Notes: generated by a model from the sequence alone, not told the origin. Shown: positions 1 to 64,000, counted from the first letter of the stretch. The stretch: 64,000 bases of DNA from Halosegnis rubeus (GCF_009184545.1 NZ_QJOW01000001.1:310001-374000); one strand, 5' to 3'. A program made the numbers and translations.

Positions 1-279
1 CCGCTGAGCCGAGAGGCGATCACGATTGCAGAAGAGCAGGGGTTCTACGAGGAATCCCCACAGTTCCGTCGTGCCTTCGAGCAGTTCGCGAGTCGACCGG
101 AGACGCCTGCAACAGCCGGCGCATTCACCTACGACCACGGTGAGGTGCGGACCGAGATTGTCAACGGATTAGATCGGCTCTACGGCGGAAACAGCGTCGA
201 AGATGTCGTGTCGTCGACGAAATCGAACGTCGACGACGTGTTGGCGCGGGCAAGCGACGCTGATCCACGTTCTGAGTAG
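1..279 (+). CDS. ABC transporter substrate-binding protein, C-terminal part
   Basis: Frame 1 is open from the window edge to a TAG and encodes the last 92 residues of a longer protein whose start lies outside. The fragment has the look of the C-terminal lobe of extracellular solute-binding proteins of the sugar/glycerol-3-phosphate class: a helix with FYEESPQFRRAFEQF, then VNGLDRLYGG and a closing helix that would place SVEDVVSSTKSNVDDVL at the end. The stop is immediately followed by the ATG of an ABC permease gene, and a second permease follows, which is the usual order binding protein - permease - permease. The substrate cannot be told from this piece. The family assignment rests on fragment plus context. 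Confidence 0.7.
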   Translation, partial: PLSREAITIAEEQGFYEESPQFRRAFEQFASRPETPATAGAFTYDHGEVRTEIVNGLDRLYGGNSVEDVVSSTKSNVDDVLARASDADPRSE

Positions 280-1182
280 ATGACCGAGCAACACTCTCGA
301 CTACAGGTGTTCACGAGTAACTGGCAGGCAGCGGCACTGCTACTGCCCACCCTCGCGCTCATCGCCGTCTTCCTCTATTATCCGTTTCTCGAAACGGTGC
401 AACTGAGCTTCTATCAGCTGCGAGTGCTCGGTAGTGGTGAGTGGGTCGGGCTACAAAACTACGTACAGTTGTTCGAGTCCGGAGCGTACCGAAACAGCTT
501 GGTCGTCACCGTACTGTTCACTGCAGCCACGGTAACTGCCTCGCTGTTTCTCTCTCTCATCATCTCGTTTCTCATCCACGAGGCCAACCGGTTCACTAAT
601 CTCTACTTAGTGGCCGCAATCTGGCCATATGCGATGCCAATCGCTGTCGCCGGCATCGTGCTTGATTTTCTTATCAATCCTCGTATTGGGGTCGTCACGT
701 GGGCGATTGAAGTGCTGACCGGCTTCCAATTTGCGTGGCAAACAAACGGGGCCCTCGCCCTAGTGGCTGTCATTATTGCTGCCGTCTGGCAGGGGTTGGG
801 CTACAGTATCATCTTCATGACAGCCGCATTCAACCAAGTCCCCGACTCAATTACGGATGCAGCCAAGCTAGATGGGATTGGACGGTTCCAGCGGCTGTTT
901 CGCATCTACGTCCCCCTCATTTCGCCTGTGCTCGTGTTTCTGATCGTTATCCAGACGATTGGAGCGTTCTTCGGTGGCTTTGCCCTTATCGACCTGATGA
1001 CAAGCGGTGGTCCGAGCAATGCCACAAACGTGTTGATGTTCAATCTGTACCAGGACGCCTTCCTGAACCAGCGATTCGGCTACGCCTCCGCACAGTCTAT
1101 CGTCCTGTTTGGATTCGTTGCCGTGTTGATGTACGTTCAGTTACGTGTCACTGACCGCTACGCGTACTACGGGGGTGCCTGA
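280..1182 (+). CDS. ABC transporter permease, UgpA/MalF type
   Basis: A 300-residue inner-membrane permease with six predicted membrane helices, the first around residues 18-38 (LLLPTLALIAVFLYYPF). The EAA loop that docks the ATPase is visible near residue 195 as DAAKLDGIGRFQRLFRIYVP, with the conserved G and the following P. Such proteins form half of the translocation channel for sugars, glycerol-3-phosphate or polyols. The ATG directly abuts the stop of the binding-protein gene and the end overlaps or abuts the next permease, so the three are one operon. The base composition is clearly less GC-rich than the genes after 3 kb. The substrate is unknown. Confidence 0.88.
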   Translation: MTEQHSRLQVFTSNWQAAALLLPTLALIAVFLYYPFLETVQLSFYQLRVLGSGEWVGLQNYVQLFESGAYRNSLVVTVLFTAATVTASLFLSLIISFLIHEANRFTNLYLVAAIWPYAMPIAVAGIVLDFLINPRIGVVTWAIEVLTGFQFAWQTNGALALVAVIIAAVWQGLGYSIIFMTAAFNQVPDSITDAAKLDGIGRFQRLFRIYVPLISPVLVFLIVIQTIGAFFGGFALIDLMTSGGPSNATNVLMFNLYQDAFLNQRFGYASAQSIVLFGFVAVLMYVQLRVTDRYAYYGGA

Positions 1183-1183
1183 C

Positions 1184-2041
1184 GTGTCGATCGTCCCAGA
1201 CACCGTCAACGAGCGGCTGTTGACGACGACCGGTGACAGCCAACTGGCGACTCACGCAGCACTCTGGCTCATCATCTCGGTACTGATTTTGCCAATTGCA
1301 CTGGCTGCAGTGTACAGTACACAAACAACGAACGCTGTGTACCAAATCACGAACGTCTTCCCGGGGTCTGCACTCGTCGAGAACTACACCACGGTACTGT
1401 TTGAGTACAACTTCGGACAGTATATGTGGAACTCGTTTGTGATGGCGACCGTCGTTATCGTCGGGAAACTTGTTTTTTCGCTGCTCGCTGCGACAGCACT
1501 GGTGTACTACGACTTCCGGTTTCAGTCGCTCATCTTCTATGCAATTCTGTTTACGCTCCTGATGCCGCTCCCCGTCCGAATTGTCCCGCTGTATCAACTA
1601 ATGGCCGATATCGGCTGGCTCAATTCCTTTGCGGGACTTACCTCGCCGTTCATCGCCAGTGCGACAGCCGTCTTCTTATTCCGACAGCAGTTCCGCTCAA
1701 TCCCTGCATCGGTCGTTGAGACAGCCAAGCTGGACGGAATCGGTCCGATCCAATTCTTGATAAACGTCCTCATCCCGATGTCGAAGGGGATGATTGCTGG
1801 CGTCACGGCAATCATGTTCATCTCGACGTGGAACGCGTATCTGTGGCCGCTTGTCGCGATTATTGACCGCACGAACCAGGTCGCTCAGGTCGGCCTGCGG
1901 TACATCCAGGGGACCGGTGCAGAGGGCTTCGTCCAGTGGAACCTCGTCATGGCTGCCGGCATTCTCGTGTTGATTCCGCCCCTCATCGTGTTACTCGTCG
2001 CCCGCCGATATCTCCTCTCGACGCTGGGTGGTGGCGAGTAA
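1184..2041 (+). CDS. ABC transporter permease, UgpE/MalG type
   Basis: A 285-residue permease, the partner of the preceding gene. Six membrane helices are apparent, and the EAA loop reads ETAKLDGIGPIQFLINVLIP around residues 177-196, the MalG/UgpE signature. Start choice: GTG 1184 sits one base after the upstream stop; a GTG at 1145 in the same frame would add 13 residues and overlap the upstream gene by 38 bases, so 1184 is preferred but not proven. The operon would normally continue with an ATPase gene (UgpC/MsmK type), but none follows: after the TAA comes an element scar. The ATPase must be upstream of the window, elsewhere, or lost. Confidence 0.87.
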   Translation: MSIVPDTVNERLLTTTGDSQLATHAALWLIISVLILPIALAAVYSTQTTNAVYQITNVFPGSALVENYTTVLFEYNFGQYMWNSFVMATVVIVGKLVFSLLAATALVYYDFRFQSLIFYAILFTLLMPLPVRIVPLYQLMADIGWLNSFAGLTSPFIASATAVFLFRQQFRSIPASVVETAKLDGIGPIQFLINVLIPMSKGMIAGVTAIMFISTWNAYLWPLVAIIDRTNQVAQVGLRYIQGTGAEGFVQWNLVMAAGILVLIPPLIVLLVARRYLLSTLGGGE

Positions 2042-2248
2042 CGGCGAGGAAACGCTCTGTTTTCATTTCTCCGCGACGCAACTGGGCTGATTCGTCGTGT
2101 ACCTGATTACGCGGCCCTTTCGTGGCTCTTTGCGAGTCTCGTCAGCGGGTTCGAAAGCAGTCAGGTGGTCGACCCGCTCGTCACCGCCCGCAACGCCGTC
2201 TCCAGCGAGTATCTCCCGAACCGCTTGAGCCGTGCTGGGGTGACCTGA
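2042..2248 (+). pseudogene. Unassigned coding-like remnant after the ABC operon
   Basis: In the same frame as the preceding permease, and right after its stop, the DNA stays open for 68 codons to a TGA. It reads plausibly as a protein tail (for example VVDPLVTARNAVSSEYLPNR) with mostly G/C third positions, but there is no convincing start codon. I do not recognise the family. It may be the 3' stub of a gene cut by the rearrangement that also left the tnpB fragment next door. An antisense reading of 67 residues also exists and looks less gene-like. Confidence 0.25.
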
Positions 2249-2290
2249 CCCGGAGAGACGACGCACCGATCTCCGGTTGCTACCCGATAT

Positions 2291-2830
2291 GTAAACTACC
2301 CCACCCTACTTCCTCGGCGCTCCGCGCGTCGTAGTCCATCGTCTCGGCGGTGAACGTAGGGCAAGAGATTCGCTGTCCCTTCTTCCACCGTTCGATAACG
2401 CCTTTGACGGCTTCGACGGCGCGTTTGATGGCGGCTTGGACGAGCTGTGCCTGTAGGTCCGTCTCCTCTCGAAGTTCGGAGTAGAGCGCGTCACGAACCT
2501 CTCGCTTGTTGGTCTTGCACTCGGTGTAGGAGGTGTCGGACCAAGAGTAGTCGGCGGTTCGGTTCGCGCAGTACAGGTATTGGTCGGTGGTTCGGTGGAG
2601 TGCATCACGTTGCTCGTCGGAAAGGTTGAGTTTCACGACGGCAGTTCGACGCACCTCCATGACTTCAGAGAGTGCTTTACGGTACTTGAATGTCCGGGAG
2701 TCAGCCGGTCGGAGTGCGCCGTTTGTGTCGTACCATGTCGGTTTCCTCTCCGGCCTACTCGCTCCCTTCGCTACGCTTCGGTCGCTGCTTGAGGCCGGAG
2801 GCTCCACCTTGAATTACGCTGAAGCCGGAA
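2291..2830 (-). mobile_element. Deletion relic of an IS200/IS605-family (IS1341-type) element
   Basis: On the minus strand this stretch runs from an AT-richer leader (around 2810-2830) through the start of tnpB to a short GTAGGGTGGGGTAGTTTAC segment at 2291-2310. From memory, such a G-rich tail resembles the right ends of haloarchaeal TnpB-only elements, which also form the 3' end of the guide (omega/re) RNA. The order and orientation left end - tnpB 5' part - right end fit an element that lost the middle and 3' part of tnpB by internal deletion. No tnpA is present. The exact outer boundaries are estimates. Confidence 0.5.
2313..2660 (-). pseudogene. tnpB: Truncated tnpB (RNA-guided nuclease of IS200/IS605 elements), N-terminal part
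   Basis: From the ATG at 2660 the minus strand encodes about 115 residues matching the helix-turn-helix-like N-terminal domain of haloarchaeal TnpB/OrfB: MEVRRTAVVKLNLSDEQRDA at the start, then TDQYLYCANRTADYSW and QLVQAAIKRAVEAVKG, ending at FTAETMDYDARSAEE. A full TnpB is about 400 residues and carries a RuvC-like domain and a zinc finger; all of that is missing. The reading frame runs straight into the putative right-end sequence and stops at about 2280. The gene is therefore inactive. An in-frame extension upstream of 2660 lies in the element leader and is probably not translated. Confidence 0.75.
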
Positions 2831-2945
2831 TTCGCCTTCGTTCTCGCTCCTCGCCGGAAGAACGCGGCCAATCGTGTGACCGTCCGTCCGGACGGAACGC
2901 TTCGTCTGCTCAAGATTCAAATACCAGCGCGCGACCACCGACGGC

Positions 2946-3299
2946 GTGACCACCGACATGCTCTCTGACCGACTCGCCGCCGTTGAACGCACGCTCACCG
3001 ACTCCGAGACTGCTCCCGGCGCACTCGCCGAGGAAGCTGACATCCAGCAGCGACTCACCATCGTCGAGTCCCGACTCGACGCGCTCGAAACGCGACTTGC
3101 CGACACCGAAGGCGAAGTGACAGCCGTCCGGGCACACGTCGACGACGCCCAGCGTGTGGGCCGAGAGACCGAACGCGTGGCCGAACGCGCGCTTGCGCTT
3201 GCTCGCGAACAGACCCGCGAGCCTGCGTCATCGACGCCGACCCGAACTACGTCCGCAGTGTCGCGGCTGTTCGCTCGGCTTCGGGCGCTCACTCCGTGA
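2946..3299 (+). CDS. Coiled-coil protein of the Tad-like locus (DUF7310-like)
   Basis: A 117-residue, soluble, highly charged protein. Residues 5-90 form heptad-like helices (LSDRLAAVERTLTD, QQRLTIVESRLDALETRL, then VRAHVDDAQRVGRETERVAE), so a coiled coil is likely; the tail has basic residues and a LFARLRAL helix. Start is GTG 2946 or ATG 2958. The 3' end overlaps the next gene by four bases (GTGA), the first of a long run of overlapping genes that includes a secretion ATPase and a TadC-like membrane protein. It could be a cytoplasmic scaffold or regulator of that machine; this is inferred from position only. Confidence 0.75.
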   Translation: MTTDMLSDRLAAVERTLTDSETAPGALAEEADIQQRLTIVESRLDALETRLADTEGEVTAVRAHVDDAQRVGRETERVAERALALAREQTREPASSTPTRTTSAVSRLFARLRALTP

Positions 3300-3730
3300 T
3301 TGTTCGACTCGTCGTGGCTGTCCTGCTCACCGCTGCGCTCCTTGGTGTCGGGCTGCCGGCCGCCGAGACCGCGCGCTCCGAGCGAGCAGCCACGCTCGCA
3401 CAGGACGAACTCACCGACTTTCGAGACGCCACGGGCCGATTCCGGAGGCACAACGACGCCACCCGACCCGGGCAACCGGGTGCGGTGCGACTCCACACGT
3501 TCCGGGTGCCGGCGGGGACTACTATCCGGCTCGGGGTCGGCCCGAGAAACGAGTCGCTCCGGTGGAAACACGGGACCGGCGCGGGCCGCGTCGAGACCGA
3601 CCTCTCCTTCGACGGCTCGCTCCGACTCACCGAAGGACGCCACTGCGTCCGACTGCGACTCGTTCGCGCCGACAGTGCGGTCAGGATTCGGCTCCGGAGA
3701 TTCAAGTCGGATGCCGGGGCCACCGGCTGA
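3296..3730 (+). CDS. Membrane-anchored protein of the Tad-like locus (DUF7311-like)
   Basis: A 144-residue protein starting at a GTG that overlaps the upstream stop. Residues 2-22 (VRLVVAVLLTAALLGVGLPA) are one hydrophobic segment followed by AETARSERAATLAQDELTDF, an arrangement typical of pilin-like or minor-pilin-like haloarchaeal proteins: one N-terminal helix, then an extracytoplasmic beta-rich region with TFRVPAGTTIRLG. No lipobox and no clear prepilin GQ motif is seen. It is placed just before the secretion ATPase gene and probably co-translated. A role as envelope component of the machine is inferred from context; function is unknown. Confidence 0.72.
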   Translation: MIVRLVVAVLLTAALLGVGLPAAETARSERAATLAQDELTDFRDATGRFRRHNDATRPGQPGAVRLHTFRVPAGTTIRLGVGPRNESLRWKHGTGAGRVETDLSFDGSLRLTEGRHCVRLRLVRADSAVRIRLRRFKSDAGATG

Positions 3731-5492
3731 TATGCTCGACTTCGGCGACGACGAGGACGGCTGTGGCTGCGTGTGCCGGTTCGTGGACGACACGCTCCGA
3801 CTCGACGCGAGTGACTGTCCCGGCGACGGCGAACTGGCTACCGAATCCGACTGTCGGGCCACTGCCGTCGGCGCGCTCCGTGACCGCGACGCCGACCTCG
3901 TGGTCGTCCGTACGGCCGGGCTCGAACGCCGGTACGAGACGGCGATGCCGCTGCTCGTCGCTGCCGGGCGGTTCGTCGCCCGCGCCGGGTTTCACGACGA
4001 GGCGCTCGCGGACCGTGCGCTCGTGGACCCACTCGACGCCGCGCGCCTCGCCGCCGGCCGCGCCGGTCCCGTCGCCACCATCGCCGCCGAGACCGGCTTC
4101 ACCGAGTGTGCGAGCGCCGCCGAGGGGTACGAGACGCTGTTCCGACCACAGGTCGCACCGGCAATCGCGACCGAGCGAGTCGTCGCGCGTCCGCCGCCCG
4201 ACGCACGACTCCGCGAGCGATACGAACTCGACACCGGGGCGACCGTCCGACTGTACGACGCCCCGGACGCGGACCTGCTGACGTATCATCTCACGCCGGT
4301 CGAACTCACGCTCGAGGAGGCCGCCACGACGGCCCTCGACGCGGCCGCCGAACGACTCGTGAGCGATGCGCTCGCCGGCCAGCGGGCCGCCGGCCGCGCC
4401 GTCAGGGCCGTGGCGAGCGAAGATCAGCCGGTCGAGACGCTCACCGGCGTCTTGGACAAACACACTCGAGGGCTGGGCGTCCTTTCGGACATCTTTGCCG
4501 ACGCCGCGGTCTCCGACGTGTTCGCCTCCGCGCCGGTGGAAAAATCGCCCGTGAGACTCGAACGCGACGGACGGACCGTCCGGTCGAACGTCGTGCTCAC
4601 GCCACAGACCGCCGACGCGCTCGCCTCGCAGTTCCGTCGCGAGAGCGGGCGGGCGTTCTCTCGCGCGAGTCCGACGCTCGATGCCTCCGTCACCGTCGCC
4701 GGTCGTTCCGTCCGGGTGGCGGGCGTCACCGACCCCGTGAGCGACGGGACGGGTTTTACCTTCCGCGCCGACAGCTGCGACCGATTTCGGCTCGCCGACC
4801 TCGTCGCGAACGACACCCTCACGCCGTCGGTCGCCGGCCTGCTCTCCGTCGCCGTCGAACGAAGTGCGTCCATCCTCGTCGCCGGCGGGCGCGGTGTCGG
4901 GAAGACGACCCTGCTCGGCGCGCTCCTCGGTGAACTCGCCCCCGGCACCCGGACCGTCGTCGTCGAGGATACCCCCGAGCTCCCGGTCGGGTCGCTGCGC
5001 GCGTCCGGGCGTGACTGTCAGCGTCTCCACGTCGAGCGCGACGGTACGGGAGTGGGACCGACGGAGGCACTCCGAACCGCGCTCCGACTCGGCGAGGGCG
5101 CAATCGCCGTCGGTGAGGTGCGCGGCGAAGAGGCGGTCGCGCTCTATGAGGCGATGCGTGTCGGCGCGGACGGGACGACCCTCGGAACGATTCACGGGGA
5201 GAGTCCGGAGACGGTGCGCGAGCGCGTCACCACTGACCTCGGCGTCGCGCCGACCGCCTTCGCGGACACCGACCTCGTGGTGACACTCGACCGGAGCGAC
5301 GGGCGACGCGTCGCGGACGTGTCCGAGGTGGTGGGTCGTGATTCGCCCGCCTTCGCCCGGCTGTTCGACCCGACGAAAACGGGGCGTGTCGACCGCGGAA
5401 ACAGCGCCGTCGTCGCGTCCCTCGCCCGTCCGGGCGAGACCTACGGCGATGTGCGCGAGGCGGTCGACACCCGCGCGGCGGCGTTTCGATGA
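3711..5492 (+). CDS. Type II/IV secretion ATPase (TadA/PilB/GspE family)
   Basis: A 593-residue cytoplasmic motor ATPase. The Walker A box GGRGVGKTT is near residue 395, an Asp box with EDTPELP follows, the Walker B region reads GEVRGEE near 470, and the His box GTTLGTIHGES near 490, all as in TadA/GspE proteins that power archaeal and bacterial type IV filament systems. The N-terminus is rich in cysteine (CGCVC within the first 20 residues, two more by residue 50), a feature of haloarchaeal PilB-type ATPases that may bind metal. Start is ATG 3711 (overlapping the previous gene by 20 bases) or ATG 3732 (one base after its stop). The stop overlaps the TadC-like gene by ATGA. Confidence 0.9.
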   Translation: MPGPPADMLDFGDDEDGCGCVCRFVDDTLRLDASDCPGDGELATESDCRATAVGALRDRDADLVVVRTAGLERRYETAMPLLVAAGRFVARAGFHDEALADRALVDPLDAARLAAGRAGPVATIAAETGFTECASAAEGYETLFRPQVAPAIATERVVARPPPDARLRERYELDTGATVRLYDAPDADLLTYHLTPVELTLEEAATTALDAAAERLVSDALAGQRAAGRAVRAVASEDQPVETLTGVLDKHTRGLGVLSDIFADAAVSDVFASAPVEKSPVRLERDGRTVRSNVVLTPQTADALASQFRRESGRAFSRASPTLDASVTVAGRSVRVAGVTDPVSDGTGFTFRADSCDRFRLADLVANDTLTPSVAGLLSVAVERSASILVAGGRGVGKTTLLGALLGELAPGTRTVVVEDTPELPVGSLRASGRDCQRLHVERDGTGVGPTEALRTALRLGEGAIAVGEVRGEEAVALYEAMRVGADGTTLGTIHGESPETVRERVTTDLGVAPTAFADTDLVVTLDRSDGRRVADVSEVVGRDSPAFARLFDPTKTGRVDRGNSAVVASLARPGETYGDVREAVDTRAAAFR

Positions 5493-7186
5493 CTCTTTCC
5501 GTGCTCCCGCAGTTGGCGAGGCTCTCACCCCGAACGTTCACTCCGGATTCGGACTCCGACCTGTCGGTCGCGCTCGACCTGCTCGCCATCGATTCTGACG
5601 CGGAGATGTGGCGTCGAGCCGGCGACGGTGCGGCGCTCGTTCTGCTCGCCGCCGGTCTCGCCGCGACGCTGCTCGTGCCGTCGCGAATGCGCCCGCCCGC
5701 GTTGGTCGTGACTCTCGCGCTCGCCACAACCGTCATCGTGGCGGCCACTCGGCTCCCACCCGTCGTTGCGACCGTGGTCAGGCGGCGAGCCTTCGGCGGT
5801 GCGCCGTGGCTGGTGTGTCGTGCCGCGATGCGGCTTCGCGTGGAGCCGACGCTGGAGGCAGCTACTGCGGTCGCCGCTGCGAATCCGGCGACGACCCTCG
5901 ACCGGGCGCTCGCGGCCTCAGTCCGGCGCGGCCGCGCGACCGGTACCGCCGGCGTCGACGACTTTCTCGAACGATGGGGGTCATTTCTGCCACTCCAGCG
6001 CGGGATTCGCCTGCTCGCCGACGCGAGCCGAACGAGCGCCGCCGACCGACCACAGGCAATCGAGCGGGCGCTCGATGCCGTCCTCGATGGGGTGCGCGAA
6101 CAGGCTGCCGAGGACGCTGCCGGTCTCCGCGGGCCGGTCACTGCCGTCTACGCCTTCGGCGTTCTCCTCCCGTTGGCGTTCGTTGCCGCCCTTCCGGCCG
6201 CCAGCGTCGCCGGTCTCCCCATCTCGCTTCCCGCCGTGGTAGTCGTCTACGACCTCGTGCTCCCAGTCGGACTGCTCGCTGCCGGAATGTGGCTCACGAC
6301 GAAGCGGCCGGTCACCTTCCCGCCGACGCGGATACCGGCCACCCATCCTGCTGTCCCCGGTGGGCCGTGGTGCGCACTCGCGACCGGGGCCGCTGTCGCT
6401 GGTACCGCTGCTGTCGTCGCCCCGCTTCTGCTTCCGGCGTGGGCACCGCCACTGGCAGCCGTCGGCTTCGGTCTCGGGACGGGACTCATCGTCCACTATC
6501 GGCCCTACCGGCAGCTTCGAGCCGAGACTGCCGCTGTCGACGCCGGACTTGCGGACGTGCTCTACGGCGTCGGTCGCCGGGTGCGGGACGGCGACCCAGT
6601 CGAGCGGGCTATCGACGCGACCCACGAGACGCTCGACTCGCCGGCGAGTGCGACCTTCGCGCGGGCGAACCGACAGGGGGCAACCCTCGGTGTCGGCATC
6701 GAGACGGCGCTGTGTGGCGAGCGAACGCCCCTCGCGACGGTACCGAGTCGGCGCGTCACGGATGTCGCTCGGCTGTTCGTCGCCGCGGCTCGTGCCGGCC
6801 AGCCGGCCGGTCCGTCGCTCGCCGCGGCCGGTGAGCACCTCGCCACGCTCGCCCGCGTCGAAGAAGAGACCCGACAGTCGATTCGCCACGCCACGGGAAC
6901 GATGGGCAACACGGCGGCGCTGTTCGGTCCCCTCGTCGGCGGCGTGACGGTCGCGCTCGCCGGCCGCGTCAGCGGCTCACAGCTCGGCGAGGCGATTCCT
7001 CAAGCCGGTCTCGCACTCGCCGTCGGCGTCTACGTCCTCCTGCTCGCGGTCGTCTTGACCGCCCTCGCGACCGGACTGGAGCGCGGCTTCGACCGCTCCG
7101 TCGTCGGCTACCGCGTCGGTCTCGCCCTCGTGGCCGCGACGACGACGTATCTCGTTTCGGCCGTCGCCGGCGGACTCCTCGTCTGA
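5489..7186 (+). CDS. TadC/FlaJ-like membrane platform protein (type II secretion F family)
   Basis: A 565-residue polytopic membrane protein starting within the stop of the ATPase gene. Several hydrophobic segments are grouped in two halves (around residues 48-88, 210-265, 290-330 and 480-565), and each half has a cytoplasmic T2SSF-like domain; LADASRTSAADRPQAIERAL in the first and VGIETALCGERTPLATVP in the second are the amphipathic helical parts. In this family the protein anchors the ATPase and moves pilin subunits. Duplicated T2SSF domains are usual for archaeal FlaJ/TadC-like proteins. With the ATPase it forms the conserved core of the machine. Confidence 0.85.
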   Translation: MTLSVLPQLARLSPRTFTPDSDSDLSVALDLLAIDSDAEMWRRAGDGAALVLLAAGLAATLLVPSRMRPPALVVTLALATTVIVAATRLPPVVATVVRRRAFGGAPWLVCRAAMRLRVEPTLEAATAVAAANPATTLDRALAASVRRGRATGTAGVDDFLERWGSFLPLQRGIRLLADASRTSAADRPQAIERALDAVLDGVREQAAEDAAGLRGPVTAVYAFGVLLPLAFVAALPAASVAGLPISLPAVVVVYDLVLPVGLLAAGMWLTTKRPVTFPPTRIPATHPAVPGGPWCALATGAAVAGTAAVVAPLLLPAWAPPLAAVGFGLGTGLIVHYRPYRQLRAETAAVDAGLADVLYGVGRRVRDGDPVERAIDATHETLDSPASATFARANRQGATLGVGIETALCGERTPLATVPSRRVTDVARLFVAAARAGQPAGPSLAAAGEHLATLARVEEETRQSIRHATGTMGNTAALFGPLVGGVTVALAGRVSGSQLGEAIPQAGLALAVGVYVLLLAVVLTALATGLERGFDRSVVGYRVGLALVAATTTYLVSAVAGGLLV

Positions 7187-7199
7187 TACCGCCACTGAT

Positions 7200-7207
7200 G
7201 TTTATAT
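7200..7207 (+). promoter_or_regulatory. TATA box for a leaderless message starting at 7231
   Basis: GTTTATAT lies in the short gap after the TadC-like gene. Its centre is about 27 bases before the ATG at 7231, the distance expected between an archaeal TATA box and the transcription start, so the message would begin at or next to the start codon. This suggests the second half of the locus has its own promoter, and it supports 7231 over the ATG at 7198, which is upstream of and overlaps the TATA box itself. Confidence 0.5.
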
Positions 7208-7230
7208 CCGAAGCCGGGCCCACCCGGCGC

Positions 7231-7692
7231 ATGTTCGATGCGACGACGGGATGGTACAGTTGGGCCGGCGTCTCCCTCGCTGCGGCGGGACTACTGGCCG
7301 TCACGTTCGGGCTTCCGACCGCGCCGCCACCGGACGTACGGGCTACGGCCACAGCCGTCGACGGCGTCGCTGACAGCGACTACGCCGGCAGGGCGACCAT
7401 CGATATCTACGCGACGCAGTTCCGGCTCACGCCCCTCGGGCTGTCGGTCATCACTGACAACGGACGCGCACACGCGACGTTCGACGCCGGGCCAATCGTT
7501 CCCGTTTCTGACGGGCCGCTGCGGGCTGTCCTCGACGGGGCCGACCCACGGCGCGTGTTCGAGGGTCCCACGAGATTCGCCCTCGCGGTCGAGCAGGCGC
7601 GTTCCCGAACGACGAGATGGCAGCCAGCTCCGGACTCGCTTTCGGCCAGACAGCTAACGTGGGGTGAGACGCGTGTCACGCTCGTCGGATAG
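7231..7692 (+). CDS. Membrane-anchored protein of the Tad-like locus (DUF7283-like)
   Basis: A 153-residue protein: MFDATTGWYSWAGVSL leads into a single hydrophobic helix (AAAGLLAVTFGLP, about residues 14-28), followed by an extracytoplasmic domain with alternating beta-type segments such as IDIYATQFRLTPLG. No catalytic motif is visible. The start at ATG 7231 is chosen because a TATA box sits 27 bases upstream. The 3' end overlaps the next gene by about 20 bases. Conserved position between the TadC-like gene and the other single-helix proteins suggests a structural component or assembly factor of the same machine. DUF number from memory. Confidence 0.75.
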   Translation: MFDATTGWYSWAGVSLAAAGLLAVTFGLPTAPPPDVRATATAVDGVADSDYAGRATIDIYATQFRLTPLGLSVITDNGRAHATFDAGPIVPVSDGPLRAVLDGADPRRVFEGPTRFALAVEQARSRTTRWQPAPDSLSARQLTWGETRVTLVG

Positions 7693-8044
7693 AGGACAGA
7701 CCGACCCGCTTGTCGCACTCGTCGCCGTCGCGGCGGTCGGACTCTCGCTCTCGGCGTACGGCGGGCTGCTCGGCGACGCACTCGCTCCGACGACTCCCTC
7801 GCCTGCGCCGACCCTCGATTCGGTGACGGACGATATCGCTCCAGCCGGTGTCGCCGACCCGGAACACCTCCCCACGCTCTCGGTCGGCGAGGCGACGCAC
7901 GTCTCGCTCGCAGTTCGCGGTCGCTCGTGGAGCGTCGGGCCGACGCCACCGGAGGGCGGGACCCGCCACGCGCGCCAGCGGCTCCCGATTCGGCGGGCGA
8001 ACGGCACCGTCGACGCGGGGCGAATCCGGGTGACGGTCTGGTGA
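7673..8044 (+). CDS. Pilin-like protein with prepilin-type motif (DUF7285-like)
   Basis: A 123-residue protein whose N-terminus reads MSRSSDRGQTDPLVALVAVA and continues as a hydrophobic helix to about residue 32. The RG|QTDPL followed by an uncharged helix resembles an archaeal class III (type IV prepilin) signal, with cleavage expected before Q by a PibD-type peptidase; pilin QxxP-like conservation fits archaeal adhesion pilins. The rest is a short extracytoplasmic domain with VGEATHVSLAVRGRSWSVG. Start is GTG 7673; a GTG at 7664 would add three residues. It overlaps the next gene by GTGA. A minor or major pilin-like role is inferred. Confidence 0.75.
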   Translation: MSRSSDRGQTDPLVALVAVAAVGLSLSAYGGLLGDALAPTTPSPAPTLDSVTDDIAPAGVADPEHLPTLSVGEATHVSLAVRGRSWSVGPTPPEGGTRHARQRLPIRRANGTVDAGRIRVTVW

Positions 8045-8880
8045 GTCGCGGGCTCTCTACGGTTGCCGACGTGCTCGTCTGTCTCGTGCTCGTCTCCGCG
8101 GCCGCGACGACGCTCGCGCTCCCGACTGCCCCGACGCCGTCGCCGGATGCCGACGCCGCTGTGACGGTCGTCGAGCGCACGACGACCGATATCGAGTACC
8201 GCCTCGTCGCTCCCGACGACGAGCACATTCCGGCGTCGATGCTTTGGCGTCGGACGACCGGTCGACTCTCTGAGCTTCTCGCCCGCAGCGCCGTCCGGAA
8301 CGCGACGATCGACGGCAACCAACTGACGCACGCGAGCGACGAGTTCGAGCGCCGGGTCGCCGCGGCAGTCGTGAACGCAACCGGCCCGCAGACACAGGTA
8401 GTGGCCCGCTGGCAGCCGTTTCCCGGCGCAGCTATCGGTGGGACGGCGGTGGCTGGTCCGGCCCCGCCTGCGGACGCGGCCGTCGCAACTCAGACCCGAC
8501 TCGTTACGACAGCCGGTGAGCCGCGACGACAGGCGACTCGCGCGGCCGAGGACTTCGGCTACGCCGGCGTCGCAGCCGTCGCGGCGACACGGACGACAGA
8601 ACGACTGTGGCCTGCCACGGGGATGCGGAACGCGCTCGCGGCCGACTATCCGACCGACCGACTCGCAGTCGCACGGTATGAAGCCGCCGGTCGCCACCTC
8701 GGCGTGTCAGTCGAGGATGCGCTCGCGACGCGGAACGTGACCGGCGTACACAGCCGGCTCCGCGAGACACTGCAACGACGCTACGAGCTGCGGCTCCGCG
8801 AGCGGTTCGACTCTCCCGAGGAGGCAGCGCGGGCGATACAACCCGGAGTGACGGTTGTCGTCCGGCGATGGTCGGCGTGA
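8041..8880 (+). CDS. Membrane-anchored pilin-like protein of the Tad-like locus (DUF7284-like)
   Basis: A 279-residue protein starting at a GTG that overlaps the upstream stop. It opens with MSRGLSTVADVLVCLVLVSA, again a charged tip, RG, and a hydrophobic helix to about residue 28, then a long extracytoplasmic region rich in R, A, T and V with repeated arginine-rich helices (LRETLQRRYELRLRERF near the end). The RG-LSTVADV arrangement is reminiscent of Tad minor pilins (TadE/TadF-like) but the glutamine/glutamate at mature position 5 is not evident. It ends overlapping the 986-residue gene. Structural role inferred from position. Confidence 0.75.
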   Translation: MSRGLSTVADVLVCLVLVSAAATTLALPTAPTPSPDADAAVTVVERTTTDIEYRLVAPDDEHIPASMLWRRTTGRLSELLARSAVRNATIDGNQLTHASDEFERRVAAAVVNATGPQTQVVARWQPFPGAAIGGTAVAGPAPPADAAVATQTRLVTTAGEPRRQATRAAEDFGYAGVAAVAATRTTERLWPATGMRNALAADYPTDRLAVARYEAAGRHLGVSVEDALATRNVTGVHSRLRETLQRRYELRLRERFDSPEEAARAIQPGVTVVVRRWSA

Positions 8881-11828
8881 ACGAGCGCGCCCGCGTGCCG
8901 TTCGCACTGCTCGGAGTGGTGCTTCTCGTCGGGAGCGCGAGTATCGCCGCCGGACTCGGTGGGACCTCTCCCACGCGCGAGCCGGCGACCGAGGCGGCTA
9001 TCGAGCAGGGGCGCACATCGCTCGGCGGGACCGTTCACGATGCGACCCGGACGGCGGCGAGGAATGTGGCAGCATCCCCGGTCGTCGCACCGGCGAACAC
9101 GACGCTCGGACGAGTGCTCGCGGCGACCGGCGACCCGTTCCGAGCCGCGCTCGAGCTTCGGACGTATCTCGCGGTTCGCGACCGGCTCTCGGCGACGACC
9201 GAACGCGGCGTCACCGTCGACCCGTCACTGCCGGCGCTGCGAGACTCGGCGGATATCGACGCCGCGCTCTCACGGACGACAGTCGAACCGGTCGGGGCGA
9301 ACGCGACGGCCGTCAGAACCACCGTCGCGAACGTCACGCTCACGGCGATGCGCGACGGGCGCGTCATCGACAGGTACGCGGTTTCGCCGACGATGACCGT
9401 CCAGACACCGGTGTTTGCGCTCCACGAACGAACGAGGACCTACCAGCAGCGACTCGACAGCGGCGCGACCGAGCCGGGACTGGCGCGCCGGGCGACCGCA
9501 CGCCTGTACGGGGTGGCGTGGGCACGGGGACTCACCCAGTACGGCGGCGGCCCGATCGCCAACGTCGTCTCGAACCAACACGTCGCCGTGGCGACGAACC
9601 ACGCGCTCCTCGCTCAACAGCGGGCGACGTTCGGCGCGACAGACGACACGGGTCGCCGCGCGGTCCGGGTCGCCGCCGCCCGCGCCGCGGGAACTGACCT
9701 GTTGGCCGCGACCGGGCAATCTGGTAAGCAGATTCAAGAACTTCTCGCCGGTGTCGACGCCGCGACACCGGGGTCGACCCTCGACCCGGTAGCGGCGGCA
9801 AATCCACCGATAACGCCGGAATCAGCGCTGAACGTCTCCGTCGGCGAGCAGGCGACGACGGCGTTCGACCGGTTCGTCACGACCGACCTCGACGCCGTGC
9901 TCGCTGCGCCGTACCGCGTGACGGTCGAACGCCGACGTGCCGTCACCGACAGCGCGACGACGACCGCCGGACGCGAACGGCCTACCGGGGACAACTGGAC
10001 GCTCGTCGGGACCGAACAGACCGACGAGACGACCGTGACAGACGGAGACGCGACAGTCGGCTCTCCCGTGAATCCGTGGCACACGCTCGCTACGACCGGC
10101 CGTCGGGTCGCCGAGACGACCCGGACGGAGCGCCGGTGGCGACGTAATCACACGACGCACACGACGGTCGAGACGACTACCCAGACGCGGCGCGTCTCGA
10201 TACGACTCGTCGGCCGCCACGACGGTGGAGCCGCACCGCCGGTCGGGACATCGCCCATCCACGAGCGCGGTGGCGCGATCGACGGCCCGAACCTCGCGGC
10301 CGTCGAGCGTCGAGCGAAGACACGGCTCCTCGGCGACGAGCAGGACCTCGACGCGCTGGCGGCTCGCACGACGAGCGACGGAACCACCCAGACGACGATT
10401 CGCGGCGAGCAGCCGCTCGAGCTACGAGACTGGGTGTACCGCGACCTTGTCCGACTGCGTGAACGAGTGGCGAACGTCTCGGTGGCGGTCGAACGGGGCG
10501 CAGTCGGCACGTACCAGGTGAATCCGAGCGACGAACTCGCAGGGGCCCTCCGAGCGCGACGCGCACGACTCGTCGACCGTCCCGACGAGTACGACGGCGT
10601 CGCGGACCGGGCACGGGTCGCTGCACGCGGTGCGTATCTCGATGCGGTTATCACGGAACTAGAACGCCGAGCCGACGACCGCGACGGCGTGAAAGAGCGG
10701 CTTGCCGGCCTGCTCGCAGCGCGCGGGCTGAGTCTCGGCCGCCTGCGCTCGATTATGGCCGCACGCTCGCAGGTCACGACGCCGACGAGCCATTCGATTT
10801 CGGGCGTCGGTGGCTCCTACTCGCTCGACGTAGAGGGAGTCCCGGCGTATCTCACGCTCGCGTCGGTGAATCGGACGCAGACCGACTCGCTGCGCGAGGG
10901 AAGCGTCCGTCCGCTCGCCGCACGCAACACGAACATATTCACCGTGCCGTACGGCGACGCTGCCGACGGAATCGTCGGAAAACTGTTCGGCGGCGACCGA
11001 GTCAGGCTTCGGTCTGCGGCGCGCGCGCTCGCGGCCGGTGAGGAACTCGCGACCCACGAAACGCTCGAAGCCGATGTCGAGACCGCTGTGAGCAGACGCC
11101 GGCGCGGGATGCGTCGCGTCCTCCGGCGGGCCGGCGTGGGTGACTCCCGCAGCGACCGTCGCCGAATCGTCGCGGCCGGGCTCGGGGCGTGGGAGACGGT
11201 CGCCGAGCGTGCCATCGCTGTCACCGAGAATCGTGGACCCGACGCCGTCGCCGCCGTGGCGCTCCGACGCTCGCCCGGTTCGTTCGACGGGCCGGCCGAC
11301 CGCGACGACCTCCGACGGTCGCTCCGTGCTGTGGCGACCGATGGGCGCGGCGTGCCCGAGTCATCCGTGACGCCACACGTCGAACGCGCACGCCAGATGG
11401 TCGGGAAACTGGTGAAACAGAGCGTCGGTCGTGCGGCCAACCAGACGACGACCGCTGTCCGTGAGCGACTCGAGTCGAAAACGGGTAAGCTGGCCGCTGT
11501 TCCGAGCGGAATCCCCGTTACTCCAGTTCCGTCACAGTGGTACGCAACGGCCAATATCTGGGATATCGAGGCGCGCGGTGGTTACGATCGCTTCGCCGTC
11601 AGCGTCCGTAACGGCGGGCCGGGACGGCGACTTACCTACGTCAGGGACGGTAGCACCGTCGTCATCGACTGGAACGGCGACGGTGAGCTAGAACGCGCGG
11701 GGACCGCGACCGCAGTCACGTTCGCATACCGAACGGCCGTCGTGGTCGTCGTTCCGCCCGGTGGACAGGGCGTCGGGGACGTAGACGGTAACGCCGACGA
11801 ACGCTCTGCGGGGTGGGGGGAGCGATAG
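8868..11828 (+). CDS. Very large membrane-anchored extracellular protein of the Tad-like locus (DUF7286-like)
   Basis: A 986-residue protein, by far the largest of the cluster. It has one N-terminal hydrophobic segment (FALLGVVLLVGSASIAAGLG, residues about 12-31), then an enormous outward-facing region built from alternating helical and beta segments with many R, T and A residues, few cysteines and many NxT/S sites (for example NTT, NVT, NAT) that could be N-glycosylated in haloarchaea. The last 50 residues are hydrophobic/acidic (TAVVVVVPPGGQGVGDVDG). Start is ATG 8868 or GTG 8877; the latter makes a GTGA overlap. No enzymatic motif was found. It might be a filament-tip, adhesin or scaffold protein; function is unknown. 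Confidence 0.78.
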   Translation: MVGVNERARVPFALLGVVLLVGSASIAAGLGGTSPTREPATEAAIEQGRTSLGGTVHDATRTAARNVAASPVVAPANTTLGRVLAATGDPFRAALELRTYLAVRDRLSATTERGVTVDPSLPALRDSADIDAALSRTTVEPVGANATAVRTTVANVTLTAMRDGRVIDRYAVSPTMTVQTPVFALHERTRTYQQRLDSGATEPGLARRATARLYGVAWARGLTQYGGGPIANVVSNQHVAVATNHALLAQQRATFGATDDTGRRAVRVAAARAAGTDLLAATGQSGKQIQELLAGVDAATPGSTLDPVAAANPPITPESALNVSVGEQATTAFDRFVTTDLDAVLAAPYRVTVERRRAVTDSATTTAGRERPTGDNWTLVGTEQTDETTVTDGDATVGSPVNPWHTLATTGRRVAETTRTERRWRRNHTTHTTVETTTQTRRVSIRLVGRHDGGAAPPVGTSPIHERGGAIDGPNLAAVERRAKTRLLGDEQDLDALAARTTSDGTTQTTIRGEQPLELRDWVYRDLVRLRERVANVSVAVERGAVGTYQVNPSDELAGALRARRARLVDRPDEYDGVADRARVAARGAYLDAVITELERRADDRDGVKERLAGLLAARGLSLGRLRSIMAARSQVTTPTSHSISGVGGSYSLDVEGVPAYLTLASVNRTQTDSLREGSVRPLAARNTNIFTVPYGDAADGIVGKLFGGDRVRLRSAARALAAGEELATHETLEADVETAVSRRRRGMRRVLRRAGVGDSRSDRRRIVAAGLGAWETVAERAIAVTENRGPDAVAAVALRRSPGSFDGPADRDDLRRSLRAVATDGRGVPESSVTPHVERARQMVGKLVKQSVGRAANQTTTAVRERLESKTGKLAAVPSGIPVTPVPSQWYATANIWDIEARGGYDRFAVSVRNGGPGRRLTYVRDGSTVVIDWNGDGELERAGTATAVTFAYRTAVVVVVPPGGQGVGDVDGNADERSAGWGER

Positions 11829-11858
11829 CGTCAAATCCGTCGGCTGGCTAGTCGGCGT

Positions 11859-12062
11859 GTGCTCGACGAGACTGCCGATTGGTATCTACTCGCCGGCGTG
11901 GTGTGTGCGCTGCTTTCGCTGCTGCTCATCCCAATCGCCGGACTGGGAGCCGTCTACTGTGGTTATCGGATTCACGGCGACCGCCACCCGGTGTACAGCT
12001 ACGCGCTCGCCGGCGTCGGCGCGTTCTCGCTCGCCGGCTGGGCCGCGTACCTGCTGTCGTGA
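11859..12062 (+). CDS. Small two-helix membrane protein ending the Tad-like locus
   Basis: A 67-residue protein with two hydrophobic segments (LLAGVVCALLSLLLIPIAGLGAV and YALAGVGAFSLAGWAAYLLS) separated by a short charged loop, YRIHGDRHPV. Start is GTG 11859, about 30 bases after the preceding stop. It is the last gene on the strand before a gap with its own promoter-like sequence for the next gene, so it may belong to the secretion operon, though membership is inferred only from spacing. No known catalytic motif. Confidence 0.65.
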   Translation: MLDETADWYLLAGVVCALLSLLLIPIAGLGAVYCGYRIHGDRHPVYSYALAGVGAFSLAGWAAYLLS

Positions 12063-12104
12063 CGGAACTCGAAGGCATTTAGCCGTCGGTCGCGAAGCCG
12101 GGGT

Positions 12105-12530
12105 ATGCTTCACGACCTCGTCGCCAACCCGGGCGACCACTCCGGACCGGAACTGTACGACGCGATGGTAGCCGAACTCGCTGCCGGCGTCGAATCGGTC
12201 GGCGTCGACGCCATCGCCGCTGAGACCGACGTGCCGGAAGCTACGCTCCGTGACCTCGTTGCTGGCGACCAACCCGAACTCACCGTCGAGGAAGCGGCAG
12301 CTATCCTTGCCGTCGTCGAGGACGACCACGCCGGCGACATCGTCGCGCTCTCGCGGGACGCCATCATGATGGGGATGTCACAGGCCGTCCTCGACGTGGA
12401 GGCGCTGGCGGCCAACGCCGGCGGCGAACTCGAACCGCGCGAGGTGCAGTCGAAAATCGAGGGTCGGTTCCCGATGACTCTCCGGGAGTTCGCACTGCTA
12501 CACGCGACAATTCAGGCCCAGACGGTCTGA
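12105..12530 (+). CDS. DUF5791-like helical protein
   Basis: A 141-residue soluble protein, all helical in appearance. Residues 1-60 include GVDAIAAETDVPEATLRDLV, which reads like a small helix-turn-helix (XRE-like) segment, then ELTVEEAAAILAVVEDDHAG. The C-terminal half holds RDAIMMGMSQAVLDVEALA and ends in FPMTLREFALLHATIQAQTV. It is a haloarchaea-specific family of unknown function (DUF5791 by recollection). The gene stands alone, with about 40 bases upstream containing GGCATTTAG, a weak TATA-like box. DNA binding is possible but unproven. Confidence 0.75.
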   Translation: MLHDLVANPGDHSGPELYDAMVAELAAGVESVGVDAIAAETDVPEATLRDLVAGDQPELTVEEAAAILAVVEDDHAGDIVALSRDAIMMGMSQAVLDVEALAANAGGELEPREVQSKIEGRFPMTLREFALLHATIQAQTV

Positions 12531-12574
12531 GACTCTATTTTTGTGGTTCGTTCCTCTCGACGACGAGCGACGGC

Positions 12575-12799
12575 TCAACCGGCGACCTCGGCCACCTGCA
12601 CCAGTGTCCCCGGCACGATGTGCAGGAAAAGCCCCACGACTACGAGCACGACCGGAACGAGAATCGTCACGTCGGTGAAGGCGAACAGCCCGATTCCCGC
12701 GAGGACCGCGAGCAGGCCGAGGAGCCGGAACAGTCACGTGATTGCGCCCTCTAACCCGGCGTCAGCGGCGAGATCCATCACGTCCAGTAGCTCGTCCAT
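12575..12799 (-). pseudogene. Small two-helix membrane protein gene broken by an in-frame TGA
   Basis: From ATG 12799 the minus strand is open for 21 codons (MDELLDVMDLAADAGLEGAI), hits TGA at 12736-12734, and then continues in the same frame for 52 codons with LFRLLGLLAVLAGIGLFAF and a second hydrophobic helix (VTILVPVVLVVVGLFLHIVP) to a TGA at 12575. The two halves join smoothly as one 74-residue acidic-head, two-helix protein if the internal TGA replaces a CGA arginine (AITR LFRLL). Either the gene has been inactivated recently, or this is a sequence error, or the codon is read through. No function is known. Confidence 0.6.
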
Positions 12800-12896
12800 A
12801 CGCCACGTCCTGCGCGCCGGTGAAAAAAAGAACCACGACTCGGGACGTGGGCCGGCGACGAATCGGCTAAGGGCCGCCCGCTCGAACACGTGGCAA

Positions 12897-13778
12897 ATGA
12901 GAGTCGCAATCTTGGGCTGTGGCTACGTCGGCTTAGAACTGGCTCGCCAACTCACGCCCGACCACGAGGTCATCGGCGTCCGGCGGTCGACGCTCGATGC
13001 GGTGCGCGAGACCGGCGCACGGGCCGTCGAAGCCGACGTGACCGACGCCGACGCACTCGCAGAGCTACCGGACGTGGACGCGCTCGTCTTCGCCGCCTCC
13101 TCCGGCGGGCGGGGAGCCGAGGCCGCCCGCGAGGTGTACGTCGAAGGGTTAGAGACCGCTATCGACGCCTTCGCCGACCGCGAATCGCCCCCCGACCAGC
13201 TCGTCTACACCTCCTCGACGGGCGTGTACGGCGACCACGACGGCGACTGGGTGGACGAATCCACGCCAATCGAGCCGACGACCGAAAAGACGGCCGTGCT
13301 CGCGGAAGCCGAACGCATCGCGACCGAGTACGCCGCCGAGCGCGGTATCGACGGAACCGTAGCCAGATTCGCCGGACTGTACGGCCCGGACCGCTACCGC
13401 CTCGACCGCTATCTGGAGGGGCCGGTGACAGCCGGCTATCTGAATATGGTTCACCGCGACGACGCAGCCGGTGCGGTCGCGCATCTGCTCGCCGGCGTCG
13501 AACCGTCGGTCGTCAACGTCGTCGACGACGAACCGGCCTCGAAACACGCGTTCGCCGACTGGCTCGCCGACGCGTGTGACGTATCGCGCCCCGAGAAACG
13601 GACGAAACAGGAGCGACTCGACGCGGGCGACCTCTCGGAGCCGGCCCAACGCCGGATTCTCACGAGTAAGCGCGTCAGCAACGACCTGCTCCACGAAGTG
13701 GGGTACGAACTGACGTATCCGACGTATCGGGAGGGGTACGCCACAGCGGTAGAGGCGTACCGGCAGGAATCGACGTAG
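12897..13778 (+). CDS. NAD(P)-dependent epimerase/dehydratase-like SDR protein
   Basis: A 293-residue Rossmann-fold protein. The nucleotide-binding motif GCGYVGLELA is at residues 7-16, the acidic residue after beta-2 is replaced by GVRRS, which suits NADP, and the active-site region YTSSTGVYGDHDG (about residues 103-115) has the S and the YxxxK-like tyrosine context of extended or atypical SDRs; TEKTAVLAEAERI follows. The pattern is that of YeeZ-like/SDR a5 proteins acting on nucleotide sugars or unknown substrates. The ATG at 12897 is used since it opens the Rossmann strand MRVAILGCG. Substrate not predictable. Confidence 0.82.
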   Translation: MRVAILGCGYVGLELARQLTPDHEVIGVRRSTLDAVRETGARAVEADVTDADALAELPDVDALVFAASSGGRGAEAAREVYVEGLETAIDAFADRESPPDQLVYTSSTGVYGDHDGDWVDESTPIEPTTEKTAVLAEAERIATEYAAERGIDGTVARFAGLYGPDRYRLDRYLEGPVTAGYLNMVHRDDAAGAVAHLLAGVEPSVVNVVDDEPASKHAFADWLADACDVSRPEKRTKQERLDAGDLSEPAQRRILTSKRVSNDLLHEVGYELTYPTYREGYATAVEAYRQEST

Positions 13779-13839
13779 TCGCTATCGGCCCTCCTTTCTG
13801 TAACAAGTGCAGCGTCGACAAAATTGTCATGAGTGGCCC

Positions 13840-14001
13840 GCTTCAATCCCACAAGGGTTCGTCTGTACCCGCCCCTTCGCCGTCGTCGATCGGCGCGCCT
13901 TCGAGGCTTCAATCCCACAAGGGTTCGTCTGTACCCCGTCAGAAAGTCAGCGCCATAGTCACTCATGTTAGCTTCAATCCCACAAGGGTTCGTCTGTACC
14001 C
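13840..14001 (+). CRISPR. Three-repeat CRISPR array without cas genes
   Basis: Three identical 30-base repeats start at 13840, 13906 and 13971 (first bases GCTTCAATCCCACAAGGGTT, last bases CGTCTGTACC), each followed by C. Spacers are 36 bases (13870-13905) and 35 bases (13936-13970) and are unlike each other. On the opposite strand the repeat begins GGTACAGACGAACCC and ends GGGATTGAAGC, the haloarchaeal type I-B class of repeat (canonical forms begin GTTACAGACG or GTTTCAGACG). The array is probably read on the minus strand, in the repeat orientation ending in GAAGC. No cas gene is in the window. The 190 bases after it up to the next gene show nothing else clear. Confidence 0.88.
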
Positions 14002-14193
14002 GTGCCCAATTCGTGGCACTCACGCCGCTGTACTGGTGTTCGGGACTTAGTGTTTCCGTCGACCCTCAATACCCCCAGAATCCCCGATGTCGATGAAATC
14101 TGCCGTCGACCGACCATCGAACGAGCCTCAGTTCGAACGGCCGAACGGTTGCGAGAGCGGAACCGTTAGCCTCCGTCGTCTCGAACGCGGGGT

Positions 14194-15264
14194 ATGAACC
14201 GCGACGCGTCGTGGGCATACCGCAACGAGTTCCACGAGTCATTCGCCCGCACCTACTTCCGCCGGTTCGGTGACGGGCTCGTCTCGTCGGTCGGCGTCGG
14301 TACCTACCTCGGCGACGCGACTGACGAGCGCGACGACGCCTACTACACCGCCATCCGCGAGGCGCTGGCGACGGGTGTCAACGTCATCGACACGGCCATC
14401 AACTACCGCCACCAGCGCTCCGAGCGCGTCGTCAGCCGCGCCGTCGCCGACAGCGACGTAGCCCGCGAGGCGATACTGCTGGCGACGAAGGGGGGATTCG
14501 TCCCGTTCGACGGCGAGCATCCGGACGACCCCGGCGCGTACGTCCGCGAAGAGTTTCCGGACTACGAGTTCGTCCGAGGAAACTGCCTCGACCCCGGCTT
14601 CGTGGGAGAGTCGCTCGACCGCTCGCTCGAGAACCTCGGCGTCGACTCCGTCGATCTCTACTACCTTCACAATCCCGAGGTGCAGTTGGAGGAACACGAC
14701 TCCGAGACGGTGTACGACATGATCGAAGCGGCGTTCACCCGACTCGAAGAGCGGGCCGCTGCGGGCGATATCGACCACTACGGCGTGGCGACGTGGGAGG
14801 GACTGCGCGTCCCCGCGCCCCACGAGTCGTATCTCTCGCTGCCGGAGATCGTCCGTAGAGCGCGGGCGGCATCGAACGCGGCGGGGACGACCTCGACGCA
14901 TCTCCGAGCGCTTCAGCTCCCGTTCAACGCCCGGATGGCCGACGCGTTCACCGTCGAGAGCCACGCCGGCCCGGAGGGCCAACAGAGCGCCCTCTGGTTC
15001 GCTCACGAGGCCGGCCTGGACGTGTTCGCGAGCGCCCCGCTTTTGCAGGGTGAACTCGCGACCGAGGGTGGACTGCCGGACGGGGTGGCCGAACGGCTCG
15101 ACGGCGAGACGACCGCCCAGAAGGCAATCAACTTCGCTCGGTCTGCCCCTGGCGTGACGAGCGCACTCGTCGGGATGGGAACCGTCGAACACGTCGCGGA
15201 GAACGTCGCAGCCGGGGAGTACTCCCCGCTCGGTGCGGACGGTTTCGACGCCGTCTTCGAGTAG
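14194..15264 (+). CDS. Aldo/keto reductase
   Basis: A 356-residue NADPH-type oxidoreductase of the AKR fold. The early motif GVGTYLGDATDE is followed by NVIDTAINYRHQRSE (the D and Y of the catalytic tetrad, about residues 68-77), LLATKGGFVPF with the catalytic lysine, and VDLYYLHNPEVQL with the active-site histidine near 153. GVATWEGLRVP and SAPLLQGELA are the cofactor-side strands. Family members reduce aldehydes and ketones; this subfamily is common in haloarchaea and has no known substrate. The gene ends exactly where the convergent transporter gene ends, with no base between. Confidence 0.87.
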   Translation: MNRDASWAYRNEFHESFARTYFRRFGDGLVSSVGVGTYLGDATDERDDAYYTAIREALATGVNVIDTAINYRHQRSERVVSRAVADSDVAREAILLATKGGFVPFDGEHPDDPGAYVREEFPDYEFVRGNCLDPGFVGESLDRSLENLGVDSVDLYYLHNPEVQLEEHDSETVYDMIEAAFTRLEERAAAGDIDHYGVATWEGLRVPAPHESYLSLPEIVRRARAASNAAGTTSTHLRALQLPFNARMADAFTVESHAGPEGQQSALWFAHEAGLDVFASAPLLQGELATEGGLPDGVAERLDGETTAQKAINFARSAPGVTSALVGMGTVEHVAENVAAGEYSPLGADGFDAVFE

Positions 15265-16167
15265 TCAGCGGAGACGGGCGAGTTCGTCGGCGACGATCTG
15301 TCGCTCTAACAGACAGACGCCCGCGAGCACGACGAAGAAGCCGACGACGGTGGCGAGGTTGATCGGTTGTTGGAGCACGACCAGCCCGACCAGCGCGGCG
15401 ACGATGGGGACGACGTAGCCGACGAGGTTCGTCCGTACCGGGCCGATAGCGCCGAGCAGGTGGTAGTAGATGGGGTAAGCGAACGCGGTGGAGGGAATCG
15501 CGACCAGTAAGACGGCGAAGGCGACGCCACGGGAACCGCCCGTCACGACGACTTCCCCCACAGCGAGGCTGCTCGCGTGGAGGATAACGGCTCCGAGCGC
15601 CATCGACCACGCGGCCATCGGGAGACTCGGGAGCGGCGGCTCGATGCGTCGGAGGAGGACGCTGCCGACGGCAATCCCCGCCGCCGCGCCGAGCACGTAC
15701 AGCTTGGCGACCGTCGAGCCGGCGGTGAGGGTCTCCGGCGTCGGCTGAACGATGACGACGACGCCGGCGAGACCGATGAGCACGCCGGCCGCGTCGCGGG
15801 CATCGAGTCGCTCACCGAGGATGCTGATGGCGAAGACGGGCGCGAGAATCGGATTGAGCGCGTACATCACCGAGGCGGTCGCGGGCGTAATCGACTGCTG
15901 GCCCAGAAATAGCAGGCCGTTGTTAGCGGCGATGAGCGCGACACCGGCGACCCCGACGGCGAGGAAGTCACGCGGGTCGGTCGGATACCAGGCGTCATAC
16001 CGGAGGGCGGCAAATACGAGCAGCAGCGGCGCGGCGATGTCGAAGCGAAGCCCGGCAAAAAACAGCGGCGGGAGCGCGTCGAGTCCGGTCTTGATACCGA
16101 TGAAGGAGAGACCGAACAGCACCGCGAGCGTGAGAAACAAGCCGGCGTTCCGGTAGCGACCGGTCAC
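15265..16167 (-). CDS. DMT-superfamily transporter with two EamA domains
   Basis: A 300-residue protein with ten hydrophobic helices arranged as two EamA repeats: the first starts at FLTLAVLFGLSFIGIKTGLD with the typical small-residue pair, the second at LYVLGAAAGIAVGSVLLRRI. MYALNPILAPVFA (about residue 95) and GYVVPIVAALVGLVVL (about 255) are the signature P-containing helices at the ends of each repeat. Members export amino acids or other metabolites across the cytoplasmic membrane. Start is GTG 16167. It is convergent with the aldo/keto reductase gene. Substrate unknown. Confidence 0.87.
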   Translation of the reverse strand: MTGRYRNAGLFLTLAVLFGLSFIGIKTGLDALPPLFFAGLRFDIAAPLLLVFAALRYDAWYPTDPRDFLAVGVAGVALIAANNGLLFLGQQSITPATASVMYALNPILAPVFAISILGERLDARDAAGVLIGLAGVVVIVQPTPETLTAGSTVAKLYVLGAAAGIAVGSVLLRRIEPPLPSLPMAAWSMALGAVILHASSLAVGEVVVTGGSRGVAFAVLLVAIPSTAFAYPIYYHLLGAIGPVRTNLVGYVVPIVAALVGLVVLQQPINLATVVGFFVVLAGVCLLERQIVADELARLR

Positions 16168-16251
16168 GCACGGTCACCGGCCGGGGAGCAAACTGTCAGC
16201 AGTTGCATACCCGTACAACGTCCACAGATGCGAAAGGCCGTTCGGTCCCGG

Positions 16252-16419
16252 TTACAGCTCCTTGTACTCGCGGTCGCAGTCCGGACACGAGCGAATCTTC
16301 CCGACGCCGTCGTCGGTGTCGCGCGTCGCGAGCGATTCCCCACAGTGGGCACAGGTCAGCCGCTCGTAGGTGTCCTTCTCGATGTCCCCGGCGCGTAGTC
16401 CCTGTCGAACGGTATCCAT
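16252..16419 (-). CDS. HVO_0758-like small zinc-finger protein
   Basis: A 55-residue protein with two CxxC knuckles: CAHC at residues 23-26 and CPDC at 45-48, followed by DREYKEL. The preceding MDTVRQGLRAGDIEKDTYER matches the N-terminus I recall for the HVO_0758 family of haloarchaeal zinc micro-proteins. Such proteins bind one zinc ion and are thought to act in protein-protein or nucleic-acid contacts. The gene lies between two transporter genes in divergent position to the MFS gene. Confidence 0.8.
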   Translation of the reverse strand: MDTVRQGLRAGDIEKDTYERLTCAHCGESLATRDTDDGVGKIRSCPDCDREYKEL

Positions 16420-16477
16420 ACACGGCGTTCGGGACGAGGGGTCAAAACCGCTGGGTCGGCTTCGACAGCCTCTAACG

Positions 16478-17689
16478 GTGGCCCGACTGAGTCCGTGTGT
16501 GTCTCGTCGTCGGCTCTTCGCCTCGCTGTGTTCGATGGTGTTCCTCGTCAATCTGGCGCGTGTCGTCTTCGCGCCGCTGATCGAGCCGGTAGCGGCGGAT
16601 TTCAACGTCACCCCTGGAACTCTCGGCGTCGTCACGAGCGCCGCATGGCTCGGGAGCGCGCTCCCCCGAATCCCGACCGGCTGGCTGCTCACTCGGGTCG
16701 CCCGCCATCGGGTCGTCGTCGGTGCCGGCGTCGTGTTGACGCTGGCGGCGGCGGTCGCCGGCTCCGCGCCGAACGTCCCGCTGCTCGCCGGTGCGGCCTT
16801 CCTGATGGGGTTGGCCTCGGGTGTCTACTTCATCGCCGCGAATCCCCTCGTGGCCGAACTGTTCCCCGAGGGAGTCGGGAACGCGCTCGGCATCCACGGG
16901 ATGGCGTCACAGATGGCCGCCGCCCTCGCGTCGGTCATCGTGCTCGCAGTTATCGCCGTGACCGGCGACTGGCGGGCGACCTTCGCCGCCATCGCCGTCG
17001 TTGCCGCGCTCGTGACGGCGATTCTGTTCGTCATCGCTCGCCGGACCGACCTGCCGGACGCGGGCAGTGAGGACCGCGACCTGCTCGCTGCCACCCGCGC
17101 TCAACTCCCCATCGTGTTGACGGGTATCCTCATCACCGGCTCGCTCGGCTTCGTCTGGAACGGGCTGTTCAATTTCTATCCGACGTACATGCAGACCAAG
17201 CAGTTGGACCCCGCGACGGCGAGTCTGCTGTTGTCGGTGTTGTTCGGCGCGGGCGTGCCGTCGTTCTTCGTCGGCGGCCGACTGGCCGACCGCGTCTCGA
17301 ACGTGCCGCTCCTGTTGAGCATCGCGGCTGGCTTCATCACCTGTCTGTTCGTGCTCCCGTACGTCGCGGGGCTGTGGCCGCTGGTCGCGATCACCATCGT
17401 CACCGGCTTCATCATCCACCTGCTGTTCCCGACAGTCGACACGTATCTGCTCGGGTCGCTGCCCGACCAACACCGGGCGTCGGCGTACACGGCCTACTCG
17501 GCGACGATGATGATTCCACAAGCCCTCGGTGGCGGCGTTGTCGGGCGACTGACGGACGCTGGATACGCATTCGATACGCTGTTCACCGGCCTGGCTGGTG
17601 CGTTGGTCGTCCTCTTTGCGGGCGTCTTCGTGCTCTATCGGGCGGGGCGGCTCCCGGCGCGACGGTTCACGCCGGAGACCAACGGCTAA
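16478..17689 (+). CDS. MFS transporter
   Basis: A 403-residue membrane protein with about twelve helices. After the basic N-terminus (CVSRRRLF), helix 1 is followed by FAPLIEPVAADFNVTPGTLG and the loop 2-3 motif GSALPRIPTGWLLTRVARHR, the MFS signature G-x-x-x-D/R-R variant. The halves are linked around residue 190 by a basic/acidic loop (ARRTDLPDAGSEDRD). The second loop motif is GGRLADRVSN. The substrate cannot be predicted. Start is the GTG at 16478; earlier codons of the frame overlap the zinc-finger gene promoter region and look noncoding. Confidence 0.85.
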   Translation: MARLSPCVSRRRLFASLCSMVFLVNLARVVFAPLIEPVAADFNVTPGTLGVVTSAAWLGSALPRIPTGWLLTRVARHRVVVGAGVVLTLAAAVAGSAPNVPLLAGAAFLMGLASGVYFIAANPLVAELFPEGVGNALGIHGMASQMAAALASVIVLAVIAVTGDWRATFAAIAVVAALVTAILFVIARRTDLPDAGSEDRDLLAATRAQLPIVLTGILITGSLGFVWNGLFNFYPTYMQTKQLDPATASLLLSVLFGAGVPSFFVGGRLADRVSNVPLLLSIAAGFITCLFVLPYVAGLWPLVAITIVTGFIIHLLFPTVDTYLLGSLPDQHRASAYTAYSATMMIPQALGGGVVGRLTDAGYAFDTLFTGLAGALVVLFAGVFVLYRAGRLPARRFTPETNG

Positions 17690-17709
17690 ACGCGCATTCT
17701 GATTTACAC

Positions 17710-17999
17710 TCAGAGCTCAAGCGAGGGTGGATGCTGTTGCAACCGTTGTTCCAGTTGTGTGCGAAATAGTAACGCCGATACGTCACTGGGTGACCCGTAT
17801 CCAGAGATTCCGCTTGACTCAAGCGCCTGGCGTTCGGTAAGCACGTACACGCGTCGACCGATCAAATCCTCTCGGACGATGTAAACAGGTTCGTTTCGCC
17901 GGCGAGCTTCACGCCACTTCTCGTATTTAAAAATAGGAAGTGCGCCAACAACGTATCAAGGAACGGGAACGTCCGTGGACGACCGTCATAGATAGCAGT
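17710..17999 (-). pseudogene. Unrecognised, frameshifted gene remnant
   Basis: The minus strand from 17955 to a TGA at 17710 reads as a clean soluble protein segment of 81 residues (KYEKWREARRNEPVYIVRED, then TERQALESSGISGYGSPSD, ending HPPSLEL) but has no start. Upstream of it, in another frame, the minus strand reads IYDGRPRTFPFLDT, which would join at about 17955 by one frameshift. The piece therefore looks like the C-terminal half of a broken gene. I do not recognise the family. It lies in a lower-GC islet that also has element ends and other fragments. The remaining bases 17690-18049 show no other gene. Confidence 0.4.
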
Positions 18000-18049
18000 G
18001 CCGTTCTGCCCTGAGCGAAACAGTTCCGTGGATACCACCCCAGAAATCG

Positions 18050-18646
18050 GTGATGTCCGAACACGAGCACCACCACGAGTACGTCGACGCGACCGTTACT
18101 GACCGAACCGACTGGGCGCGGCGTCGGCGAAAGGGAATCCCGACGAACAAGAGCTTGCTCGTCGTTGCTTGTATGGACGAGCGCATCCCTGTTGAGGAGG
18201 TCCTTGGTATCGAACTAGGTGATGCCCAGATTTTCCGCAACGCCGGCGGAAAGGTAACTGACGACGTGATTCGTTCGGCAGCGTTGACGACGAACTTCTT
18301 CGACACAGACGAAATCATCGTCATCAACCACACAGACTGCGGGATGATGAGTGCGCCAGACGAGGCTATTCGAGAGGGGTTAGATGACCAGACCGGCGGG
18401 CTTGAGAACGCCGATATTGACCCGTCGCTGCCCGAGTTGAATATTGGTGACGGAGACGCGATGGAGTGGGTGAAGATGACGGACGATATCGACGAAGCCT
18501 GTGCTGCACAGGTTGAATATCTCAGAGGGTCGGAATTTATTCCGGATGAGGTGGCTGTGTCAGGATACGTGTACGAGGTAGAATCGGGAGAACTTCGCCA
18601 CCCAGGCGACCGGGTTGCCGAGGAAATCAGCGAACGGCGCGTCTGA
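18050..18646 (+). CDS. Beta-class carbonic anhydrase
   Basis: A 198-residue zinc enzyme for CO2 + H2O to bicarbonate. The zinc-site motifs of beta-CAs are present: CMDERI near residue 41 (C-x-D-x-R; Cys ligand and Asp-Arg dyad), FRNAGGKVTDD at about 62, and HTDCGMM at about 95 (His and Cys ligands). The N-terminus MSEHEHHHEYVDAT is histidine-rich. Start is GTG 18050 or ATG 18053. It lies alone between a degraded gene and element-end debris; third-position GC is lower than for the core genes, so acquisition by transfer is plausible. Confidence 0.88.
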   Translation: MMSEHEHHHEYVDATVTDRTDWARRRRKGIPTNKSLLVVACMDERIPVEEVLGIELGDAQIFRNAGGKVTDDVIRSAALTTNFFDTDEIIVINHTDCGMMSAPDEAIREGLDDQTGGLENADIDPSLPELNIGDGDAMEWVKMTDDIDEACAAQVEYLRGSEFIPDEVAVSGYVYEVESGELRHPGDRVAEEISERRV

Positions 18647-18674
18647 ACACAGATTCACAGATGAGCAAGGCAGA

Positions 18675-18735
18675 TGCCCCGAGGCTTGACCTCGAAGAGG
18701 AAGCCTCCCGCTTCAGCGCGGGGAGGATGTCAACA
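18675..18735 (+). mobile_element. Orphan IS200/IS605-type element end (hairpin)
   Basis: Directly after the carbonic anhydrase gene: CGAGGCTTGACCTC, then a hairpin CCTCCCGC / GCGGGGAGG (18704-18711 with 18718-18726, one bulged G, loop TTCAGC), then ATGTCA. From memory this arrangement is the right end of haloarchaeal TnpB-only elements, which doubles as the 3' scaffold of the guide RNA. No tnpB or tnpA is beside it, so it is a solo end left by a deletion. The minus-strand acetyltransferase gene ends a few bases further on. Confidence 0.5.
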
Positions 18736-18742
18736 GGCGTTC

Positions 18743-19330
18743 TCAGAGATACGCATTGCCCCACTCATCCGCCAGGTGAGAGTTGCCACAGTCCCCGCAC
18801 TCGAGTCTGCCTTGTCCGTCGGCGGAGACGTCAGTACTGCCGCACTGTGAACAGAAGTAGCCGTACGCATCCTCCTCGTCATCCACACGAGACACCGTGA
18901 AGAATGGGGCCTCCCTGCCGGGAAGGCTTTCATCGCGATTGACGGACCGGGAAGCTCCATCGACCGTAACGGATTCGGGGATCGGAACGGCGGGTTCGTT
19001 TGGGGTCTCTGTTTTTTGTCCCTCCGAGAACATGGTGACATCGAACTCCTCCCCGCCGAGTAGTATCTGGTCGTGCCCGCTCTCTTTGAGGCCGAACCCT
19101 TTGAGAAAATTCCCCCCCCCCTCGACGGCTTCGTCAAGGACACACGCCGAAATTGGCGTCTCAACAAACTCTTTGCGAACGCGATTGAGCAGTCCTGTGG
19201 CAATACCCTTGCCCCGCGCCTCCGGATCCACGTGGAGCCACCGAATCGTCGCTCGTGTTCCGACTTCGACGGTGATGAACGCATAAACAGTCTCCGTGCC
19301 GTCGACCGTCTCGTCGACGACGAACACCAT
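18743..19330 (-). CDS. GNAT acetyltransferase with C-terminal zinc-ribbon (DUF5816-like), N-terminally interrupted
   Basis: From the ATG at 19330 the frame codes for 195 residues. The acetyl-CoA site is in WLHVDPEARGKGIATGLLNR (R/Q-x-x-G-x-G/A motif, ARGKGIATG), followed by a substrate half that ends in VTMFSEGQK. The C-terminal 60 residues carry CSQC and CGDC knuckles and end EWGNAYL, as in haloarchaeal DUF5816. The GNAT fold normally needs about 55 more residues, and these exist upstream in frame (DDWGRIRAIARDSLQSSYSL..) but the only ATG there (19495-19493) is directly followed by TAA. The protein is thus probably truncated and the gene a young pseudogene, unless a non-standard start is used. 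Confidence 0.7.
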   Translation of the reverse strand: MVFVVDETVDGTETVYAFITVEVGTRATIRWLHVDPEARGKGIATGLLNRVRKEFVETPISACVLDEAVEGGGNFLKGFGLKESGHDQILLGGEEFDVTMFSEGQKTETPNEPAVPIPESVTVDGASRSVNRDESLPGREAPFFTVSRVDDEEDAYGYFCSQCGSTDVSADGQGRLECGDCGNSHLADEWGNAYL

Positions 19331-19639
19331 CGTGTCCGTATCTTCGAGCAGGTCCTTTAGTGACGTGTCGTCGAACTCCTCTTCGAGGATCGTCTTGATC
19401 TGCTGTGGGCTGAGCGAGTACGACGACTGCAGCGAGTCGCGTGCGATCGCTCTGATTCGTCCCCAGTCATCCGAGTCCGCAGGAAGAGCTTACATGCGAT
19501 GAGTTATCGTCGAACAGATATAAGTCGTCGGTTGGTCCTTATCAGTAGATGGTGACACAGTTCCTTTACTTAGTTATCCTCCTGAAACTGAGTAGCCGTC
19601 CCAGAGGGGTTCGAGGTCGCTAATCATGTGGGTGAAGTG

Positions 19640-19824
19640 ATGACGGACGTTCGAGATGGTTCGATCTACTCGGCGTCGTCTACTACGGCGGCGACCACAG
19701 ACAGTGGCTACTCGCCCTCCCACTGGCACCAGTCGTCACTATCGTCCATTCGATGGGGGCTATCGCTGGCATTCTCAGCCCTCCCGAAACGTTCCGTGTG
19801 ACCACAAAAGTCGGGAGCGAGTGA
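19640..19824 (+). pseudogene. C-terminal remnant of a membrane glycosyltransferase-like gene
   Basis: A 60-codon open stretch without a start reads WFDLLGVVYYGGDHRQWLLA, then LPLAPVVTIVHSMGAIAGIL and ends SPPETFRVTTKVGSE. A hydrophobic helix, a small GxxxG-like helix, and a tail with PxxFxVTxK before the stop is how processive family-2 membrane glycosyltransferases end (for example cellulose/hyaluronan-synthase-like proteins). The upstream part is gone. It sits in the same islet as other fragments. Assignment is by pattern only. Confidence 0.35.
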
Positions 19825-20264
19825 GCCGCGGCATCGCCGTCCATCACGATGGCAGCGTCGCAACTGTCGCTCGATGACGCAACGAGTCCGAACGCCGGAG
19901 TGGAGACAGTCACAGACCGCGGTCGGTAGGATTCGCCAGTATACTGGCTCCTTGTCTGATGTAACACCTCTATAACTATCAGGAAACCAATGTGTAACGC
20001 TGGTTCGGCGACCCGCCCAATCAGTCTTGAGCTCCCCACGACTGAACTCGTGGGATTCAGCGTGAAATCCCGTTCCGGCCACGAGCAGTGGCAGGAGAGT
20101 AGCCTCTGTTCACGTTCACCGTCCTGCTGTTCATGTGCACGCTACGGGTGCGCCTCCATCGCTCCCAGTTTGGTCGTGACGGGGATACCGCAAGCCGATG
20201 TTGTTGATAGTACGGGTTTGGTGTCTATCAAACTCTAAACGTCTCCCGGCCGTCGTGTTCGGTA
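19825..20264. other. Gene-free stretch with an orphan element-end hairpin
   Basis: No convincing gene is seen here. At 20021-20062 the sequence TCTTGAGCTCCCCACGA leads into a perfect 7-bp hairpin CCCACGA / TCGTGGG (20035-20041 with 20048-20054, loop CTGAAC) followed by ATTCAGCGTGA. This again resembles the right end of a TnpB-only element. From 20160 to 20264 is the upstream region of the next gene, with no clear TATA box; the first ATG used is 20265. Confidence 0.45.
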
Positions 20265-21356
20265 ATGGAGTACGTGCAGGAGCAAGTGACGACGCTCCAC
20301 GACTTTGGTGACACGCGCCCGGCCGCACCGACGAACCGCGCGGCCGTCGTCGTCCCGATGACCGAACGCGAACACGGCTCGCTGGCGGCAGAACAGGTGT
20401 TCACGGCCTTGGAATCGGTCGCGCCCGACCGGGTGGTCGTTCCGCTGCGTGCGGACGCGGCGGCCGCGCCTGCCGTCATCGACTGGCTCGACGACTTCGG
20501 GCTGGATATCGAGCTGCTGTGGTGTGACGGTCCGCGCCTCGGCGATCTGCTCGCCGACGAGGACCTCAACGGCACCCGCGGGAAGGGCCGTGACGTGTGG
20601 CTCGCGCTCGGGGTGGCCGCCGAGTCGCCGTACGTCGCGGTCCACGACGCTGACGCGACGAGCTACTCGGCGAATCACGTCCCTCGACTGTTGTTCCCGC
20701 TCGACCACGGCTACTCGTTCTCGAAGGGATACTACGCCCGCGTCGAGAACAGCCAACTGTACGGGCGCTTGTTCCGCCTGCTGTATCGCCCCCTCGTTCG
20801 GGCGCTTGCGGCCGACAACGACGCCGACGTGCTCGGCTACCTGGAGTCGTTCCGGTACGCGCTGGCGGGTGAGTTCGCCGCTACGAGCGAGATGGTGCGG
20901 TCGCTGCGCGTCCAGCGCGGCTGGGGGCTCGAAGTGGGGACGCTCGGGGATGCCTACGCGACCGCCGGTTTCGACGGGAGCACACAGGTCGACCTGGGCC
21001 GACACGAACATGACCACCGCGCCGTCTCCGGGCCGGCCGGCCTGACCACAATGGCGGACCAGGTGGCTGCCGCGCTGTTGCGCGTGGTCGAGCAACACGG
21101 CGTCGCCCCCGACTACGAGACGCTCCCCGACCGCTACGAGACGGCGGCTACCCGACTCACCCGCGCGTACGCGACGGACGCGGCGTTCAACGGGCTGTCC
21201 TACGACCGCGAAGACGAGCGCCGGCAGGTGGGCCAGTACGCCGACTCGATCCAGCTGCCCGGCGAGGATACGCGGTTGCCGGCGTGGACCGACGCACCCG
21301 TCTCGCCCGACGAGGTGCGGGAGGCCGCTCGGCGGGACGTGGAGGCGCTCCGGTGA
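20265..21356 (+). CDS. GT81-like glycosyltransferase, glucosyl-3-phosphoglycerate synthase family
   Basis: A 363-residue soluble GT-A enzyme. The N-terminal strand AAVVVPMTEREHGSLAAEQV is followed by a metal-binding DADATSYSANHV (about residue 126; a DxD variant typical of GT81), FSKGYYARVENSQLYGRLFR, and LLYRPLVRAL, matching the GT81 signature G-R-[VL]-x-x-L-x-x-x-P-L. These enzymes move glucose from an NDP-glucose to 3-phosphoglycerate, the first step to glucosylglycerate, an osmolyte; whether this substrate holds here is not shown. GTGA-type overlap with the downstream gene indicates a two-gene operon. Confidence 0.8.
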   Translation: MEYVQEQVTTLHDFGDTRPAAPTNRAAVVVPMTEREHGSLAAEQVFTALESVAPDRVVVPLRADAAAAPAVIDWLDDFGLDIELLWCDGPRLGDLLADEDLNGTRGKGRDVWLALGVAAESPYVAVHDADATSYSANHVPRLLFPLDHGYSFSKGYYARVENSQLYGRLFRLLYRPLVRALAADNDADVLGYLESFRYALAGEFAATSEMVRSLRVQRGWGLEVGTLGDAYATAGFDGSTQVDLGRHEHDHRAVSGPAGLTTMADQVAAALLRVVEQHGVAPDYETLPDRYETAATRLTRAYATDAAFNGLSYDREDERRQVGQYADSIQLPGEDTRLPAWTDAPVSPDEVREAARRDVEALR

Positions 21357-21805
21357 CGCTCTCGCCCGACGAGGTGGCCGGCGTCGTCGATCTGTTCGGC
21401 GAGCTATCGCCCGCCGAGCTGGCCCGCGCCCGCGAGGAACTCGGCTACCGACTGAGCGAGGAAATTCCCGAGACCGACGTGCGGGCGGCCGTCGGCGCGT
21501 ACACGCTCGTCCCGTACGACCGCGATGGAACGCGCCGAATTGCGGTCGGACCGACGGCGTTTCCGGTGGTTCCCGACGGCGGCGAGGACCTGCCGCACAT
21601 CCTCGATATCGAGTCGTGTGCCCCCGCGAAGGACGCGCTCGTCGCTGCCACACTCGACCGCTTTAACGAGGAGAGTCTGCTCGCTCTCCGTGTCGGGAAC
21701 CCGGTGGAGTGTGAGCGGCTGGTAGACGTGAGCTACGACATCGAGGCGTGGGCGGACGTGTCGCTCACACCGCTCCGCGACCGACTCGACGGGGCTACTC
21801 GATAG
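21353..21805 (+). CDS. DUF7109-like haloarchaeal protein
   Basis: A 150-residue acidic, soluble protein starting at GTG 21353, inside the end of the glycosyltransferase gene (GTGA overlap). It begins MTLSPDEVAGVVDLFGELSP and has a long N-terminal helix (ELARAREELGYRLSEE), a VGPTAFPVVPDGG loop and a helical C-terminus with LLALRVGNPVECERLVD. No catalytic motif is visible. Tight coupling to the GT81 gene suggests a shared role, for example a regulator or helper, but this is inference. The 3' end overlaps the convergent HTH gene by 11 bases. Confidence 0.72.
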   Translation: MTLSPDEVAGVVDLFGELSPAELARAREELGYRLSEEIPETDVRAAVGAYTLVPYDRDGTRRIAVGPTAFPVVPDGGEDLPHILDIESCAPAKDALVAATLDRFNEESLLALRVGNPVECERLVDVSYDIEAWADVSLTPLRDRLDGATR

Positions 21806-22055
21806 CGAGCGTGTAGACGCGCTTTCTGGCGTCGTTAAAAGAGAATCGCGACTCGACTGCACCACACTCCTCCAGCCTGGAGAGGGCGTATCGGACCGTC
21901 CGGGTCGGCAACAGCGTCTCGTCGGCCAGCTGCGACTGCGTGAGTCGACCGTCGTGTTCTAACGTCTTCGCGACGAGCTTCGCGCTCGGCGGGAGTTCGC
22001 GGACGGCCTCCCAGCCGTCCGGATCGTTCGTCGGCTCCGTCTCGGTGGTGCTCAT
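21795..22055 (-). CDS. Small winged-helix transcription regulator (MarR/TrmB-like)
   Basis: An 86-residue protein from ATG 22055: a 25-residue acidic tail, then LPPSAKLVAKTLEHDGRLTQ SQLADETLLP and TRTVRYALSRLEECGAVESR, which is a winged-helix DNA-binding domain with the recognition helix around residues 50-65, followed by the wing FSFNDARKRVYTLA. It is a single-domain regulator with no ligand domain. It is transcribed away from pan, and the shared upstream region (22056-22220) holds both promoters, so it could control pan; that is a guess. The longer frame up to 22115 is AT-rich promoter DNA. Confidence 0.82.
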   Translation of the reverse strand: MSTTETEPTNDPDGWEAVRELPPSAKLVAKTLEHDGRLTQSQLADETLLPTRTVRYALSRLEECGAVESRFSFNDARKRVYTLAIE

Positions 22056-22192
22056 TACCCACACGAGCGGATGCAGTAAAATAATACTTTCCAAATAAAA
22101 ATTACCAAAGGACATATAACAATCACGCCGTCCTCCGATGAGAGTCGGAGATGGCGGAGCGAAACGGTCGGATTTCGCGTCACCCGAAGTCT

Positions 22193-22200
22193 CTTATAAG
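22193..22200 (+). promoter_or_regulatory. TATA box of pan
   Basis: CTTATAAG lies in the AT-rich gap between the divergent HTH gene and pan, with its centre about 25 bases before the ATG at 22221. This fits an archaeal TATA box for a message that begins close to the start codon. Confidence 0.6.
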
Positions 22201-22220
22201 TACACGCGCTACATAGAGTA

Positions 22221-23438
22221 ATGACTGACACTGTCGAGAACGTTGAGCTCCCGTACGACGAGGGGGACTCGAAGCAGGAGAAACTCGACTCACTGCGCGA
22301 GCAGTTGGAGACGATTGAGGCGCAAAACGAGGAGATGCGCGACAAGCTGTTGGACGCGAACGCGGAGAACAACAAGTATCAACAGAAGCTCGAACGGCTC
22401 ACCCACGAGAACAAGAAGCTCAAGCAGTCGCCGCTGTTCGTCGCGACGGTCCAAGAGCTGACCGACGAGGGCGTCGTCATCAAACAGCACGGCAACAACC
22501 AGGAGGCACTGACGGACGTGACCGACGAACTCCGCGAGGACCTCGCGCCGGACGACCGCGTCGCCGTCAACAACTCCCTGTCAGTCGTCAAGCAGCTCGA
22601 CGACGAGACGGACGTTCGTGCCCGCGTGATGGAGGTCGAACAGAAGCCGGACGTGGGGTACGAGGACATCGGCGGCATCGACGCCCAGATGGAGGAGGTC
22701 CGGGAAACCGTCGAACTCCCGCTTGAAAGCCCGGAGATGTTCGACGATGTCGGCATCGACGCGCCGAGCGGCGTGCTGCTCCACGGCCCGCCGGGGACGG
22801 GCAAGACGATGCTCGCGAAGGCCGTCGCGAACCAGACGGACGCCACGTTCATCCGGATGGCCGGCTCGGAGTTGGTCCACAAGTTCATCGGTGAGGGTGC
22901 GAAGCTCGTCCGTGACCTGTTCGAACTCGCCCGCCAATACCAGCCGGCGGTCATCTTCATCGACGAGATCGACGCCATCGCGGCAAAGCGCACCGACTCG
23001 AAGACGTCGGGGGACGCCGAGGTCCAGCGCACGATGATGCAGCTCCTCTCGGAGATGGACGGCTTCGAGGAGCGCGGTGACATCTCGATCATCGCCGCGA
23101 CCAACCGCTTCGATATGCTCGACCGCGCCATCCTCCGACCGGGCCGCTTCGACCGCCTCATCGAGGTGCCGAAACCCGACGCCGAGGGTCGCGAGCTCAT
23201 CTTCGAGATTCACACCCGCGACATGAACGTCGCCGACGAGGTCGACTTCGCCGAACTCGCCGACATCGCGACCACCGCCTCGGGGGCAGAAATCAAGGCC
23301 GTCTGTACTGAGGCCGGCATGTTCGCGATCCGTGACGACCGGACCGAGGTCCGCACGGAGGACTTCGAGCAGGCGTGGGAGAAGATTGACCACGAGGACG
23401 ACGCGGAGGACGGCGAGGTCTCGAAGACCTTCGCATGA
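22221..23438 (+). CDS. pan: Proteasome-activating nucleotidase
   Basis: A 405-residue AAA+ ATPase that unfolds proteins for the 20S proteasome. The N-terminal 75 residues form a coiled coil (KLDSLREQLETIEAQNEEMR and on), then an OB domain (about 80-140), then the AAA module with Walker A GPPGTGKT near residue 193, Walker B FIDEIDAIA near 253, the AATNRFDMLD sensor region and the arginine fingers at RPGRFDR. The family ending that opens the proteasome gate is hydrophobic-Tyr-x; here the last three residues are TFA, with Phe in place of Tyr. A TATA box lies about 25 bases upstream. Confidence 0.96.
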   Translation: MTDTVENVELPYDEGDSKQEKLDSLREQLETIEAQNEEMRDKLLDANAENNKYQQKLERLTHENKKLKQSPLFVATVQELTDEGVVIKQHGNNQEALTDVTDELREDLAPDDRVAVNNSLSVVKQLDDETDVRARVMEVEQKPDVGYEDIGGIDAQMEEVRETVELPLESPEMFDDVGIDAPSGVLLHGPPGTGKTMLAKAVANQTDATFIRMAGSELVHKFIGEGAKLVRDLFELARQYQPAVIFIDEIDAIAAKRTDSKTSGDAEVQRTMMQLLSEMDGFEERGDISIIAATNRFDMLDRAILRPGRFDRLIEVPKPDAEGRELIFEIHTRDMNVADEVDFAELADIATTASGAEIKAVCTEAGMFAIRDDRTEVRTEDFEQAWEKIDHEDDAEDGEVSKTFA

Positions 23439-23474
23439 GAACCTTTTCCAGCCTCGGGTGCGCGTAGCGCAGCG

Positions 23475-23757
23475 CGTGGCGGCTTCGCCGCCACGGAATA
23501 GATTGCCGGCGTAGCCGGCAATCCGCTCGGCGGCAAAACGTTCACCGCGAGACGCGACGCGTCTCGCCAGCCCTCGTTCGCTTCGCTCACGAGGACATGA
23601 AAAGACCACAGCCGGCGCTCAAGTTGTTCGCGCCGGTGAACCGCTCGCTCCGCGAGCGGATGCTTTCGGCGTCCACGAGCCTCCCCAGCCGACTCCGTCG
23701 CTCACTGCGTTCGCTTCGTCGTCCCTCGTACGAGCGCCGGCGCACATGAGGTGCGCC
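23475..23757. repeat. Cluster of seven short GC-rich palindromes after pan
   Basis: Within 283 bases there are at least seven hairpin-forming palindromes: 23475-23495 (9-bp stem, loop TTC), 23501-23523 (10-bp stem, loop GTA), 23548-23566, 23572-23594 (6 bp plus mismatches), 23612-23636 (7-bp stem, 11-base loop), 23641-23659 (8-bp stem, loop TCC) and 23739-23757 (7-bp stem, loop ATGAG). Their sequences differ, so this is not a tandem repeat but a run of separate three-base-loop hairpins. No gene is seen here. Confidence 0.65.
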
Positions 23758-23856
23758 AAGCCGCACGCCACCGTATATCAACACTACCTACAGCAGACCG
23801 CCACCGCAGCCCCTCAGCTCACAGTTCAAGTAGGAAGCCGCAACCAGACGACCCAC

Positions 23857-23930
23857 CACCTGAGACGGGCGGTAGTGGGCCACGGCGGGAGCACAGCCCA
23901 CCTGCTACCGGGCGGTGCGTGGGCTGTCTG
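23857..23930. other. Possible structured RNA with two competing hairpins
   Basis: One hairpin is ACAGCCCAC (23893-23901) with GTGGGCTGT (23919-23927), a perfect 9-bp stem. A second, CGGTAG-TGGGC (23870-23880) with GCCCA-CTACCG (23896-23910, with a four-base bulge), uses the same GCCCA bases, so the two exclude each other. The segment lies between the palindrome cluster and the next minus-strand gene. This could be a small RNA or an attenuator-like structure, but no family (RNase P, SRP, H/ACA) was recognised. Confidence 0.25.
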
Positions 23931-23945
23931 CTCGCCAAGCCGGCG

Positions 23946-24083
23946 TTACAGGAACGTGAACAGCGCGTACGGGATACCGAACAGCAGGACGGTCATCACG
24001 GCGAGCACGATGCCGTAGCTCGCGGCGGTGCTCAGGATGACTCGCCACGACGGGTGGTCGTACGCGCTGATATCGGGTGCCAT
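23946..24083 (-). CDS. 45-residue single-pass or two-helix membrane protein
   Basis: From ATG 24083 the minus strand encodes MAPDISAYDHPSWRVILSTA, then a continuous hydrophobic stretch to the end (SYGIVLAVMTVLLFGIPYAL plus FTFL). Base use is codon-like (GC-rich third positions) and the N-terminus with DHPSWR is typical of haloarchaeal small membrane proteins. The family is not recognised and no function is suggested. It is followed by the DUF5800-like gene upstream on the same strand. Confidence 0.6.
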   Translation of the reverse strand: MAPDISAYDHPSWRVILSTAASYGIVLAVMTVLLFGIPYALFTFL

Positions 24084-24120
24084 ACGTTCGTGTTCGGAGC
24101 GACTCGCTTAGTGGTTCCGG

Positions 24121-24318
24121 TCAGGCGAGGATATCGCTGACGCGGCGTGGCTCACCCGACAGCGACGGGTCCGACTCCACCAGCTTCAACACCTCGTGGT
24201 CGGTCACCTCCGGATACTCCTTCTGGGTCGCGTCCTCGATGAGCGTCTTCTCCAATCGGAACTCCGTCCCCTCGTACACCACGTCGACACCCTGTTCGTC
24301 GAAGGAGAGAATCGTCAT
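24121..24318 (-). CDS. DUF5800-like small protein
   Basis: A 65-residue acidic soluble protein: MTILSFDEQGVDVVYEGTEF, then RLEKTLIEDATQKEYPEVTD and LSGEPRRVSDILA. It matches the haloarchaea-only family I recall as DUF5800, of unknown function. No motif for catalysis or DNA binding is visible. It is divergent from the bactofilin-like gene and about 40 bases from the 45-residue membrane protein gene on the same strand, with which it may share a message. Confidence 0.78.
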   Translation of the reverse strand: MTILSFDEQGVDVVYEGTEFRLEKTLIEDATQKEYPEVTDHEVLKLVESDPSLSGEPRRVSDILA

Positions 24319-24421
24319 ATCTCCCGTACTCCGTGCGCGAGCAAAAGCCGCACGCTCTGGGGTGTCGTACGCCCGTCTGACGCCCCGGAGGGATTATGTG
24401 TCGGCATATCCAGACACAGAT

Positions 24422-25546
24422 ATGTCACTCCGGTCCGACCCGCTGGACCGACTCGCGATTCCCGACGGCACCCACGTCGAAGAACACGATCTCGTCGCCG
24501 ACGGCGACATCATCGTCGGCGGGCAGTCGACCGTCGAGTTCGGCGTCCGCGGCCAGAACGTCGTCGCCGGCGAGCGCGTCAAGTTCGGCGGCGACATCGA
24601 GGCCGACGGCGACTGTCGACTCGACATGTGGTGTGACGTTGACGGCAACGTTCTCGTCGGCGAGGACGCCTACCTCGGTGAGCGTGTCCACATCGCCGGC
24701 CAGTTGATGGTCTCTGGCGATATCGACATTGGCGACGACGTGGATATCGAGGAGGGGTTCGAAGCCAATGGTTGGATCGTCATCCGCAACCCCGTACCGA
24801 CCGTCGTCTTCCTGTTCATCTATCTCGCCCAACTCCTGCGACTCGGCGAAGAGGCGGCCGCCGAGGAGGTGTTCGAGACGCTTGACGCCGAACGGGAGGC
24901 TGACCCCGTCCTCATTCCGCGCTCGTCGCACGTCTCCGACGACGCGTGGCGCGTCTCCACGCCCGCGAGCGTCGGCTCGAACTGCCGGCTCCACGGCAAT
25001 ATCCGCGCGACCGAGCTCGATATCGGTGCCGACACCGAGCTGTTCGGGAGCCTCCGCGCGAAATCCGACATCACTATCGGCGCGAACACCGCCGTCCACG
25101 GCGACGTGACGACTCGCGGTGGCACGGTCACCATCAGCCCCGGCGTCCACATCCGCGGCGACGTGGCCTGTGAGCACCTCGAACTCGACGACCGTGCCAC
25201 TATCGACGGGACCCTCCGTGCCCGCGGCGAGATTCAGGTCGTCAGTAGCGACGTTCCGGTCACCGACACCGATGCCGACGTAGAGTCGGCCATCGTCCGC
25301 GTTACGGACGAGGAGACGCACGGCGATGCTGGCGGGGAGTCCGACGCCGAGCCCAGCGTCGAGTCGGCTGTCGTCGAGGTCGAACAGGCGGTTCGACGGG
25401 TCGCGGAGGATGAGACGGACAACACTGGCGAGCGGGAGACGACCGAGACGGTCGCAATCCCCGACGCCGAGGAGACGGCGGACTCGGAGGAGGGCCACAG
25501 CGACGACGGTCTCGCCGGGGCGCTCGCCGAAGCAGAAAAGCGGTAG
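24422..25546 (+). CDS. Bactofilin/halofilin-like polymer-forming cytoskeletal protein
   Basis: A 374-residue protein built from short repeats typical of a right-handed beta-helix. The first block (residues 20-120) reads DGDIIVGGQSTVEFGVRGQN and GDIDIGDDVDIEEGFEANGW; the second (190-270) NIRATELDIGADTELFGSL, DVTTRGGTVTISPGVHIRG, ERLELDD-type rungs. Between them are about 60 residues with a hydrophobic stretch (PTVVFLFIYLAQLLRL) that may bind membrane or break the helix. The last 100 residues are acidic and low-complexity. Bactofilins assemble into filaments; archaeal relatives have been termed halofilins. Start is ATG 24422. Confidence 0.8.
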   Translation: MSLRSDPLDRLAIPDGTHVEEHDLVADGDIIVGGQSTVEFGVRGQNVVAGERVKFGGDIEADGDCRLDMWCDVDGNVLVGEDAYLGERVHIAGQLMVSGDIDIGDDVDIEEGFEANGWIVIRNPVPTVVFLFIYLAQLLRLGEEAAAEEVFETLDAEREADPVLIPRSSHVSDDAWRVSTPASVGSNCRLHGNIRATELDIGADTELFGSLRAKSDITIGANTAVHGDVTTRGGTVTISPGVHIRGDVACEHLELDDRATIDGTLRARGEIQVVSSDVPVTDTDADVESAIVRVTDEETHGDAGGESDAEPSVESAVVEVEQAVRRVAEDETDNTGERETTETVAIPDAEETADSEEGHSDDGLAGALAEAEKR

Positions 25547-25576
25547 GCCCTTCTATCGCCCCCCGATACCGGGCGT

Positions 25577-26761
25577 ATGCTCTCGGTCGCGCTCGCCGGC
25601 AAGCCCAACGCCGGTAAATCGACGTTTTACAAGGCCGCGACGATGGCCGACGTGGACATCGGAAACTACCCGTTCACGACCATCGACCCGAATCGCGGCG
25701 TCACGCACGTCCGGACGGAGTGTCCGTGTCTCGACCGCGAGAAGCGGTGTGGCAACGAGAACTGCCACGACGGGAAACGCTACGTCCCGGTCGAACTGCT
25801 CGACGTGGCCGGTCTCGTCCCCGGGGCCCACGAGGGGAAGGGTCTCGGCAATCAGTTCCTCGACGCGCTCTCGAACGCCGACGTGATACTGAACGTCGTG
25901 GACGCGTCGGGCGGGACGAACGCCGAGGGTGAACCGGTCGAGACGGGCAGTTACGACCCCACGAACGACGTCGAGTTCATCGAACGCGAAATGGACCTCT
26001 GGATTGCGGGCATCCTCACGGACAACTGGGAGACGGTCACCCGGCAATCTCGTTCGCCCGACTTCGATATCGACGACGCGTTGACCGAGGTGCTTACCGG
26101 TGTCGGCGGGACGGCCGCGAGCGTCGCCCGCGTCCTCCGAAGTGTCGAGTACCCCGCCGCGCCGCAGGCGTGGGAAGACGATGACCGCGAGCGGTTGGCC
26201 GAGGCGTTTCGCCGCGAGACAAAGCCGATCGTCGTCGTCGCTAACAAGGCCGATATCGCGCCGGCGGAGAACATCGAAGCGCTTCGCGAGGCGGCGAGCG
26301 GTCCCGTCGTCCCCTGCACTGCGGAGGGTGAACTCGCGCTCCGGACCGCTGGGGAAGCTGGCGTCATCGACTACGACCCCGGCGACGCCGACTTCGAGAT
26401 TCGCGGCGACGTGTCCGAGGCGCAAGCCGACGGACTCGATCAGATTCGCGAGGTGATGACTCAGTTCGGTGGGACGGGCGTGCAGGCTGCCCTGGACACC
26501 GCAGTCTATGACCATCTCGACCAGATTACTGCCTACCCCGTCCAAAACGAAACGCGCTGGACCGACGGACAGGGCAACACGCTCCCGGACGCCTTCCTCC
26601 TCGATACCGGTGCGACGCCGAAGGATCTCGCGTACGCCGTTCACTCGGATATCGGCGACGGTTACCTCCACGCGGTCGACGCCCGCGCGGACCGCCGCGT
26701 CGGCGAGGACCACGAACTCACCGAGGGTGACGTGGTGAAAATCGTCTCGACCGCGAGCTAG
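25577..26761 (+). CDS. ychF: Redox-regulated ATPase YchF (OLA1 family)
   Basis: A 394-residue P-loop ATPase of the OBG family. Walker A is GKPNAGKST at residues 8-16, G2/G3 positions are seen in YPFTTIDPN and DVAGLVPGAHEGKGLGNQF, and the fourth motif is NKADIAP near 222. The middle part is a coiled-coil-like insert, and the C-terminal 70 residues (DAFLLDTGATPKDLAYAVHS) form a TGS domain. The archaeal/eukaryotic form is a ribosome-associated ATPase involved in stress responses. The stop TAG overlaps the convergent aminotransferase gene by four bases. Confidence 0.93.
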   Translation: MLSVALAGKPNAGKSTFYKAATMADVDIGNYPFTTIDPNRGVTHVRTECPCLDREKRCGNENCHDGKRYVPVELLDVAGLVPGAHEGKGLGNQFLDALSNADVILNVVDASGGTNAEGEPVETGSYDPTNDVEFIEREMDLWIAGILTDNWETVTRQSRSPDFDIDDALTEVLTGVGGTAASVARVLRSVEYPAAPQAWEDDDRERLAEAFRRETKPIVVVANKADIAPAENIEALREAASGPVVPCTAEGELALRTAGEAGVIDYDPGDADFEIRGDVSEAQADGLDQIREVMTQFGGTGVQAALDTAVYDHLDQITAYPVQNETRWTDGQGNTLPDAFLLDTGATPKDLAYAVHSDIGDGYLHAVDARADRRVGEDHELTEGDVVKIVSTAS

Positions 26762-27873
26762 CTGACGCGTTCGGTCGCCGCCCGCATCGCGTCGAGCGCT
26801 TCTTTCAGCGTCTCCACGTCGACAGCATACGAGATACGCGCATGGCCAGCGCCGTGGTCGCCGAACGCCTCACCGGGGACGACCACGACGCCCTCGTCGA
26901 TGACGGCGTCGACCCACCCCTCGGGGACGCGTGGCATCGCGTAGAACGCACCCTGTGGCGTCGGTGTCTCCAATCCCATGTCGGCGAGCCCGTCGAGCAA
27001 CACGTCACGGCGCTCGTGGAAGGCGTCGCGCATCTCGGTCACCACGTCCTGTGGGCCAGAGAGCGCGGCTTCGGCGGCGTACTGTGCCGGGGCCGACGCG
27101 CAAGCCTGCACGTACTGGTGGACCCGGAGCATGCGCTCGATGCGATCGGTGGTCGAGGTGACCCACCCGAGCCGCCAGCCGGTCATCGAGTAGGTCTTCG
27201 AGCAGGCGTTCACGACGGCGACGTTCTCGCCGAACTCCATCGGCGAGCGGTGTTCGCCCTCGAAGATAATCCGTTCGTACACCTCGTCGGAGAGACAGAG
27301 CACGTCGTGTTCGTCGGCGATGCGGGCGAATTCGCGCATATCTTCGGGCGACTGGACCGTCCCCGTCGGATTCGCCGGTGAGTTGACGACGAACACGGCC
27401 GTGTCGTCGGTAATCGCCTCCTCGACGGCTGCGGGGTCGAGGGTGAGGTCGTCGCGTAAGGCGACGGGCTTTGGGGTGCCGCCCGCGAGCTTCGCCAGAG
27501 CGTCGTAGGCGACGAAGCCGGGGTCCGGGAAGATGACCTCCTCGCCCTCGTTCACGTGGGCCTCCATCGCGAGGTGGAGCGCCTCGCTCCCGCCGGCGGT
27601 CGCGATAACGTCGTTCGGGTCCACGTCGAGGTCGTTATCGCGAGCGTGTTTCTGCGCGACAGCCTCACGCAGCCCGATGGTCCCCTTGTTTGAGGTATAG
27701 GCGTCCACCTCCCCGGCCTCGATGGCCTCGATTGCGCCGCGGCGGGCGTGTGCCGGCGTCGGGAAATCAGGCTGGCCCAAGCCGAGGTTGATTGCGTCGT
27801 CGCTCGCAGCCTCGAACACCTCGCGAATCCCCGAGATGGAAATCGCCTCCACCCGGTCGGAAAAGCGTGACAT
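26758..27873 (-). CDS. PLP-dependent aminotransferase, class I (AspC-like)
   Basis: A 371-residue fold-type I aminotransferase. The substrate/PLP regions are LGLGQPDFPTPAHARRGAIE at the N-terminus, NSPANPTG with the conserved Asn near 165, and the PLP lysine in NACSKTYSMTGWRLGWV (about residue 230). RISYAVDVETL at the C-terminus holds the carboxylate-binding Arg. It is one of two related aminotransferases in the window (the other begins at 52494). The exact amino-acid pair is not predictable; aspartate or aromatic amino acids are likely. Confidence 0.9.
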   Translation of the reverse strand: MSRFSDRVEAISISGIREVFEAASDDAINLGLGQPDFPTPAHARRGAIEAIEAGEVDAYTSNKGTIGLREAVAQKHARDNDLDVDPNDVIATAGGSEALHLAMEAHVNEGEEVIFPDPGFVAYDALAKLAGGTPKPVALRDDLTLDPAAVEEAITDDTAVFVVNSPANPTGTVQSPEDMREFARIADEHDVLCLSDEVYERIIFEGEHRSPMEFGENVAVVNACSKTYSMTGWRLGWVTSTTDRIERMLRVHQYVQACASAPAQYAAEAALSGPQDVVTEMRDAFHERRDVLLDGLADMGLETPTPQGAFYAMPRVPEGWVDAVIDEGVVVVPGEAFGDHGAGHARISYAVDVETLKEALDAMRAATERVS

Positions 27874-28214
27874 ACCGGAGCAAGCGACCGGACCGGATTA
27901 ACGGTTCCCGTTAGCCTGCGAGTGGCGTCTACAAGCAACTCGCCGACCGCATCGTCGTGAGGACGCCAGGACCGTAAAGCAGTTAGTGGAGGTGGACCTC
28001 GACCGGCCGCGCTCGCGCACCAGCCAGGCGTTCACCGAGTATCAGGGACGAGTTCGCGAGCTCATCCGCGAGTGAGCCTGTTCGAACACAGCGCCAGTCG
28101 AACACCGTTCTCGGAGGCGGTCCGTGCGGTGTCGTCGTGGATCTCGTCGGCGGGCAGATTCGCGGCGTTGCGACGTGTCCCCGCTCGGGCGTCGTGCGGG
28201 ACGTAAGGTCGCCG
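27874..28214. other. Gene-free or decayed coding stretch
   Basis: No intact gene is seen. In the plus direction 27965-28075 reads as a short coding-like tail, EDARTVKQLVEVDLDRPRSR followed by TSQAFTEYQGRVRELIRE and a TGA, without a start; the previous 30 bases continue it in another frame (YKQLADRIVV). A GTG overlapping the TGA could start a further 44-codon frame (SLFEHSASRTPFSEAV..). This has the look of gene debris. Nothing else is evident. Confidence 0.25.
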
Positions 28215-28358
28215 TCAGTCGTCGCGTTCGCGCTTGAGCTCGTCGACGTAGCTGCGGAGTTTGCGGAGTGTGGCGTCGGGATTGGCGTACCCCTCGTCGT
28301 ACTCTTCGAAGGCGCGGTCGGCTTTCCGGACGAACTGGTCGATAGCGTCGTCGCTCAT
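28215..28358 (-). CDS. 47-residue acidic coiled-coil-like protein
   Basis: From ATG 28358, MSDDAIDQFVRKADRAFEEY, then DEGYANPDATLRKLRSYVDE and LKRERDD. One or two amphipathic helices, no cysteine, no known motif. Its start codon overlaps the stop of the PAC2-like gene by one base (TAATG), so it is translated after that gene in one operon. Haloarchaeal genomes often carry such a small gene beside PAC2 homologues; its function is unknown. Confidence 0.7.
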   Translation of the reverse strand: MSDDAIDQFVRKADRAFEEYDEGYANPDATLRKLRSYVDELKRERDD

Positions 28359-29092
28359 TACTGGAACCCCCGGATGGCCGTCGCCTTAGTCGACTCGTCG
28401 TCGCCCTCGTGGACCTGCTGGGCGAGCCGTTCGCGGGCGGCGCGAATCTCTTCTGCCCGCTCGACGAGCGTTTCCGTCTCGATTTCGATGTCGACGAGCG
28501 GCTCGATGGCGCGGGTGATGACCGTGCGTGCCGCCTCGGGGTCGGGGAACTGCACCTCGCTTTGGGCGATGAGCGCGACGCCGTCGAGGTCGCGCTTGTT
28601 TGCGGCGTGGACGAGCGCGCCCGTCGGCCCGGAGATGAGACCACCCTGCTCCGGCGGCGTCACGTCCGTGTCGGCCAGCCGGTCGGTGCCGTCGCCGGTC
28701 GCGATGCCGTAGACGCCCGGCACCTCGCCTTTCTCCTCGGGAAGTCCGGAGAGGAACACCGGAAAGACGGATTCGGATTCGAGCCAGCCGACGAGACAGC
28801 CGGTGAACGCAGACGCCTGCGAGGGAGAGACGGGCACGTCAGATTGGAGCACGAGCAGGTCGCGGTCGTCGTCCCCGTAGATGCGTACCGGCGGCATCGT
28901 CTCCATCGACTCGCCCCGGTAGACCGACACCTGCGGCAGCCCGTCACAGTAACAGGAGCCGAGCCACTCCATGTCGAGCTCCTCGACGAGGTGGTCGGCG
29001 GTGATCTTACCGACCAGCCCCGCGCCGGGAAGTCCCTCGATGAGCGTCGGCTCGTCGAACGTCGCGTCGGCGTGTATCTCGACTTCTGCCAT
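28358..29092 (-). CDS. PAC2-family proteasome assembly chaperone-like protein
   Basis: A 244-residue protein of the PAC2 (DUF75) family. It starts MAEVEIHADATFDEPTLIEG, with LPGAGLVGKITADHLVEELD (the family's glycine-rich helix start), and has VPGVYGIATGDG and GLISGPTGALVHAANKRDLD, a conserved strand-helix with the SGPTG/A signature. C-terminal 40 residues are a helical tail. Relatives chaperone proteasome assembly; archaeal forms are predicted to do the same. Start ATG 29092 is about 25 bases after a TATA-like TATAAATA on the minus strand. Confidence 0.87.
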   Translation of the reverse strand: MAEVEIHADATFDEPTLIEGLPGAGLVGKITADHLVEELDMEWLGSCYCDGLPQVSVYRGESMETMPPVRIYGDDDRDLLVLQSDVPVSPSQASAFTGCLVGWLESESVFPVFLSGLPEEKGEVPGVYGIATGDGTDRLADTDVTPPEQGGLISGPTGALVHAANKRDLDGVALIAQSEVQFPDPEAARTVITRAIEPLVDIEIETETLVERAEEIRAARERLAQQVHEGDDESTKATAIRGFQ

Positions 29093-29115
29093 GGCCGGCG
29101 TTCGGCGCGGTCGTG

Positions 29116-29123
29116 TATAAATA
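29116..29123 (-). promoter_or_regulatory. TATA box of the PAC2-like gene (leaderless)
   Basis: TATTTATA on the minus strand, centred about 27 bases before the ATG at 29092. The neighbouring plus-strand gene starting at 29177 has its own TTCATAAG at 29149-29156, about 25 bases before its GTG, so two divergent leaderless promoters are packed in 84 bases. Confidence 0.55.
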
Positions 29124-29176
29124 CTCCACACCGCGGTTCAATACGTTCATAAGTCAGGCGCGAGCAGTCTGGCATA

Positions 29177-29887
29177 GTGAAGGGAGCCGAGTGGTACCAG
29201 GCCGACGACGTTGCCGAGGAGTACGACGACAAGCGATTCTCCCGGGGCGGACAGCTCATCGACGAGCGGGAGCGGGAGGCCGTGCTCCGCGCGCTCGCCC
29301 CGCTTGAGGGGAAGAAGGTGCTCGAAGTCGCCTGCGGGACGGGTCGGTTCACTGCGATGCTCGCGGAGGCCGGAGCCGACATCATCGGCGTGGACATTTC
29401 CGCGGCGATGCTCCAGCAGGGCCGCCAGCGCGCTCGCGAACTCGGCGTCGAAGATCACCTCCAGTTCATGCGCGGCGACGCCGCTCGCCTCCCGTTCCCC
29501 GACGACCACTTCGACGCCGTCTTCGGGATGCGGTTTTTCCATCTCGCGGACACGCCGGCGTCGTTCCTCGGCGAGATGGCCCGCGTCTCGAACTCGCAGG
29601 TGTTTTTCGACACGTTCAAACGCGGCTCCACGCGCTCCATCTACAACTGGCTGCTCCCGATGGGGTCGCGACTCTACAGCGACGAGGAGGTGTCCCGACT
29701 GCTCTCCGGTGCGGGACTCAGCCTCGCCGGCTCGGAACACGACTTCGTCGCGCCGTACGGCTTCTATCGTCAGGTGCCGAACGCGCTCGCAAAGCCCGTC
29801 CGCAGGCTCGACAAGGCCGTCGGCGAGACGCCGCTCGGTCGTCCCCTCGCCTCCGTCTCGTACTGGAACGCCACCGTCTCGGAGTGA
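29177..29887 (+). CDS. Class I SAM-dependent methyltransferase
   Basis: A 236-residue Rossmann methyltransferase. Motif I is LEVACGTGRF (residues about 49-58), followed by GVDISAAMLQQGRQRARELG for the acidic loop that contacts SAM, then GDAARLPFPDDHFDAVFGMR (motifs II/III). The C-terminal third covers YNWLLPMGSRLYSDEEVSRL and PYGFYRQVPNALAKPVRRL. The general class methylates small molecules or lipids; the substrate is not known. Start is GTG 29177. It is followed 46 bases later by the glycosyltransferase gene on the same strand. Confidence 0.85.
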   Translation: MKGAEWYQADDVAEEYDDKRFSRGGQLIDEREREAVLRALAPLEGKKVLEVACGTGRFTAMLAEAGADIIGVDISAAMLQQGRQRARELGVEDHLQFMRGDAARLPFPDDHFDAVFGMRFFHLADTPASFLGEMARVSNSQVFFDTFKRGSTRSIYNWLLPMGSRLYSDEEVSRLLSGAGLSLAGSEHDFVAPYGFYRQVPNALAKPVRRLDKAVGETPLGRPLASVSYWNATVSE

Positions 29888-29933
29888 GAGGCGACACCGG
29901 CGCGCTTTTGTCGGTTCGTCTCGCAAGCCGGGT

Positions 29934-30851
29934 ATGAAGCTCTCGGTCGTCGTGCCGACGCTCAACAGCCGCGACCAGCTCGCGGCCTGTCTCGGCGCGC
30001 TTTCTGCCGCCGACCCGACCGAGTGTCTCGTCGTCAACGGTCCCTCTGCTGACGGCACCTCCGGAATGTGTCGTGAACGCGACGACGTAGACGTGCTCGT
30101 CGAAATCGACGCCCGGAACGTCAACGTCGCCCGCAACGCCGGCATCCAGCTCGCCCGGGGAGACGCCGTCGCCTTCGTCTCACACGACCTCACCGTCGAT
30201 GCCGGCTGGACCGACGCCGTTGAGCGCGGTCTCGCCGACGCCGTAGCCACGACCGGTCCGGTCCACGCGCCCGACGAGCCGGCTTCGGACGGTCCCGAGT
30301 CTCGGACCATCGGCGGCCGACAGGTCACCTACCTCGACGGCGGGAACGCGGCCTTCTCCCGGGACGTGCTCACCGAACTCGACGGCTTCGACGAGTCGCT
30401 CGACGTAGGCGGGGCACGCGATATCGCACACCGGCTCGCCGCCATCGAGGAGTCCGTCCACTGGGAGCCGTCGATGACCGCGACCAGGCGCAGCGACACC
30501 GCGATACAGCCGTCCGTCCTCGCCGACGGCGGCGACGGCCCGAACTGGCAGTGGCGCTACCGGTCGCTCACCTACCGCCTCGTCAAAAACTACGGTCTCC
30601 GGCCGACGGTCGCCTATCGAGTCGCTCGCCACGCGGTCGCAGACGGTGCCGGTGCCGCACGCGACGTGCTCGGCGGCGAAGGGACGCCCTCGCGGTGGGC
30701 CGGCAACGGCCGTGATGTGTTCACCGGGACGCTCGGCGGGTTAACGAAGGGCGTTCGCGCCCGACTGGGCGACCGGACGCCTCGCCGAAACCCGAACGGA
30801 CTCTCCGCGCGTGCCGACCGCGCCGTCGCCGTCCACGACAGACGCGACTGA
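29934..30851 (+). CDS. Family 2 glycosyltransferase
   Basis: A 305-residue GT-A protein beginning MKLSVVVPTLNSRDQLAACL. ECLVVNGPSADGTS replaces the usual V-D-N/D-x-S-x-D/T motif, and DARNVNVARNAGIQLARGDA and AFVSHDLTVDAGW give the second aspartate area; GGNAAFSRDVLTELDGFDE and SLDVGGARDIAHRLA are the acceptor-side segments. Possible products include glycans of the S-layer glycoprotein or glycolipids, but nothing specifies which. The gene is in an operon-like position after the methyltransferase. No transmembrane helix is visible. Confidence 0.8.
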   Translation: MKLSVVVPTLNSRDQLAACLGALSAADPTECLVVNGPSADGTSGMCRERDDVDVLVEIDARNVNVARNAGIQLARGDAVAFVSHDLTVDAGWTDAVERGLADAVATTGPVHAPDEPASDGPESRTIGGRQVTYLDGGNAAFSRDVLTELDGFDESLDVGGARDIAHRLAAIEESVHWEPSMTATRRSDTAIQPSVLADGGDGPNWQWRYRSLTYRLVKNYGLRPTVAYRVARHAVADGAGAARDVLGGEGTPSRWAGNGRDVFTGTLGGLTKGVRARLGDRTPRRNPNGLSARADRAVAVHDRRD

Positions 30852-30909
30852 CGTGGGGCGTGTTCACACGCCTCCCGTCTGGCGGTTCACTCCGCGCCGG
30901 AGCGAAGTA

Positions 30910-30917
30910 TTTATATA
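30910..30917 (+). promoter_or_regulatory. TATA box of the thermosome gene
   Basis: TTTATATA, preceded by a purine-rich BRE-like CGAAG, is centred about 25 bases before the ATG at 30939 (a second in-frame ATG is at 30945). The distance points to a leaderless or nearly leaderless message. In haloarchaea cct genes are heat-induced through such promoters. Confidence 0.65.
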
Positions 30918-30938
30918 GAACTGCAGACCACATATCAG

Positions 30939-32528
30939 ATGATTATGGCTCAACAGCAACAGCGCGCGATGGGCGGACAGCCCATGTTCATTCTCTCCGA
31001 GGACGCAGAGCGAACCCGCGGCGAGGACGCGCAGTCGTCGAACATTCAGGCCGGAAAAGCCGTCGCCGAGACGGTCCGCACGACGCTCGGTCCCCGCGGG
31101 ATGGACAAGATGCTCGTCTCCGACTCCGGGGACGTCGTCATCACGAACGACGGGGCGACCATCCTCGAGAAGATGGATATCGAGCACCCCGCGGCTCAGA
31201 TGATCGTCGAGGTCGCCTCTACACAGGAGGAAGAGGTCGGCGACGGCACGACGACTGCGTCCGTGCTCGCCGGCCAACTGCTCGCACAGGCCGAAGACCT
31301 GCTCGACGACGACGTACACCCGACGACAATCGTCGAGGGGTACCACGCCGCGAGCCAGCTCGCGCTCGACGCCATCGACGACCTCGTCCTCGACGAGGAA
31401 CTCGACGACGACCTGCTCCAGTCGGTCGCCGCCTCTTCCATGACCGGCAAGGGAACGGGTGACATCAACGCCGGCGCGCTGGCCGAGACCGTCGTCGCCG
31501 CCGTCCGCCACGCCGAGACCGGCGACGGCATCGCGCGCAACGACATCGCGCTCCGCACCCAGACGGGTGCCGGCGCGTCCGCGACCGAACTCGTCGAGGG
31601 CGTCATCACCGAGGAGGAGCCGGCACACGCCGCGATGCCTCGTTCTGTCGAAGCCGCCAACGTCGCCGTCCTCGACCTGGACCTCGACTTACAGGAGGCC
31701 AACATCGACGCCGAGTACAACGTCACCGACGTGAGCCAGCTCGAGCAGGCGCTCGACGCCGAAGAGGAGGAACTCGCTGGCTACGCGGACACGCTCGTCG
31801 ACGCCGGCGTCGACGTGGCGTTCGTCACGGGCGACATCGCCGACCGCGTCGCCTCCGTCCTTGGCAAAGAGGACGTGCTCGCCGTCGAGAGCGTCTCCGA
31901 CGACGACGCCTCTGCTATCGCCCGCGCGACGGGGTCGACCACGGTCGGCTCGCTGCAGGACCTCGAATCGGCTGACCTCGGCCACGCCGACTCCATCCAC
32001 GTCGAGAGCTACGGCGGCGACGACCTCACGTTCGTCGAGGGCGGCGAGAACGCCGAGACCGTCACGCTGTTCGTGCGCGGCGGAACCGAGCACGTCGCCG
32101 ACGAACTCGAACGCGCGCTCAACGACGCGCTCGACGTCGTCATCGCGGCGCTCACCGAGGGCGGCGTCGTTCCCGGTGCCGGCGCGACCGAAATCGCCAT
32201 CGCCGACGCCGTCCGCTCCGGCGCGACCTCCGTCGAGGGGCGCAAGCAGCTGGCCGTCGAGGCCTTCGCCGATGCGGTCGACGTGCTCCCGCGCACGCTC
32301 GCCGAGAACACGGGACTCGACCCCATCGACGCGCTTGTGGACCTGCGCAACCGCCACGACAGCGAGGGCGTCGCGGGCCTCATCTCCGAGGGTCAGTCCG
32401 GCAACGTCGGCGACCCCGTCGACGCCGGCGTCCTCGACCCCGCGGCCGTCAAGCGCGAGGCCGCGGAGTCCGCCACCGAGGCCGCGACGATGATCGCCCG
32501 CATCGACGACGTCATCTCGTCGAGCTAA
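30939..32528 (+). CDS. Thermosome (group II chaperonin) subunit, Cct3-like
   Basis: A 529-residue subunit of the double-ring ATP-driven folding chamber of the cytosol. The apical and ATPase motifs are clear: [39 protein letters not shown] and [15 protein letters not shown] (the catalytic Asp), then [18 protein letters not shown] and a final [11 protein letters not shown]. It ends at DDVISSS, without the Gly-Gly-Met-rich acidic tail carried by the Cct1/Cct2-type subunits; length and tail match the third (Cct3) type. ATG 30939 and 30945 are both possible. TATA box 22-29 bases upstream. Confidence 0.93.
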
Positions 32529-32618
32529 CGACGCAGTTCCCGGCTCCTCGCTTTTCTATTATCGCCGATAGCCACGGCGCTCGCCCACACTCAAGTTCGT
32601 CCCCCGCGAGGGTCGCGT

Positions 32619-33080
32619 ATGGACATCGACGCCCTCGAGCACGAACAGCACATGAAGCGGGCACTCGAACTGGCGCGGGAAGCCGGCGAGCGCGGCGACG
32701 AGCCGTTCGGCTCCGTGCTCGTCCGCGACGGGGAAATCGTCATGGAGGAACGCAACGCCGTCAACTCCGCCGACGACATCTGTCGGCATCCGGAGTTGAC
32801 CCTGGCGCGGCGGGCCGCGAGTGAGTTCACCTGCGAGCAGTGCCGTGAGACGGTCATGTACACGAGCACGGAGCCGTGTGCGATGTGTTCGGGCGGAATC
32901 TACATCGCGAAGCTCGGCGGCGTTGTCTACTCCGTGTCTGCAGAGCGGGCCGGCGAGGTGGCGAACAACGACCTCGTGGTGCCGTCGGCCGACATCTTCG
33001 AGCGCGGCAGCGCCGCGGTTCCGGTCGTGGGTCCCGTCCTCCCGGACGCGGGCGAACAGATTCACACCGAGTGGTGGTAG
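32619..33080 (+). CDS. Nucleoside/nucleotide deaminase, zinc-dependent (CMP/dCMP type)
   Basis: A 153-residue deaminase. The zinc/catalytic motif is HPELTLARRA (H-x-E with Pro between; common forms are HAE) near residue 58, and the two cysteine ligands are in TSTEPCAMCSGG near residue 90. The N-terminal FGSVLVRDGEIVMEERNAVN forms strand 1-2. Family members act on guanine, cytosine, cytidine or tRNA adenosine; the specific substrate is uncertain. Start is ATG 32619. A haloarchaea-typical variant with acidic character. Confidence 0.85.
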   Translation: MDIDALEHEQHMKRALELAREAGERGDEPFGSVLVRDGEIVMEERNAVNSADDICRHPELTLARRAASEFTCEQCRETVMYTSTEPCAMCSGGIYIAKLGGVVYSVSAERAGEVANNDLVVPSADIFERGSAAVPVVGPVLPDAGEQIHTEWW

Positions 33081-33120
33081 AGACGCAAGCTTTCTGCCGC
33101 GCCGGAGCGACAACTCGAGC

Positions 33121-34023
33121 ATGACCCGTCGCGCCCTGCTCGTCGACGCCTTCACGCAGGAACCGTTCGCCGGCAACGCCGCCGGGGTCGTCCCGGACGC
33201 CGACGACCTCTCCGACTCACAGATGCAGGCCATCGCGAGTGAACTGGGCGCATCCGAGACGGCGTTCGTGCGCGCGAGCGACGCGGCCGACCGCCGGCTC
33301 CGCTACTTCACGCCGACCGAAGAGGTCGACCTCTGTGGCCACGCGACCATCGCGACTCACGCCTTCCTCGCCGACGACATCGGCGAAGGTACCCACACCC
33401 TCGAAACGAACGTCGGCGTCCTCGATATCGAACTCGACGGCGAGACCGTGTGGATGCGACAGAACGCTCCCGAGGTTGCGAAAGTGGACGCGACCCACGC
33501 CGAGGTGGCCGAGACGCTCGGCATTCGCGAGACCGGGCTGTCTGGGCTCGGCGCCGACCTGCCGCTTGCGCGGGCATCGACCGGTCTCCCGTTCCTGATG
33601 GTGCCCGTCGAATACCTCTCTGATTTGAGCAAGATGTCGCCCGACATGGCGGCTATCGAGACGCTTGCCGCGGACCACGACTGCCGGGGCGTCTACGCGT
33701 TCACCTTCGACACGCTCGAAGCAGAGTCGACGCTCCACGGCCGGTGTTTCGTCCCGGGTGCCGGCGTCCCCGAGGACCCCGTGACCGGGACTGCCTCCGG
33801 TGCGTGTGGAGCGTATCTCGACCGATTCGGCGCGTTCGACCCGACGCCCGAGGAGATGCTGTTCGAGCAAGGGCACTTCCTCGACCGCGACGGACTCGTC
33901 CGCGTGGACGCGAGCGCGGCGACGACCGAGGGCCGGGTTCGGGTCGGTGGAACTGCTGTTACGGCCCTCGACGGCGAGATACGACTCCCTGTGGACGACG
34001 ACGACGAGATTCTGGAGGCGTAG
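33121..34023 (+). CDS. PhzF-family isomerase/phenazine-biosynthesis-like protein
   Basis: A 300-residue protein of the PhzF fold. The N-terminal DAFTQEPFAGNAAGVV has the conserved PFxGN, and ASELGASETAFV with the catalytic Glu (E46) and ELRYFTPTEEVDLCGHATIA (here RYFTPTEEVDLCGHAT) are family hallmarks; the second half repeats the fold with GRCFVPGAGVPEDPVTGTAS. Most such proteins are of unknown substrate and are not linked to phenazines in archaea. Start ATG 33121. The gene stands 40 bases after the deaminase on the same strand. Confidence 0.88.
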   Translation: MTRRALLVDAFTQEPFAGNAAGVVPDADDLSDSQMQAIASELGASETAFVRASDAADRRLRYFTPTEEVDLCGHATIATHAFLADDIGEGTHTLETNVGVLDIELDGETVWMRQNAPEVAKVDATHAEVAETLGIRETGLSGLGADLPLARASTGLPFLMVPVEYLSDLSKMSPDMAAIETLAADHDCRGVYAFTFDTLEAESTLHGRCFVPGAGVPEDPVTGTASGACGAYLDRFGAFDPTPEEMLFEQGHFLDRDGLVRVDASAATTEGRVRVGGTAVTALDGEIRLPVDDDDEILEA

Positions 34024-34075
34024 CGGTTGACAGTATTCGAACGACCTAAGGTAGCGGGATAGGAACGCTCGGGTA

Positions 34076-36352
34076 ATGACACAGGGCGCGGAGGACGTGG
34101 TCCGCTGGCTCGACGCACTCGGCTCAGATGACCTCGCCGTCGTCGGTGGGAAAGGGGCGTCGCTCGGTGAGATGACGAGTGCCGGACTGCCGGTGCCGCC
34201 GGGCTTCGTCGTCACCGCAGGGAGCTACCGCTCGTTCATCGAGGAGACGGGTATCGCCGAGGAACTGTTCGAGGCGGTCGACGTCGACTCTGATGATTCG
34301 GGGGCACTCGCTGAGGCCGAATCGCGTGCCGAACAGCTTATTCTCGGGACGGAGATGCCAGAACCGATCCGCGAGGCGATGCTTGACGCCTACGCCGACC
34401 TCGATGACGGTGACGCCTTCGTGGCCGTTCGGTCGTCGGCGACCGCGGAGGACCTGCCCGACGCTTCCTTCGCAGGCCAACAGGAGACGTTCCTCAACAT
34501 ACAGGGGGAGAAACTCATCCAGCGCGTCAAGGAGTGTTGGGCGTCGCTGTTCACCCAACGCGCCATCTACTACCGAAACGAACAGGGCTTTGACCACGAG
34601 GCCGTCGACATCGCCGTCGTCGTCCAGCGGATGGTCGACGCCGAGAAGTCTGGTGTCCTCTTTACGTCTCACCCGTCGACGGGCGAGCCGAAACTCATCA
34701 TCGAGGCCGCGTGGGGACTCGGCGAGGCCGTCGTCTCCGGTTCCGTCTCGCCGGACAACTACGTCGTCGACCGCGACACCGGCGAGGTGCTCGAACACAC
34801 CGTCGCCGACAAGAAGCTCCTGATGGAGAAGGATTCCGAGACCGGGGAGACGGTCGAGCGCGAGGTGAGCGAGGAGAAACGCACCGCGCCGGTGCTCGAA
34901 CCCGAGGAGATTGAGCGACTGGTCGAGCTCGGCAACCGCGCCGAGGCCCACTACGACAGCCCGCAGGACGTCGAATGGGCGCTCGTCGACGGCGAGGTGT
35001 ACATGCTCCAGTCGCGACCGATCACGACGATTCCCGACGACGCAGACGAGTCGACGGAGCCGGCCGTCGACGAGAACGACGGCGACGTGCTCGTCCGCGG
35101 ACTCGGTGCCTCGCCGGGTATCGTCGCCGGTCCCGTCCGCATCGTCCGCAAGCTCGACCAACTCGATAAGGTCGGCGAGGGTGACATCATCGTCACCGAG
35201 ATGACCACTCCCGACATGGTCCCGGCGATGAAACGCGCCTCCGGCATCGTCACAGACGAGGGCGGGATGACCTCACACGCGGCCATCGTCTCTCGCGAAC
35301 TCGGCGTTCCGGCCGTGGTCGGGGCCGGCAACGCGACCGAGACCCTCTCGGACGACCAGCCGGTCACGATGGACGGGGACAAAGGAACAGTGATGGCCGG
35401 CGAGGCCGAACCCGAGGAGGAGACTGAAGAGCACGCCGACGTGCGCCCCCAGAATCCCGTAAAGCCCATGACGGCTACGGAGGTGAAAGTGAACGTCTCG
35501 ATTCCCGAGGCCGCCCACCGCGCCGCACAGACCGGAGCCGACGGCGTCGGCCTGCTCCGCATGGAACACATGATTCTCTCGACGAACAAGACGCCCGAAC
35601 GCTACATCGCCGACCACGGCGAGGAAGCGTACATCGAGGAGATAGTCGAGGGGGTCCGCGGCGTCGCGGACGAGTTTTATCCCCGGCCCGTCCGCGTTCG
35701 CACGCTCGATGCGCCGACCGACGAGTTCCGGCAGTTGGAGGGCGGCGACGACGAGCCACACGAGCACAATCCGATGCTCGGCTACCGCGGGATTCGACGC
35801 TCGCTCGACCGCCCTGACACGTTCGCGCACGAACTCGAGGCGTTCCGCCGGCTGTTCGACATGGGGTACGACAACGTCGAGATCATGTTCCCGCTCGTCA
35901 ACGACGCCGAGGACGTGCTCAAAGCGCGCAAGCTGCTCGAAGAGAGCGGCATCGACCTCGACAAGCGGAAGTGGGGCGTGATGGTCGAGACGCCCGCGGC
36001 GGCGCTCACCGTCGAGTCGATGTGTGAGGCCGGCATCGACTTCGCCTCGTTCGGGACGAACGACCTCACCCAGTACACGCTGGCCGTGGACCGCAACAAC
36101 GAGAACGTCGCCGACCGGTTCGATGAACTCCACCCGGCCGTCCTCTCGCTTATCGGTGAGGTTATTCAGACGTGTCGCGAACACGACGTGGCGACGAGCA
36201 TCTGTGGACAGGCCGGCTCCAAGCCGGAGATGGTCCGCTTCCTGGTCAACGAGGGAATCTCATCTATCTCGGCGAACATCGACGCCGTGCGCGATGTCCA
36301 ACACGAGGTCAAGCGAGTCGAGCAGAAACTGCTGCTCGACTCCGTTCGCTGA
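34076..36352 (+). CDS. ppsA: Phosphoenolpyruvate synthase
   Basis: A 758-residue gluconeogenic enzyme: pyruvate + ATP + H2O to PEP + AMP + Pi. The ATP-grasp half covers residues 15-330 (VVGGKGASLGEMTSAGLPVP at the N-terminus, VDIAVVVQRMVDAEKSGVLF). The phosphohistidine domain has GGMTSHAAIVSRELGVPAVV near residue 405, with the catalytic His. The C-terminal barrel carries FGTNDLTQYTLAVDRNNENV and the catalytic Cys in ICGQAGSKPEM near 705. Full-length. A central position in sugar synthesis fits a heterotrophic halophile. Confidence 0.95.
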   Translation: MTQGAEDVVRWLDALGSDDLAVVGGKGASLGEMTSAGLPVPPGFVVTAGSYRSFIEETGIAEELFEAVDVDSDDSGALAEAESRAEQLILGTEMPEPIREAMLDAYADLDDGDAFVAVRSSATAEDLPDASFAGQQETFLNIQGEKLIQRVKECWASLFTQRAIYYRNEQGFDHEAVDIAVVVQRMVDAEKSGVLFTSHPSTGEPKLIIEAAWGLGEAVVSGSVSPDNYVVDRDTGEVLEHTVADKKLLMEKDSETGETVEREVSEEKRTAPVLEPEEIERLVELGNRAEAHYDSPQDVEWALVDGEVYMLQSRPITTIPDDADESTEPAVDENDGDVLVRGLGASPGIVAGPVRIVRKLDQLDKVGEGDIIVTEMTTPDMVPAMKRASGIVTDEGGMTSHAAIVSRELGVPAVVGAGNATETLSDDQPVTMDGDKGTVMAGEAEPEEETEEHADVRPQNPVKPMTATEVKVNVSIPEAAHRAAQTGADGVGLLRMEHMILSTNKTPERYIADHGEEAYIEEIVEGVRGVADEFYPRPVRVRTLDAPTDEFRQLEGGDDEPHEHNPMLGYRGIRRSLDRPDTFAHELEAFRRLFDMGYDNVEIMFPLVNDAEDVLKARKLLEESGIDLDKRKWGVMVETPAAALTVESMCEAGIDFASFGTNDLTQYTLAVDRNNENVADRFDELHPAVLSLIGEVIQTCREHDVATSICGQAGSKPEMVRFLVNEGISSISANIDAVRDVQHEVKRVEQKLLLDSVR

Positions 36353-36400
36353 CCCGTTGTCTGACGCGGATTTATACGTCTGTAGTGTGCGAATAGAGCT

Positions 36401-36661
36401 ATGAGTGGAAATCGCGTGGAGGAACTCGAAGAGACCGTCACCGAACTGCAGGCGACTGTCGCCGGCCTCACCGACGAACTCGTGGAGACGAAAGAACGGC
36501 TCCACGCCGTCGAGGACCACCTCGGCTCGGACCTCGACGACGTGGTCGGCAGCTCCGATATCGTCGACGGCGACACCGGCACGTCGACGGACGCGGAAGC
36601 TAAGGAGTCGGAGTCGAATGATGAGGAAAGCGCCGGCAGCGACGAAATCATCGTCGCGTAA
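36401..36661 (+). CDS. Small coiled-coil protein upstream of smc (DUF7518-like)
   Basis: An 86-residue protein with an N-terminal coiled coil (MSGNRVEELEETVTELQATV, then GLTDELVETKERLHAVEDHL) and an acidic disordered tail (EAKESESNDEESAGSDE). TTTATA about 28 bases upstream at 36371 suggests a leaderless start at ATG 36401. It precedes smc by 18 bases and probably shares its message, a conserved haloarchaeal arrangement. It could assist SMC-ScpA; inferred from position only. Confidence 0.77.
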   Translation: MSGNRVEELEETVTELQATVAGLTDELVETKERLHAVEDHLGSDLDDVVGSSDIVDGDTGTSTDAEAKESESNDEESAGSDEIIVA

Positions 36662-36679
36662 GCCGGCCACCCTCCCCGC

Positions 36680-39600
36680 ATGTACATCAAAGAGCTGGTC
36701 TTAGACGATTTCAAGAGCTTCGGGCGCAAGACCCGAATCCCCTTCTACGAGGATTTCACTACCATCAGCGGGCCGAACGGCTCCGGAAAGTCGAACATCA
36801 TCGACTCCATCCTGTTCGCGCTCGGTCTCGCCCGCACCTCCGGCATCCGTGCGGAGAAACTGACTGACCTCATCTTCGACCCCGGCGACAGCGACGACGA
36901 CACCTTCGCCGGCGAGCGCGAGGCGACCGTCGAGGTCATCCTCGACAACGAGGACGACACCCTCACCCGCGAGCAGGTGGTCTCTGCCGCCGGCAGCGAG
37001 GATATCGGCGACACCGACGAGATTCGCGTTCGCCGGCGTGTCAAACAGACCGAACCGGACAACTACTACTCCTACTACTATCTGAACGACCGCTCGGTCA
37101 ACCTCTCCGACATCCAGGACCTGCTCGCGCAGGCCGGCGTCACGCCCGAGGGGTACAACGTCGTGATGCAGGGTGACGTGACCGAGATTATCACCATGTC
37201 ACCGTACGCACGCCGCGGCATCATCGACGAAATCGCCGGCGTCGCCGAGTTCGACGCGAAGAAGGCCGATGCCTTCGACGAGCTCGAGACCGTCCAAGAG
37301 CGCATCGACGAGGCCGACCTCCGCATCGAGGAGAAACGCGAGCGGCTCGAGCAACTCTCCGACGAGCGCGAAACCGCCCTCCAGTACAAGGAGCTTCGCG
37401 AGCAGAAACAGGAGTACGAGGGGTATCTGAAGGCCGCAGAACTCGAGGAGAAGCGCGAGGCGCTCGCCGAGACGGAAGCCGACCTCGACGCTCGCGAGGA
37501 CGACCTCGACACCAAGAAGCGCGAGCTCGATGAGCGACAGGGGAAAGTCACCCGTCTCGAAGAGGACCTCGCCGACCTGAACCGCGACATCGAGCAGAAG
37601 GGCGAGGATGAACAGCTCGAAATCAAACGCGATATCGAGGAGCTGAAAGGCGACATCAGCCGGTTCGAGGACAAGATCGAGACCCAACGCGAGCGCATCG
37701 AGGAGGCGGAAAACAGTCGCTCGCAGGCGTTCATCCAGATCGACCGCAAACAGGAGACGGTCGAGGACCTCGAAAGCGACATCCGCGACAAGAAGGTGCA
37801 GAAGGCGTCGCTGAAGGCCGACCGCGAGGAGAAGCAGGCTGCCCTCGATGAGGTGGAAGCCGAGATTGCAGAGCTCGACACCGAGTACGAGGAACTGCGT
37901 GCGGCCATCGACGAGCGACGCGAGCGACTCGACGCCCTGCGCGACGAGAAGAACGAACTCCAGCGCGAGCAGGACCGCCTACTCGACGACGCGCGCCGTC
38001 GCTCCAGCGAGAAGCGCGAGACCGAATCGAATATCGAGACGGCCCGCGAACAGATCCCCGATATCGAAGCCGAGCGGTCCGACTTAGCGTCTGAACTGGA
38101 AAAGGCCGAGGCGAATCTCGACACCATCTCAGAGGTCGTCGACGACCTGAAAGCCGAGAAGGCGAGCCTCCAAGATGACCTCGACGAAATCGAAGACGAG
38201 ATCGCGAGCAAACAACAGGAGTACGCCGAAATCGAGGCGCGAGCAGGAGAGTCGGGCGACTCCTCGTTCGGCCGTGCGGTCTCGACGGTGCTCAACGGCA
38301 ACCTCGGCGGCGTCCACGGTGCGGTAGCGCAACTCGGCTCCGTCTCCCCCGAGTACGCCGAGGCGTGTGAGACGGCCGCAGGCGGGCGGATGGCGAACGT
38401 CGTCGTCGACGATGACTCCGTCGGTCAGCGGTGTATCGAGTATCTCAAATCCCGCAACGCCGGCCGCGCGACCTTCCTCCCGATGACGGAGATGCACTCG
38501 CGCGGCTTGGGGTCGACGCCCTCCGCGCCCGGCGTCGTCGACTTCGCGTACAACCTCGTCGACTTCGACCCGCAGTACGCCGAGGTGTTCTCCTACGTGC
38601 TCGGGGACACGCTCGTCGTCGAAGACATGGAGACGGCCCGCGACCTGATGGGCGAGTACCGGCTCGTCACGCTCTCGGGTGATCTCGTGGAGAAGTCCGG
38701 CGCGATGACCGGCGGCTCCACCTCGGGGTCGCGCTACTCCTTCGAGAAGGGCGGCGAGGGCCAACTCCAGCGCGTCGCAGAGCAGATCCAGTCGCTCGAA
38801 GACGAGCGCAGTTCGATTCGCGATGACATCCGTGACGTGGACGACCGACTCGACGACGCCCGCGACCGCAAGAGCGACGCCGCCGACAAGGTGCGCGACA
38901 TCGAGTCGTCCATCGAGCGCAAAGACGAGGAACTCGCGTCCGTCGAGTCGGAAATCGAGTCGTTCGAAGCCGACCTCGAGGACATCGAGTCGGCGCGCGA
39001 GGAGACGCAGGCCGAGATGGAGGACATCGAATCGCAGCTAGACGAGAAGGCCGACGAAATCGAGTCGCTCGAAGCCGAAATCGAGGAGCGCCAGACAGAA
39101 CTCGAGGACTCCGAGGTGCGTGAACTCAACGAGCATGCCGAGGCGATTCGCGAGGAAATCGACGACCTCACCGACCGGATGGACGCCATCGACGGCGACC
39201 TGAACGAGCTCTCGCTGGAAAAACAGTACGCCGAGGACGCCATCGAGGACCTCCACGACACCATCGAGTCGGCACAGAACAAGAAGGCCGACGCCGAGGG
39301 CAAGGTCGAGGAGTTCGAGGCCGAAATCGAGTCGCGCGAGGAGACGCTGGCGGAGAAACGCGAGGCCGTCGCCGAACTGGAGGAGGAACTTGCCGACCTG
39401 AAAGAGGAACGCGAACAGCTGCGCGAGACGGTTCGCGAGGCGAAAGAGGCCCGCGACGAACAGCAGACGACTGTCGCGAGCATCGAGAGCGATATCGCCG
39501 ACCTGCGCGAGACTCGCGAACGACTCGAATGGGAGCTCGAAGAGCTGGAAAGCGAGGTCGGCGACTACGACGCCGAAGAGATTCCCGACCTCTCCAGCGT

Positions 39601-40255
39601 GAGAGGCCAGATTACGAAATTGGAAAACAAGATGGAGGAGCTGGAGCCGGTGAACATGCTCGCCATCGACGAGTACGACGAGGTCGAGGCCGACCTCGAC
39701 ACGCTCGAAGAGCAACGCGCCACGTTACAGGAGGAGGCCGACGGCATCCGCGAGCGCATCGAGGAGTTCGAGACGCGCAAGAAGGCGACGTTCATGGACG
39801 CCTTCGAGGGTATCAACGAGGAGTTTCAGGACATCTTCGCGCGCCTCTCGGACGGGTCGGGAAAACTCACGCTGGAGAATCCCGAGGACCCGTTCGACGG
39901 CGGGATGACGATGAAGGCCCAGCCGCGCGACAAGCCGGTCCAGCGGCTCGACGCCATGTCCGGCGGCGAGAAGTCACTGACTGCGCTGGCGTTCATCTTC
40001 GCCATCCAGCGGTACAACCCCGCGCCCTTCTACGCGCTCGATGAGGTGGACGCGTTCCTCGATGCGGCCAACGCCGAGATGGTCGGCGAGATGGTGGACG
40101 ACCTCGCGGGCGACGCCCAGTTCATCGTCGTCTCTCACCGGTCGGCGCTGCTCGAACGCTCCGAGCGCGCCATCGGCGTGACGATGCTCGACGAGAACGT
40201 CTCGGCCGTCACGGGTATCGACCTGAGCGAACAGGGGGTGCCGGCAGACGACTGA
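36680..40255 (+). CDS. smc: Chromosome segregation protein SMC
   Basis: A 1191-residue SMC ATPase that compacts and segregates the chromosome. Walker A is GPNGSGKSNIIDSILFALG near residue 33; the hinge (about residues 525-680) lies between two long heptad coiled coils rich in E, R, D and K; in the C-terminal head the signature is SGGEKSLTALAF near 1095 and Walker B is YALDEVDAFLDAANAEM near 1120. The stop overlaps the ATG of scpA (ATGA). Very high content of acidic coiled coil suits a halophile. The last residues end in DLSEQGVPADD. Confidence 0.96.
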   Translation: MYIKELVLDDFKSFGRKTRIPFYEDFTTISGPNGSGKSNIIDSILFALGLARTSGIRAEKLTDLIFDPGDSDDDTFAGEREATVEVILDNEDDTLTREQVVSAAGSEDIGDTDEIRVRRRVKQTEPDNYYSYYYLNDRSVNLSDIQDLLAQAGVTPEGYNVVMQGDVTEIITMSPYARRGIIDEIAGVAEFDAKKADAFDELETVQERIDEADLRIEEKRERLEQLSDERETALQYKELREQKQEYEGYLKAAELEEKREALAETEADLDAREDDLDTKKRELDERQGKVTRLEEDLADLNRDIEQKGEDEQLEIKRDIEELKGDISRFEDKIETQRERIEEAENSRSQAFIQIDRKQETVEDLESDIRDKKVQKASLKADREEKQAALDEVEAEIAELDTEYEELRAAIDERRERLDALRDEKNELQREQDRLLDDARRRSSEKRETESNIETAREQIPDIEAERSDLASELEKAEANLDTISEVVDDLKAEKASLQDDLDEIEDEIASKQQEYAEIEARAGESGDSSFGRAVSTVLNGNLGGVHGAVAQLGSVSPEYAEACETAAGGRMANVVVDDDSVGQRCIEYLKSRNAGRATFLPMTEMHSRGLGSTPSAPGVVDFAYNLVDFDPQYAEVFSYVLGDTLVVEDMETARDLMGEYRLVTLSGDLVEKSGAMTGGSTSGSRYSFEKGGEGQLQRVAEQIQSLEDERSSIRDDIRDVDDRLDDARDRKSDAADKVRDIESSIERKDEELASVESEIESFEADLEDIESAREETQAEMEDIESQLDEKADEIESLEAEIEERQTELEDSEVRELNEHAEAIREEIDDLTDRMDAIDGDLNELSLEKQYAEDAIEDLHDTIESAQNKKADAEGKVEEFEAEIESREETLAEKREAVAELEEELADLKEEREQLRETVREAKEARDEQQTTVASIESDIADLRETRERLEWELEELESEVGDYDAEEIPDLSSVRGQITKLENKMEELEPVNMLAIDEYDEVEADLDTLEEQRATLQEEADGIRERIEEFETRKKATFMDAFEGINEEFQDIFARLSDGSGKLTLENPEDPFDGGMTMKAQPRDKPVQRLDAMSGGEKSLTALAFIFAIQRYNPAPFYALDEVDAFLDAANAEMVGEMVDDLAGDAQFIVVSHRSALLERSERAIGVTMLDENVSAVTGIDLSEQGVPADD

Positions 40256-41133
40256 TGGGCGACGACGAGATTCCGCTCACCATCGCCGGCCACGACGAGG
40301 AGAAGCGAGAGCGCGAAAACGACGGCGTCCTCTCGGAGTTCGACGTAACGGAGTCGGACGACGACGAGGTGGAGCCGGTCGAGCTGCTCGTCCAGCTCGC
40401 GAAAGACGGAGAGATCGAGCCGTGGGATATCGACATCGTGCGCGTCACCGAGGAGTTCCTCGACCGGCTGGACGATGCCGACCTCCGCGCCGGCGGTCGC
40501 GCGCTGTTTTACGCCTCGGTGCTCTTGCGCATGAAGTCCGACGCGATGGTGGCCGACGACGACCCGGACCCGGAACCCGAACAGGAACCGTGGGACGCGT
40601 CGATGGGCGACGACCACGACCCGTTCGCCGCGTTGGAAAGCGAAATCGACCGCCGGCTCGACCGCAAACACGCTCGTGGCACGCCACAGACGCTCGACGA
40701 GTTGGTGCGTGAACTCCGCGAGCGCGAACGCGAGACGGCGCTGAAGGAGTCGCGCAGCTACGACACCTCAGACTCTGCGGGCGGGTACGCGCGGGGCACA
40801 CAGACGCTCTCGTATCACGGCGGCGACGACTTCCGGATGGACGACGAGCCGCGGGAGGCCGACGCCCTCGGGACGGCCCACGACGAGCACATGGAAGATA
40901 CCGTCTCCGACGTGTATCTCGCCTGCCAGCAACAGTACGACAAGGGCCGCGACGAACTCCTGTTTGCCGAAATCGACGACGCGGGCGGGAGTCGCGTCGA
41001 CACGTTCCTCGGACTGCTCTTTTTAGCACACCGCGGGCAGGTCTCGCTCCAGCAGGACGACCTGTTCGGTGACCTGTGGATTCGGGACCCTGCGGCCGTC
41101 TCGGACGGTACCGAGGCCGTCGCCGACGACTGA
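40255..41133 (+). CDS. scpA: Segregation and condensation protein A
   Basis: A 292-residue kleisin that bridges the two heads of the SMC dimer. The N-terminus after a 40-residue acidic lead reads VEPVELLVQLAKDGEIEPWD and IDIVRVTEEFLDRLDDADLR, the helical SMC-neck contact; the C-terminal winged helix is DEHMEDTVSDVYLACQQQY to TFLGLLFLAHRGQVSLQQDD. It starts inside the smc stop codon. ScpB is not next to it; the following gene is a small membrane protein. Haloarchaeal scpB may be elsewhere. Confidence 0.9.
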   Translation: MGDDEIPLTIAGHDEEKRERENDGVLSEFDVTESDDDEVEPVELLVQLAKDGEIEPWDIDIVRVTEEFLDRLDDADLRAGGRALFYASVLLRMKSDAMVADDDPDPEPEQEPWDASMGDDHDPFAALESEIDRRLDRKHARGTPQTLDELVRELRERERETALKESRSYDTSDSAGGYARGTQTLSYHGGDDFRMDDEPREADALGTAHDEHMEDTVSDVYLACQQQYDKGRDELLFAEIDDAGGSRVDTFLGLLFLAHRGQVSLQQDDLFGDLWIRDPAAVSDGTEAVADD

Positions 41134-41139
41134 CGGGCG

Positions 41140-41355
41140 ATGGATTTAGACGCAGAGCGCCCGGAGTCGCGAGTCATGAACGGACGTGACATCGCCATCG
41201 CGGCCGTCCTCGCGACCATCCTCGCCAACCTCCTCATTGCTGTTGTCCCCGCTGGTGGTCTCTTCTACGTCGGGTCGATTCTCGCCGGGACGGTCGCCGG
41301 GCTGCTCGTCACGCGACACCTGATACTGCCGTATCTGAACGGCGACTGGTGCTAG
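41140..41355 (+). CDS. Small membrane protein after scpA
   Basis: A 71-residue protein, or 59 if translation begins at the second ATG (41176). The N-terminal MDLDAERPESRVM is charged; then come two hydrophobic helices, IAIAAVLATILANLLIAVVP and LFYVGSILAGTVAGLLVTRH, ending LPYLNGDWC. It lies six bases after scpA on the same strand, so it may be co-transcribed with smc-scpA. No known function. Its stop overlaps the convergent mtnP stop by four bases (CTAG). Confidence 0.65.
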   Translation: MDLDAERPESRVMNGRDIAIAAVLATILANLLIAVVPAGGLFYVGSILAGTVAGLLVTRHLILPYLNGDWC

Positions 41356-42218
41356 AGGTAGTCGCCGACGAGCAGGTCGACCCGCTCGCGCGTCTCGGCG
41401 TCGATTGCCTCCGTCGGCGTGTTGACGGCTCCCTCGACGGCGCGGCCGCAGTCGCACTCGCGTTCCTCGGGCATCGACTCGACCGCCTTCCGGATGGTCG
41501 ATTTGATGAACTCCTCGTTGGCGGCGGCGTTGTCGAGCACCTCTTCGAGGGTGACCTCGGCGTCGTCTTTCCACACGTCGTAGTCGGTGATGCCGGCGAC
41601 GGTCGCGTAACAGAGCTCGGCCTCCCGAGCCAGCTTCGCCTCCGGAATCGCCGTCATCCCGATAATCTCGAAGCCGGACGCGCGGAAGTGCTCGGACTCG
41701 GCCTTCGTTGAGTACTGCGGTCCCTCGATGCAGACGTAGGTGCCGTCCTCGACAACATCGAACCCCGTGGCCGACCCGTCGGAGGCGTCGCGGGCACTCT
41801 CCGCGAGATGCGACTTCATGTGTGGGCAGTACGGCTGTGCGAACTCCATGTGGACGACACACCCCTCCTCGAAGAAGGAGTAGTGGCGGTTGCGCGTCCG
41901 GTCGAATATCTGGTCCGGGACGACGAGGGTCTGGGGTTCCAGGTCCTCGCGCAGCGAGCCGACCGCGTTCGAGGCGAGCACGCGCTCCACGCCGAGTGAC
42001 TTGAGCGCGTAGATGTTCGCGCGGTACGGCGCGCTCGTCGGCGAGTACTCGTGGTCGCGACCGTGACGCGGGAGGAAGGCGACTTCGGTGCCGTCGGGCA
42101 TCGACCCGACCGTGATGGGTGCGGCGGGGTCGCCGTACGGCGTCGTCACGTCCTCCTCGTGGGTGTCTTCGAGCGGCAGCGAGTCGTAGATGCCAGAGCC
42201 TCCGATGAAGCCGATCAT
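41352..42218 (-). CDS. mtnP: S-methyl-5'-thioadenosine phosphorylase
   Basis: A 288-residue trimeric phosphorylase: MTA + phosphate to adenine + methylthioribose-1-phosphate, recycling the by-product of polyamine or SAM-dependent reactions. Evidence is IGFIGGSGIYDSLP at the N-terminus, PRHGRDHEYSPTSAPYRANI (phosphate and substrate loop), NAVGSLREDLEPQTLVVPDQ, YVCIEGPQYSTKAESEHFRA and GMTAIPEAKLAREAELCYAT, each a family motif. The phosphoribosyltransferase gene about 40 bases upstream, on the same strand, could use a related base, so the pair looks like a salvage unit. Confidence 0.92.
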   Translation of the reverse strand: MIGFIGGSGIYDSLPLEDTHEEDVTTPYGDPAAPITVGSMPDGTEVAFLPRHGRDHEYSPTSAPYRANIYALKSLGVERVLASNAVGSLREDLEPQTLVVPDQIFDRTRNRHYSFFEEGCVVHMEFAQPYCPHMKSHLAESARDASDGSATGFDVVEDGTYVCIEGPQYSTKAESEHFRASGFEIIGMTAIPEAKLAREAELCYATVAGITDYDVWKDDAEVTLEEVLDNAAANEEFIKSTIRKAVESMPEERECDCGRAVEGAVNTPTEAIDAETRERVDLLVGDYL

Positions 42219-42257
42219 ATCCGCGATTCGGCAGTCACCGACAAAAGCGCGCTGTCC

Positions 42258-42950
42258 TCAGGCGAGTCGCCACTCGTCGCTCGCGGTGCGCTCGAGTTCC
42301 CCGCGGCGTTCCATCTCTGTGAGCACCTCGCCCATCCGGTTCGGCTGGGCAATCTCCATCTCGATGCGCTTGATGTCGTGGGCCTCCGCGAGCGCGTCGC
42401 GAATCTCGTCTTTGGTGAACGTCGCTCCCTCCGTCGCCTCCAGCGCGCCGGAGACGAGGTCGACCATATCCTCGATGAAGTTCCACGGGTAGACGACCCA
42501 CGTCCACTCGGCGAGCTTCTCGCCGACGAAGTCCGGCTGGAACTCGCTGGTGTCGAGCAGCTGGAGCGTGGCGGTTCGGACCTCGCCCGCGTCGCGGTCG
42601 GTGACGTACTCGTAGGCGCGCTCGATGCTGCCCCCGGTGTCAGCGATGTCGTCGATGATGAGCACGTCCTTCCCCTCGACGCTCCCCTCGGGCATCGGAT
42701 AGCGGACGCTCGCGCCGTCGGACTTCTGTGCCGTGCCGACGTAGTGTTCCATCTTCAGGCTCGTCAGGTCGTCCAGCCCGAGGAAGTCACACAGACAGCG
42801 GCCGGCGAACCAGCCGCCCCGCGCGAGCGCGACCACCACGTCCGGTTCGAACTCCGCGCGCTTCACCTCGTTCGAAACCGTCCGACAGAGGTCGTAGATG
42901 TACTCCCAGTTGGTGACCGTACAGTCGAAGTCCTCGGGAAGGTCGCTCAT
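42258..42950 (-). CDS. Purine-type phosphoribosyltransferase
   Basis: A 230-residue PRTase. The PRPP-binding signature is VLIIDDIADTGGS near residue 99, the conserved two Asp residues included, and VVALARGGWFAGRCLCDFLG is the N-terminal PRTase loop. C-terminal residues 150-230 hold a helical extension (DEIRDALAEAHDIKRIEMEI) that reads like a small winged helix. Such proteins salvage hypoxanthine/guanine or regulate purine metabolism in haloarchaea. The true start is ATG 42950. It lies next to mtnP, so it may convert freed bases to nucleotides. Confidence 0.85.
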   Translation of the reverse strand: MSDLPEDFDCTVTNWEYIYDLCRTVSNEVKRAEFEPDVVVALARGGWFAGRCLCDFLGLDDLTSLKMEHYVGTAQKSDGASVRYPMPEGSVEGKDVLIIDDIADTGGSIERAYEYVTDRDAGEVRTATLQLLDTSEFQPDFVGEKLAEWTWVVYPWNFIEDMVDLVSGALEATEGATFTKDEIRDALAEAHDIKRIEMEIAQPNRMGEVLTEMERRGELERTASDEWRLA

Positions 42951-43034
42951 GCCCGCAGGTGAGACGCGCCCGTGGTTAAATGTGGACGTTCGGGGGTCGA
43001 AACCCACATCTCCGTCCGCGGCGTCGATTCCTCC

Positions 43035-43811
43035 ATGCGTGACCCCTCGATTCTCGTGACTAACGACGACGGTATCGACGCACACGGCATCCGTGCGCTG
43101 ACCGACGCGCTCGAATCGGTCGGCGACGTGACGGTCGTCGCGCCAGCCGACAACCAATCCTGGGCCGGCCGCGACATGACGTGGCACGCCGGTCCCACGG
43201 GTATCGAAGAGACCGACCGCGGCTACGCCGTCGAGGGGACTCCCTCCGACGCCGTCGCAGTCGCCGTCTCCGTGCTCGATGTCGACCCCGACATCGTCGT
43301 CTCGGGGGTCAACGACGGGATGAACCTCTCTGCGCACATCCTCGAACGCTCGGGGACGGTCGGCGCGGCAATCGAGGCCGTCCACTTCGGGCTGCCCGCT
43401 ATCGCCGTCTCGACGGCCGACCACACCAGTCCGGAGCCACCACATCCCGATCCCGACGCCTTCGAGACGCCGGCCGAGGTCGCGGCGTTCGTCACCGAGC
43501 GGGTCCTCGCTGACGGCCTCGGCGAGGCGGAGTACCTGAACGTGAACGTCCCGGCGTTCCCCGACGACCCCGAGATTCACCGAACCCGGCCCACCCGCGA
43601 GTATGCCGTCGAACACGACCCGACCGACGAGGACGGGGTCGCGCTTCGCGACCCCGGCTGGCAGCAGTTCCTCACTGGCGAGTCCATCGACGCGCCCGAG
43701 ACCGACCGCCACGCCGTCCTCAACGGCAACGTGAGCGTGACGCCGATGCGGCTCCCGCGGGCCGTTGAGACCGACGCGGATTTCTCCGGGTTCGACCACC
43801 ACCCAGCATAA
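43035..43811 (+). CDS. surE: 5'/3'-nucleotidase SurE
   Basis: A 258-residue metal-dependent phosphatase. ILVTNDDGIDAHGIRAL at the N-terminus contains the Asp-Asp metal ligands, VVAPADNQSWAGRDMTW supplies the conserved Asn/Ser loop, and VVSGVNDGMNLSAHILERSG the remaining Asn ligand, followed by GTVGAAIEAVHFGLPAIAVS. SurE removes phosphate from nucleoside monophosphates. It lies divergently from the phosphoribosyltransferase gene. Start ATG 43035. Confidence 0.93.
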   Translation: MRDPSILVTNDDGIDAHGIRALTDALESVGDVTVVAPADNQSWAGRDMTWHAGPTGIEETDRGYAVEGTPSDAVAVAVSVLDVDPDIVVSGVNDGMNLSAHILERSGTVGAAIEAVHFGLPAIAVSTADHTSPEPPHPDPDAFETPAEVAAFVTERVLADGLGEAEYLNVNVPAFPDDPEIHRTRPTREYAVEHDPTDEDGVALRDPGWQQFLTGESIDAPETDRHAVLNGNVSVTPMRLPRAVETDADFSGFDHHPA

Positions 43812-43837
43812 TGTAGATTGCTTTCGACGGCGGAGAT

Positions 43838-44956
43838 ATGAGCGACGACGGACGACTCGGCCTGGTGGGTGCCGCCTCGATTGCCCTCGGCGGGATGATT
43901 TGAGGTGGTGCCTTTGCTGTGCTCGGCGTCGTGGCACAGATTGCCGGCGCGGCCGCCTGGCTCTCCTTTTCGGGTGCCTGTCTCGTCTCTGCGGCGGCGG
44001 CGTACTCGTATCTCCGGCTCAACGACCTGAGCGACCGCCGCGGCGGCTCCGTCACGCAGATTCAAGCGTTTACCGGCAACGCGGCCGTCGCGGGGGTGGT
44101 CGGCTGGACGCTCCTCTTTGGCTATCTGGGCGCGATTGCCATGTATGCCTTCGCCTTCGGGAGCTTCGCCGTCGAACTGCTGGGCACGACACACCCGCTC
44201 GCGCGCCCCGTCGCCTCCGTCGCGGGCATCGGCCTGTTCGTCGGGCTGAACGTCCTCGGGACGCGCGCCTCCGGTATCTCGGAGACGGCACTCGTCGCCG
44301 TGAAACTGCTCGTGTTGCCCGTCTTCGGCTGCTGGGAGTTCTACCTCTCCATCGGGGTCACGGTCGTGGTGGACGGACTCATCGCCATCGTCGTTACGTC
44401 GCTCGCCCCGACGGAGGTAATCTTCCAGAATCCGGAGAGCGCACTCGCCGCGGAGCCGTTCATGGGACAGGTCGGGTTTACGCTCGTCTCCGCGGCGGCC
44501 ATCTTCTCGACCGGCTCTGCCGTCAACGGGACGCTGTTCTCGGCGGCCTACTTCACGAAGGGGATGGTTGGCGACGGGCTGTTTCCGGACGCGGTCGGCC
44601 GGGCCGGGACCGACGGCGTGCCAACGCGCACTGTCCTCGTGTTGGGCACCGTCGCTGCGGGCTTTGCTGCCGTCGGCTCGCTTCAGGGTATCACTTCGTT
44701 CGGCTCGCTGGCGTTCATCGCCGTCTTCGGTGCGATGAGCTATCTCGCCTTCCGCGAGCGCGACGGGGTCGTCTCGACGGTCGTGCCGGCATTCGGTGTC
44801 GTCGGGACGAGCATCCTCTTTCCCGTGCTCCTGTATCACCTCGCGACGAACGAGCCGGAGACGTTCACGACGGTCGTCGCCGTCGCTGTGGTGTCGATAG
44901 AGCTACTCTACTTCGAGCGTGACACTATCCGTGACGGATTCCACGCCGTCGAGTAG
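43838..44956 (+). pseudogene. APC-superfamily amino-acid permease, disrupted by a stop and an internal deletion
   Basis: The frame opens at ATG 43838 (MSDDGRLGLVGAASIALGGM), meets TGA at 43901-43903 in place of the conserved GGMIGGG (GGMI-stop-GG), then runs open for 351 codons to 44956. Helices typical of APC permeases follow (GVVAQIAGAAAWLSFSGACL, AAAYSYLRLNDLSDRRGGSV), and FSTGSAVNGTLFSAAYFTKG is a recognisable late motif. Between VKLLVLPVFG and LSIGVTVVVDGLIAIVVTSL about 60 residues that normally form helices 5-6 are missing. Two lesions make it a pseudogene rather than an error. Confidence 0.8.
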
Positions 44957-44967
44957 CGACTCGAGTC

Positions 44968-45726
44968 TTAATCCCACGCGAGCGTGACTTTCTCGCCAGT
45001 CGTGACGCCGAACTGCTCGTCGCCTCGTCCCTGATTCACTGCCAGCTCTACCCGCTCGTGGCTGCCGACCGTAACGAGGGCGGTCCCGACCTCCGTGTGG
45101 GCGTAGGCGGGGACCACGGGGTACTCTTGACCGTCGACCCGGACCCGGTCGTGTCCGTCGAGGAGGTCGCTGGACAGATTCGTCACGGCGTTGCCGAAGC
45201 CGTCGACCGCGAGCACCTCGCCCGTCGCGCCGCCGTCCCGAACCGTTGGCTCCGGCAGTCGCAGGTCCTCGTACTCCCGGGTGCGGACGAGCGCGGGGAG
45301 GCGGTCGAGGTCAGCGACGCCGACCTCGTGGCAGTCGGCAGCGACGGGAGCGAACACGTCCCGGCCGTGAAAGGTGTCGCTCGCCGGGTCCTCGACGCGG
45401 ACGGAGAACACCTCGACGTCGTCGCCGTCGGCGAGGGACCGTGCCGGCGGAAGGAGGAGACCGTTGTCCGGGCCGACGAGCGCGTGGCCGCCCGCACGGA
45501 CGACGAGCGCCTGTCTGTCGGTGCCAACGCCGGGGTCGATGACCGCACAGTGGACCGCGGGGGGAAACTCCGGCAGGACGAACCGGAGCCAGAAGGCCGC
45601 CTCGCGGGGTGCCTGCCGGGAGAAGTCGTGGCCGATGTCGACCGTGTCGGCGTCACTGCGGCGCGCAATGACGCCCTTCATCGCAGCGGGATACGGCTCG
45701 CCGAAGTCGGTTGCGAGGGTGATCAC
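44968..45726 (-). CDS. SAM hydroxide adenosyltransferase (DUF62 family)
   Basis: A 252-residue enzyme of the fluorinase-like family that hydrolyses S-adenosyl-methionine to adenosine and methionine. MITLATDFGEPYPAAMKGVI opens the fold (conserved DFG), then VIDPGVGTD, LVGPDNGLLLPPA and DTFHGRDVFAP, which are the SAM-binding and catalytic loops; the C-terminal domain includes VLAVDGFGNAVTNLSSDLL. The gene overlaps the NMN adenylyltransferase gene upstream by four bases (ATGA), so the two are one operon. Substrate could be S-adenosyl compounds in general. Confidence 0.9.
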   Translation of the reverse strand: MITLATDFGEPYPAAMKGVIARRSDADTVDIGHDFSRQAPREAAFWLRFVLPEFPPAVHCAVIDPGVGTDRQALVVRAGGHALVGPDNGLLLPPARSLADGDDVEVFSVRVEDPASDTFHGRDVFAPVAADCHEVGVADLDRLPALVRTREYEDLRLPEPTVRDGGATGEVLAVDGFGNAVTNLSSDLLDGHDRVRVDGQEYPVVPAYAHTEVGTALVTVGSHERVELAVNQGRGDEQFGVTTGEKVTLAWD

Positions 45727-46232
45727 GTGTCGGAATCCAGAATCTCGTGGAGGCGGTTGACGCCGTCAATCTCGTGGATGGTCTCGACGACCGACTCGGG
45801 GACGAGTTCCTCCCACTCGCCGCCGTTGGCGATGCGGTCGCGGACCTCGGTCCCCTCGAACTCCTCGCGGCGAAACATCGGCGAGGAGCGCACTTCCACG
45901 CCGGCCTCCTCGAACAGGCGGACGACGAGCGGATTGTTGGAGTAGGCCACGTCGAAGTTCGGCGACATCGACTGGACGTGGCTCACCCAGACGGCGTTCC
46001 GGTTGAGATCTTCGATCGGAACGGCGTAGGTGAATAAATCGAGGTCGGCCGTCGCCTTCGTGAGCATCATGATGCGCTCGCCGGCGGTGAAGGGGTTTCG
46101 AGCGGTGTGTGACTGGTCCGCGCTCCCGATACCCAAGACGAGTTCGTCAACTTCGCCGGCGATGCGCTCCACCATCGCGTGGTGGCCCTCGTGGTAGGGC
46201 TGGAATCGGCCGATGTAGAACCCGCGGTTCAT
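45723..46232 (-). CDS. Nicotinamide-nucleotide adenylyltransferase
   Basis: A 169-residue enzyme of NAD synthesis: NMN + ATP to NAD + PPi. GRFQPYHEGHHAMVERI near residue 8 has the HxGH nucleotidyl-transfer motif (here HEGH), GIGSADQSHTARNPFTAGER contains the archaeal GSAQxSHT-type region, and FRREEFEGTEVRDRIANGG the ISGTxIR-like C-terminal motif (EGTEVRDR). Archaeal NMNAT length is typical (about 170). It overlaps the downstream SAM-hydrolase gene by four bases. Confidence 0.93.
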   Translation of the reverse strand: MNRGFYIGRFQPYHEGHHAMVERIAGEVDELVLGIGSADQSHTARNPFTAGERIMMLTKATADLDLFTYAVPIEDLNRNAVWVSHVQSMSPNFDVAYSNNPLVVRLFEEAGVEVRSSPMFRREEFEGTEVRDRIANGGEWEELVPESVVETIHEIDGVNRLHEILDSDT

Positions 46233-46398
46233 ACCCGGGGGTCGAACGGCACCAGTATAAGTACGGCGTGTCGCGCGCCGCTCCTACTTGGACGGACGTA
46301 TCCCTGTTCAGTGTCGCGGTTTTCGCCGCTGAGGGTGTCCCCGCCGGGAGAAAGTATATCAGTCGACGGGCCGTGTCATATAGTAACGAAATAATTGT

Positions 46399-48483
46399 AT
46401 GAGCGACGATACCGACACGGACGACCCGTTCGACGACCTCGATATCGACGAGGACTCGTTCGGGGAGGACGACAGCACGCCGACGGGCCGAGACAACACG
46501 AACGACCCGAACGGGAACGTTGCCCCGGTCGAGGATCGAGACGAACTCGGGAGCGACGTCGGTGCCGACGCCGGCGTCGAAATCGCCGACGACGAGGAGG
46601 ACAACCTCCTCGGCGGGCTTCAACTCGACACGTCGGCCGATATCAGCGTCCCCGACCGGCTCGTCGATCAGGTCATCGGACAGGACCACGCCCGCGACAT
46701 CATCCTGAAGGCGGCCAAACAGCGCCGCCACGTCATGATGATCGGCTCTCCCGGGACGGGGAAGTCGATGCTCGCGAAGGCGATGAGCCAACTGCTCCCC
46801 CGGGAGGAGCTACAGGACATCCTCGTCTACCACAATCCGGACGACGGCAACGAGCCGAAGGTCCGGACGGTACCGGCGGGGAAGGGCGAGCAGATCGTCG
46901 ACGCCCACAAGGAGGAGGCACAAAAGCGCAACCAGATGCGCTCGTTCCTCATGTGGATCATCATCGCGGTCATCTTCGGCTACACGCTGTTGATCCTCCA
47001 GAACCCGGTGATGGGTATCATCGCGGCCGCGCTGGTGTACATCGCGTTCAAGTACACCTCACGCGGCAGCGACGCGATGATTCCGAACCTCCTCATCAAC
47101 AACGCCGACCAGCAGACCGCGCCCTTCGAGGACGCGACCGGTGCCCACGCCGGTGCGCTGCTCGGTGACGTTCGCCACGACCCGTTCCAGTCGGGCGGGA
47201 TGGAGACGCCCAGCCACGACCGCGTCGAAGCCGGCGCGATTCACAAGGCCAACAAGGGCGTCCTGTTCGTGGACGAGATCAACACCCTCGATATCCGCTC
47301 ACAGCAGAAGCTGATGACGGCCATTCAAGAGGGGAAGTTCTCCATCACGGGCCAGTCCGAGCGCTCCTCGGGCGCGATGGTCCAGACGGAACCCGTGCCG
47401 TGTGACTTCGTGATGGTCGCGGCCGGGAACCTCGACGCGATGGAGAACATGCATCCGGCGCTCCGCTCGCGAATTAAGGGGTACGGGTACGAGGTGTACA
47501 TGGACGACACCATCGAAGACACTCCGGAGATGCGCCGCAAGCTCGCGCGCTTTATCGCCCAGGAGGTCCAGAAGGACGGTCGGCTGCCGGCGTTCACCCG
47601 CGAGGCGATGCAGGAGGTCATCCTCGAGGCACAGCGCCGTGCCGGCCGGAAGGACCACCTCACGCTTGAGCTGCGTAACCTCGGTGGCTTGGTCCGCGTC
47701 GCGGGCGACATCGCCCGCGCCGAAGACAAGGAGTTCACCGACCGCGCGGAAGTGCTGGAGGCGAAGGACCGCTCGCGGTCCATCGAACAGCAGCTCGCGG
47801 ACAACTACATCGAGCGCCGCAACGACTACGACATGACGGTGAACCAGGGCGACGTGGTCGGCCGCGTCAACGGGCTCGCCGTCATGGGCGACGACTCCGG
47901 TATCGTCATGCCCGTCATGGCAGAGGTCGCGCCGTCGCAGGGTCCGGGCGAGGTTATCGCCACCGGGAAGCTGCAGGAGATTGCCCAGGAGTCGGTCCAG
48001 AACGTCTCGGCCATCATCAAGAAGTTCTCCGACGAGGACATCTCGAACAAGGACATCCACATCCAGTTCGTGCAGGCCCACGAGGGAGTCGAGGGTGATT
48101 CCGCGTCGGTGACGGTCGCGACGGCCGTCATCTCCGCGCTGGAGAACATCCCCATCGAGCAGAACGTCGCCATGACCGGCTCGCTGTCGGTTCGCGGCGA
48201 CGTGCTGCCGGTCGGCGGTGTCACGCACAAGATTGAGGCCGCCGCGAAAACCGGGGTCGACACGGTCATCATCCCGAAGGCGAACGAGCAGGACGTGATG
48301 ATCGAAGACGAGTTCAAAGAACAAGTAGAGATCGTGCCCGTCTCGCACATCTCCGAGGTTCTTGAGGTCGCACTCGCCGGCGAACCCGAGAAGGATTCGC
48401 TCGTCGACCGGCTCCGCTCGATTACCGGCAAGGCCTTAGAGTCTGGCGAGACGCAGCCGAGCGGCTCGCCCAGCCCGCAGTAG
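46399..48483 (+). CDS. lon: Membrane-bound ATP-dependent Lon protease (LonB)
   Basis: A 694-residue archaeal LonB. After an acidic 75-residue lead, VIGQDHARDIILKAAKQRRH and GSPGTGKSMLAKAMSQLLP (Walker A near residue 115) start the AAA+ domain, which is split by two membrane helices (MWIIIAVIFGYTLLILQ and VMGIIAAALVYIAFKY, residues about 187-222). The protease part has the catalytic Ser in EGVEGDSASVTVATAV and Lys in GGVTHKIEAAAK. LonB degrades membrane and soluble proteins, and in haloarchaea controls phytoene synthase. A TATA at 46355-46358 lies about 40 bases upstream of ATG 46399. Confidence 0.95.
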   Translation: MSDDTDTDDPFDDLDIDEDSFGEDDSTPTGRDNTNDPNGNVAPVEDRDELGSDVGADAGVEIADDEEDNLLGGLQLDTSADISVPDRLVDQVIGQDHARDIILKAAKQRRHVMMIGSPGTGKSMLAKAMSQLLPREELQDILVYHNPDDGNEPKVRTVPAGKGEQIVDAHKEEAQKRNQMRSFLMWIIIAVIFGYTLLILQNPVMGIIAAALVYIAFKYTSRGSDAMIPNLLINNADQQTAPFEDATGAHAGALLGDVRHDPFQSGGMETPSHDRVEAGAIHKANKGVLFVDEINTLDIRSQQKLMTAIQEGKFSITGQSERSSGAMVQTEPVPCDFVMVAAGNLDAMENMHPALRSRIKGYGYEVYMDDTIEDTPEMRRKLARFIAQEVQKDGRLPAFTREAMQEVILEAQRRAGRKDHLTLELRNLGGLVRVAGDIARAEDKEFTDRAEVLEAKDRSRSIEQQLADNYIERRNDYDMTVNQGDVVGRVNGLAVMGDDSGIVMPVMAEVAPSQGPGEVIATGKLQEIAQESVQNVSAIIKKFSDEDISNKDIHIQFVQAHEGVEGDSASVTVATAVISALENIPIEQNVAMTGSLSVRGDVLPVGGVTHKIEAAAKTGVDTVIIPKANEQDVMIEDEFKEQVEIVPVSHISEVLEVALAGEPEKDSLVDRLRSITGKALESGETQPSGSPSPQ

Positions 48484-48484
48484 C

Positions 48485-49279
48485 GTGCCGAACTGGGCCG
48501 CGTTCGCCGGCGTCGCGACCGCGGTCACGCTGCTTCTGTTAACGCTCACTCACGCGACGAGCGTGAGCGCGAACTTTCCGACCCGCGCCGAGGTGGAGTG
48601 GCTCGACTCGCTCCCCGACGGGAGCGACCACCTCGCTCCCGACCGCAACGCGCAGCCCGGCCCGGGACCGTCGCTGTCGGCCACAGCGCTGTTCGTGAAC
48701 GTGCTTGTCACTCACGGGCTGCTCTCGTGTCTGCTCGTCGTCGCCGCGTTCTCTGCGGCGATTCCGGTGTCGGCGTTCGGACTGGCTATCTCGGTTGAGC
48801 CGGTCGCAATCGGCGTCGGCTTCGGACTGGTGCTCTCGGCGGTGAACACCGTGGCCGGGCTACTCGCCGAGCGATACGGCTACGCGCCCAGCGAACAGCT
48901 TCGTGGGATGCTCACGCCGGAGACGCTCCGCGGATGGCTGCTGTTGCTCGGTGGAACGCTCCCACTCGTCGCCGGCTTCGAAGAGTTCCTGTTCCGTGGC
49001 GTCCTCGTCGGGGTGTTCGCGGCCGGCTTCGACGCGTCACCGTGGGCACTCGCGGTAGTCTCCTCGATTGCCTTCGCACTCGCACACGAGTCACAAGGCC
49101 GGGTCGGAGTCGTCGTGACGGGGGTACTTGGGCTGTTACTCGCGATCGGCTACGTCCTCACCGAGAGTCTCGTCGTCGTGGTCGTCGCGCACTACCTGGT
49201 CAACGCCGTCGAACTCGTCGTCTTCGAGGGGTTCGGTGTGGGGGGCAAACAGGGGGGTCGGGCGACGCCACACCGGTGA
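48485..49279 (+). CDS. CPBP-family intramembrane glutamic protease
   Basis: A 264-residue membrane protein starting with a GTG one base after the lon stop, so the two genes are cotranscribed. Several hydrophobic helices; the three CPBP motifs are GFEEFLFRGVLVG (catalytic EE and R, about residue 164), FALAHESQGR (His, about 200) and VVAHYLVNAVELV (His and Asn, about 238). The family includes Rce1 CAAX proteases and bacterial CPBP proteins. Substrate unknown. Adjacent to lon, it strengthens the membrane-proteolysis theme. Confidence 0.86.
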   Translation: MPNWAAFAGVATAVTLLLLTLTHATSVSANFPTRAEVEWLDSLPDGSDHLAPDRNAQPGPGPSLSATALFVNVLVTHGLLSCLLVVAAFSAAIPVSAFGLAISVEPVAIGVGFGLVLSAVNTVAGLLAERYGYAPSEQLRGMLTPETLRGWLLLLGGTLPLVAGFEEFLFRGVLVGVFAAGFDASPWALAVVSSIAFALAHESQGRVGVVVTGVLGLLLAIGYVLTESLVVVVVAHYLVNAVELVVFEGFGVGGKQGGRATPHR

Positions 49280-49341
49280 CCCCCGCAACCGCGACCCCGG
49301 TGTGGGCAACTCACCACACGTGGCCGGTGGTGCGGCTTCCG

Positions 49342-49800
49342 TTATAAGCCTTCGAGCGCCCGGAGCTGCTGGACGACCTCCGGCGGGGCAGCGCTCGGGC
49401 CGTCGCGAACCCGGTGGTCGCCGACGACGAGGGGTGCGGGGTTCGCGGCGAGGGCCTCTCGAACGGCACGCAGATCGTCGTCATCGTCGTCGTTCAGGTC
49501 CGGCGTCAGCCGTGCGAGCGCCGCGACGTTGGTGTTCTCGCCGTAGCCGACGCCCCGGAGTGATTCGAGAACCGACCGCTGGTCCGTCGGGAGCGTGAGT
49601 GCGACGGCTACGTCCTCGAAGTCGTCCGGCTCCCCTTCGAGATATCGTCCGATGCGGTCCAAGAGCGGATGCTCGTCGCTCGCGTCGCCGTCGGGCGTCT
49701 CGGGAAATGAGACCGAAAGCAGTCGCTCGGATGCATAGCCGAACTGCACATAGCGACCTAATCGGTCGCTCTCGTGGGCGTAGATTCCGGCGGTGTCCAT
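49342..49800 (-). CDS. MGMT-like (alkyltransferase-like) protein without the acceptor cysteine
   Basis: A 152-residue protein related to O6-alkylguanine-DNA alkyltransferases. LTLPTDQRSVLESLRGVGYG and ENTNVAALARLTPDLNDDDD resemble the winged-helix DNA-binding half, and NPAPLVVGDHRVRDGPSAAP is where active enzymes have PCHRVV; here the cysteine is replaced (GDHRV). The His and Arg remain. Similar cysteine-free proteins (ATL) bind lesions and flag them to excision repair. Haloarchaeal relatives I recall also lack the cysteine. Function as an ATL-type sensor is inferred. Confidence 0.7.
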   Translation of the reverse strand: MDTAGIYAHESDRLGRYVQFGYASERLLSVSFPETPDGDASDEHPLLDRIGRYLEGEPDDFEDVAVALTLPTDQRSVLESLRGVGYGENTNVAALARLTPDLNDDDDDDLRAVREALAANPAPLVVGDHRVRDGPSAAPPEVVQQLRALEGL

Positions 49801-49890
49801 ACTCCCTCGTCGGCGCGCCCGGTGATAAGCCTCGGCCCTACTGTTCGGCCGTCCGACACCCCTTTAACGTACGGTGGAGTATCGTTGGTA

Positions 49891-50448
49891 ATGATAGAGG
49901 CCACGAGTGCGGGAGCCATCCTCTTTCGGGATACCCGTGGCCGGCGCGAGTATCTGCTGTTGAAGTCGCGACCCGGTGACTGGGAGTTCCCCAAGGGCGG
50001 TATCGAGGGGGAAGAAGAGCTACAGCAGACTGCCATCCGCGAGGTGACGGAAGAGGCCGGTATCGAAGACTTCCGGCTCTTAGACGGCTTCCGCCAGGAC
50101 TACGACTACGTGTTCGAAGCGAACGGCAACACCATCCACAAGACGGTCCACCTGTTCGTCGCGAAATCCTTCGAGGCCTCTGCGGAACTCTCGAAGGAAC
50201 ACCGCGACATGCAGTGGCGCGACTACGAACAGGCCATCAACACCATCACGCAGGACGGTCCCCGCGAGATTCTCCGCGACGCCCACGAGTTCCTCGACGA
50301 GCACTTCGACGAGGGCGAGGACGGTGAGACGGCGGACGGCGACACTGAGAGCTTGAGCGACGAGCCGACCGCACCCGATGACGAGTCACGAACCAGCGAC
50401 GACATCGAGTCGGTCGGACAGCGCGTCGGTGAATCGGACGACGAGTAG
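49891..50448 (+). CDS. NUDIX hydrolase, bis(5'-nucleosyl)-tetraphosphatase-like
   Basis: A 185-residue protein; the NUDIX box GGIEGEEELQQTAIREVTEEAGI is at residues about 36-58 (G-x5-E-x7-REVTEE-x-GI). SAGAILFRDTRGRREYLLLK leads into WEFPKGGIEGEE, a pattern of asymmetrical diadenosine tetraphosphatases and mRNA-decapping-like hydrolases. The C-terminal 50 residues are an acidic, low-complexity tail (DGDTESLSDEPTAPDDESRT). It overlaps the next gene's GTG by one base (TAGTG), so it is in an operon with the DUF5787 gene. Confidence 0.87.
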   Translation: MIEATSAGAILFRDTRGRREYLLLKSRPGDWEFPKGGIEGEEELQQTAIREVTEEAGIEDFRLLDGFRQDYDYVFEANGNTIHKTVHLFVAKSFEASAELSKEHRDMQWRDYEQAINTITQDGPREILRDAHEFLDEHFDEGEDGETADGDTESLSDEPTAPDDESRTSDDIESVGQRVGESDDE

Positions 50449-51464
50449 TGGACGACCCGGAGTTCATCTTCGAACTTCGCGTCTGTCGGTGGGCCGAACG
50501 GCAGTGGCCACCGACCGGTGAGGGGCGCGACCTCGCAGTCCTCGTCGCCCGCCAGCTCGGGATTCGCTCGCGCCGGTACGACACGCTCGTTTTCGAGTGT
50601 GACCCGGCGGCGCTGGATGCACGCGGTGTCTTCGGCGACGACCGACTCGAGTCGGACATGCTCCACGTGCTCACGAACGCACCGACGAGCTACGGCTACT
50701 ACCGCGACGTGCTCCCGGACCCCGGCTATAGTTGGAACCACGTCCGCGAGACGATTCATGCCGCGGACGACCGGGGTCTCATCGACACGCGCCGTGACAG
50801 CAACCGCATCGAGATTCGCCGCCGTTACCGCTATCCCGACTGGGTGAATCGCGTCGTCGCAATCGAGAACAAGCCGGACCTCTCGGCGAGTGCCGCCGCG
50901 GCGCTTGCCGACCAAATCGAGCGTGACGTGGCGCTCGGGCTGGCAGACGAGGTGTGGGTCGCGACCGAGGCGACCGACGACGACGTCACTCCGGCGCTGT
51001 ACGAGCGGCTCCCCGTCGAGGCCGGTATCCTCGCTGTCGGTGAGACGGTCGACGTGGCGTGGAACGCGACCGCGCTCGCGACCGACGAGCCGGGAACGCG
51101 CATCCTCGACCGCCCCGACGGTGGCGAACACGACCTGAGCGCGGCCCGATTCGAGTACGCCAGTGTCGCGTGGAAACGAGAGAAACGGCGTCAAATCGCC
51201 GAGCGCGCTTACGAGCGCGGCTGGCGGTCGTACGTCGATACGATGCGGCCCGACTGTCGCGAGTTCGAGCTTCGCGACCCCGACCTCCCGCTCCCGTACT
51301 GTCGGGCAAAAGGTCGCTACGTGACGAGTGCGGAGTGTCGCCACGCGTGCGGGTCGTTCACGCCGGAACCGCCGGCGTGGCGGTCGAAGGGGTGGCCAAT
51401 CGAGGGCGGACCTGGAAAGGGGTACAAACGACTGTTGGCCCGCCAGCGCGACCGCCGTCGTTAG
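50448..51464 (+). CDS. DUF5787-like protein, possible Cas4-type Fe-S nuclease
   Basis: A 338-residue protein starting at a GTG that overlaps the stop of the NUDIX gene. The central WVNRVVAIENKPDLSASAAA gives a D/E-x-K-type triad compatible with PD-(D/E)xK nucleases, and there are cysteines near both ends: FELRVCRW at residue 13 and, after residue 260, DCREFELRD, PLPYCRAKG and ECRHACG. One N-terminal plus several C-terminal cysteines is how Cas4/AddB-type Fe-S nucleases coordinate a cluster. The family is annotated only as unknown, so nuclease activity is an inference. Basic C-terminus (LARQRDRRR). Confidence 0.75.
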   Translation: MDDPEFIFELRVCRWAERQWPPTGEGRDLAVLVARQLGIRSRRYDTLVFECDPAALDARGVFGDDRLESDMLHVLTNAPTSYGYYRDVLPDPGYSWNHVRETIHAADDRGLIDTRRDSNRIEIRRRYRYPDWVNRVVAIENKPDLSASAAAALADQIERDVALGLADEVWVATEATDDDVTPALYERLPVEAGILAVGETVDVAWNATALATDEPGTRILDRPDGGEHDLSAARFEYASVAWKREKRRQIAERAYERGWRSYVDTMRPDCREFELRDPDLPLPYCRAKGRYVTSAECRHACGSFTPEPPAWRSKGWPIEGGPGKGYKRLLARQRDRRR

Positions 51465-51976
51465 TCGTCGCGCTCTTCGACTTCGAGTTCGTCGCGATCG
51501 ACGGCGAGCCGGAACGTGGGCACCGTCTTCTTGATGGAGGTGACGACGCCCTTACTCTCAAGCGAGCGGAGCCCCGAGCGCACCTCGCCAACCTCCGGGT
51601 CATAGCCGGCACCACGCAGGCCGTGGAGCACGCTGACGACGCTCTGTGGCTCCTCGTCTCGCCCGGCGAGCACCTCGATGATACCGACCTGCAGGGCGGG
51701 TACGCGGACGATTCGGGGACCCCCCGTGTCGCCGTCGCCCTCGATTCCCGGCTCCACGTCGACGAGTTCGGCCGCCTCGTCGGTCGCGCGGATGAGGCTG
51801 TTGTCGTCGCGGTAGTAGAACCGTTTTAATTCGCCTTCGAGATACTGGTGGACCTCGCTGCCCGACTCCATCCCCCACCGGTCCTGTAGCTCGCCGTTCT
51901 TGGTCGGCTGGAGCGCGACGATGTCCGCGAGCCGCCCGCTGGCTGTCTCGTCCAGTTCCTGCTCGCTCTCGCTCAT
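51461..51976 (-). CDS. DUF5797-like winged-helix protein
   Basis: A 171-residue protein with a winged-helix-like arrangement: TASGRLADIVALQPTKNGEL and QDRWGMESGSEVHQYLEGEL suggest helices 1-3, LKRFYYRDDNSLIRATDEAA a wing, and VVSVLHGLRGAGYDPEVGEV with RSGLRSLESKGVVTSIKK a second helix-turn-helix. It is probably a DNA-binding regulator, haloarchaea-specific (DUF5797 by recollection). Its stop overlaps the DUF5787 gene by four bases on the opposite strand. No ligand motif. Confidence 0.78.
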   Translation of the reverse strand: MSESEQELDETASGRLADIVALQPTKNGELQDRWGMESGSEVHQYLEGELKRFYYRDDNSLIRATDEAAELVDVEPGIEGDGDTGGPRIVRVPALQVGIIEVLAGRDEEPQSVVSVLHGLRGAGYDPEVGEVRSGLRSLESKGVVTSIKKTVPTFRLAVDRDELEVEERDD

Positions 51977-52080
51977 ACCCGGCGGCTATGGGTGGGGTGT
52001 ATTTCGCACTAGCGGTTCCTGTCCGCCGAGCGCTCTGCGTCGAGCGGCAGGCCTTTCATCTCCCCGGCGGAAGCGAGCGT

Positions 52081-52497
52081 ATGGTCACGCTCGGACTCGT
52101 GGTGGCGCAGTTCAACAAGGAACGGCCCATCACCCACGAGATGGAAGCCGCCGCGCGCGACGCCGCCGCCGAGCGCGACGCCACTATCGCCGAGACGATT
52201 CCGGTACCAGGTGCCTACGACGCGCCGCTTGCCGCCGACCGGCTCGCACGCCGCGACGACATCGACGCCGTCGCCGTCATCGGTGCTATCATCACCGGCG
52301 ACACCGACCACGACCGCGTCATCGCCGACGCTGCCGCACAGGGACTCACCGAGGTGTCACTCGACCGCGACACGCCGGTCACCTACGGTGTCACCGGCCC
52401 GGGGATGAGTGTTGCCGACGCCGAGGCGCGTATCCCGAAAGGCGGCGATGTCGTCGACAGCGCGATCGACCTTGCAGTAGAACTCCAAGACCTATGA
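52081..52497 (+). CDS. ribH: 6,7-dimethyl-8-ribityllumazine synthase
   Basis: A 138-residue enzyme of riboflavin synthesis that joins 5-amino-6-ribitylaminouracil to 3,4-dihydroxybutanone phosphate. LGLVVAQFNKERPITHEMEA starts strand 1, IPVPGAYDAPLAADRLARRD holds the P-G-A/S substrate loop, and VIGAIITGDTDHDRVIADAA has the catalytic His (DH). Archaeal length; subunits assemble into pentamers. It overlaps the aminotransferase gene by four bases (ATGA). FAD synthase lies 5 kb further on. Confidence 0.92.
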   Translation: MVTLGLVVAQFNKERPITHEMEAAARDAAAERDATIAETIPVPGAYDAPLAADRLARRDDIDAVAVIGAIITGDTDHDRVIADAAAQGLTEVSLDRDTPVTYGVTGPGMSVADAEARIPKGGDVVDSAIDLAVELQDL

Positions 52498-53642
52498 CCC
52501 AGACATTCGCAGACCGCGTCACCCGTGTCGAACCGAGCGCCACCATCGCTATCTCTAACCTCGCCAGCGAACTCGAGGCCGACGGCGTCGATGTCGTCGA
52601 CTTGTCCGTCGGCGAACCCGACTTCCCGACGCCCCAGAACGTCGTCGAGGCGGGCAAACAGGCCATCGACGACGGCCACACCGGCTACGCGCCCTCAAAC
52701 GGGATTCCACAGCTCCGGGAGGCCATCGTCGAGAAGTTCGAGGCCGACGGACTCTCCTACGGCACCGACGAACTCATCGTCACCCCGGGCGGGAAACAGG
52801 CCCTCTTCGAGGTGTTCATGGCCCTGCTCGACGAGGACGACGAGGTCGTCCTCTTCGACCCGGCGTGGGTGAGCTACGAGGCGATGGCGAAGATGGCCGG
52901 CGCGTCCATCGAGCGCGTCGACCTCTCGCCGTACGACTTCCAGCTTGAACCCGCGCTCGATGAGCTGGCCGAGGTCGTCACCGACGACACCTCGCTCATC
53001 GTCGTCAACAGTCCGTCGAACCCGACGGGTGCTGTCTTCTCCGATGCCGCGCTTGAGGGCGTCCGCGACCTCGCCGTCGAACACGACGTGATGGCGCTGT
53101 CGGACGAAATCTATCAGGAAATCACCTACGGGACGGATATGACCTCGCTCGGCAGTCTCGACGGGATGGAGGGGCGGACGATTACGCTCAACGGCTTCTC
53201 GAAGGCCTACTCGATGACGGGGTGGCGGCTCGGCTACGTCGGCCTTCCGGTCGACCTCCACGAGCAAGCCGCGAAGATACAGAGCCACTCGGTCACCTGT
53301 GCGACCCACTTCGTCCAGTACGCCGGACTCGAAGCCCTGACCAACACCGACGAGGCCGTCGCGGAGATGCGCGATGCGTTCCACGAGCGCCGCGACATGC
53401 TGCTCGAGCTGTTCGAAGAACACGACAAGGACGTGGCCACGCCCGAGGGTGCATTCTACATGATGCTCCCGGTCGATGACGACGACCAAGCCTGGTGTGA
53501 GGGTGCGATCGAGGACGCCCACGTCGCCACGGTGCCCGGCAGCGCGTTCGGGACGCCCGGCTACGCGCGATTGTCCTACGCCGCGAGCGAAGGTCGACTC
53601 CGCGAGGCGGTCGAGCGACTCGCCGACAACGACTACATCTAG
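52494..53642 (+). CDS. PLP-dependent aminotransferase, class I/II (AspC-like)
   Basis: A 382-residue fold-type I aminotransferase, similar to the one at 26758. Family regions: VVDLSVGEPDFPTPQNVVEA, VNSPSNPTGAVFSD (conserved Asn), LSDEIYQEITYG, and the PLP lysine in LNGFSKAYSMTGWRLGY near residue 240; the Arg near 360 is in YARLSYAASEGRL. Translation is coupled to ribH by an ATGA overlap, which does not imply a role in riboflavin synthesis. Amino-acid specificity is not predictable; aspartate/aromatic is likely. Confidence 0.9.
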   Translation: MTQTFADRVTRVEPSATIAISNLASELEADGVDVVDLSVGEPDFPTPQNVVEAGKQAIDDGHTGYAPSNGIPQLREAIVEKFEADGLSYGTDELIVTPGGKQALFEVFMALLDEDDEVVLFDPAWVSYEAMAKMAGASIERVDLSPYDFQLEPALDELAEVVTDDTSLIVVNSPSNPTGAVFSDAALEGVRDLAVEHDVMALSDEIYQEITYGTDMTSLGSLDGMEGRTITLNGFSKAYSMTGWRLGYVGLPVDLHEQAAKIQSHSVTCATHFVQYAGLEALTNTDEAVAEMRDAFHERRDMLLELFEEHDKDVATPEGAFYMMLPVDDDDQAWCEGAIEDAHVATVPGSAFGTPGYARLSYAASEGRLREAVERLADNDYI

Positions 53643-55177
53643 TCGAGATACGCCTCGACCAGTTGCCGCTGTGCCCGCCGGAGATGGTAGTGGAGCGTCG
53701 CCGCCGAGATGTCGAGACGCTCGGCGAGGTCCTCCGCGGTCACGTCCCGTGGCCACTCGAAGTAGCCCGCCTCGAACGCGGCTTCGACCATCTCTGTTTG
53801 TTTGTCCGTGAGCTCCGTCGAATCGGGCCACGCCGGCTGGTCGCGGCGTCCCCGCTCGGAAAGCGTCCGTTTCGCGCGCAGCTCCGTCTCGGGATAGATC
53901 TCGCGTATCCGGTCGAGTATCTCCCGCACGTCAGTTCCCTCTGGCGCGGTTGCGACGATGGTCACGCTGTCGGGGTCGAGTTCGATGCGACGCGTCTCGG
54001 CGCCTGCCGCGAGCAACATGCCGGCGGCCGACTCGGCGAAGCGCACCTCATACAGGTTCGCGTCGGCGTCGACGACACGCGCCGACCGAACGTTGTCCGT
54101 GTTCTCCATCTCGGTCACGATGCGCTCGGGGGCGGCTCCCTCGATGGTGTAGTACTGCACGGTGGTGCCGTCTTCCTCCTGTGTCATCCACTCGCGCTCG
54201 CCGGTCGCGCCCGTCTCCTTCGCGAACCTCACTACCGGGACGGTGTCGCTCTTGATCCGAAGCTCGAGTTCGATGCGAGGCTGTGACAGCATGAGCCGCT
54301 CCGTCTGGACCGAACCGATGGCCAGCCCGGCGACCCGCCCAAGCTGTGTCAACAGCGTCTCCTCGAGTTGCCCGTACCGGTCGGGTGTATCGGTGTAGCT
54401 GGTGAGGACCCCGTATATCGTTCCGTCGGCGACCAACGGGACGGAACAGCCGGCGTGAAACCCGTGGTCGGCAGTGAACTCGCGAGGGCCGTCGGGATGC
54501 TCGGAGTTGGGAATATCTCTGATAGTCGATATCCGTCCGGTCTGTGCCGTCACCAGCGCCGGTCGCGCCTCGTCGGCGCTCGTCCACTCACCGGCGAACG
54601 CATCGACCGACACCGTCTCCGGGCCCGCCGCTGCAACCGCTTCGAGCCGTCCGTCGCGCTCCTCGCCGACCCAGACGGCCCGGTAGAGACCGGCGTTGCC
54701 GAGTGTCTCACACAGCGCGTGCTCGATTTCCTCGCGCGTCTTTGCGGCGATGACCCGGTCGGTCGCAAGCTGTACTGTCTTGAGCAGCTCCGCGCGTGGC
54801 AGATCCTCGTCGGCGACGGAGACGATTCCGGTGAGAGTCTCACCGTCGCCGTTCCGCGAGAGGCTCGTGGTGTGGTGGTGGGTGCACTGCTCGCCGTCCT
54901 TGCGGACCATGTCGATCTTGTCGGTCCAGTAGGTCGTCTCGTCCGACCCGGTGAGTCGCGCTTCGAACCGGTCCCAGGCGTCGGTCGAAAACAGGTCCGG
55001 CGCGTCCAACTGCGAGAGCTCCTCGTCGGTGTAGCCGACGACCGAGGCGAACTGCTCGTTCCACCACGCGATGTCACCGTCGGCAGAAAGCTGATACGCC
55101 GGCTGTGTGGTCTCGCCGAGCACGGCAGCAACCGAATCGCCCCCCGACTCGGCCGATACGACGTGCTCAGGCTTCAT
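53639..55177 (-). CDS. Bacterio-opsin-activator-type regulator: PAS, GAF and HTH-10
   Basis: A 512-residue transcription regulator. Residues 20-130 are a PAS domain (GDIAWWNEQFASVVGYTDEE, ending with LTGIVSVADED), residues 150-300 a GAF domain (AVWVGEERDGRLEAVAAAG to TEDGTIYGVLTSYTD-like VADGTIYGVLTSYT), residues 320-440 the family's middle region, and the last 60 the HTH-10 domain: ELTDKQTEMVEAAFEAGYFE, VTAEDLAERLDISAATLHYH and LRRAQRQLVEAYLD. Signal sensed is unknown (light, oxygen or redox are typical). Start is ATG 55177. Haloarchaea have many such proteins. Confidence 0.9.
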   Translation of the reverse strand: MKPEHVVSAESGGDSVAAVLGETTQPAYQLSADGDIAWWNEQFASVVGYTDEELSQLDAPDLFSTDAWDRFEARLTGSDETTYWTDKIDMVRKDGEQCTHHHTTSLSRNGDGETLTGIVSVADEDLPRAELLKTVQLATDRVIAAKTREEIEHALCETLGNAGLYRAVWVGEERDGRLEAVAAAGPETVSVDAFAGEWTSADEARPALVTAQTGRISTIRDIPNSEHPDGPREFTADHGFHAGCSVPLVADGTIYGVLTSYTDTPDRYGQLEETLLTQLGRVAGLAIGSVQTERLMLSQPRIELELRIKSDTVPVVRFAKETGATGEREWMTQEEDGTTVQYYTIEGAAPERIVTEMENTDNVRSARVVDADANLYEVRFAESAAGMLLAAGAETRRIELDPDSVTIVATAPEGTDVREILDRIREIYPETELRAKRTLSERGRRDQPAWPDSTELTDKQTEMVEAAFEAGYFEWPRDVTAEDLAERLDISAATLHYHLRRAQRQLVEAYLD

Positions 55178-55228
55178 TCTATGTGAACATAACGTGGCCG
55201 AGGCGTAAAAGCCCACCCGGCGCGTCAG

Positions 55229-57127
55229 CTACTCGACGAGCGTCGAGCGAAGGTCGTCGTCGAGTTCCGCATCGCTCATCTTCTCGACCAACGCGGCGAG
55301 GACCTCCTCGCGTGCGCCGGGCACGAACTTGATAGAGCCGACGACGAGGTGGCCGCCGCCGCTGACGCCTGCACCCGGAAGCTCCTCGGTCAGCTCAGAC
55401 ACCATCTGCGGGATGTCGAGGCGAACGCCGTCGGACCGGAGGACGGCGAAGTCCGGACCGAAGCCGATGGTGATGACCGGGTCACCGGTCTCCTGCACCT
55501 TGCGGTCGTGGATCTCGCCGGTCGTCTTCCCCGGCGCAGGGTAGATGAAGCGGTGGGCGAACTCGTCAACGTCGACCCGGTAGAGATGTGCGTCGTTCGA
55601 CAGCATCTCGTGGTCGATGTGCGGGAGCGCGTCCTCGATCTGCTTTTCCACGTCGCGCTCGGCGCGTCCGGCAAGGAACTCCACGAGGTCGTGGTGGCGC
55701 TCCGTGTCGCCGCCGAGGTTCAACACGTCCTCGATGACGGCGTCACCGGAGTTGTAGCGGAGCCAGTGGGCGGCGTAATCGAGCGCCTCGCTGATGTCGT
55801 GGAGGTCCGGTTCCTCGTAGCCGGCCTCGTTCGCGAGCGCGAGGTAGTCGTCCATCGCGTCGGCCTGCGAGCGGTCCGCGAGTCCGGCCACCGCCGGGAT
55901 GTGTTCGAGGTCACTCGAGAGCGACGGGTCGATCATCCGCGCGAGCTCGACGCTCATCATCCCGGTCGTGATGCGGTAGTCCTCGTCGTGGAGGTACGGA
56001 TTGACGTGGGCGTCGAGCAGCGGCTCGACGGCCTCCGGGTCGGGATGGTGGTGGTCGACGACGACGATTGGGATGTCGTACTGTGCGAGCGCGCGGTAGG
56101 CAGGGGTATCTTCCTCCGTCGAGCCGTTGTCGAGCATCAACAGGAGCGGGAGCTTCTGGCCGTGTCGCTCCTGGTCTTCGAGCGCGTAGTTCAGGTCCCG
56201 CGTCATATCCTCCATCTCGTAGTACGGAGCCTTCGAGGGGAGCCGGCGGAACAGGTGTTGCGGGGCCTGACTGTCCTCGTGGACCTCACCGATGAAGTTC
56301 TGGAGCGCGAGTTGGACCGGGACGGACGCGCACATGCCGTCGCCGTCGGCGTGATGGCGCATCCGAATCGGTCGGCCGTCGAGCACCGCTCGGCGGAGCC
56401 GTTTCGCGACGCCGCGAAGCTCCTCGCGGATCGGCTCGAATGCCTCCCACTCGATGAGCGGCTCGACCTCGGCTGGCGCGGCCGTCTCGTCCAGTTGCGC
56501 TTCGAGTCGCTCGCGGACCTCGGCGCTCTCCTCGTCGTCGAGTCGCGCGAGTTCGTCGACCTCGACCTGAACCGCCCCCTCACGCGTCTCTACGTCGCCG
56601 GTCACGCGGACGACGTCGCCGATTTCGACGTCCGGGTACGCACGGACGCCGGCCTCCTCGAAGGCTGCGGCCGGGACGACCCCGGAGCCGTCGCGCAGTT
56701 GAAACAGCGTCGGCCCGCCGGTCTGTTTGATGCCGACGACTTCGCCCTCAACGTGGACCGTCTGTCCGACCGAGTCGGCGAGATCCGAGACGCCGACGTT
56801 CTCCCCGTGGCGCACCTCGACGGTGACCGGGTCGGCCGGGTCGGTCTCGTGGAACGAGAGGTCGCCGTCCTCGCGAATCTCGGCGAGTTCGACGACGAAC
56901 TCGTCGCCGACATCGTACTCGCCGTCGAGGACGGAGTCGTGGACGAGCCCGGAGACGTGCTCGGAGACGTCGACGAAGACGCCGTACTCGACGACGCCGT
57001 TGACGGTCGCGTGGTACAGTGCGCCCTCCTCCACGTCGGCGAAGGTACAGCTGTCGGCGAGCGCGTAGACGGTGGGGCCGGCAGCCCCCGTGCTGGGACT
57101 TTCTCCAGCATCAACAGATGAATCCAT
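55229..57127 (-). CDS. DHH-family phosphoesterase with N-terminal S1/OB domains (RecJ-like)
   Basis: A 632-residue protein. Residues 35-110 are an S1 RNA-binding domain (YHATVNGVVEYGVFVDVSEH), 130-200 an OB fold (GQTVHVEGEVVGIKQTGGPT), and the DHH module starts near 250: MRHHADGDGMCASVPVQLAL (H-x-D-G-D), IVVVDHHHPDPEAVEPLLDA (DHH), ending with the DHHA1 motif GVSGGGHLVVGSIKFVPG. It is a nanoRNase/RecJ-like hydrolase of nucleic acids. The true start is ATG 57127; longer frame upstream is noncoding. Archaeal members are linked to the replisome (GINS-associated) or RNA turnover. Confidence 0.88.
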   Translation of the reverse strand: MDSSVDAGESPSTGAAGPTVYALADSCTFADVEEGALYHATVNGVVEYGVFVDVSEHVSGLVHDSVLDGEYDVGDEFVVELAEIREDGDLSFHETDPADPVTVEVRHGENVGVSDLADSVGQTVHVEGEVVGIKQTGGPTLFQLRDGSGVVPAAAFEEAGVRAYPDVEIGDVVRVTGDVETREGAVQVEVDELARLDDEESAEVRERLEAQLDETAAPAEVEPLIEWEAFEPIREELRGVAKRLRRAVLDGRPIRMRHHADGDGMCASVPVQLALQNFIGEVHEDSQAPQHLFRRLPSKAPYYEMEDMTRDLNYALEDQERHGQKLPLLLMLDNGSTEEDTPAYRALAQYDIPIVVVDHHHPDPEAVEPLLDAHVNPYLHDEDYRITTGMMSVELARMIDPSLSSDLEHIPAVAGLADRSQADAMDDYLALANEAGYEEPDLHDISEALDYAAHWLRYNSGDAVIEDVLNLGGDTERHHDLVEFLAGRAERDVEKQIEDALPHIDHEMLSNDAHLYRVDVDEFAHRFIYPAPGKTTGEIHDRKVQETGDPVITIGFGPDFAVLRSDGVRLDIPQMVSELTEELPGAGVSGGGHLVVGSIKFVPGAREEVLAALVEKMSDAELDDDLRSTLVE

Positions 57128-57235
57128 TAGTGAGTATTGCGGTCTTTCTCCCGTTAAGCGTTTCACTTCCCGCCAGCGCCGACCGAGACGCCCCCCTATC
57201 GGAACCCTTAGTTTCGCGCCGACCCGAGTCTGGGT

Positions 57236-57721
57236 ATGCGTCTGTTCCGGTCGAGTACGGTGCTCGGTATCGCCGAGGGCGCCCTCTCGTTTGCCCGCTC
57301 CGCCGCGGAGGACACTCACCCCGACGAGTACATGGGGCTGCTCCGCGGCGAGGACGCCCGCGACCTCGGACTCGACCGTGACGGCACCGTCGTCACCGAC
57401 GTGCTCATCATCCCCGGAACGACTTTCTCGCCCGTCAGCGCCACCGTTCGCTCGGACATGATTCCGACCGGCGCACGCTCCGTCGGCTCGCTCCACTCGC
57501 ACCCGAACGGCGTGCTTCACCCCTCTGAGCAGGACATCCAGACGTTCGGCAACGGTTCCGTCCACATCATCCTCGGTGCGCCCTACGGTCCCGACGACTG
57601 GCGCGCGTTCGACCGTACCGGCGATCCCCGCGAGTTGGACGTAGTTGACGTTGAGCTTCCCGACGACGACTTCTTCGATTTCACGCAGGCCGATATCGAC
57701 GCCGAGCTGGAGGGACGATGA
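57236..57721 (+). CDS. JAMM/MPN+ metalloprotease, desampylase-like
   Basis: A 161-residue JAB1/MPN domain protein. The catalytic Glu is in [11 protein letters not shown] near residue 31 and the zinc motif is [16 protein letters not shown] (HxH-P-x-S-x2-D) at about residues 84-99. Haloarchaeal JAMM1 proteins cut ubiquitin-like SAMP modifiers from proteins and from molybdopterin synthase; this gene is of similar size and arrangement, so a desampylase role is likely but not proven. Its stop overlaps the ATG of the next gene by four bases. Confidence 0.85.
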
Positions 57722-58143
57722 CGACGGTCGTCGCACAGGGGACCTTCGACCTTCTCCATCCCGGACACCTCCATTACCTGCGTGAGGCTCGCTCGATGGG
57801 CAACGAGCTCCACGTCATCCTCGCGCGCCGGTCCAACGTCACCCACAAGGAGCCACCGATTCTCCCCGACACGCAGCGCCGCGAGATGGTCGACGCGCTC
57901 GACCCCGTCACCGAGGCGCACCTCGGCCACGAGTCGGACATCTTCGTTCCAATCGAGCGCATCGACCCAGATGTCATCGTACTCGGTCACGACCAACACC
58001 ACGACGACGACGCTATCCGCCGCGCGCTCGCCGACCGCGGCATCGATTGTGAGGTCGTCCGCGCCACGCCCCACGAGACCGACGACGAAGTGCTCTCGAC
58101 CGGTCGTATCATCGACCGCATCTGCAAACAGCGGTGCGGATAG
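57718..58143 (+). CDS. ribL: FAD synthase (archaeal RibL-type adenylyltransferase)
   Basis: A 141-residue nucleotidyltransferase: [20 protein letters not shown] has the HxGH motif, [20 protein letters not shown] the intermediate loop and [18 protein letters not shown] the closing S-T-G/R motif. Archaeal RibL makes FAD from FMN and ATP or CTP; close relatives are glycerol-3-phosphate cytidylyltransferases, and the two are hard to tell apart by sequence alone. The size and the pair with lumazine synthase in the window favour RibL. Starts inside the JAMM stop codon (ATGA). Confidence 0.87.
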
Positions 58144-58144
58144 C

Positions 58145-59743
58145 TCACTCGAACTGGAGGCGACGCGCCGCGAGCAGACAGCCGACCGCGAGCGCGCCGA
58201 GCACCGCGACTAACCCCATGGGGCGCTCGCCACCGTCGCCGCTGGCCTGCCAGTCGCGGTCGAAGGCGTCTCGGTAGTAGCCTGGTACCTCACCCCCCGA
58301 CAGCGCGAGCAGCACCTCGCGGTTCTCGCGTGCGGCGTTATCGTTCCAGTTCATGCTCCCGAGCACGACCGTCTCGTCGACGACCACTCCCTTCGCGTGC
58401 ACCTTCTCGTACCCTCGGGGGCGGGCGAGCCGCGCCGTAAGCGAGAGCTCCTCGCGCTCGGCAATGCGGTTCAGCCGGTCCACGACGCGCTGATTCTCCT
58501 CTTCGACGTACCACGCACTCGACAGCAGTATCCGGACCTCGACGCCACGGCGAGCCGCCTCGACAGTCGCCGCGACGAGCGACTGGTCGACGCCACCGAC
58601 GCTCACTTGGAGGACGCGGACCGACGACTCCGCCCGCTCGATACGGCGAACCACCGCTGTCTCGGCGTTGTCAGGCGCGGTGAGCAGCGAGACGGACTCG
58701 TAGTTGAGGCTCGCTGGCTCCGTCCGACTCCGGAACGACCCCGAGGCCGGCGGCTCACTCGTGAACGTCTCCCCCTCGCGGAACTGTCTCCACGGGGTCG
58801 CTGCCCGGTACGTGAAATCTCCGATGAACGTCGCCGCGAGTCGGCTGACGACCGTCTCGTCGGCGACGGTCGCGCCCCACCCGCGAGACGAGGCCCCTCC
58901 GACTCCGGACGGCTTCCAGTTTTCAGTCAGGACGGTCGCCCGATCGTCGGCGACGACGTACTTCGCGTGGTGGTAGCGGTAACGCGTCGCCGGTCCGTCG
59001 ACGACCCGAACGTCGATACCCGCCGCCGTGAGTTGATCCAGTCGCGCTGCCTGTTCACTCGTGGTGCCGCCAACCGGGCCGCCCTCAACTAAGACCCTGA
59101 CCCGCACGCCGCGGTCGTGTGCTTGAAGGAGTGTCTCGGTCACGCGCCGTGAGGTGAGCGTGTAGCCGGCCAGCAGGACGCGCTCGTCGGCCTGTTCGAT
59201 TGGCGCGACCGCGGCCGCGGGTGCGTCGGGCAAGAGGAAGCCGCGCGCCTCGCCGCTACCGCCGCCGGCGACCGGGTAGTCGGTCGCACCGACCGGTCGC
59301 CACTTCCCGTCGACGTACACCTCGGCTTCCGGCGCGTTCTCGTACGCCAGCGACGCGACCGTCTCGCCGTCGCGCCGCAGCCGGAGTCGTTCGCCGCTGT
59401 TCGAGAGCCGCGGCAGCGAGACGGCGACGACGGTTCTATTACACGATCGCCGAACCGCCGCTGGCCGTCTGGTCAGGACGACGGTCCCAGTCGCGTTCAC
59501 CGCCGGGAGCTGAAGCCGTTCCTCCCCGTCGTCGAGCGTGTACGTCGAGAGGTTCGCGTCGCTGGTGACCGACAGCGCGACGTACTCGCCGCGGTCGTTC
59601 TCCGCCAGCGGGTTCGCGACGACCGACGCGAACGCCGGATGTGGGCCGTTCGCCGAACCCGACTCACTGGCACCGACCGGCACAGCTCCGGCGCCCGAGG
59701 CGAGAAGGAGCAGACACGCGAGGAGCACGCGAAGGTGAGCCAC
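58145..59743 (-). CDS. Secreted phospholipase-D-like protein (two HKD motifs)
   Basis: A 532-residue protein with a Sec-type N-terminal signal (MAHLRVLLACLLLLASGAGA, residues 1-20, GTG start) and a C-terminal hydrophobic helix (LVAVLGALAVGCLLAARRL, near 510-530) likely anchoring it to the membrane. HKD motif 1 is YHHAKYVVADDRATVLTENW near 260 and motif 2 is KVHAKGVVVDETVVLGSMNW near 445; each has H-x-K-x4-D as in PLD and bacterial nucleases. The first 130 residues are a beta-rich LTD-like domain. Its role could be extracellular lipid or DNA cleavage; not determined. Confidence 0.86.
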   Translation of the reverse strand: MAHLRVLLACLLLLASGAGAVPVGASESGSANGPHPAFASVVANPLAENDRGEYVALSVTSDANLSTYTLDDGEERLQLPAVNATGTVVLTRRPAAVRRSCNRTVVAVSLPRLSNSGERLRLRRDGETVASLAYENAPEAEVYVDGKWRPVGATDYPVAGGGSGEARGFLLPDAPAAAVAPIEQADERVLLAGYTLTSRRVTETLLQAHDRGVRVRVLVEGGPVGGTTSEQAARLDQLTAAGIDVRVVDGPATRYRYHHAKYVVADDRATVLTENWKPSGVGGASSRGWGATVADETVVSRLAATFIGDFTYRAATPWRQFREGETFTSEPPASGSFRSRTEPASLNYESVSLLTAPDNAETAVVRRIERAESSVRVLQVSVGGVDQSLVAATVEAARRGVEVRILLSSAWYVEEENQRVVDRLNRIAEREELSLTARLARPRGYEKVHAKGVVVDETVVLGSMNWNDNAARENREVLLALSGGEVPGYYRDAFDRDWQASGDGGERPMGLVAVLGALAVGCLLAARRLQFE

Positions 59744-59773
59744 GCGACGGGTGGCGCGTCCCCGGTAATAAAG

Positions 59774-61063
59774 CTACGCGGCGGCGGTCGCGCCGAGGTG
59801 ATCTTCGGCCTTCTCGGCTTCCGACTGCACGAGGAACGAGCGGTCGTCGACGTATTGGGCGGCCTCTTCGAGGGCACGCTCCGTCCCGATTTGGACGAGG
59901 GCCCACGCGGCCGCGGCGCGGACGCCGTCTCGTTCCTCCTCGGCGAGCACGTCGGCCAGCGGCTCCACCGCGCGGGTGTCGCCGATGCGGCCGAGCGCGC
60001 GAGCGGCCTGTGACCGAACCTCGTAATCCTCGGCGACGAGGCGGTTCGCGACCGGCTGTGTCGACTCCGGCGAGCCGATTTCGCCGAGCGTCTTCAACAC
60101 GGTCTTCTGGAGCGGCGGATTCGACTCGTCGCTGATGTAGTCGTGGAGCATCTCGCAGGCAGCGTCGTCGCCAATCTTTCCGAGCACCTCGATTGCGGGT
60201 CGGTCGCGCCGCTGTGCGAGCCCTTCCATCGCGTCGTACGCCTCCGGCGCGCCGAGCCGGCGGAACGCCTCGACGCAGTTGTCCTGCATGAACTCCGAGT
60301 CGAACGTCTCGAAGGCGGTCAGGATGCGCTCGGGGTCGTTCTCGTGTTCGGCGATGCGGACGACGCCCAACTCCGGGGGGAAGTCCTTGCGGTTGTCCGA
60401 GTCGAGCCGGTCGTAAAATCCCTCGACGGTGAGCTGTTCGACGACGGTGAGATCGTCCCACTCCTCTGCGGCCTCCAGCGCGTCCGCGAACGCGTCCGTG
60501 GCCGCGAGCAGCGCGGCGATGGTGTCCGTGTCGTCGTCAGCATCGAGACCGGCGTCGGTGACGGCCGTAGCCACGCTATCGAGGGCGTCGGTGTAATCCT
60601 CCGGGAAGTCGGAGCCGTACTCGAAGCTCGTGTCGAGCGTGTCGCCAACGCTCTCGGTGAGTGTCTCAGTCGCCGTGACCACCTCGGGTTCACCGTCCTC
60701 GGTCCAGCGTGTGTCGGTGACCGTCCCACTACCCGCCTCGATAGCGTCGATTACGTCGCTCCCGTAGGGTCCACGCTGTTGTTCGAGCTGGTCGCGAAGC
60801 TCCTCCAGTCGGCCGGTGAGTCGCTCTGCGGGCGGCTCTTCGTCCTCGTCGTCCGGCTCGGGAAACGACGCGTTCTCGATTTGCGTCTCGGCCGCGTCGA
60901 GCGTCGCCTCGACGTCGTCGAGGTCGGTCTCGGTCTCGGCGGCCTCCAGTGCCGTCTCGGCCTCGTCGAGTCGTTCGTCCACTGTCTCGGGCGTGACGTC
61001 GACGGCCGTCTCCTCGTCGGCCGGCGCGTCGGTCTCGTCGGTCTCGTCGCTCCCGTCGCTCAT
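59774..61063 (-). CDS. Acidic coiled-coil protein with HEAT repeats
   Basis: A 429-residue soluble protein. Residues 1-100 are an acidic low-complexity/coiled-coil stretch (TDETDAPADEETAVDVTPET). Residues 240-425 are HEAT or PBS-lyase-like repeats, for example EVLGKIGDDAACEMLHDYIS, KTVLKTLGEIGSPESTQPVA and AARALGRIGDTRAVEPLADV, giving an alpha-solenoid for protein contacts. The middle part (about 110-230) carries helices of unknown fold. No catalytic motif. It is in a separate transcription unit from pssA. Confidence 0.85.
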   Translation of the reverse strand: MSDGSDETDETDAPADEETAVDVTPETVDERLDEAETALEAAETETDLDDVEATLDAAETQIENASFPEPDDEDEEPPAERLTGRLEELRDQLEQQRGPYGSDVIDAIEAGSGTVTDTRWTEDGEPEVVTATETLTESVGDTLDTSFEYGSDFPEDYTDALDSVATAVTDAGLDADDDTDTIAALLAATDAFADALEAAEEWDDLTVVEQLTVEGFYDRLDSDNRKDFPPELGVVRIAEHENDPERILTAFETFDSEFMQDNCVEAFRRLGAPEAYDAMEGLAQRRDRPAIEVLGKIGDDAACEMLHDYISDESNPPLQKTVLKTLGEIGSPESTQPVANRLVAEDYEVRSQAARALGRIGDTRAVEPLADVLAEEERDGVRAAAAWALVQIGTERALEEAAQYVDDRSFLVQSEAEKAEDHLGATAAA

Positions 61064-61102
61064 ACCGTTGTCTCCGTGAGTTGCAGAAAAGAGCGTTTCC
61101 CT

Positions 61103-61810
61103 TCACTCACGCCAGTAAAACCGCGGCGACAGCGTGACGTACGCCAGCGCACAGATGAGCAGCGCGATGGGGAACGCACGCCGGAGCGCGGATGGAAACA
61201 GCACAGTACACGCCTGTACCGCGCCGAGAATCAGCGCGTCACCGGCCAACAGGTCCGGATACGTGATGGGCGCGAGCATCGCGACCGCGAGGATGACCGC
61301 CGCGCCGACGGCAAGCGCTGGACCGGCGACGCCGTAGATGACGCTCCCGGTCGCGGTGACGCCGGCCACCTGTAGCGCAGCGAGTAGCGTCGCGGCGAGC
61401 GTCGTCTGGACGCCCTCCGTCGTGGTGTCGTCCTCGTCGTAGGCAGCGTACATCCCGAGCCTGAGGACGCCGGCCGCGACGAACAGCCCGCCTGCGGTGA
61501 GCGTCGTCGCCGTCGCAACCGTGAGACCGAAGCCGGACTCCACGCCGGCGAGACTGAACACGAGCACCGCCGGCGCGACGACGAACGTCGACACGTCGGC
61601 GAGTGCATCGAGGAACGCACCCGCGTCCGAGGAGCCGTAGCGGCGGGCGACCACGCCGTCCAGCCCGTCGGCAATCGCGCCCAACAGGATGAGCCGTGCC
61701 GCGAGCGTCGGCTCCACGGTTGCGACGGCGGCGGCGACGAAGCCGATTGCCGCGTTGGTGACGGTCACGATGTCGGCCGCTGACACCCTGCCGACGAACC
61801 GTGGCTTCAT
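61103..61810 (-). CDS. pssA: CDP-alcohol phosphatidyltransferase, archaetidylserine synthase PssA
   Basis: A 235-residue membrane enzyme with about eight hydrophobic helices. The CDP-OH-PT signature is DGLDGVVARR followed by GSSDAGAFLDALAD (D-G-x2-A-R-x8-G-x3-D-x3-D) near residues 48-75, the cytidine-nucleotide and metal site. It transfers serine to CDP-archaeol. In haloarchaea PssA is needed for archaeosortase-dependent lipid anchoring of S-layer proteins. Start ATG 61808-61810; the halocyanin-like gene is divergent. Confidence 0.88.
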   Translation of the reverse strand: MKPRFVGRVSAADIVTVTNAAIGFVAAAVATVEPTLAARLILLGAIADGLDGVVARRYGSSDAGAFLDALADVSTFVVAPAVLVFSLAGVESGFGLTVATATTLTAGGLFVAAGVLRLGMYAAYDEDDTTTEGVQTTLAATLLAALQVAGVTATGSVIYGVAGPALAVGAAVILAVAMLAPITYPDLLAGDALILGAVQACTVLFPSALRRAFPIALLICALAYVTLSPRFYWRE

Positions 61811-61899
61811 ACCTCTGGGTCGCCGGTCGCTCCCTTATGCGGTTCGCTTCGACGGTCGAACCACGGAACGTTTATCCCCGTGTCCCCAACCGAACGGTA

Positions 61900-62310
61900 A
61901 TGAAGCGCCGGACTCTTCTCGCCACGGTGGGAACGGTCGCGACCGCGACTCTCGCGGGCTGTTCTAGCGGCCTTTCGGAAGACGACTACGACATCGGGAT
62001 GACGGCAAATCAGTTCCGCCCGGCCAGCTACACGGCAAGCGTCGGCGAGACGGTCGTGTGGGGAAATCCGAGTTCACGCGGCCACTCGGTCACTGCCTAC
62101 GAGGACGGACTCCCTGAGGGTGCCGACTTCTTCGCCTCCGGCGGGGCCGACACCGAGTCGGCCGCCAGAGACGGCTTCTGGGGGAGCAGTCAGGGACGGC
62201 TCGCCTCCGGCGACCTCTATGAACACACCTTCGAGGTCGCCGGCGAGTACCCGTACTTCTGTGTTCCTCACGAGGACGGCGGCATGGTTGCCACTGTCGT
62301 CGTCGAATAA
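61900..62310 (+). CDS. Halocyanin/plastocyanin-like blue-copper lipoprotein
   Basis: A 136-residue secreted copper protein. The N-terminus MKRRTLLATVGTVATATLAG then C is a signal ending in the lipobox LAGC, with an RR pair for Tat export, so it is a lipid-anchored protein. The cupredoxin fold has NPSSRGHSVTAYE (first His) and, at the C-terminus, EYPYFCVPHEDGGM with Cys-x2-His-x4-Met copper ligands. It carries electrons in respiratory chains. A TATA box (GTTTATCC) sits about 27 bases before ATG 61900. Confidence 0.88.
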   Translation: MKRRTLLATVGTVATATLAGCSSGLSEDDYDIGMTANQFRPASYTASVGETVVWGNPSSRGHSVTAYEDGLPEGADFFASGGADTESAARDGFWGSSQGRLASGDLYEHTFEVAGEYPYFCVPHEDGGMVATVVVE

Positions 62311-62327
62311 ACGGGGAGAGTTCGGGG

Positions 62328-62966
62328 TTACTCGACGTCGACGTCGTCTTCGGCCACGTCGACCGAGGTGTCTTCCTCCTCTGCGACCTCGTCCGGGCGT
62401 GCTTCGAGCGTGAGCTTCTGAATCTCGACGCGGCGAAGCGGGTAGATGGTCTTGGCCTCCGCATAGATGGCCGAGGAGAGTCGCCCCTCGACGATGCTGT
62501 CGATAACCTCGTTGAACGTGTGTTCCTGTGCCGTTTCGCGGACGATGTCGGTCATCGTGCGGCGGATGGCACGCTCCTGGCTGTGGTCCGCCTTCTTGGT
62601 AGTGAAGGCGACGGGCTGGATCTGGATGCGGTAGTCGTCGCTCGTGAGAATCGTCTCGAACGACTCGATCTTCGAGGAGCCGTGACGGACGAGCGAGCGC
62701 AGGTAATCCCGCGTAAGCTCGTGTTCGACGAACTCCGTGTAGACGGCGTCCGAGCCGACGTCGGTGATGCGGAACGTCAGCTTCGTGTTGTTCTCGCTGG
62801 CGTTGTCCTGCAGTTCGCCGAGGGTCGTCTCGATGGTTCGGTTGTAGAGCTGTTCTGGTTCGTCTGCGGTGGTCTCACCGAGTTCCGCCCGGTCGAACTG
62901 CTCGGGGGCGATGACGGTGTACCACTTCTTTTCCTGACTCTGCTTGGATACGCTTCGGTCACTCAT
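62328..62966 (-). CDS. rps3ae: 30S ribosomal protein S3Ae (eS1)
   Basis: A 212-residue archaeal/eukaryotic-type ribosomal protein: SVSKQSQEKKWYTVIAPEQF at the N-terminus, GRTIETTLGEL-like NRTIETTLGELQDN, KLTFRITDVGSDAVYTEFVE and HELTRDYLRSLVRHGSSKIE, then an acidic tail (EEEDTSVDVAEDDVDVE) usual in halophiles. It lies in a conserved cluster behind pcc1 and the RecJ-like gene, with the pcc1 stop overlapping its start by eight bases (62959-62966). Confidence 0.95.
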   Translation of the reverse strand: MSDRSVSKQSQEKKWYTVIAPEQFDRAELGETTADEPEQLYNRTIETTLGELQDNASENNTKLTFRITDVGSDAVYTEFVEHELTRDYLRSLVRHGSSKIESFETILTSDDYRIQIQPVAFTTKKADHSQERAIRRTMTDIVRETAQEHTFNEVIDSIVEGRLSSAIYAEAKTIYPLRRVEIQKLTLEARPDEVAEEEDTSVDVAEDDVDVE

Positions 62967-63186
62967 TGTTGGATATTGTGTCTGTAATCGTCTGGTCTGC
63001 TACTATCAGATTCCGCACGTAGTCGTCCGCCGACGTGCGAAGGCCGCCGGTCGTCTCGCGAGCGATAGTCGTCTCGACTACCTCGCCGTCGACCGTCGTC
63101 TCCATCTCGGTGGTGTTGTCCGGGTCCAGCGCCGCGGCCACCGCGGCCGCACGCTCGTGTGTCGTCCGGATTGTCGCGCGTTTCAT
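62959..63186 (-). CDS. pcc1: KEOPS complex subunit Pcc1
   Basis: A 75-residue alpha/beta protein: MKRATIRTTHERAAAVAAAL, EMETTVDGEVVETTIARETT and TSADDYVRNLIVADQTITD. Pcc1 dimerises Kae1 within KEOPS, which makes the universal tRNA modification t6A. Its start overlaps the stop of the RecJ-like gene (ATG/A) and its end overlaps rps3ae, so the three genes form one operon. Length is typical for archaeal Pcc1. Confidence 0.9.
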   Translation of the reverse strand: MKRATIRTTHERAAAVAAALDPDNTTEMETTVDGEVVETTIARETTGGLRTSADDYVRNLIVADQTITDTISNNE

Positions 63187-64000
63187 ACTGCGCGACGCAC
63201 CTCCGTCTCGGCGGTGGCGGCGTCGATTCCCTCGATGTAGCCGGTCGTCGTCCGTCCCGTCGCGGTCGCCTCCACCTGCTCGCCCACGCGCCGTGCGTGC
63301 TCGCCTGCGTGCTCACCCGACAGCGCCGCCCGCTCGCCATCGACGGCGAGCGCGAGCGACTCCGGTGATTGAAACGCCTGTGCGAGTCTGGCGACGGTCC
63401 CCAGCGGGGCCGTGCCCTCGACGCGAACCACGAACAGGCCACTGTGGCGGGCGGTCTCGCCGGCTCGCAGGCCGGTGTGAGCCGCCGTCGCGTGGTCGCG
63501 CCAGGTGGCGAGCGCCTCGTCGGCGTGGCTCGGTTCCTCGTCGGTGCGCGCGGCGTCGATAGCCAGCGCCACGCCGAGTCCGGGCCGGCGTCGAGCGCAG
63601 GCGTCGAGCACGTCGGCGTAGCCGCCCACCGTTGTGAACGGGCCACCGACGTGTGGACGCAGGACGCGTTCGACACGCTCTGCGGCGTGGGCGGGTGCGT
63701 CCTCGATTGCGCGGAGCGCGACCGCCGAGGCGATTCGCCGGTGGGTCTCCGAGTCGAGCGTCTCGGCGTCGAGACTACCGACCAGTGCCGCCGCGGTGTC
63801 ACGTGCGGCCGAGAAGTCGGCGTGGACGAGCGTCGAGTGGACGAGCCCATCGACGAGCGTCTCCGTGTCGCCGTCGACCGGCACCGCGAGACCGGGCCTG
63901 CGGTCGAGCTTTGCCGTCGCCGGCTCGTACAGCGGCGTGTTCTCGCCGGGCGTGTAGCCGGCCGCGACGGCTCCTGCGAGCGCGAGGATGGCGTCGGCGT
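63183..64000 (-). CDS. RecJ-like DHH exonuclease, C-terminal part (runs off the window)
   Basis: Open from the window edge to the TGA at 63183: about 272 residues. ADAILALAGAVAAGYTPGEN reads as the end of a DHH motif region, followed by DGLVHSTLVHADFSAARDTA, helical parts, and near the end GLFVVRVEGTAPLGTVARLA, a DHHA1-like segment of ssDNA exonuclease family proteins. The catalytic DHH motifs lie upstream, outside the window. The gene overlaps pcc1 by four bases. Homologues are placed beside pcc1 and rps3ae in other haloarchaea, from memory. Confidence 0.75.
   Translation of the reverse strand, partial: ADAILALAGAVAAGYTPGENTPLYEPATAKLDRRPGLAVPVDGDTETLVDGLVHSTLVHADFSAARDTAAALVGSLDAETLDSETHRRIASAVALRAIEDAPAHAAERVERVLRPHVGGPFTTVGGYADVLDACARRRPGLGVALAIDAARTDEEPSHADEALATWRDHATAAHTGLRAGETARHSGLFVVRVEGTAPLGTVARLAQAFQSPESLALAVDGERAALSGEHAGEHARRVGEQVEATATGRTTTGYIEGIDAATAETEVRRAV

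Follow-up and report, generated by a model that had tools for sequence, protein, structure and literature searches.

A haloarchaeal locus of the pilB2/C2 type: co-inheritance of a putative pilus motor with a set of single-helix surface proteins

Which machine is encoded by a nine-kilobase gene run in the genome of Halosegnis rubeus, and what does it build at the cell surface? An earlier note on the window (the whole stretch of 64,000 nucleotides analysed here) had described a Tad/type-IV-pilus-like locus with one giant surface protein, and had taken it for a poorly described system; the description is borne out by Pfam matches and by the conserved gene order, whereas the novelty was overstated, since the locus matches both subclade 4F of archaeal type IV pili (PMC4858521) and the pilB2/C2 regulon (PMC9856176). 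Indeed, all features point to the known, uncharacterised haloarchaeal pilB2/C2 regulon, that is, "subclade 4F"; what is added here is the co-inheritance of its parts, a hint of two transcripts, an enrichment in sequons, structural models of DUF7286 and DUF7284, and block deletions, the kind of pilus being already known.

Eight conserved proteins are encoded on one strand between positions 2946 and 11828 of the window, in the order DUF7310, DUF7311, ATPase, TadC-like platform, DUF7283, DUF7285, DUF7284 and DUF7286 (Table 1), and the run reaches 12062 with a last ORF; it is not a product of chance, since nearly all relatives with enough flanking sequence have the same order. The count of nine genes on one strand given earlier holds for these eight; the ninth, of 67 aa, is probably not part of the system, since neither the 80 relative loci nor L180, a locus from the same genus, contain a homologue. 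Similarly, 4-base overlaps, said to be present at most junctions, are found at four (DUF7310/DUF7311, ATPase/TadC, DUF7285/DUF7284 and, if DUF7286 starts at GTG 8877, DUF7284/DUF7286), while DUF7311/ATPase and DUF7283/DUF7285 overlap by about 20 bases and a 44-base gap, holding a TATA-like site, separates TadC from DUF7283. For DUF7286 the start at 8877 (983 aa), backed by relatives, is more likely than the one at 8868 (986 aa).

Table 1: Features of the locus and its immediate surroundings (positions in the window).
Feature	Position	Strand	Remarks
TATA-like site TTCAAATAC	2916..2924	+	first base 30 bases 5' of GTG 2946; probable first transcript start
DUF7310, cytoplasmic coiled-coil protein, 117 aa	2946..3299	+	Pfam PF23991, 69.5 bits; without hydrophobic segment
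DUF7311, one N-terminal hydrophobic segment, 144 aa	3296..3730	+	Pfam PF23993, 94.6 bits
TadA/VirB11-family secretion ATPase, N-terminal CxC..C..C domain	3711..5492	+	T2SSE, 64.5 bits, 9e-18
TadC/PilC-like membrane platform, 565 aa	5489..7186	+	T2SSF in family members; several membrane segments
TATA-like site TTTATAT	7201..7207	+	first base 30 bases 5' of ATG 7231; probable second transcript start
DUF7283, single-helix surface protein	7231..7692	+	Pfam PF23954, 148 bits
DUF7285, pilin-like, class III-type signal (RG|QTDPL...)	7664..8044	+	Pfam PF23956, 85 bits
DUF7284, pilin-like, class III-type signal (RG|LSTVAD...), 250-residue ectodomain	8041..8880	+	Pfam PF23955, 236 bits
DUF7286, giant single-helix surface protein, 986 aa	8868..11828	+	Pfam PF23957, 1012 bits, whole length
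67-aa ORF (counted as ninth gene)	11859..12062	+	not conserved
DUF5791 neighbour, HTH-like, not a pilus part	12105..12530	+	Pfam PF19104

In the classification of Makarova (2016; PMC4858521), the ATPase of subclade 4F has a Cys-rich N-terminus, variable and prominent in methanomicrobia, and is accompanied by an intracellular coiled-coil protein, frequently by an S-layer-like surface protein, and by an FtsZ-like neighbour; in a 2023 survey of CetZ proteins (PMC9856176), the pilB2/C2 regulon adjoins cetZ2, together with a predicted transcription factor and an epimerase. As in subclade 4F, the gene of the TadC-like platform here comes directly after that of a VirB11-family ATPase; we infer that DUF7310 is arCOG07564, as we do for arCOG–DUF equations generally, and DUF7286, large and sequon-enriched, may be the S-layer-like gene of that classification. 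A cetZ gene lies in the flank of 51 of the 80 relative loci, its best match being always the same cetZ paralog, and in this genome it is found about 6.4 kb upstream of the locus (C6:306028-306525). DUF5791, which adjoins DUF7286 in most loci, probably corresponds to the transcription factor predicted near cetZ2; an epimerase is also encoded downstream in this genome.

The flanks of the locus hold some further elements. In this genome cetZ is separated from the operon by ABC transporter genes (two permeases, an ATPase and a binding protein) as well as by a phosphodiesterase-like gene (window 280-2041, C6:306684-312038), while cetZ and DUF7310 are immediate neighbours in most relatives. An ORF on the minus strand at 2280-2807, just upstream of the operon promoter, gave no Pfam match; we take it to resemble the N-terminal part of an IS1341-type TnpB, and it may be a remnant. 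Just downstream of the pilus locus, a 30-32-nt repeat (GCTTCAATCCCACAAGGGTTCGTCTGTACCC) occurs three times at 13840-14002, with a spacing of 65-66 bases, as a small CRISPR-like array.

As for the motor, the ATPase with a Cys-rich N-terminus was rightly recognised by the earlier note: it matches T2SSE, and its four N-terminal Cys are invariant in 24 haloarchaeal relatives; in the methanogen orthologs the N-terminus is longer and more Cys-rich, with several Cys pairs in most of them. The best curated match, the TadA family TIGR03819, and the presence of CpaF among the nearest solved structures might suggest a bacterial-type Tad pilus gained by transfer; the match, however, scores 128.1 bits, below the cut-off of 373.15, 2oap is closer to it than CpaF among solved structures, the operon proteins gave no match to the families of Flp pilin, TadV, TadZ, a separate TadB or secretin, and the methanogen orthologs point to an ancestry within this archaeal phylum, so that such an origin is very improbable. 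Searched with the profile of the locus, the two other ATPases of the same genome score about 128 bits versus 861 for the locus ATPase, and in a small tree the haloarchaeal and methanogen orthologs are split from these two paralogs with 100/100 support, on long branches. The TadC-like protein matches T2SSF with E = 0.32 only, over one stretch (residues 367-469); through the 16 of 22 members of its family that match T2SSF (best 3.3e-5), it can be read as a probable, very divergent T2SSF. The duplication proposed earlier for this platform is plausible from length and helix pattern, although only one copy is matched by the profile; hhalign detected no relation to a PilC of the same genome. The platform adjoins the ATPase in nearly all haloarchaeal loci and in eight of the nine methanogen loci examined, and the coiled-coil DUF7310 was found in 71 of 81 loci.

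The conservation of the whole set was analysed in 80 named haloarchaeal loci, collected with a DUF7286 profile. The block DUF7283-7285-7284-7286 occurs in the same order in 81/81 loci, including those in which the ATPase does not adjoin it, and DUF7310-7311-ATPase-TadC lies upstream in nearly all loci with enough flank. In the Halorussus-type loci L085, L089, L090 and L093 the ATPase/TadC pair is not upstream of DUF7283-7286; in L089 and L093 it lies several kb downstream.

A census of 194 Halobacteria genomes (at least 90% complete; ATPase orthologs called at E <= 1e-120) detected DUF7286 in 151, DUF7284 in 146 and the ATPase in 144. The co-occurrence of accessory genes and ATPase anticipated by the earlier note is largely confirmed: 144 genomes contain both ATPase and DUF7286, 43 neither, none the ATPase without DUF7286, and seven DUF7286 without the ATPase. 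Of these seven, two carry only a C-terminal fragment (G012, G067), one is fragmented (G121) and two give weak matches (G125, G056), leaving G045 and G174 with fuller DUF7286/DUF7284 blocks and no ATPase. The Fisher value for the association (4e-36) is inflated by relatedness, but the losses are scattered over several families. A stronger, independent test of co-inheritance is provided by 55 genomes of the phylum outside Halobacteria, where the DUF7284-containing block and the ATPase-TadC pair lie at separate places: the ATPase ortholog is present in 29/29 genomes with DUF7284 and in 0/26 without (scores of 354-426 bits, the next best match reaching 143). Since the modules are unlinked there, linkage is not the cause of the association; the 26 genomes without DUF7284 are the next ones in the same phylum sample and belong mostly to other families, and shared ancestry still contributes. 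Motor and surface parts, so consistently found together, methanogens included, almost certainly belong to one machine.

Two genomes of one genus, G012 and G067, document how the system may disappear. Between cetZ and DUF5791, both retain DUF7310 followed only by the C-terminal end of DUF7286, with the scars at L183 10380-11318 and L184 9076-10427; in G012 the 5' part of DUF7310 is fused in frame to the DUF7286 C-terminus, while in G067 DUF7310 is intact. As read from the sequence, two deletions with different end points took motor and surface genes together and left cetZ and DUF5791 in place; since cetZ2 survives the loss of the system, it is not dependent on it. A recent, mobile-element-like acquisition of the regulon has been proposed (PMC9856176); the scars, together with the methanogen orthologs, favour instead an ancient origin followed by losses, at least for the scarred genus.

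The arrangement of promoter-like motifs suggests a division of the operon into two parts. A TATA-like motif is found at -34 to -24 before DUF7283 in 52/80 relatives and, with similar spacing and a strict pattern, before DUF7310 in 18/51; it precedes the ATPase in 3/30, and none was found in 326 upstream regions of DUF7311, TadC, DUF7285, DUF7284 and DUF7286 (0/65, 0/46, 0/64, 0/80 and 0/71, respectively). Promoter calls being based on motif and spacing, this suggests two leaderless transcripts, one for a motor unit and one for a surface module; the same split is found where the modules are unlinked, in some Halorussus loci and in methanogens.

The five proteins DUF7311, DUF7283, DUF7285, DUF7284 and DUF7286 each have a single N-terminal hydrophobic segment, and in their families N-x-S/T sequons exceed the shuffled expectation by 2.2, 2.0, 2.7, 2.8 and 3.0 times, respectively, compared with 0.8 in both coiled coil and platform and 1.5 in the ATPase; the enrichment fits an exposure of these five to the haloarchaeal N-glycosylation pathway. 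A class III-type signal, searched as [KRHDE][GA] followed by a hydrophobic N-terminus, is present in 69/81 DUF7285 and 54/81 DUF7284 relatives, while DUF7283 lacks the canonical motif and DUF7286 follows the strict pattern in 3/81 relatives and fails it in 78; in 80/81 of the latter a G or A precedes R[VI]PF, and it is the R at +1, counted from the presumed cleavage site, that breaks the pattern. These two exceptions, the separability of the DUF7283-7286 block from the motor and the adjacency of cetZ2 would suit a static, membrane-anchored and S-layer-associated complex, which ATPase and TadC would only insert or position, perhaps with CetZ2 as a scaffold; the strict co-inheritance with a filament motor, the class III-type signals of DUF7285 and DUF7284, and the retention of cetZ2 after loss of the system make this arrangement decidedly unlikely.

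Structure prediction, which had been expected to reveal pilin-like or adhesin-like folds in the giant protein, gave a confident model of DUF7286 (mean pLDDT 85.5) and an even more confident one of DUF7284 (92.0), both with one N-terminal helix and an alpha/beta ectodomain; that part of the expectation which concerned the fold found no significant counterpart. Foldseek gave no match to the PDB at E <= 0.001 for either model, and the best VIA-align Z scores (for DUF7286, 5.9 with SecDF and 5.0-5.6 with SecB; for DUF7284, 5.0 with a ribosomal protein) are at background level. Neither model thus matches significantly a solved pilin, adhesin, PilY1 or S-layer fold, although the fold may still be one of these, and the absence of a PDB match would be no proof of a new fold. 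No sequence relation among DUF7283, DUF7284, DUF7285 and DUF7286 was detected by hhalign in the pairs tried, and a literature search for the name "DUF7286" found no paper. A DxDxDG loop occurs near the C-terminus of haloarchaeal DUF7286; as a calcium-binding feature of the family in general it was rejected, being absent from the inspected methanogen C-termini.

The locus contains neither a prepilin peptidase nor a major pilin, as had been noted before; this is no peculiarity, since genes of both kinds are found elsewhere in the genome, namely a prepilin peptidase (C6:11703) and five Pilin_N genes. The major pilins of Archaea are mostly encoded in trans, and that dedicated to subclade 4F is arCOG02981 (PMC4858521), to which none of the five was assigned. 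One DUF7287 gene is also encoded outside the operon (C7:297185). In a methanogen relative of family f18, a second pilin-like cluster, DUF7287/DUF7288-like by eye, stands beside the DUF7311-7286-like block (L123 1-6249); it is a possible source of shaft pilins. The lack of a major pilin in the locus, the small number of pilin-like proteins, mostly single-copy, and an ectodomain large enough to serve as piston head or base would suit a pseudopilus like that of type II secretion, in which the motor would stroke a short rod of DUF7285/7284/7286 and so push out, or bring into position, some other protein, surface-bound or secreted, with no long pilus. Against this, the operon lacks a conserved gene for a dedicated cargo, the genome provides Pilin_N genes and a prepilin peptidase elsewhere, and related archaeal systems with such a motor make adhesive filaments (PMC4292770, PMC6491452); a pseudopilus is therefore unlikely.

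The best explanation, to which we assign a probability of roughly 0.6, is that of a pilB2/C2 pilus motor with a DUF7285/7284/7286 tip complex; it builds on the observed gene content, conservation, co-inheritance, single N-terminal helices and sequon enrichment, and would add to them filament assembly, a tip location, adhesion and the two transcripts. The ATPase (PilB2, presumably a hexamer) would use ATP to drive, with the TadC-like platform (PilC2), the assembly of a surface pilus, DUF7310 would regulate or dock the motor, and the shaft would consist of pilins processed by the prepilin peptidase, the gene of which lies elsewhere in the genome. DUF7283, DUF7285, DUF7284 and DUF7286, expressed from their own transcript, would assemble in fixed stoichiometry at the surface, where the last three would insert their N-terminal helices into the filament as minor pilins do. 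The DUF7286 ectodomain (about 950 residues), too big to be repeated along a shaft, would be placed at the tip, serving there both as initiator and as the head for binding; tip role and function are proposed by analogy with the TadE/F/G and Kil tips of bacterial Tad pili (PMC12075869). The filament is preferred because of the class III-type signals of DUF7285 and DUF7284 and of the peptidase and Pilin_N genes in trans; against it stand the R at +1 in DUF7286, the lack of significant similarity of either model to solved pilins, adhesins or PilY1, the negative hhalign result for the DUF7283-7286 pairs tried, and the few genomes with DUF7286 or DUF7284 and no ATPase. A tentative extension, with the odds against it, is that the tip complex has a new fold and evolved independently of bacterial TadE/F/G, the pilus itself dating back to the common ancestor of Halobacteria and methanogens and having been retained by most haloarchaea for a contact function such as adhesion, cell-cell recognition, mating or antagonism.

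About three quarters of the sampled haloarchaeal genomes carry this machine, the biological role of which is listed as unknown (PMC9856176). Its near-perfect motor/surface co-inheritance in two archaeal groups, even where the genes are unlinked, defines a parts list and makes the function testable; the deletion scars speak for loss, in one genus at least, as the cause of its uneven distribution, and against the recent acquisition proposed in that survey.

Among known systems, a tip adhesin of the PilY1 type is likewise a large extracellular protein encoded with minor pilins, and the DxDxDG loop of haloarchaeal DUF7286 recalls it; there was, however, no structural match reported by the searches, the loop is missing from the methanogen C-termini inspected, and DUF7286 has an N-terminal helix of its own. 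Bacterial Tad systems with TadE/F/G or Kil tips (PMC12075869) follow a comparable logic, with small pilin-like proteins, one very large one, and N-terminal helices for the filament end, whereas family scans found no homology to their tip proteins and the locus lacks secretin, Flp pilin and separate TadB. The PilB3-C3 and PilB1-C1 adhesion pili of H. volcanii are alike in ATPase and platform, in pilins encoded in trans and in a shared prepilin peptidase, but their ATPases belong to other clades and no DUF7283-7286 set has been described with them. With subclade 4F/pilB2-C2, finally, the locus has in common the Cys-rich ATPase, the TadC protein, the coiled coil, the pilin-like proteins, probably the one surface protein, the cetZ2 neighbour and the presence in methanogens; it differs in the ABC transporter cluster and the transposase-like fragment found between cetZ and the operon, the operon itself being the same.
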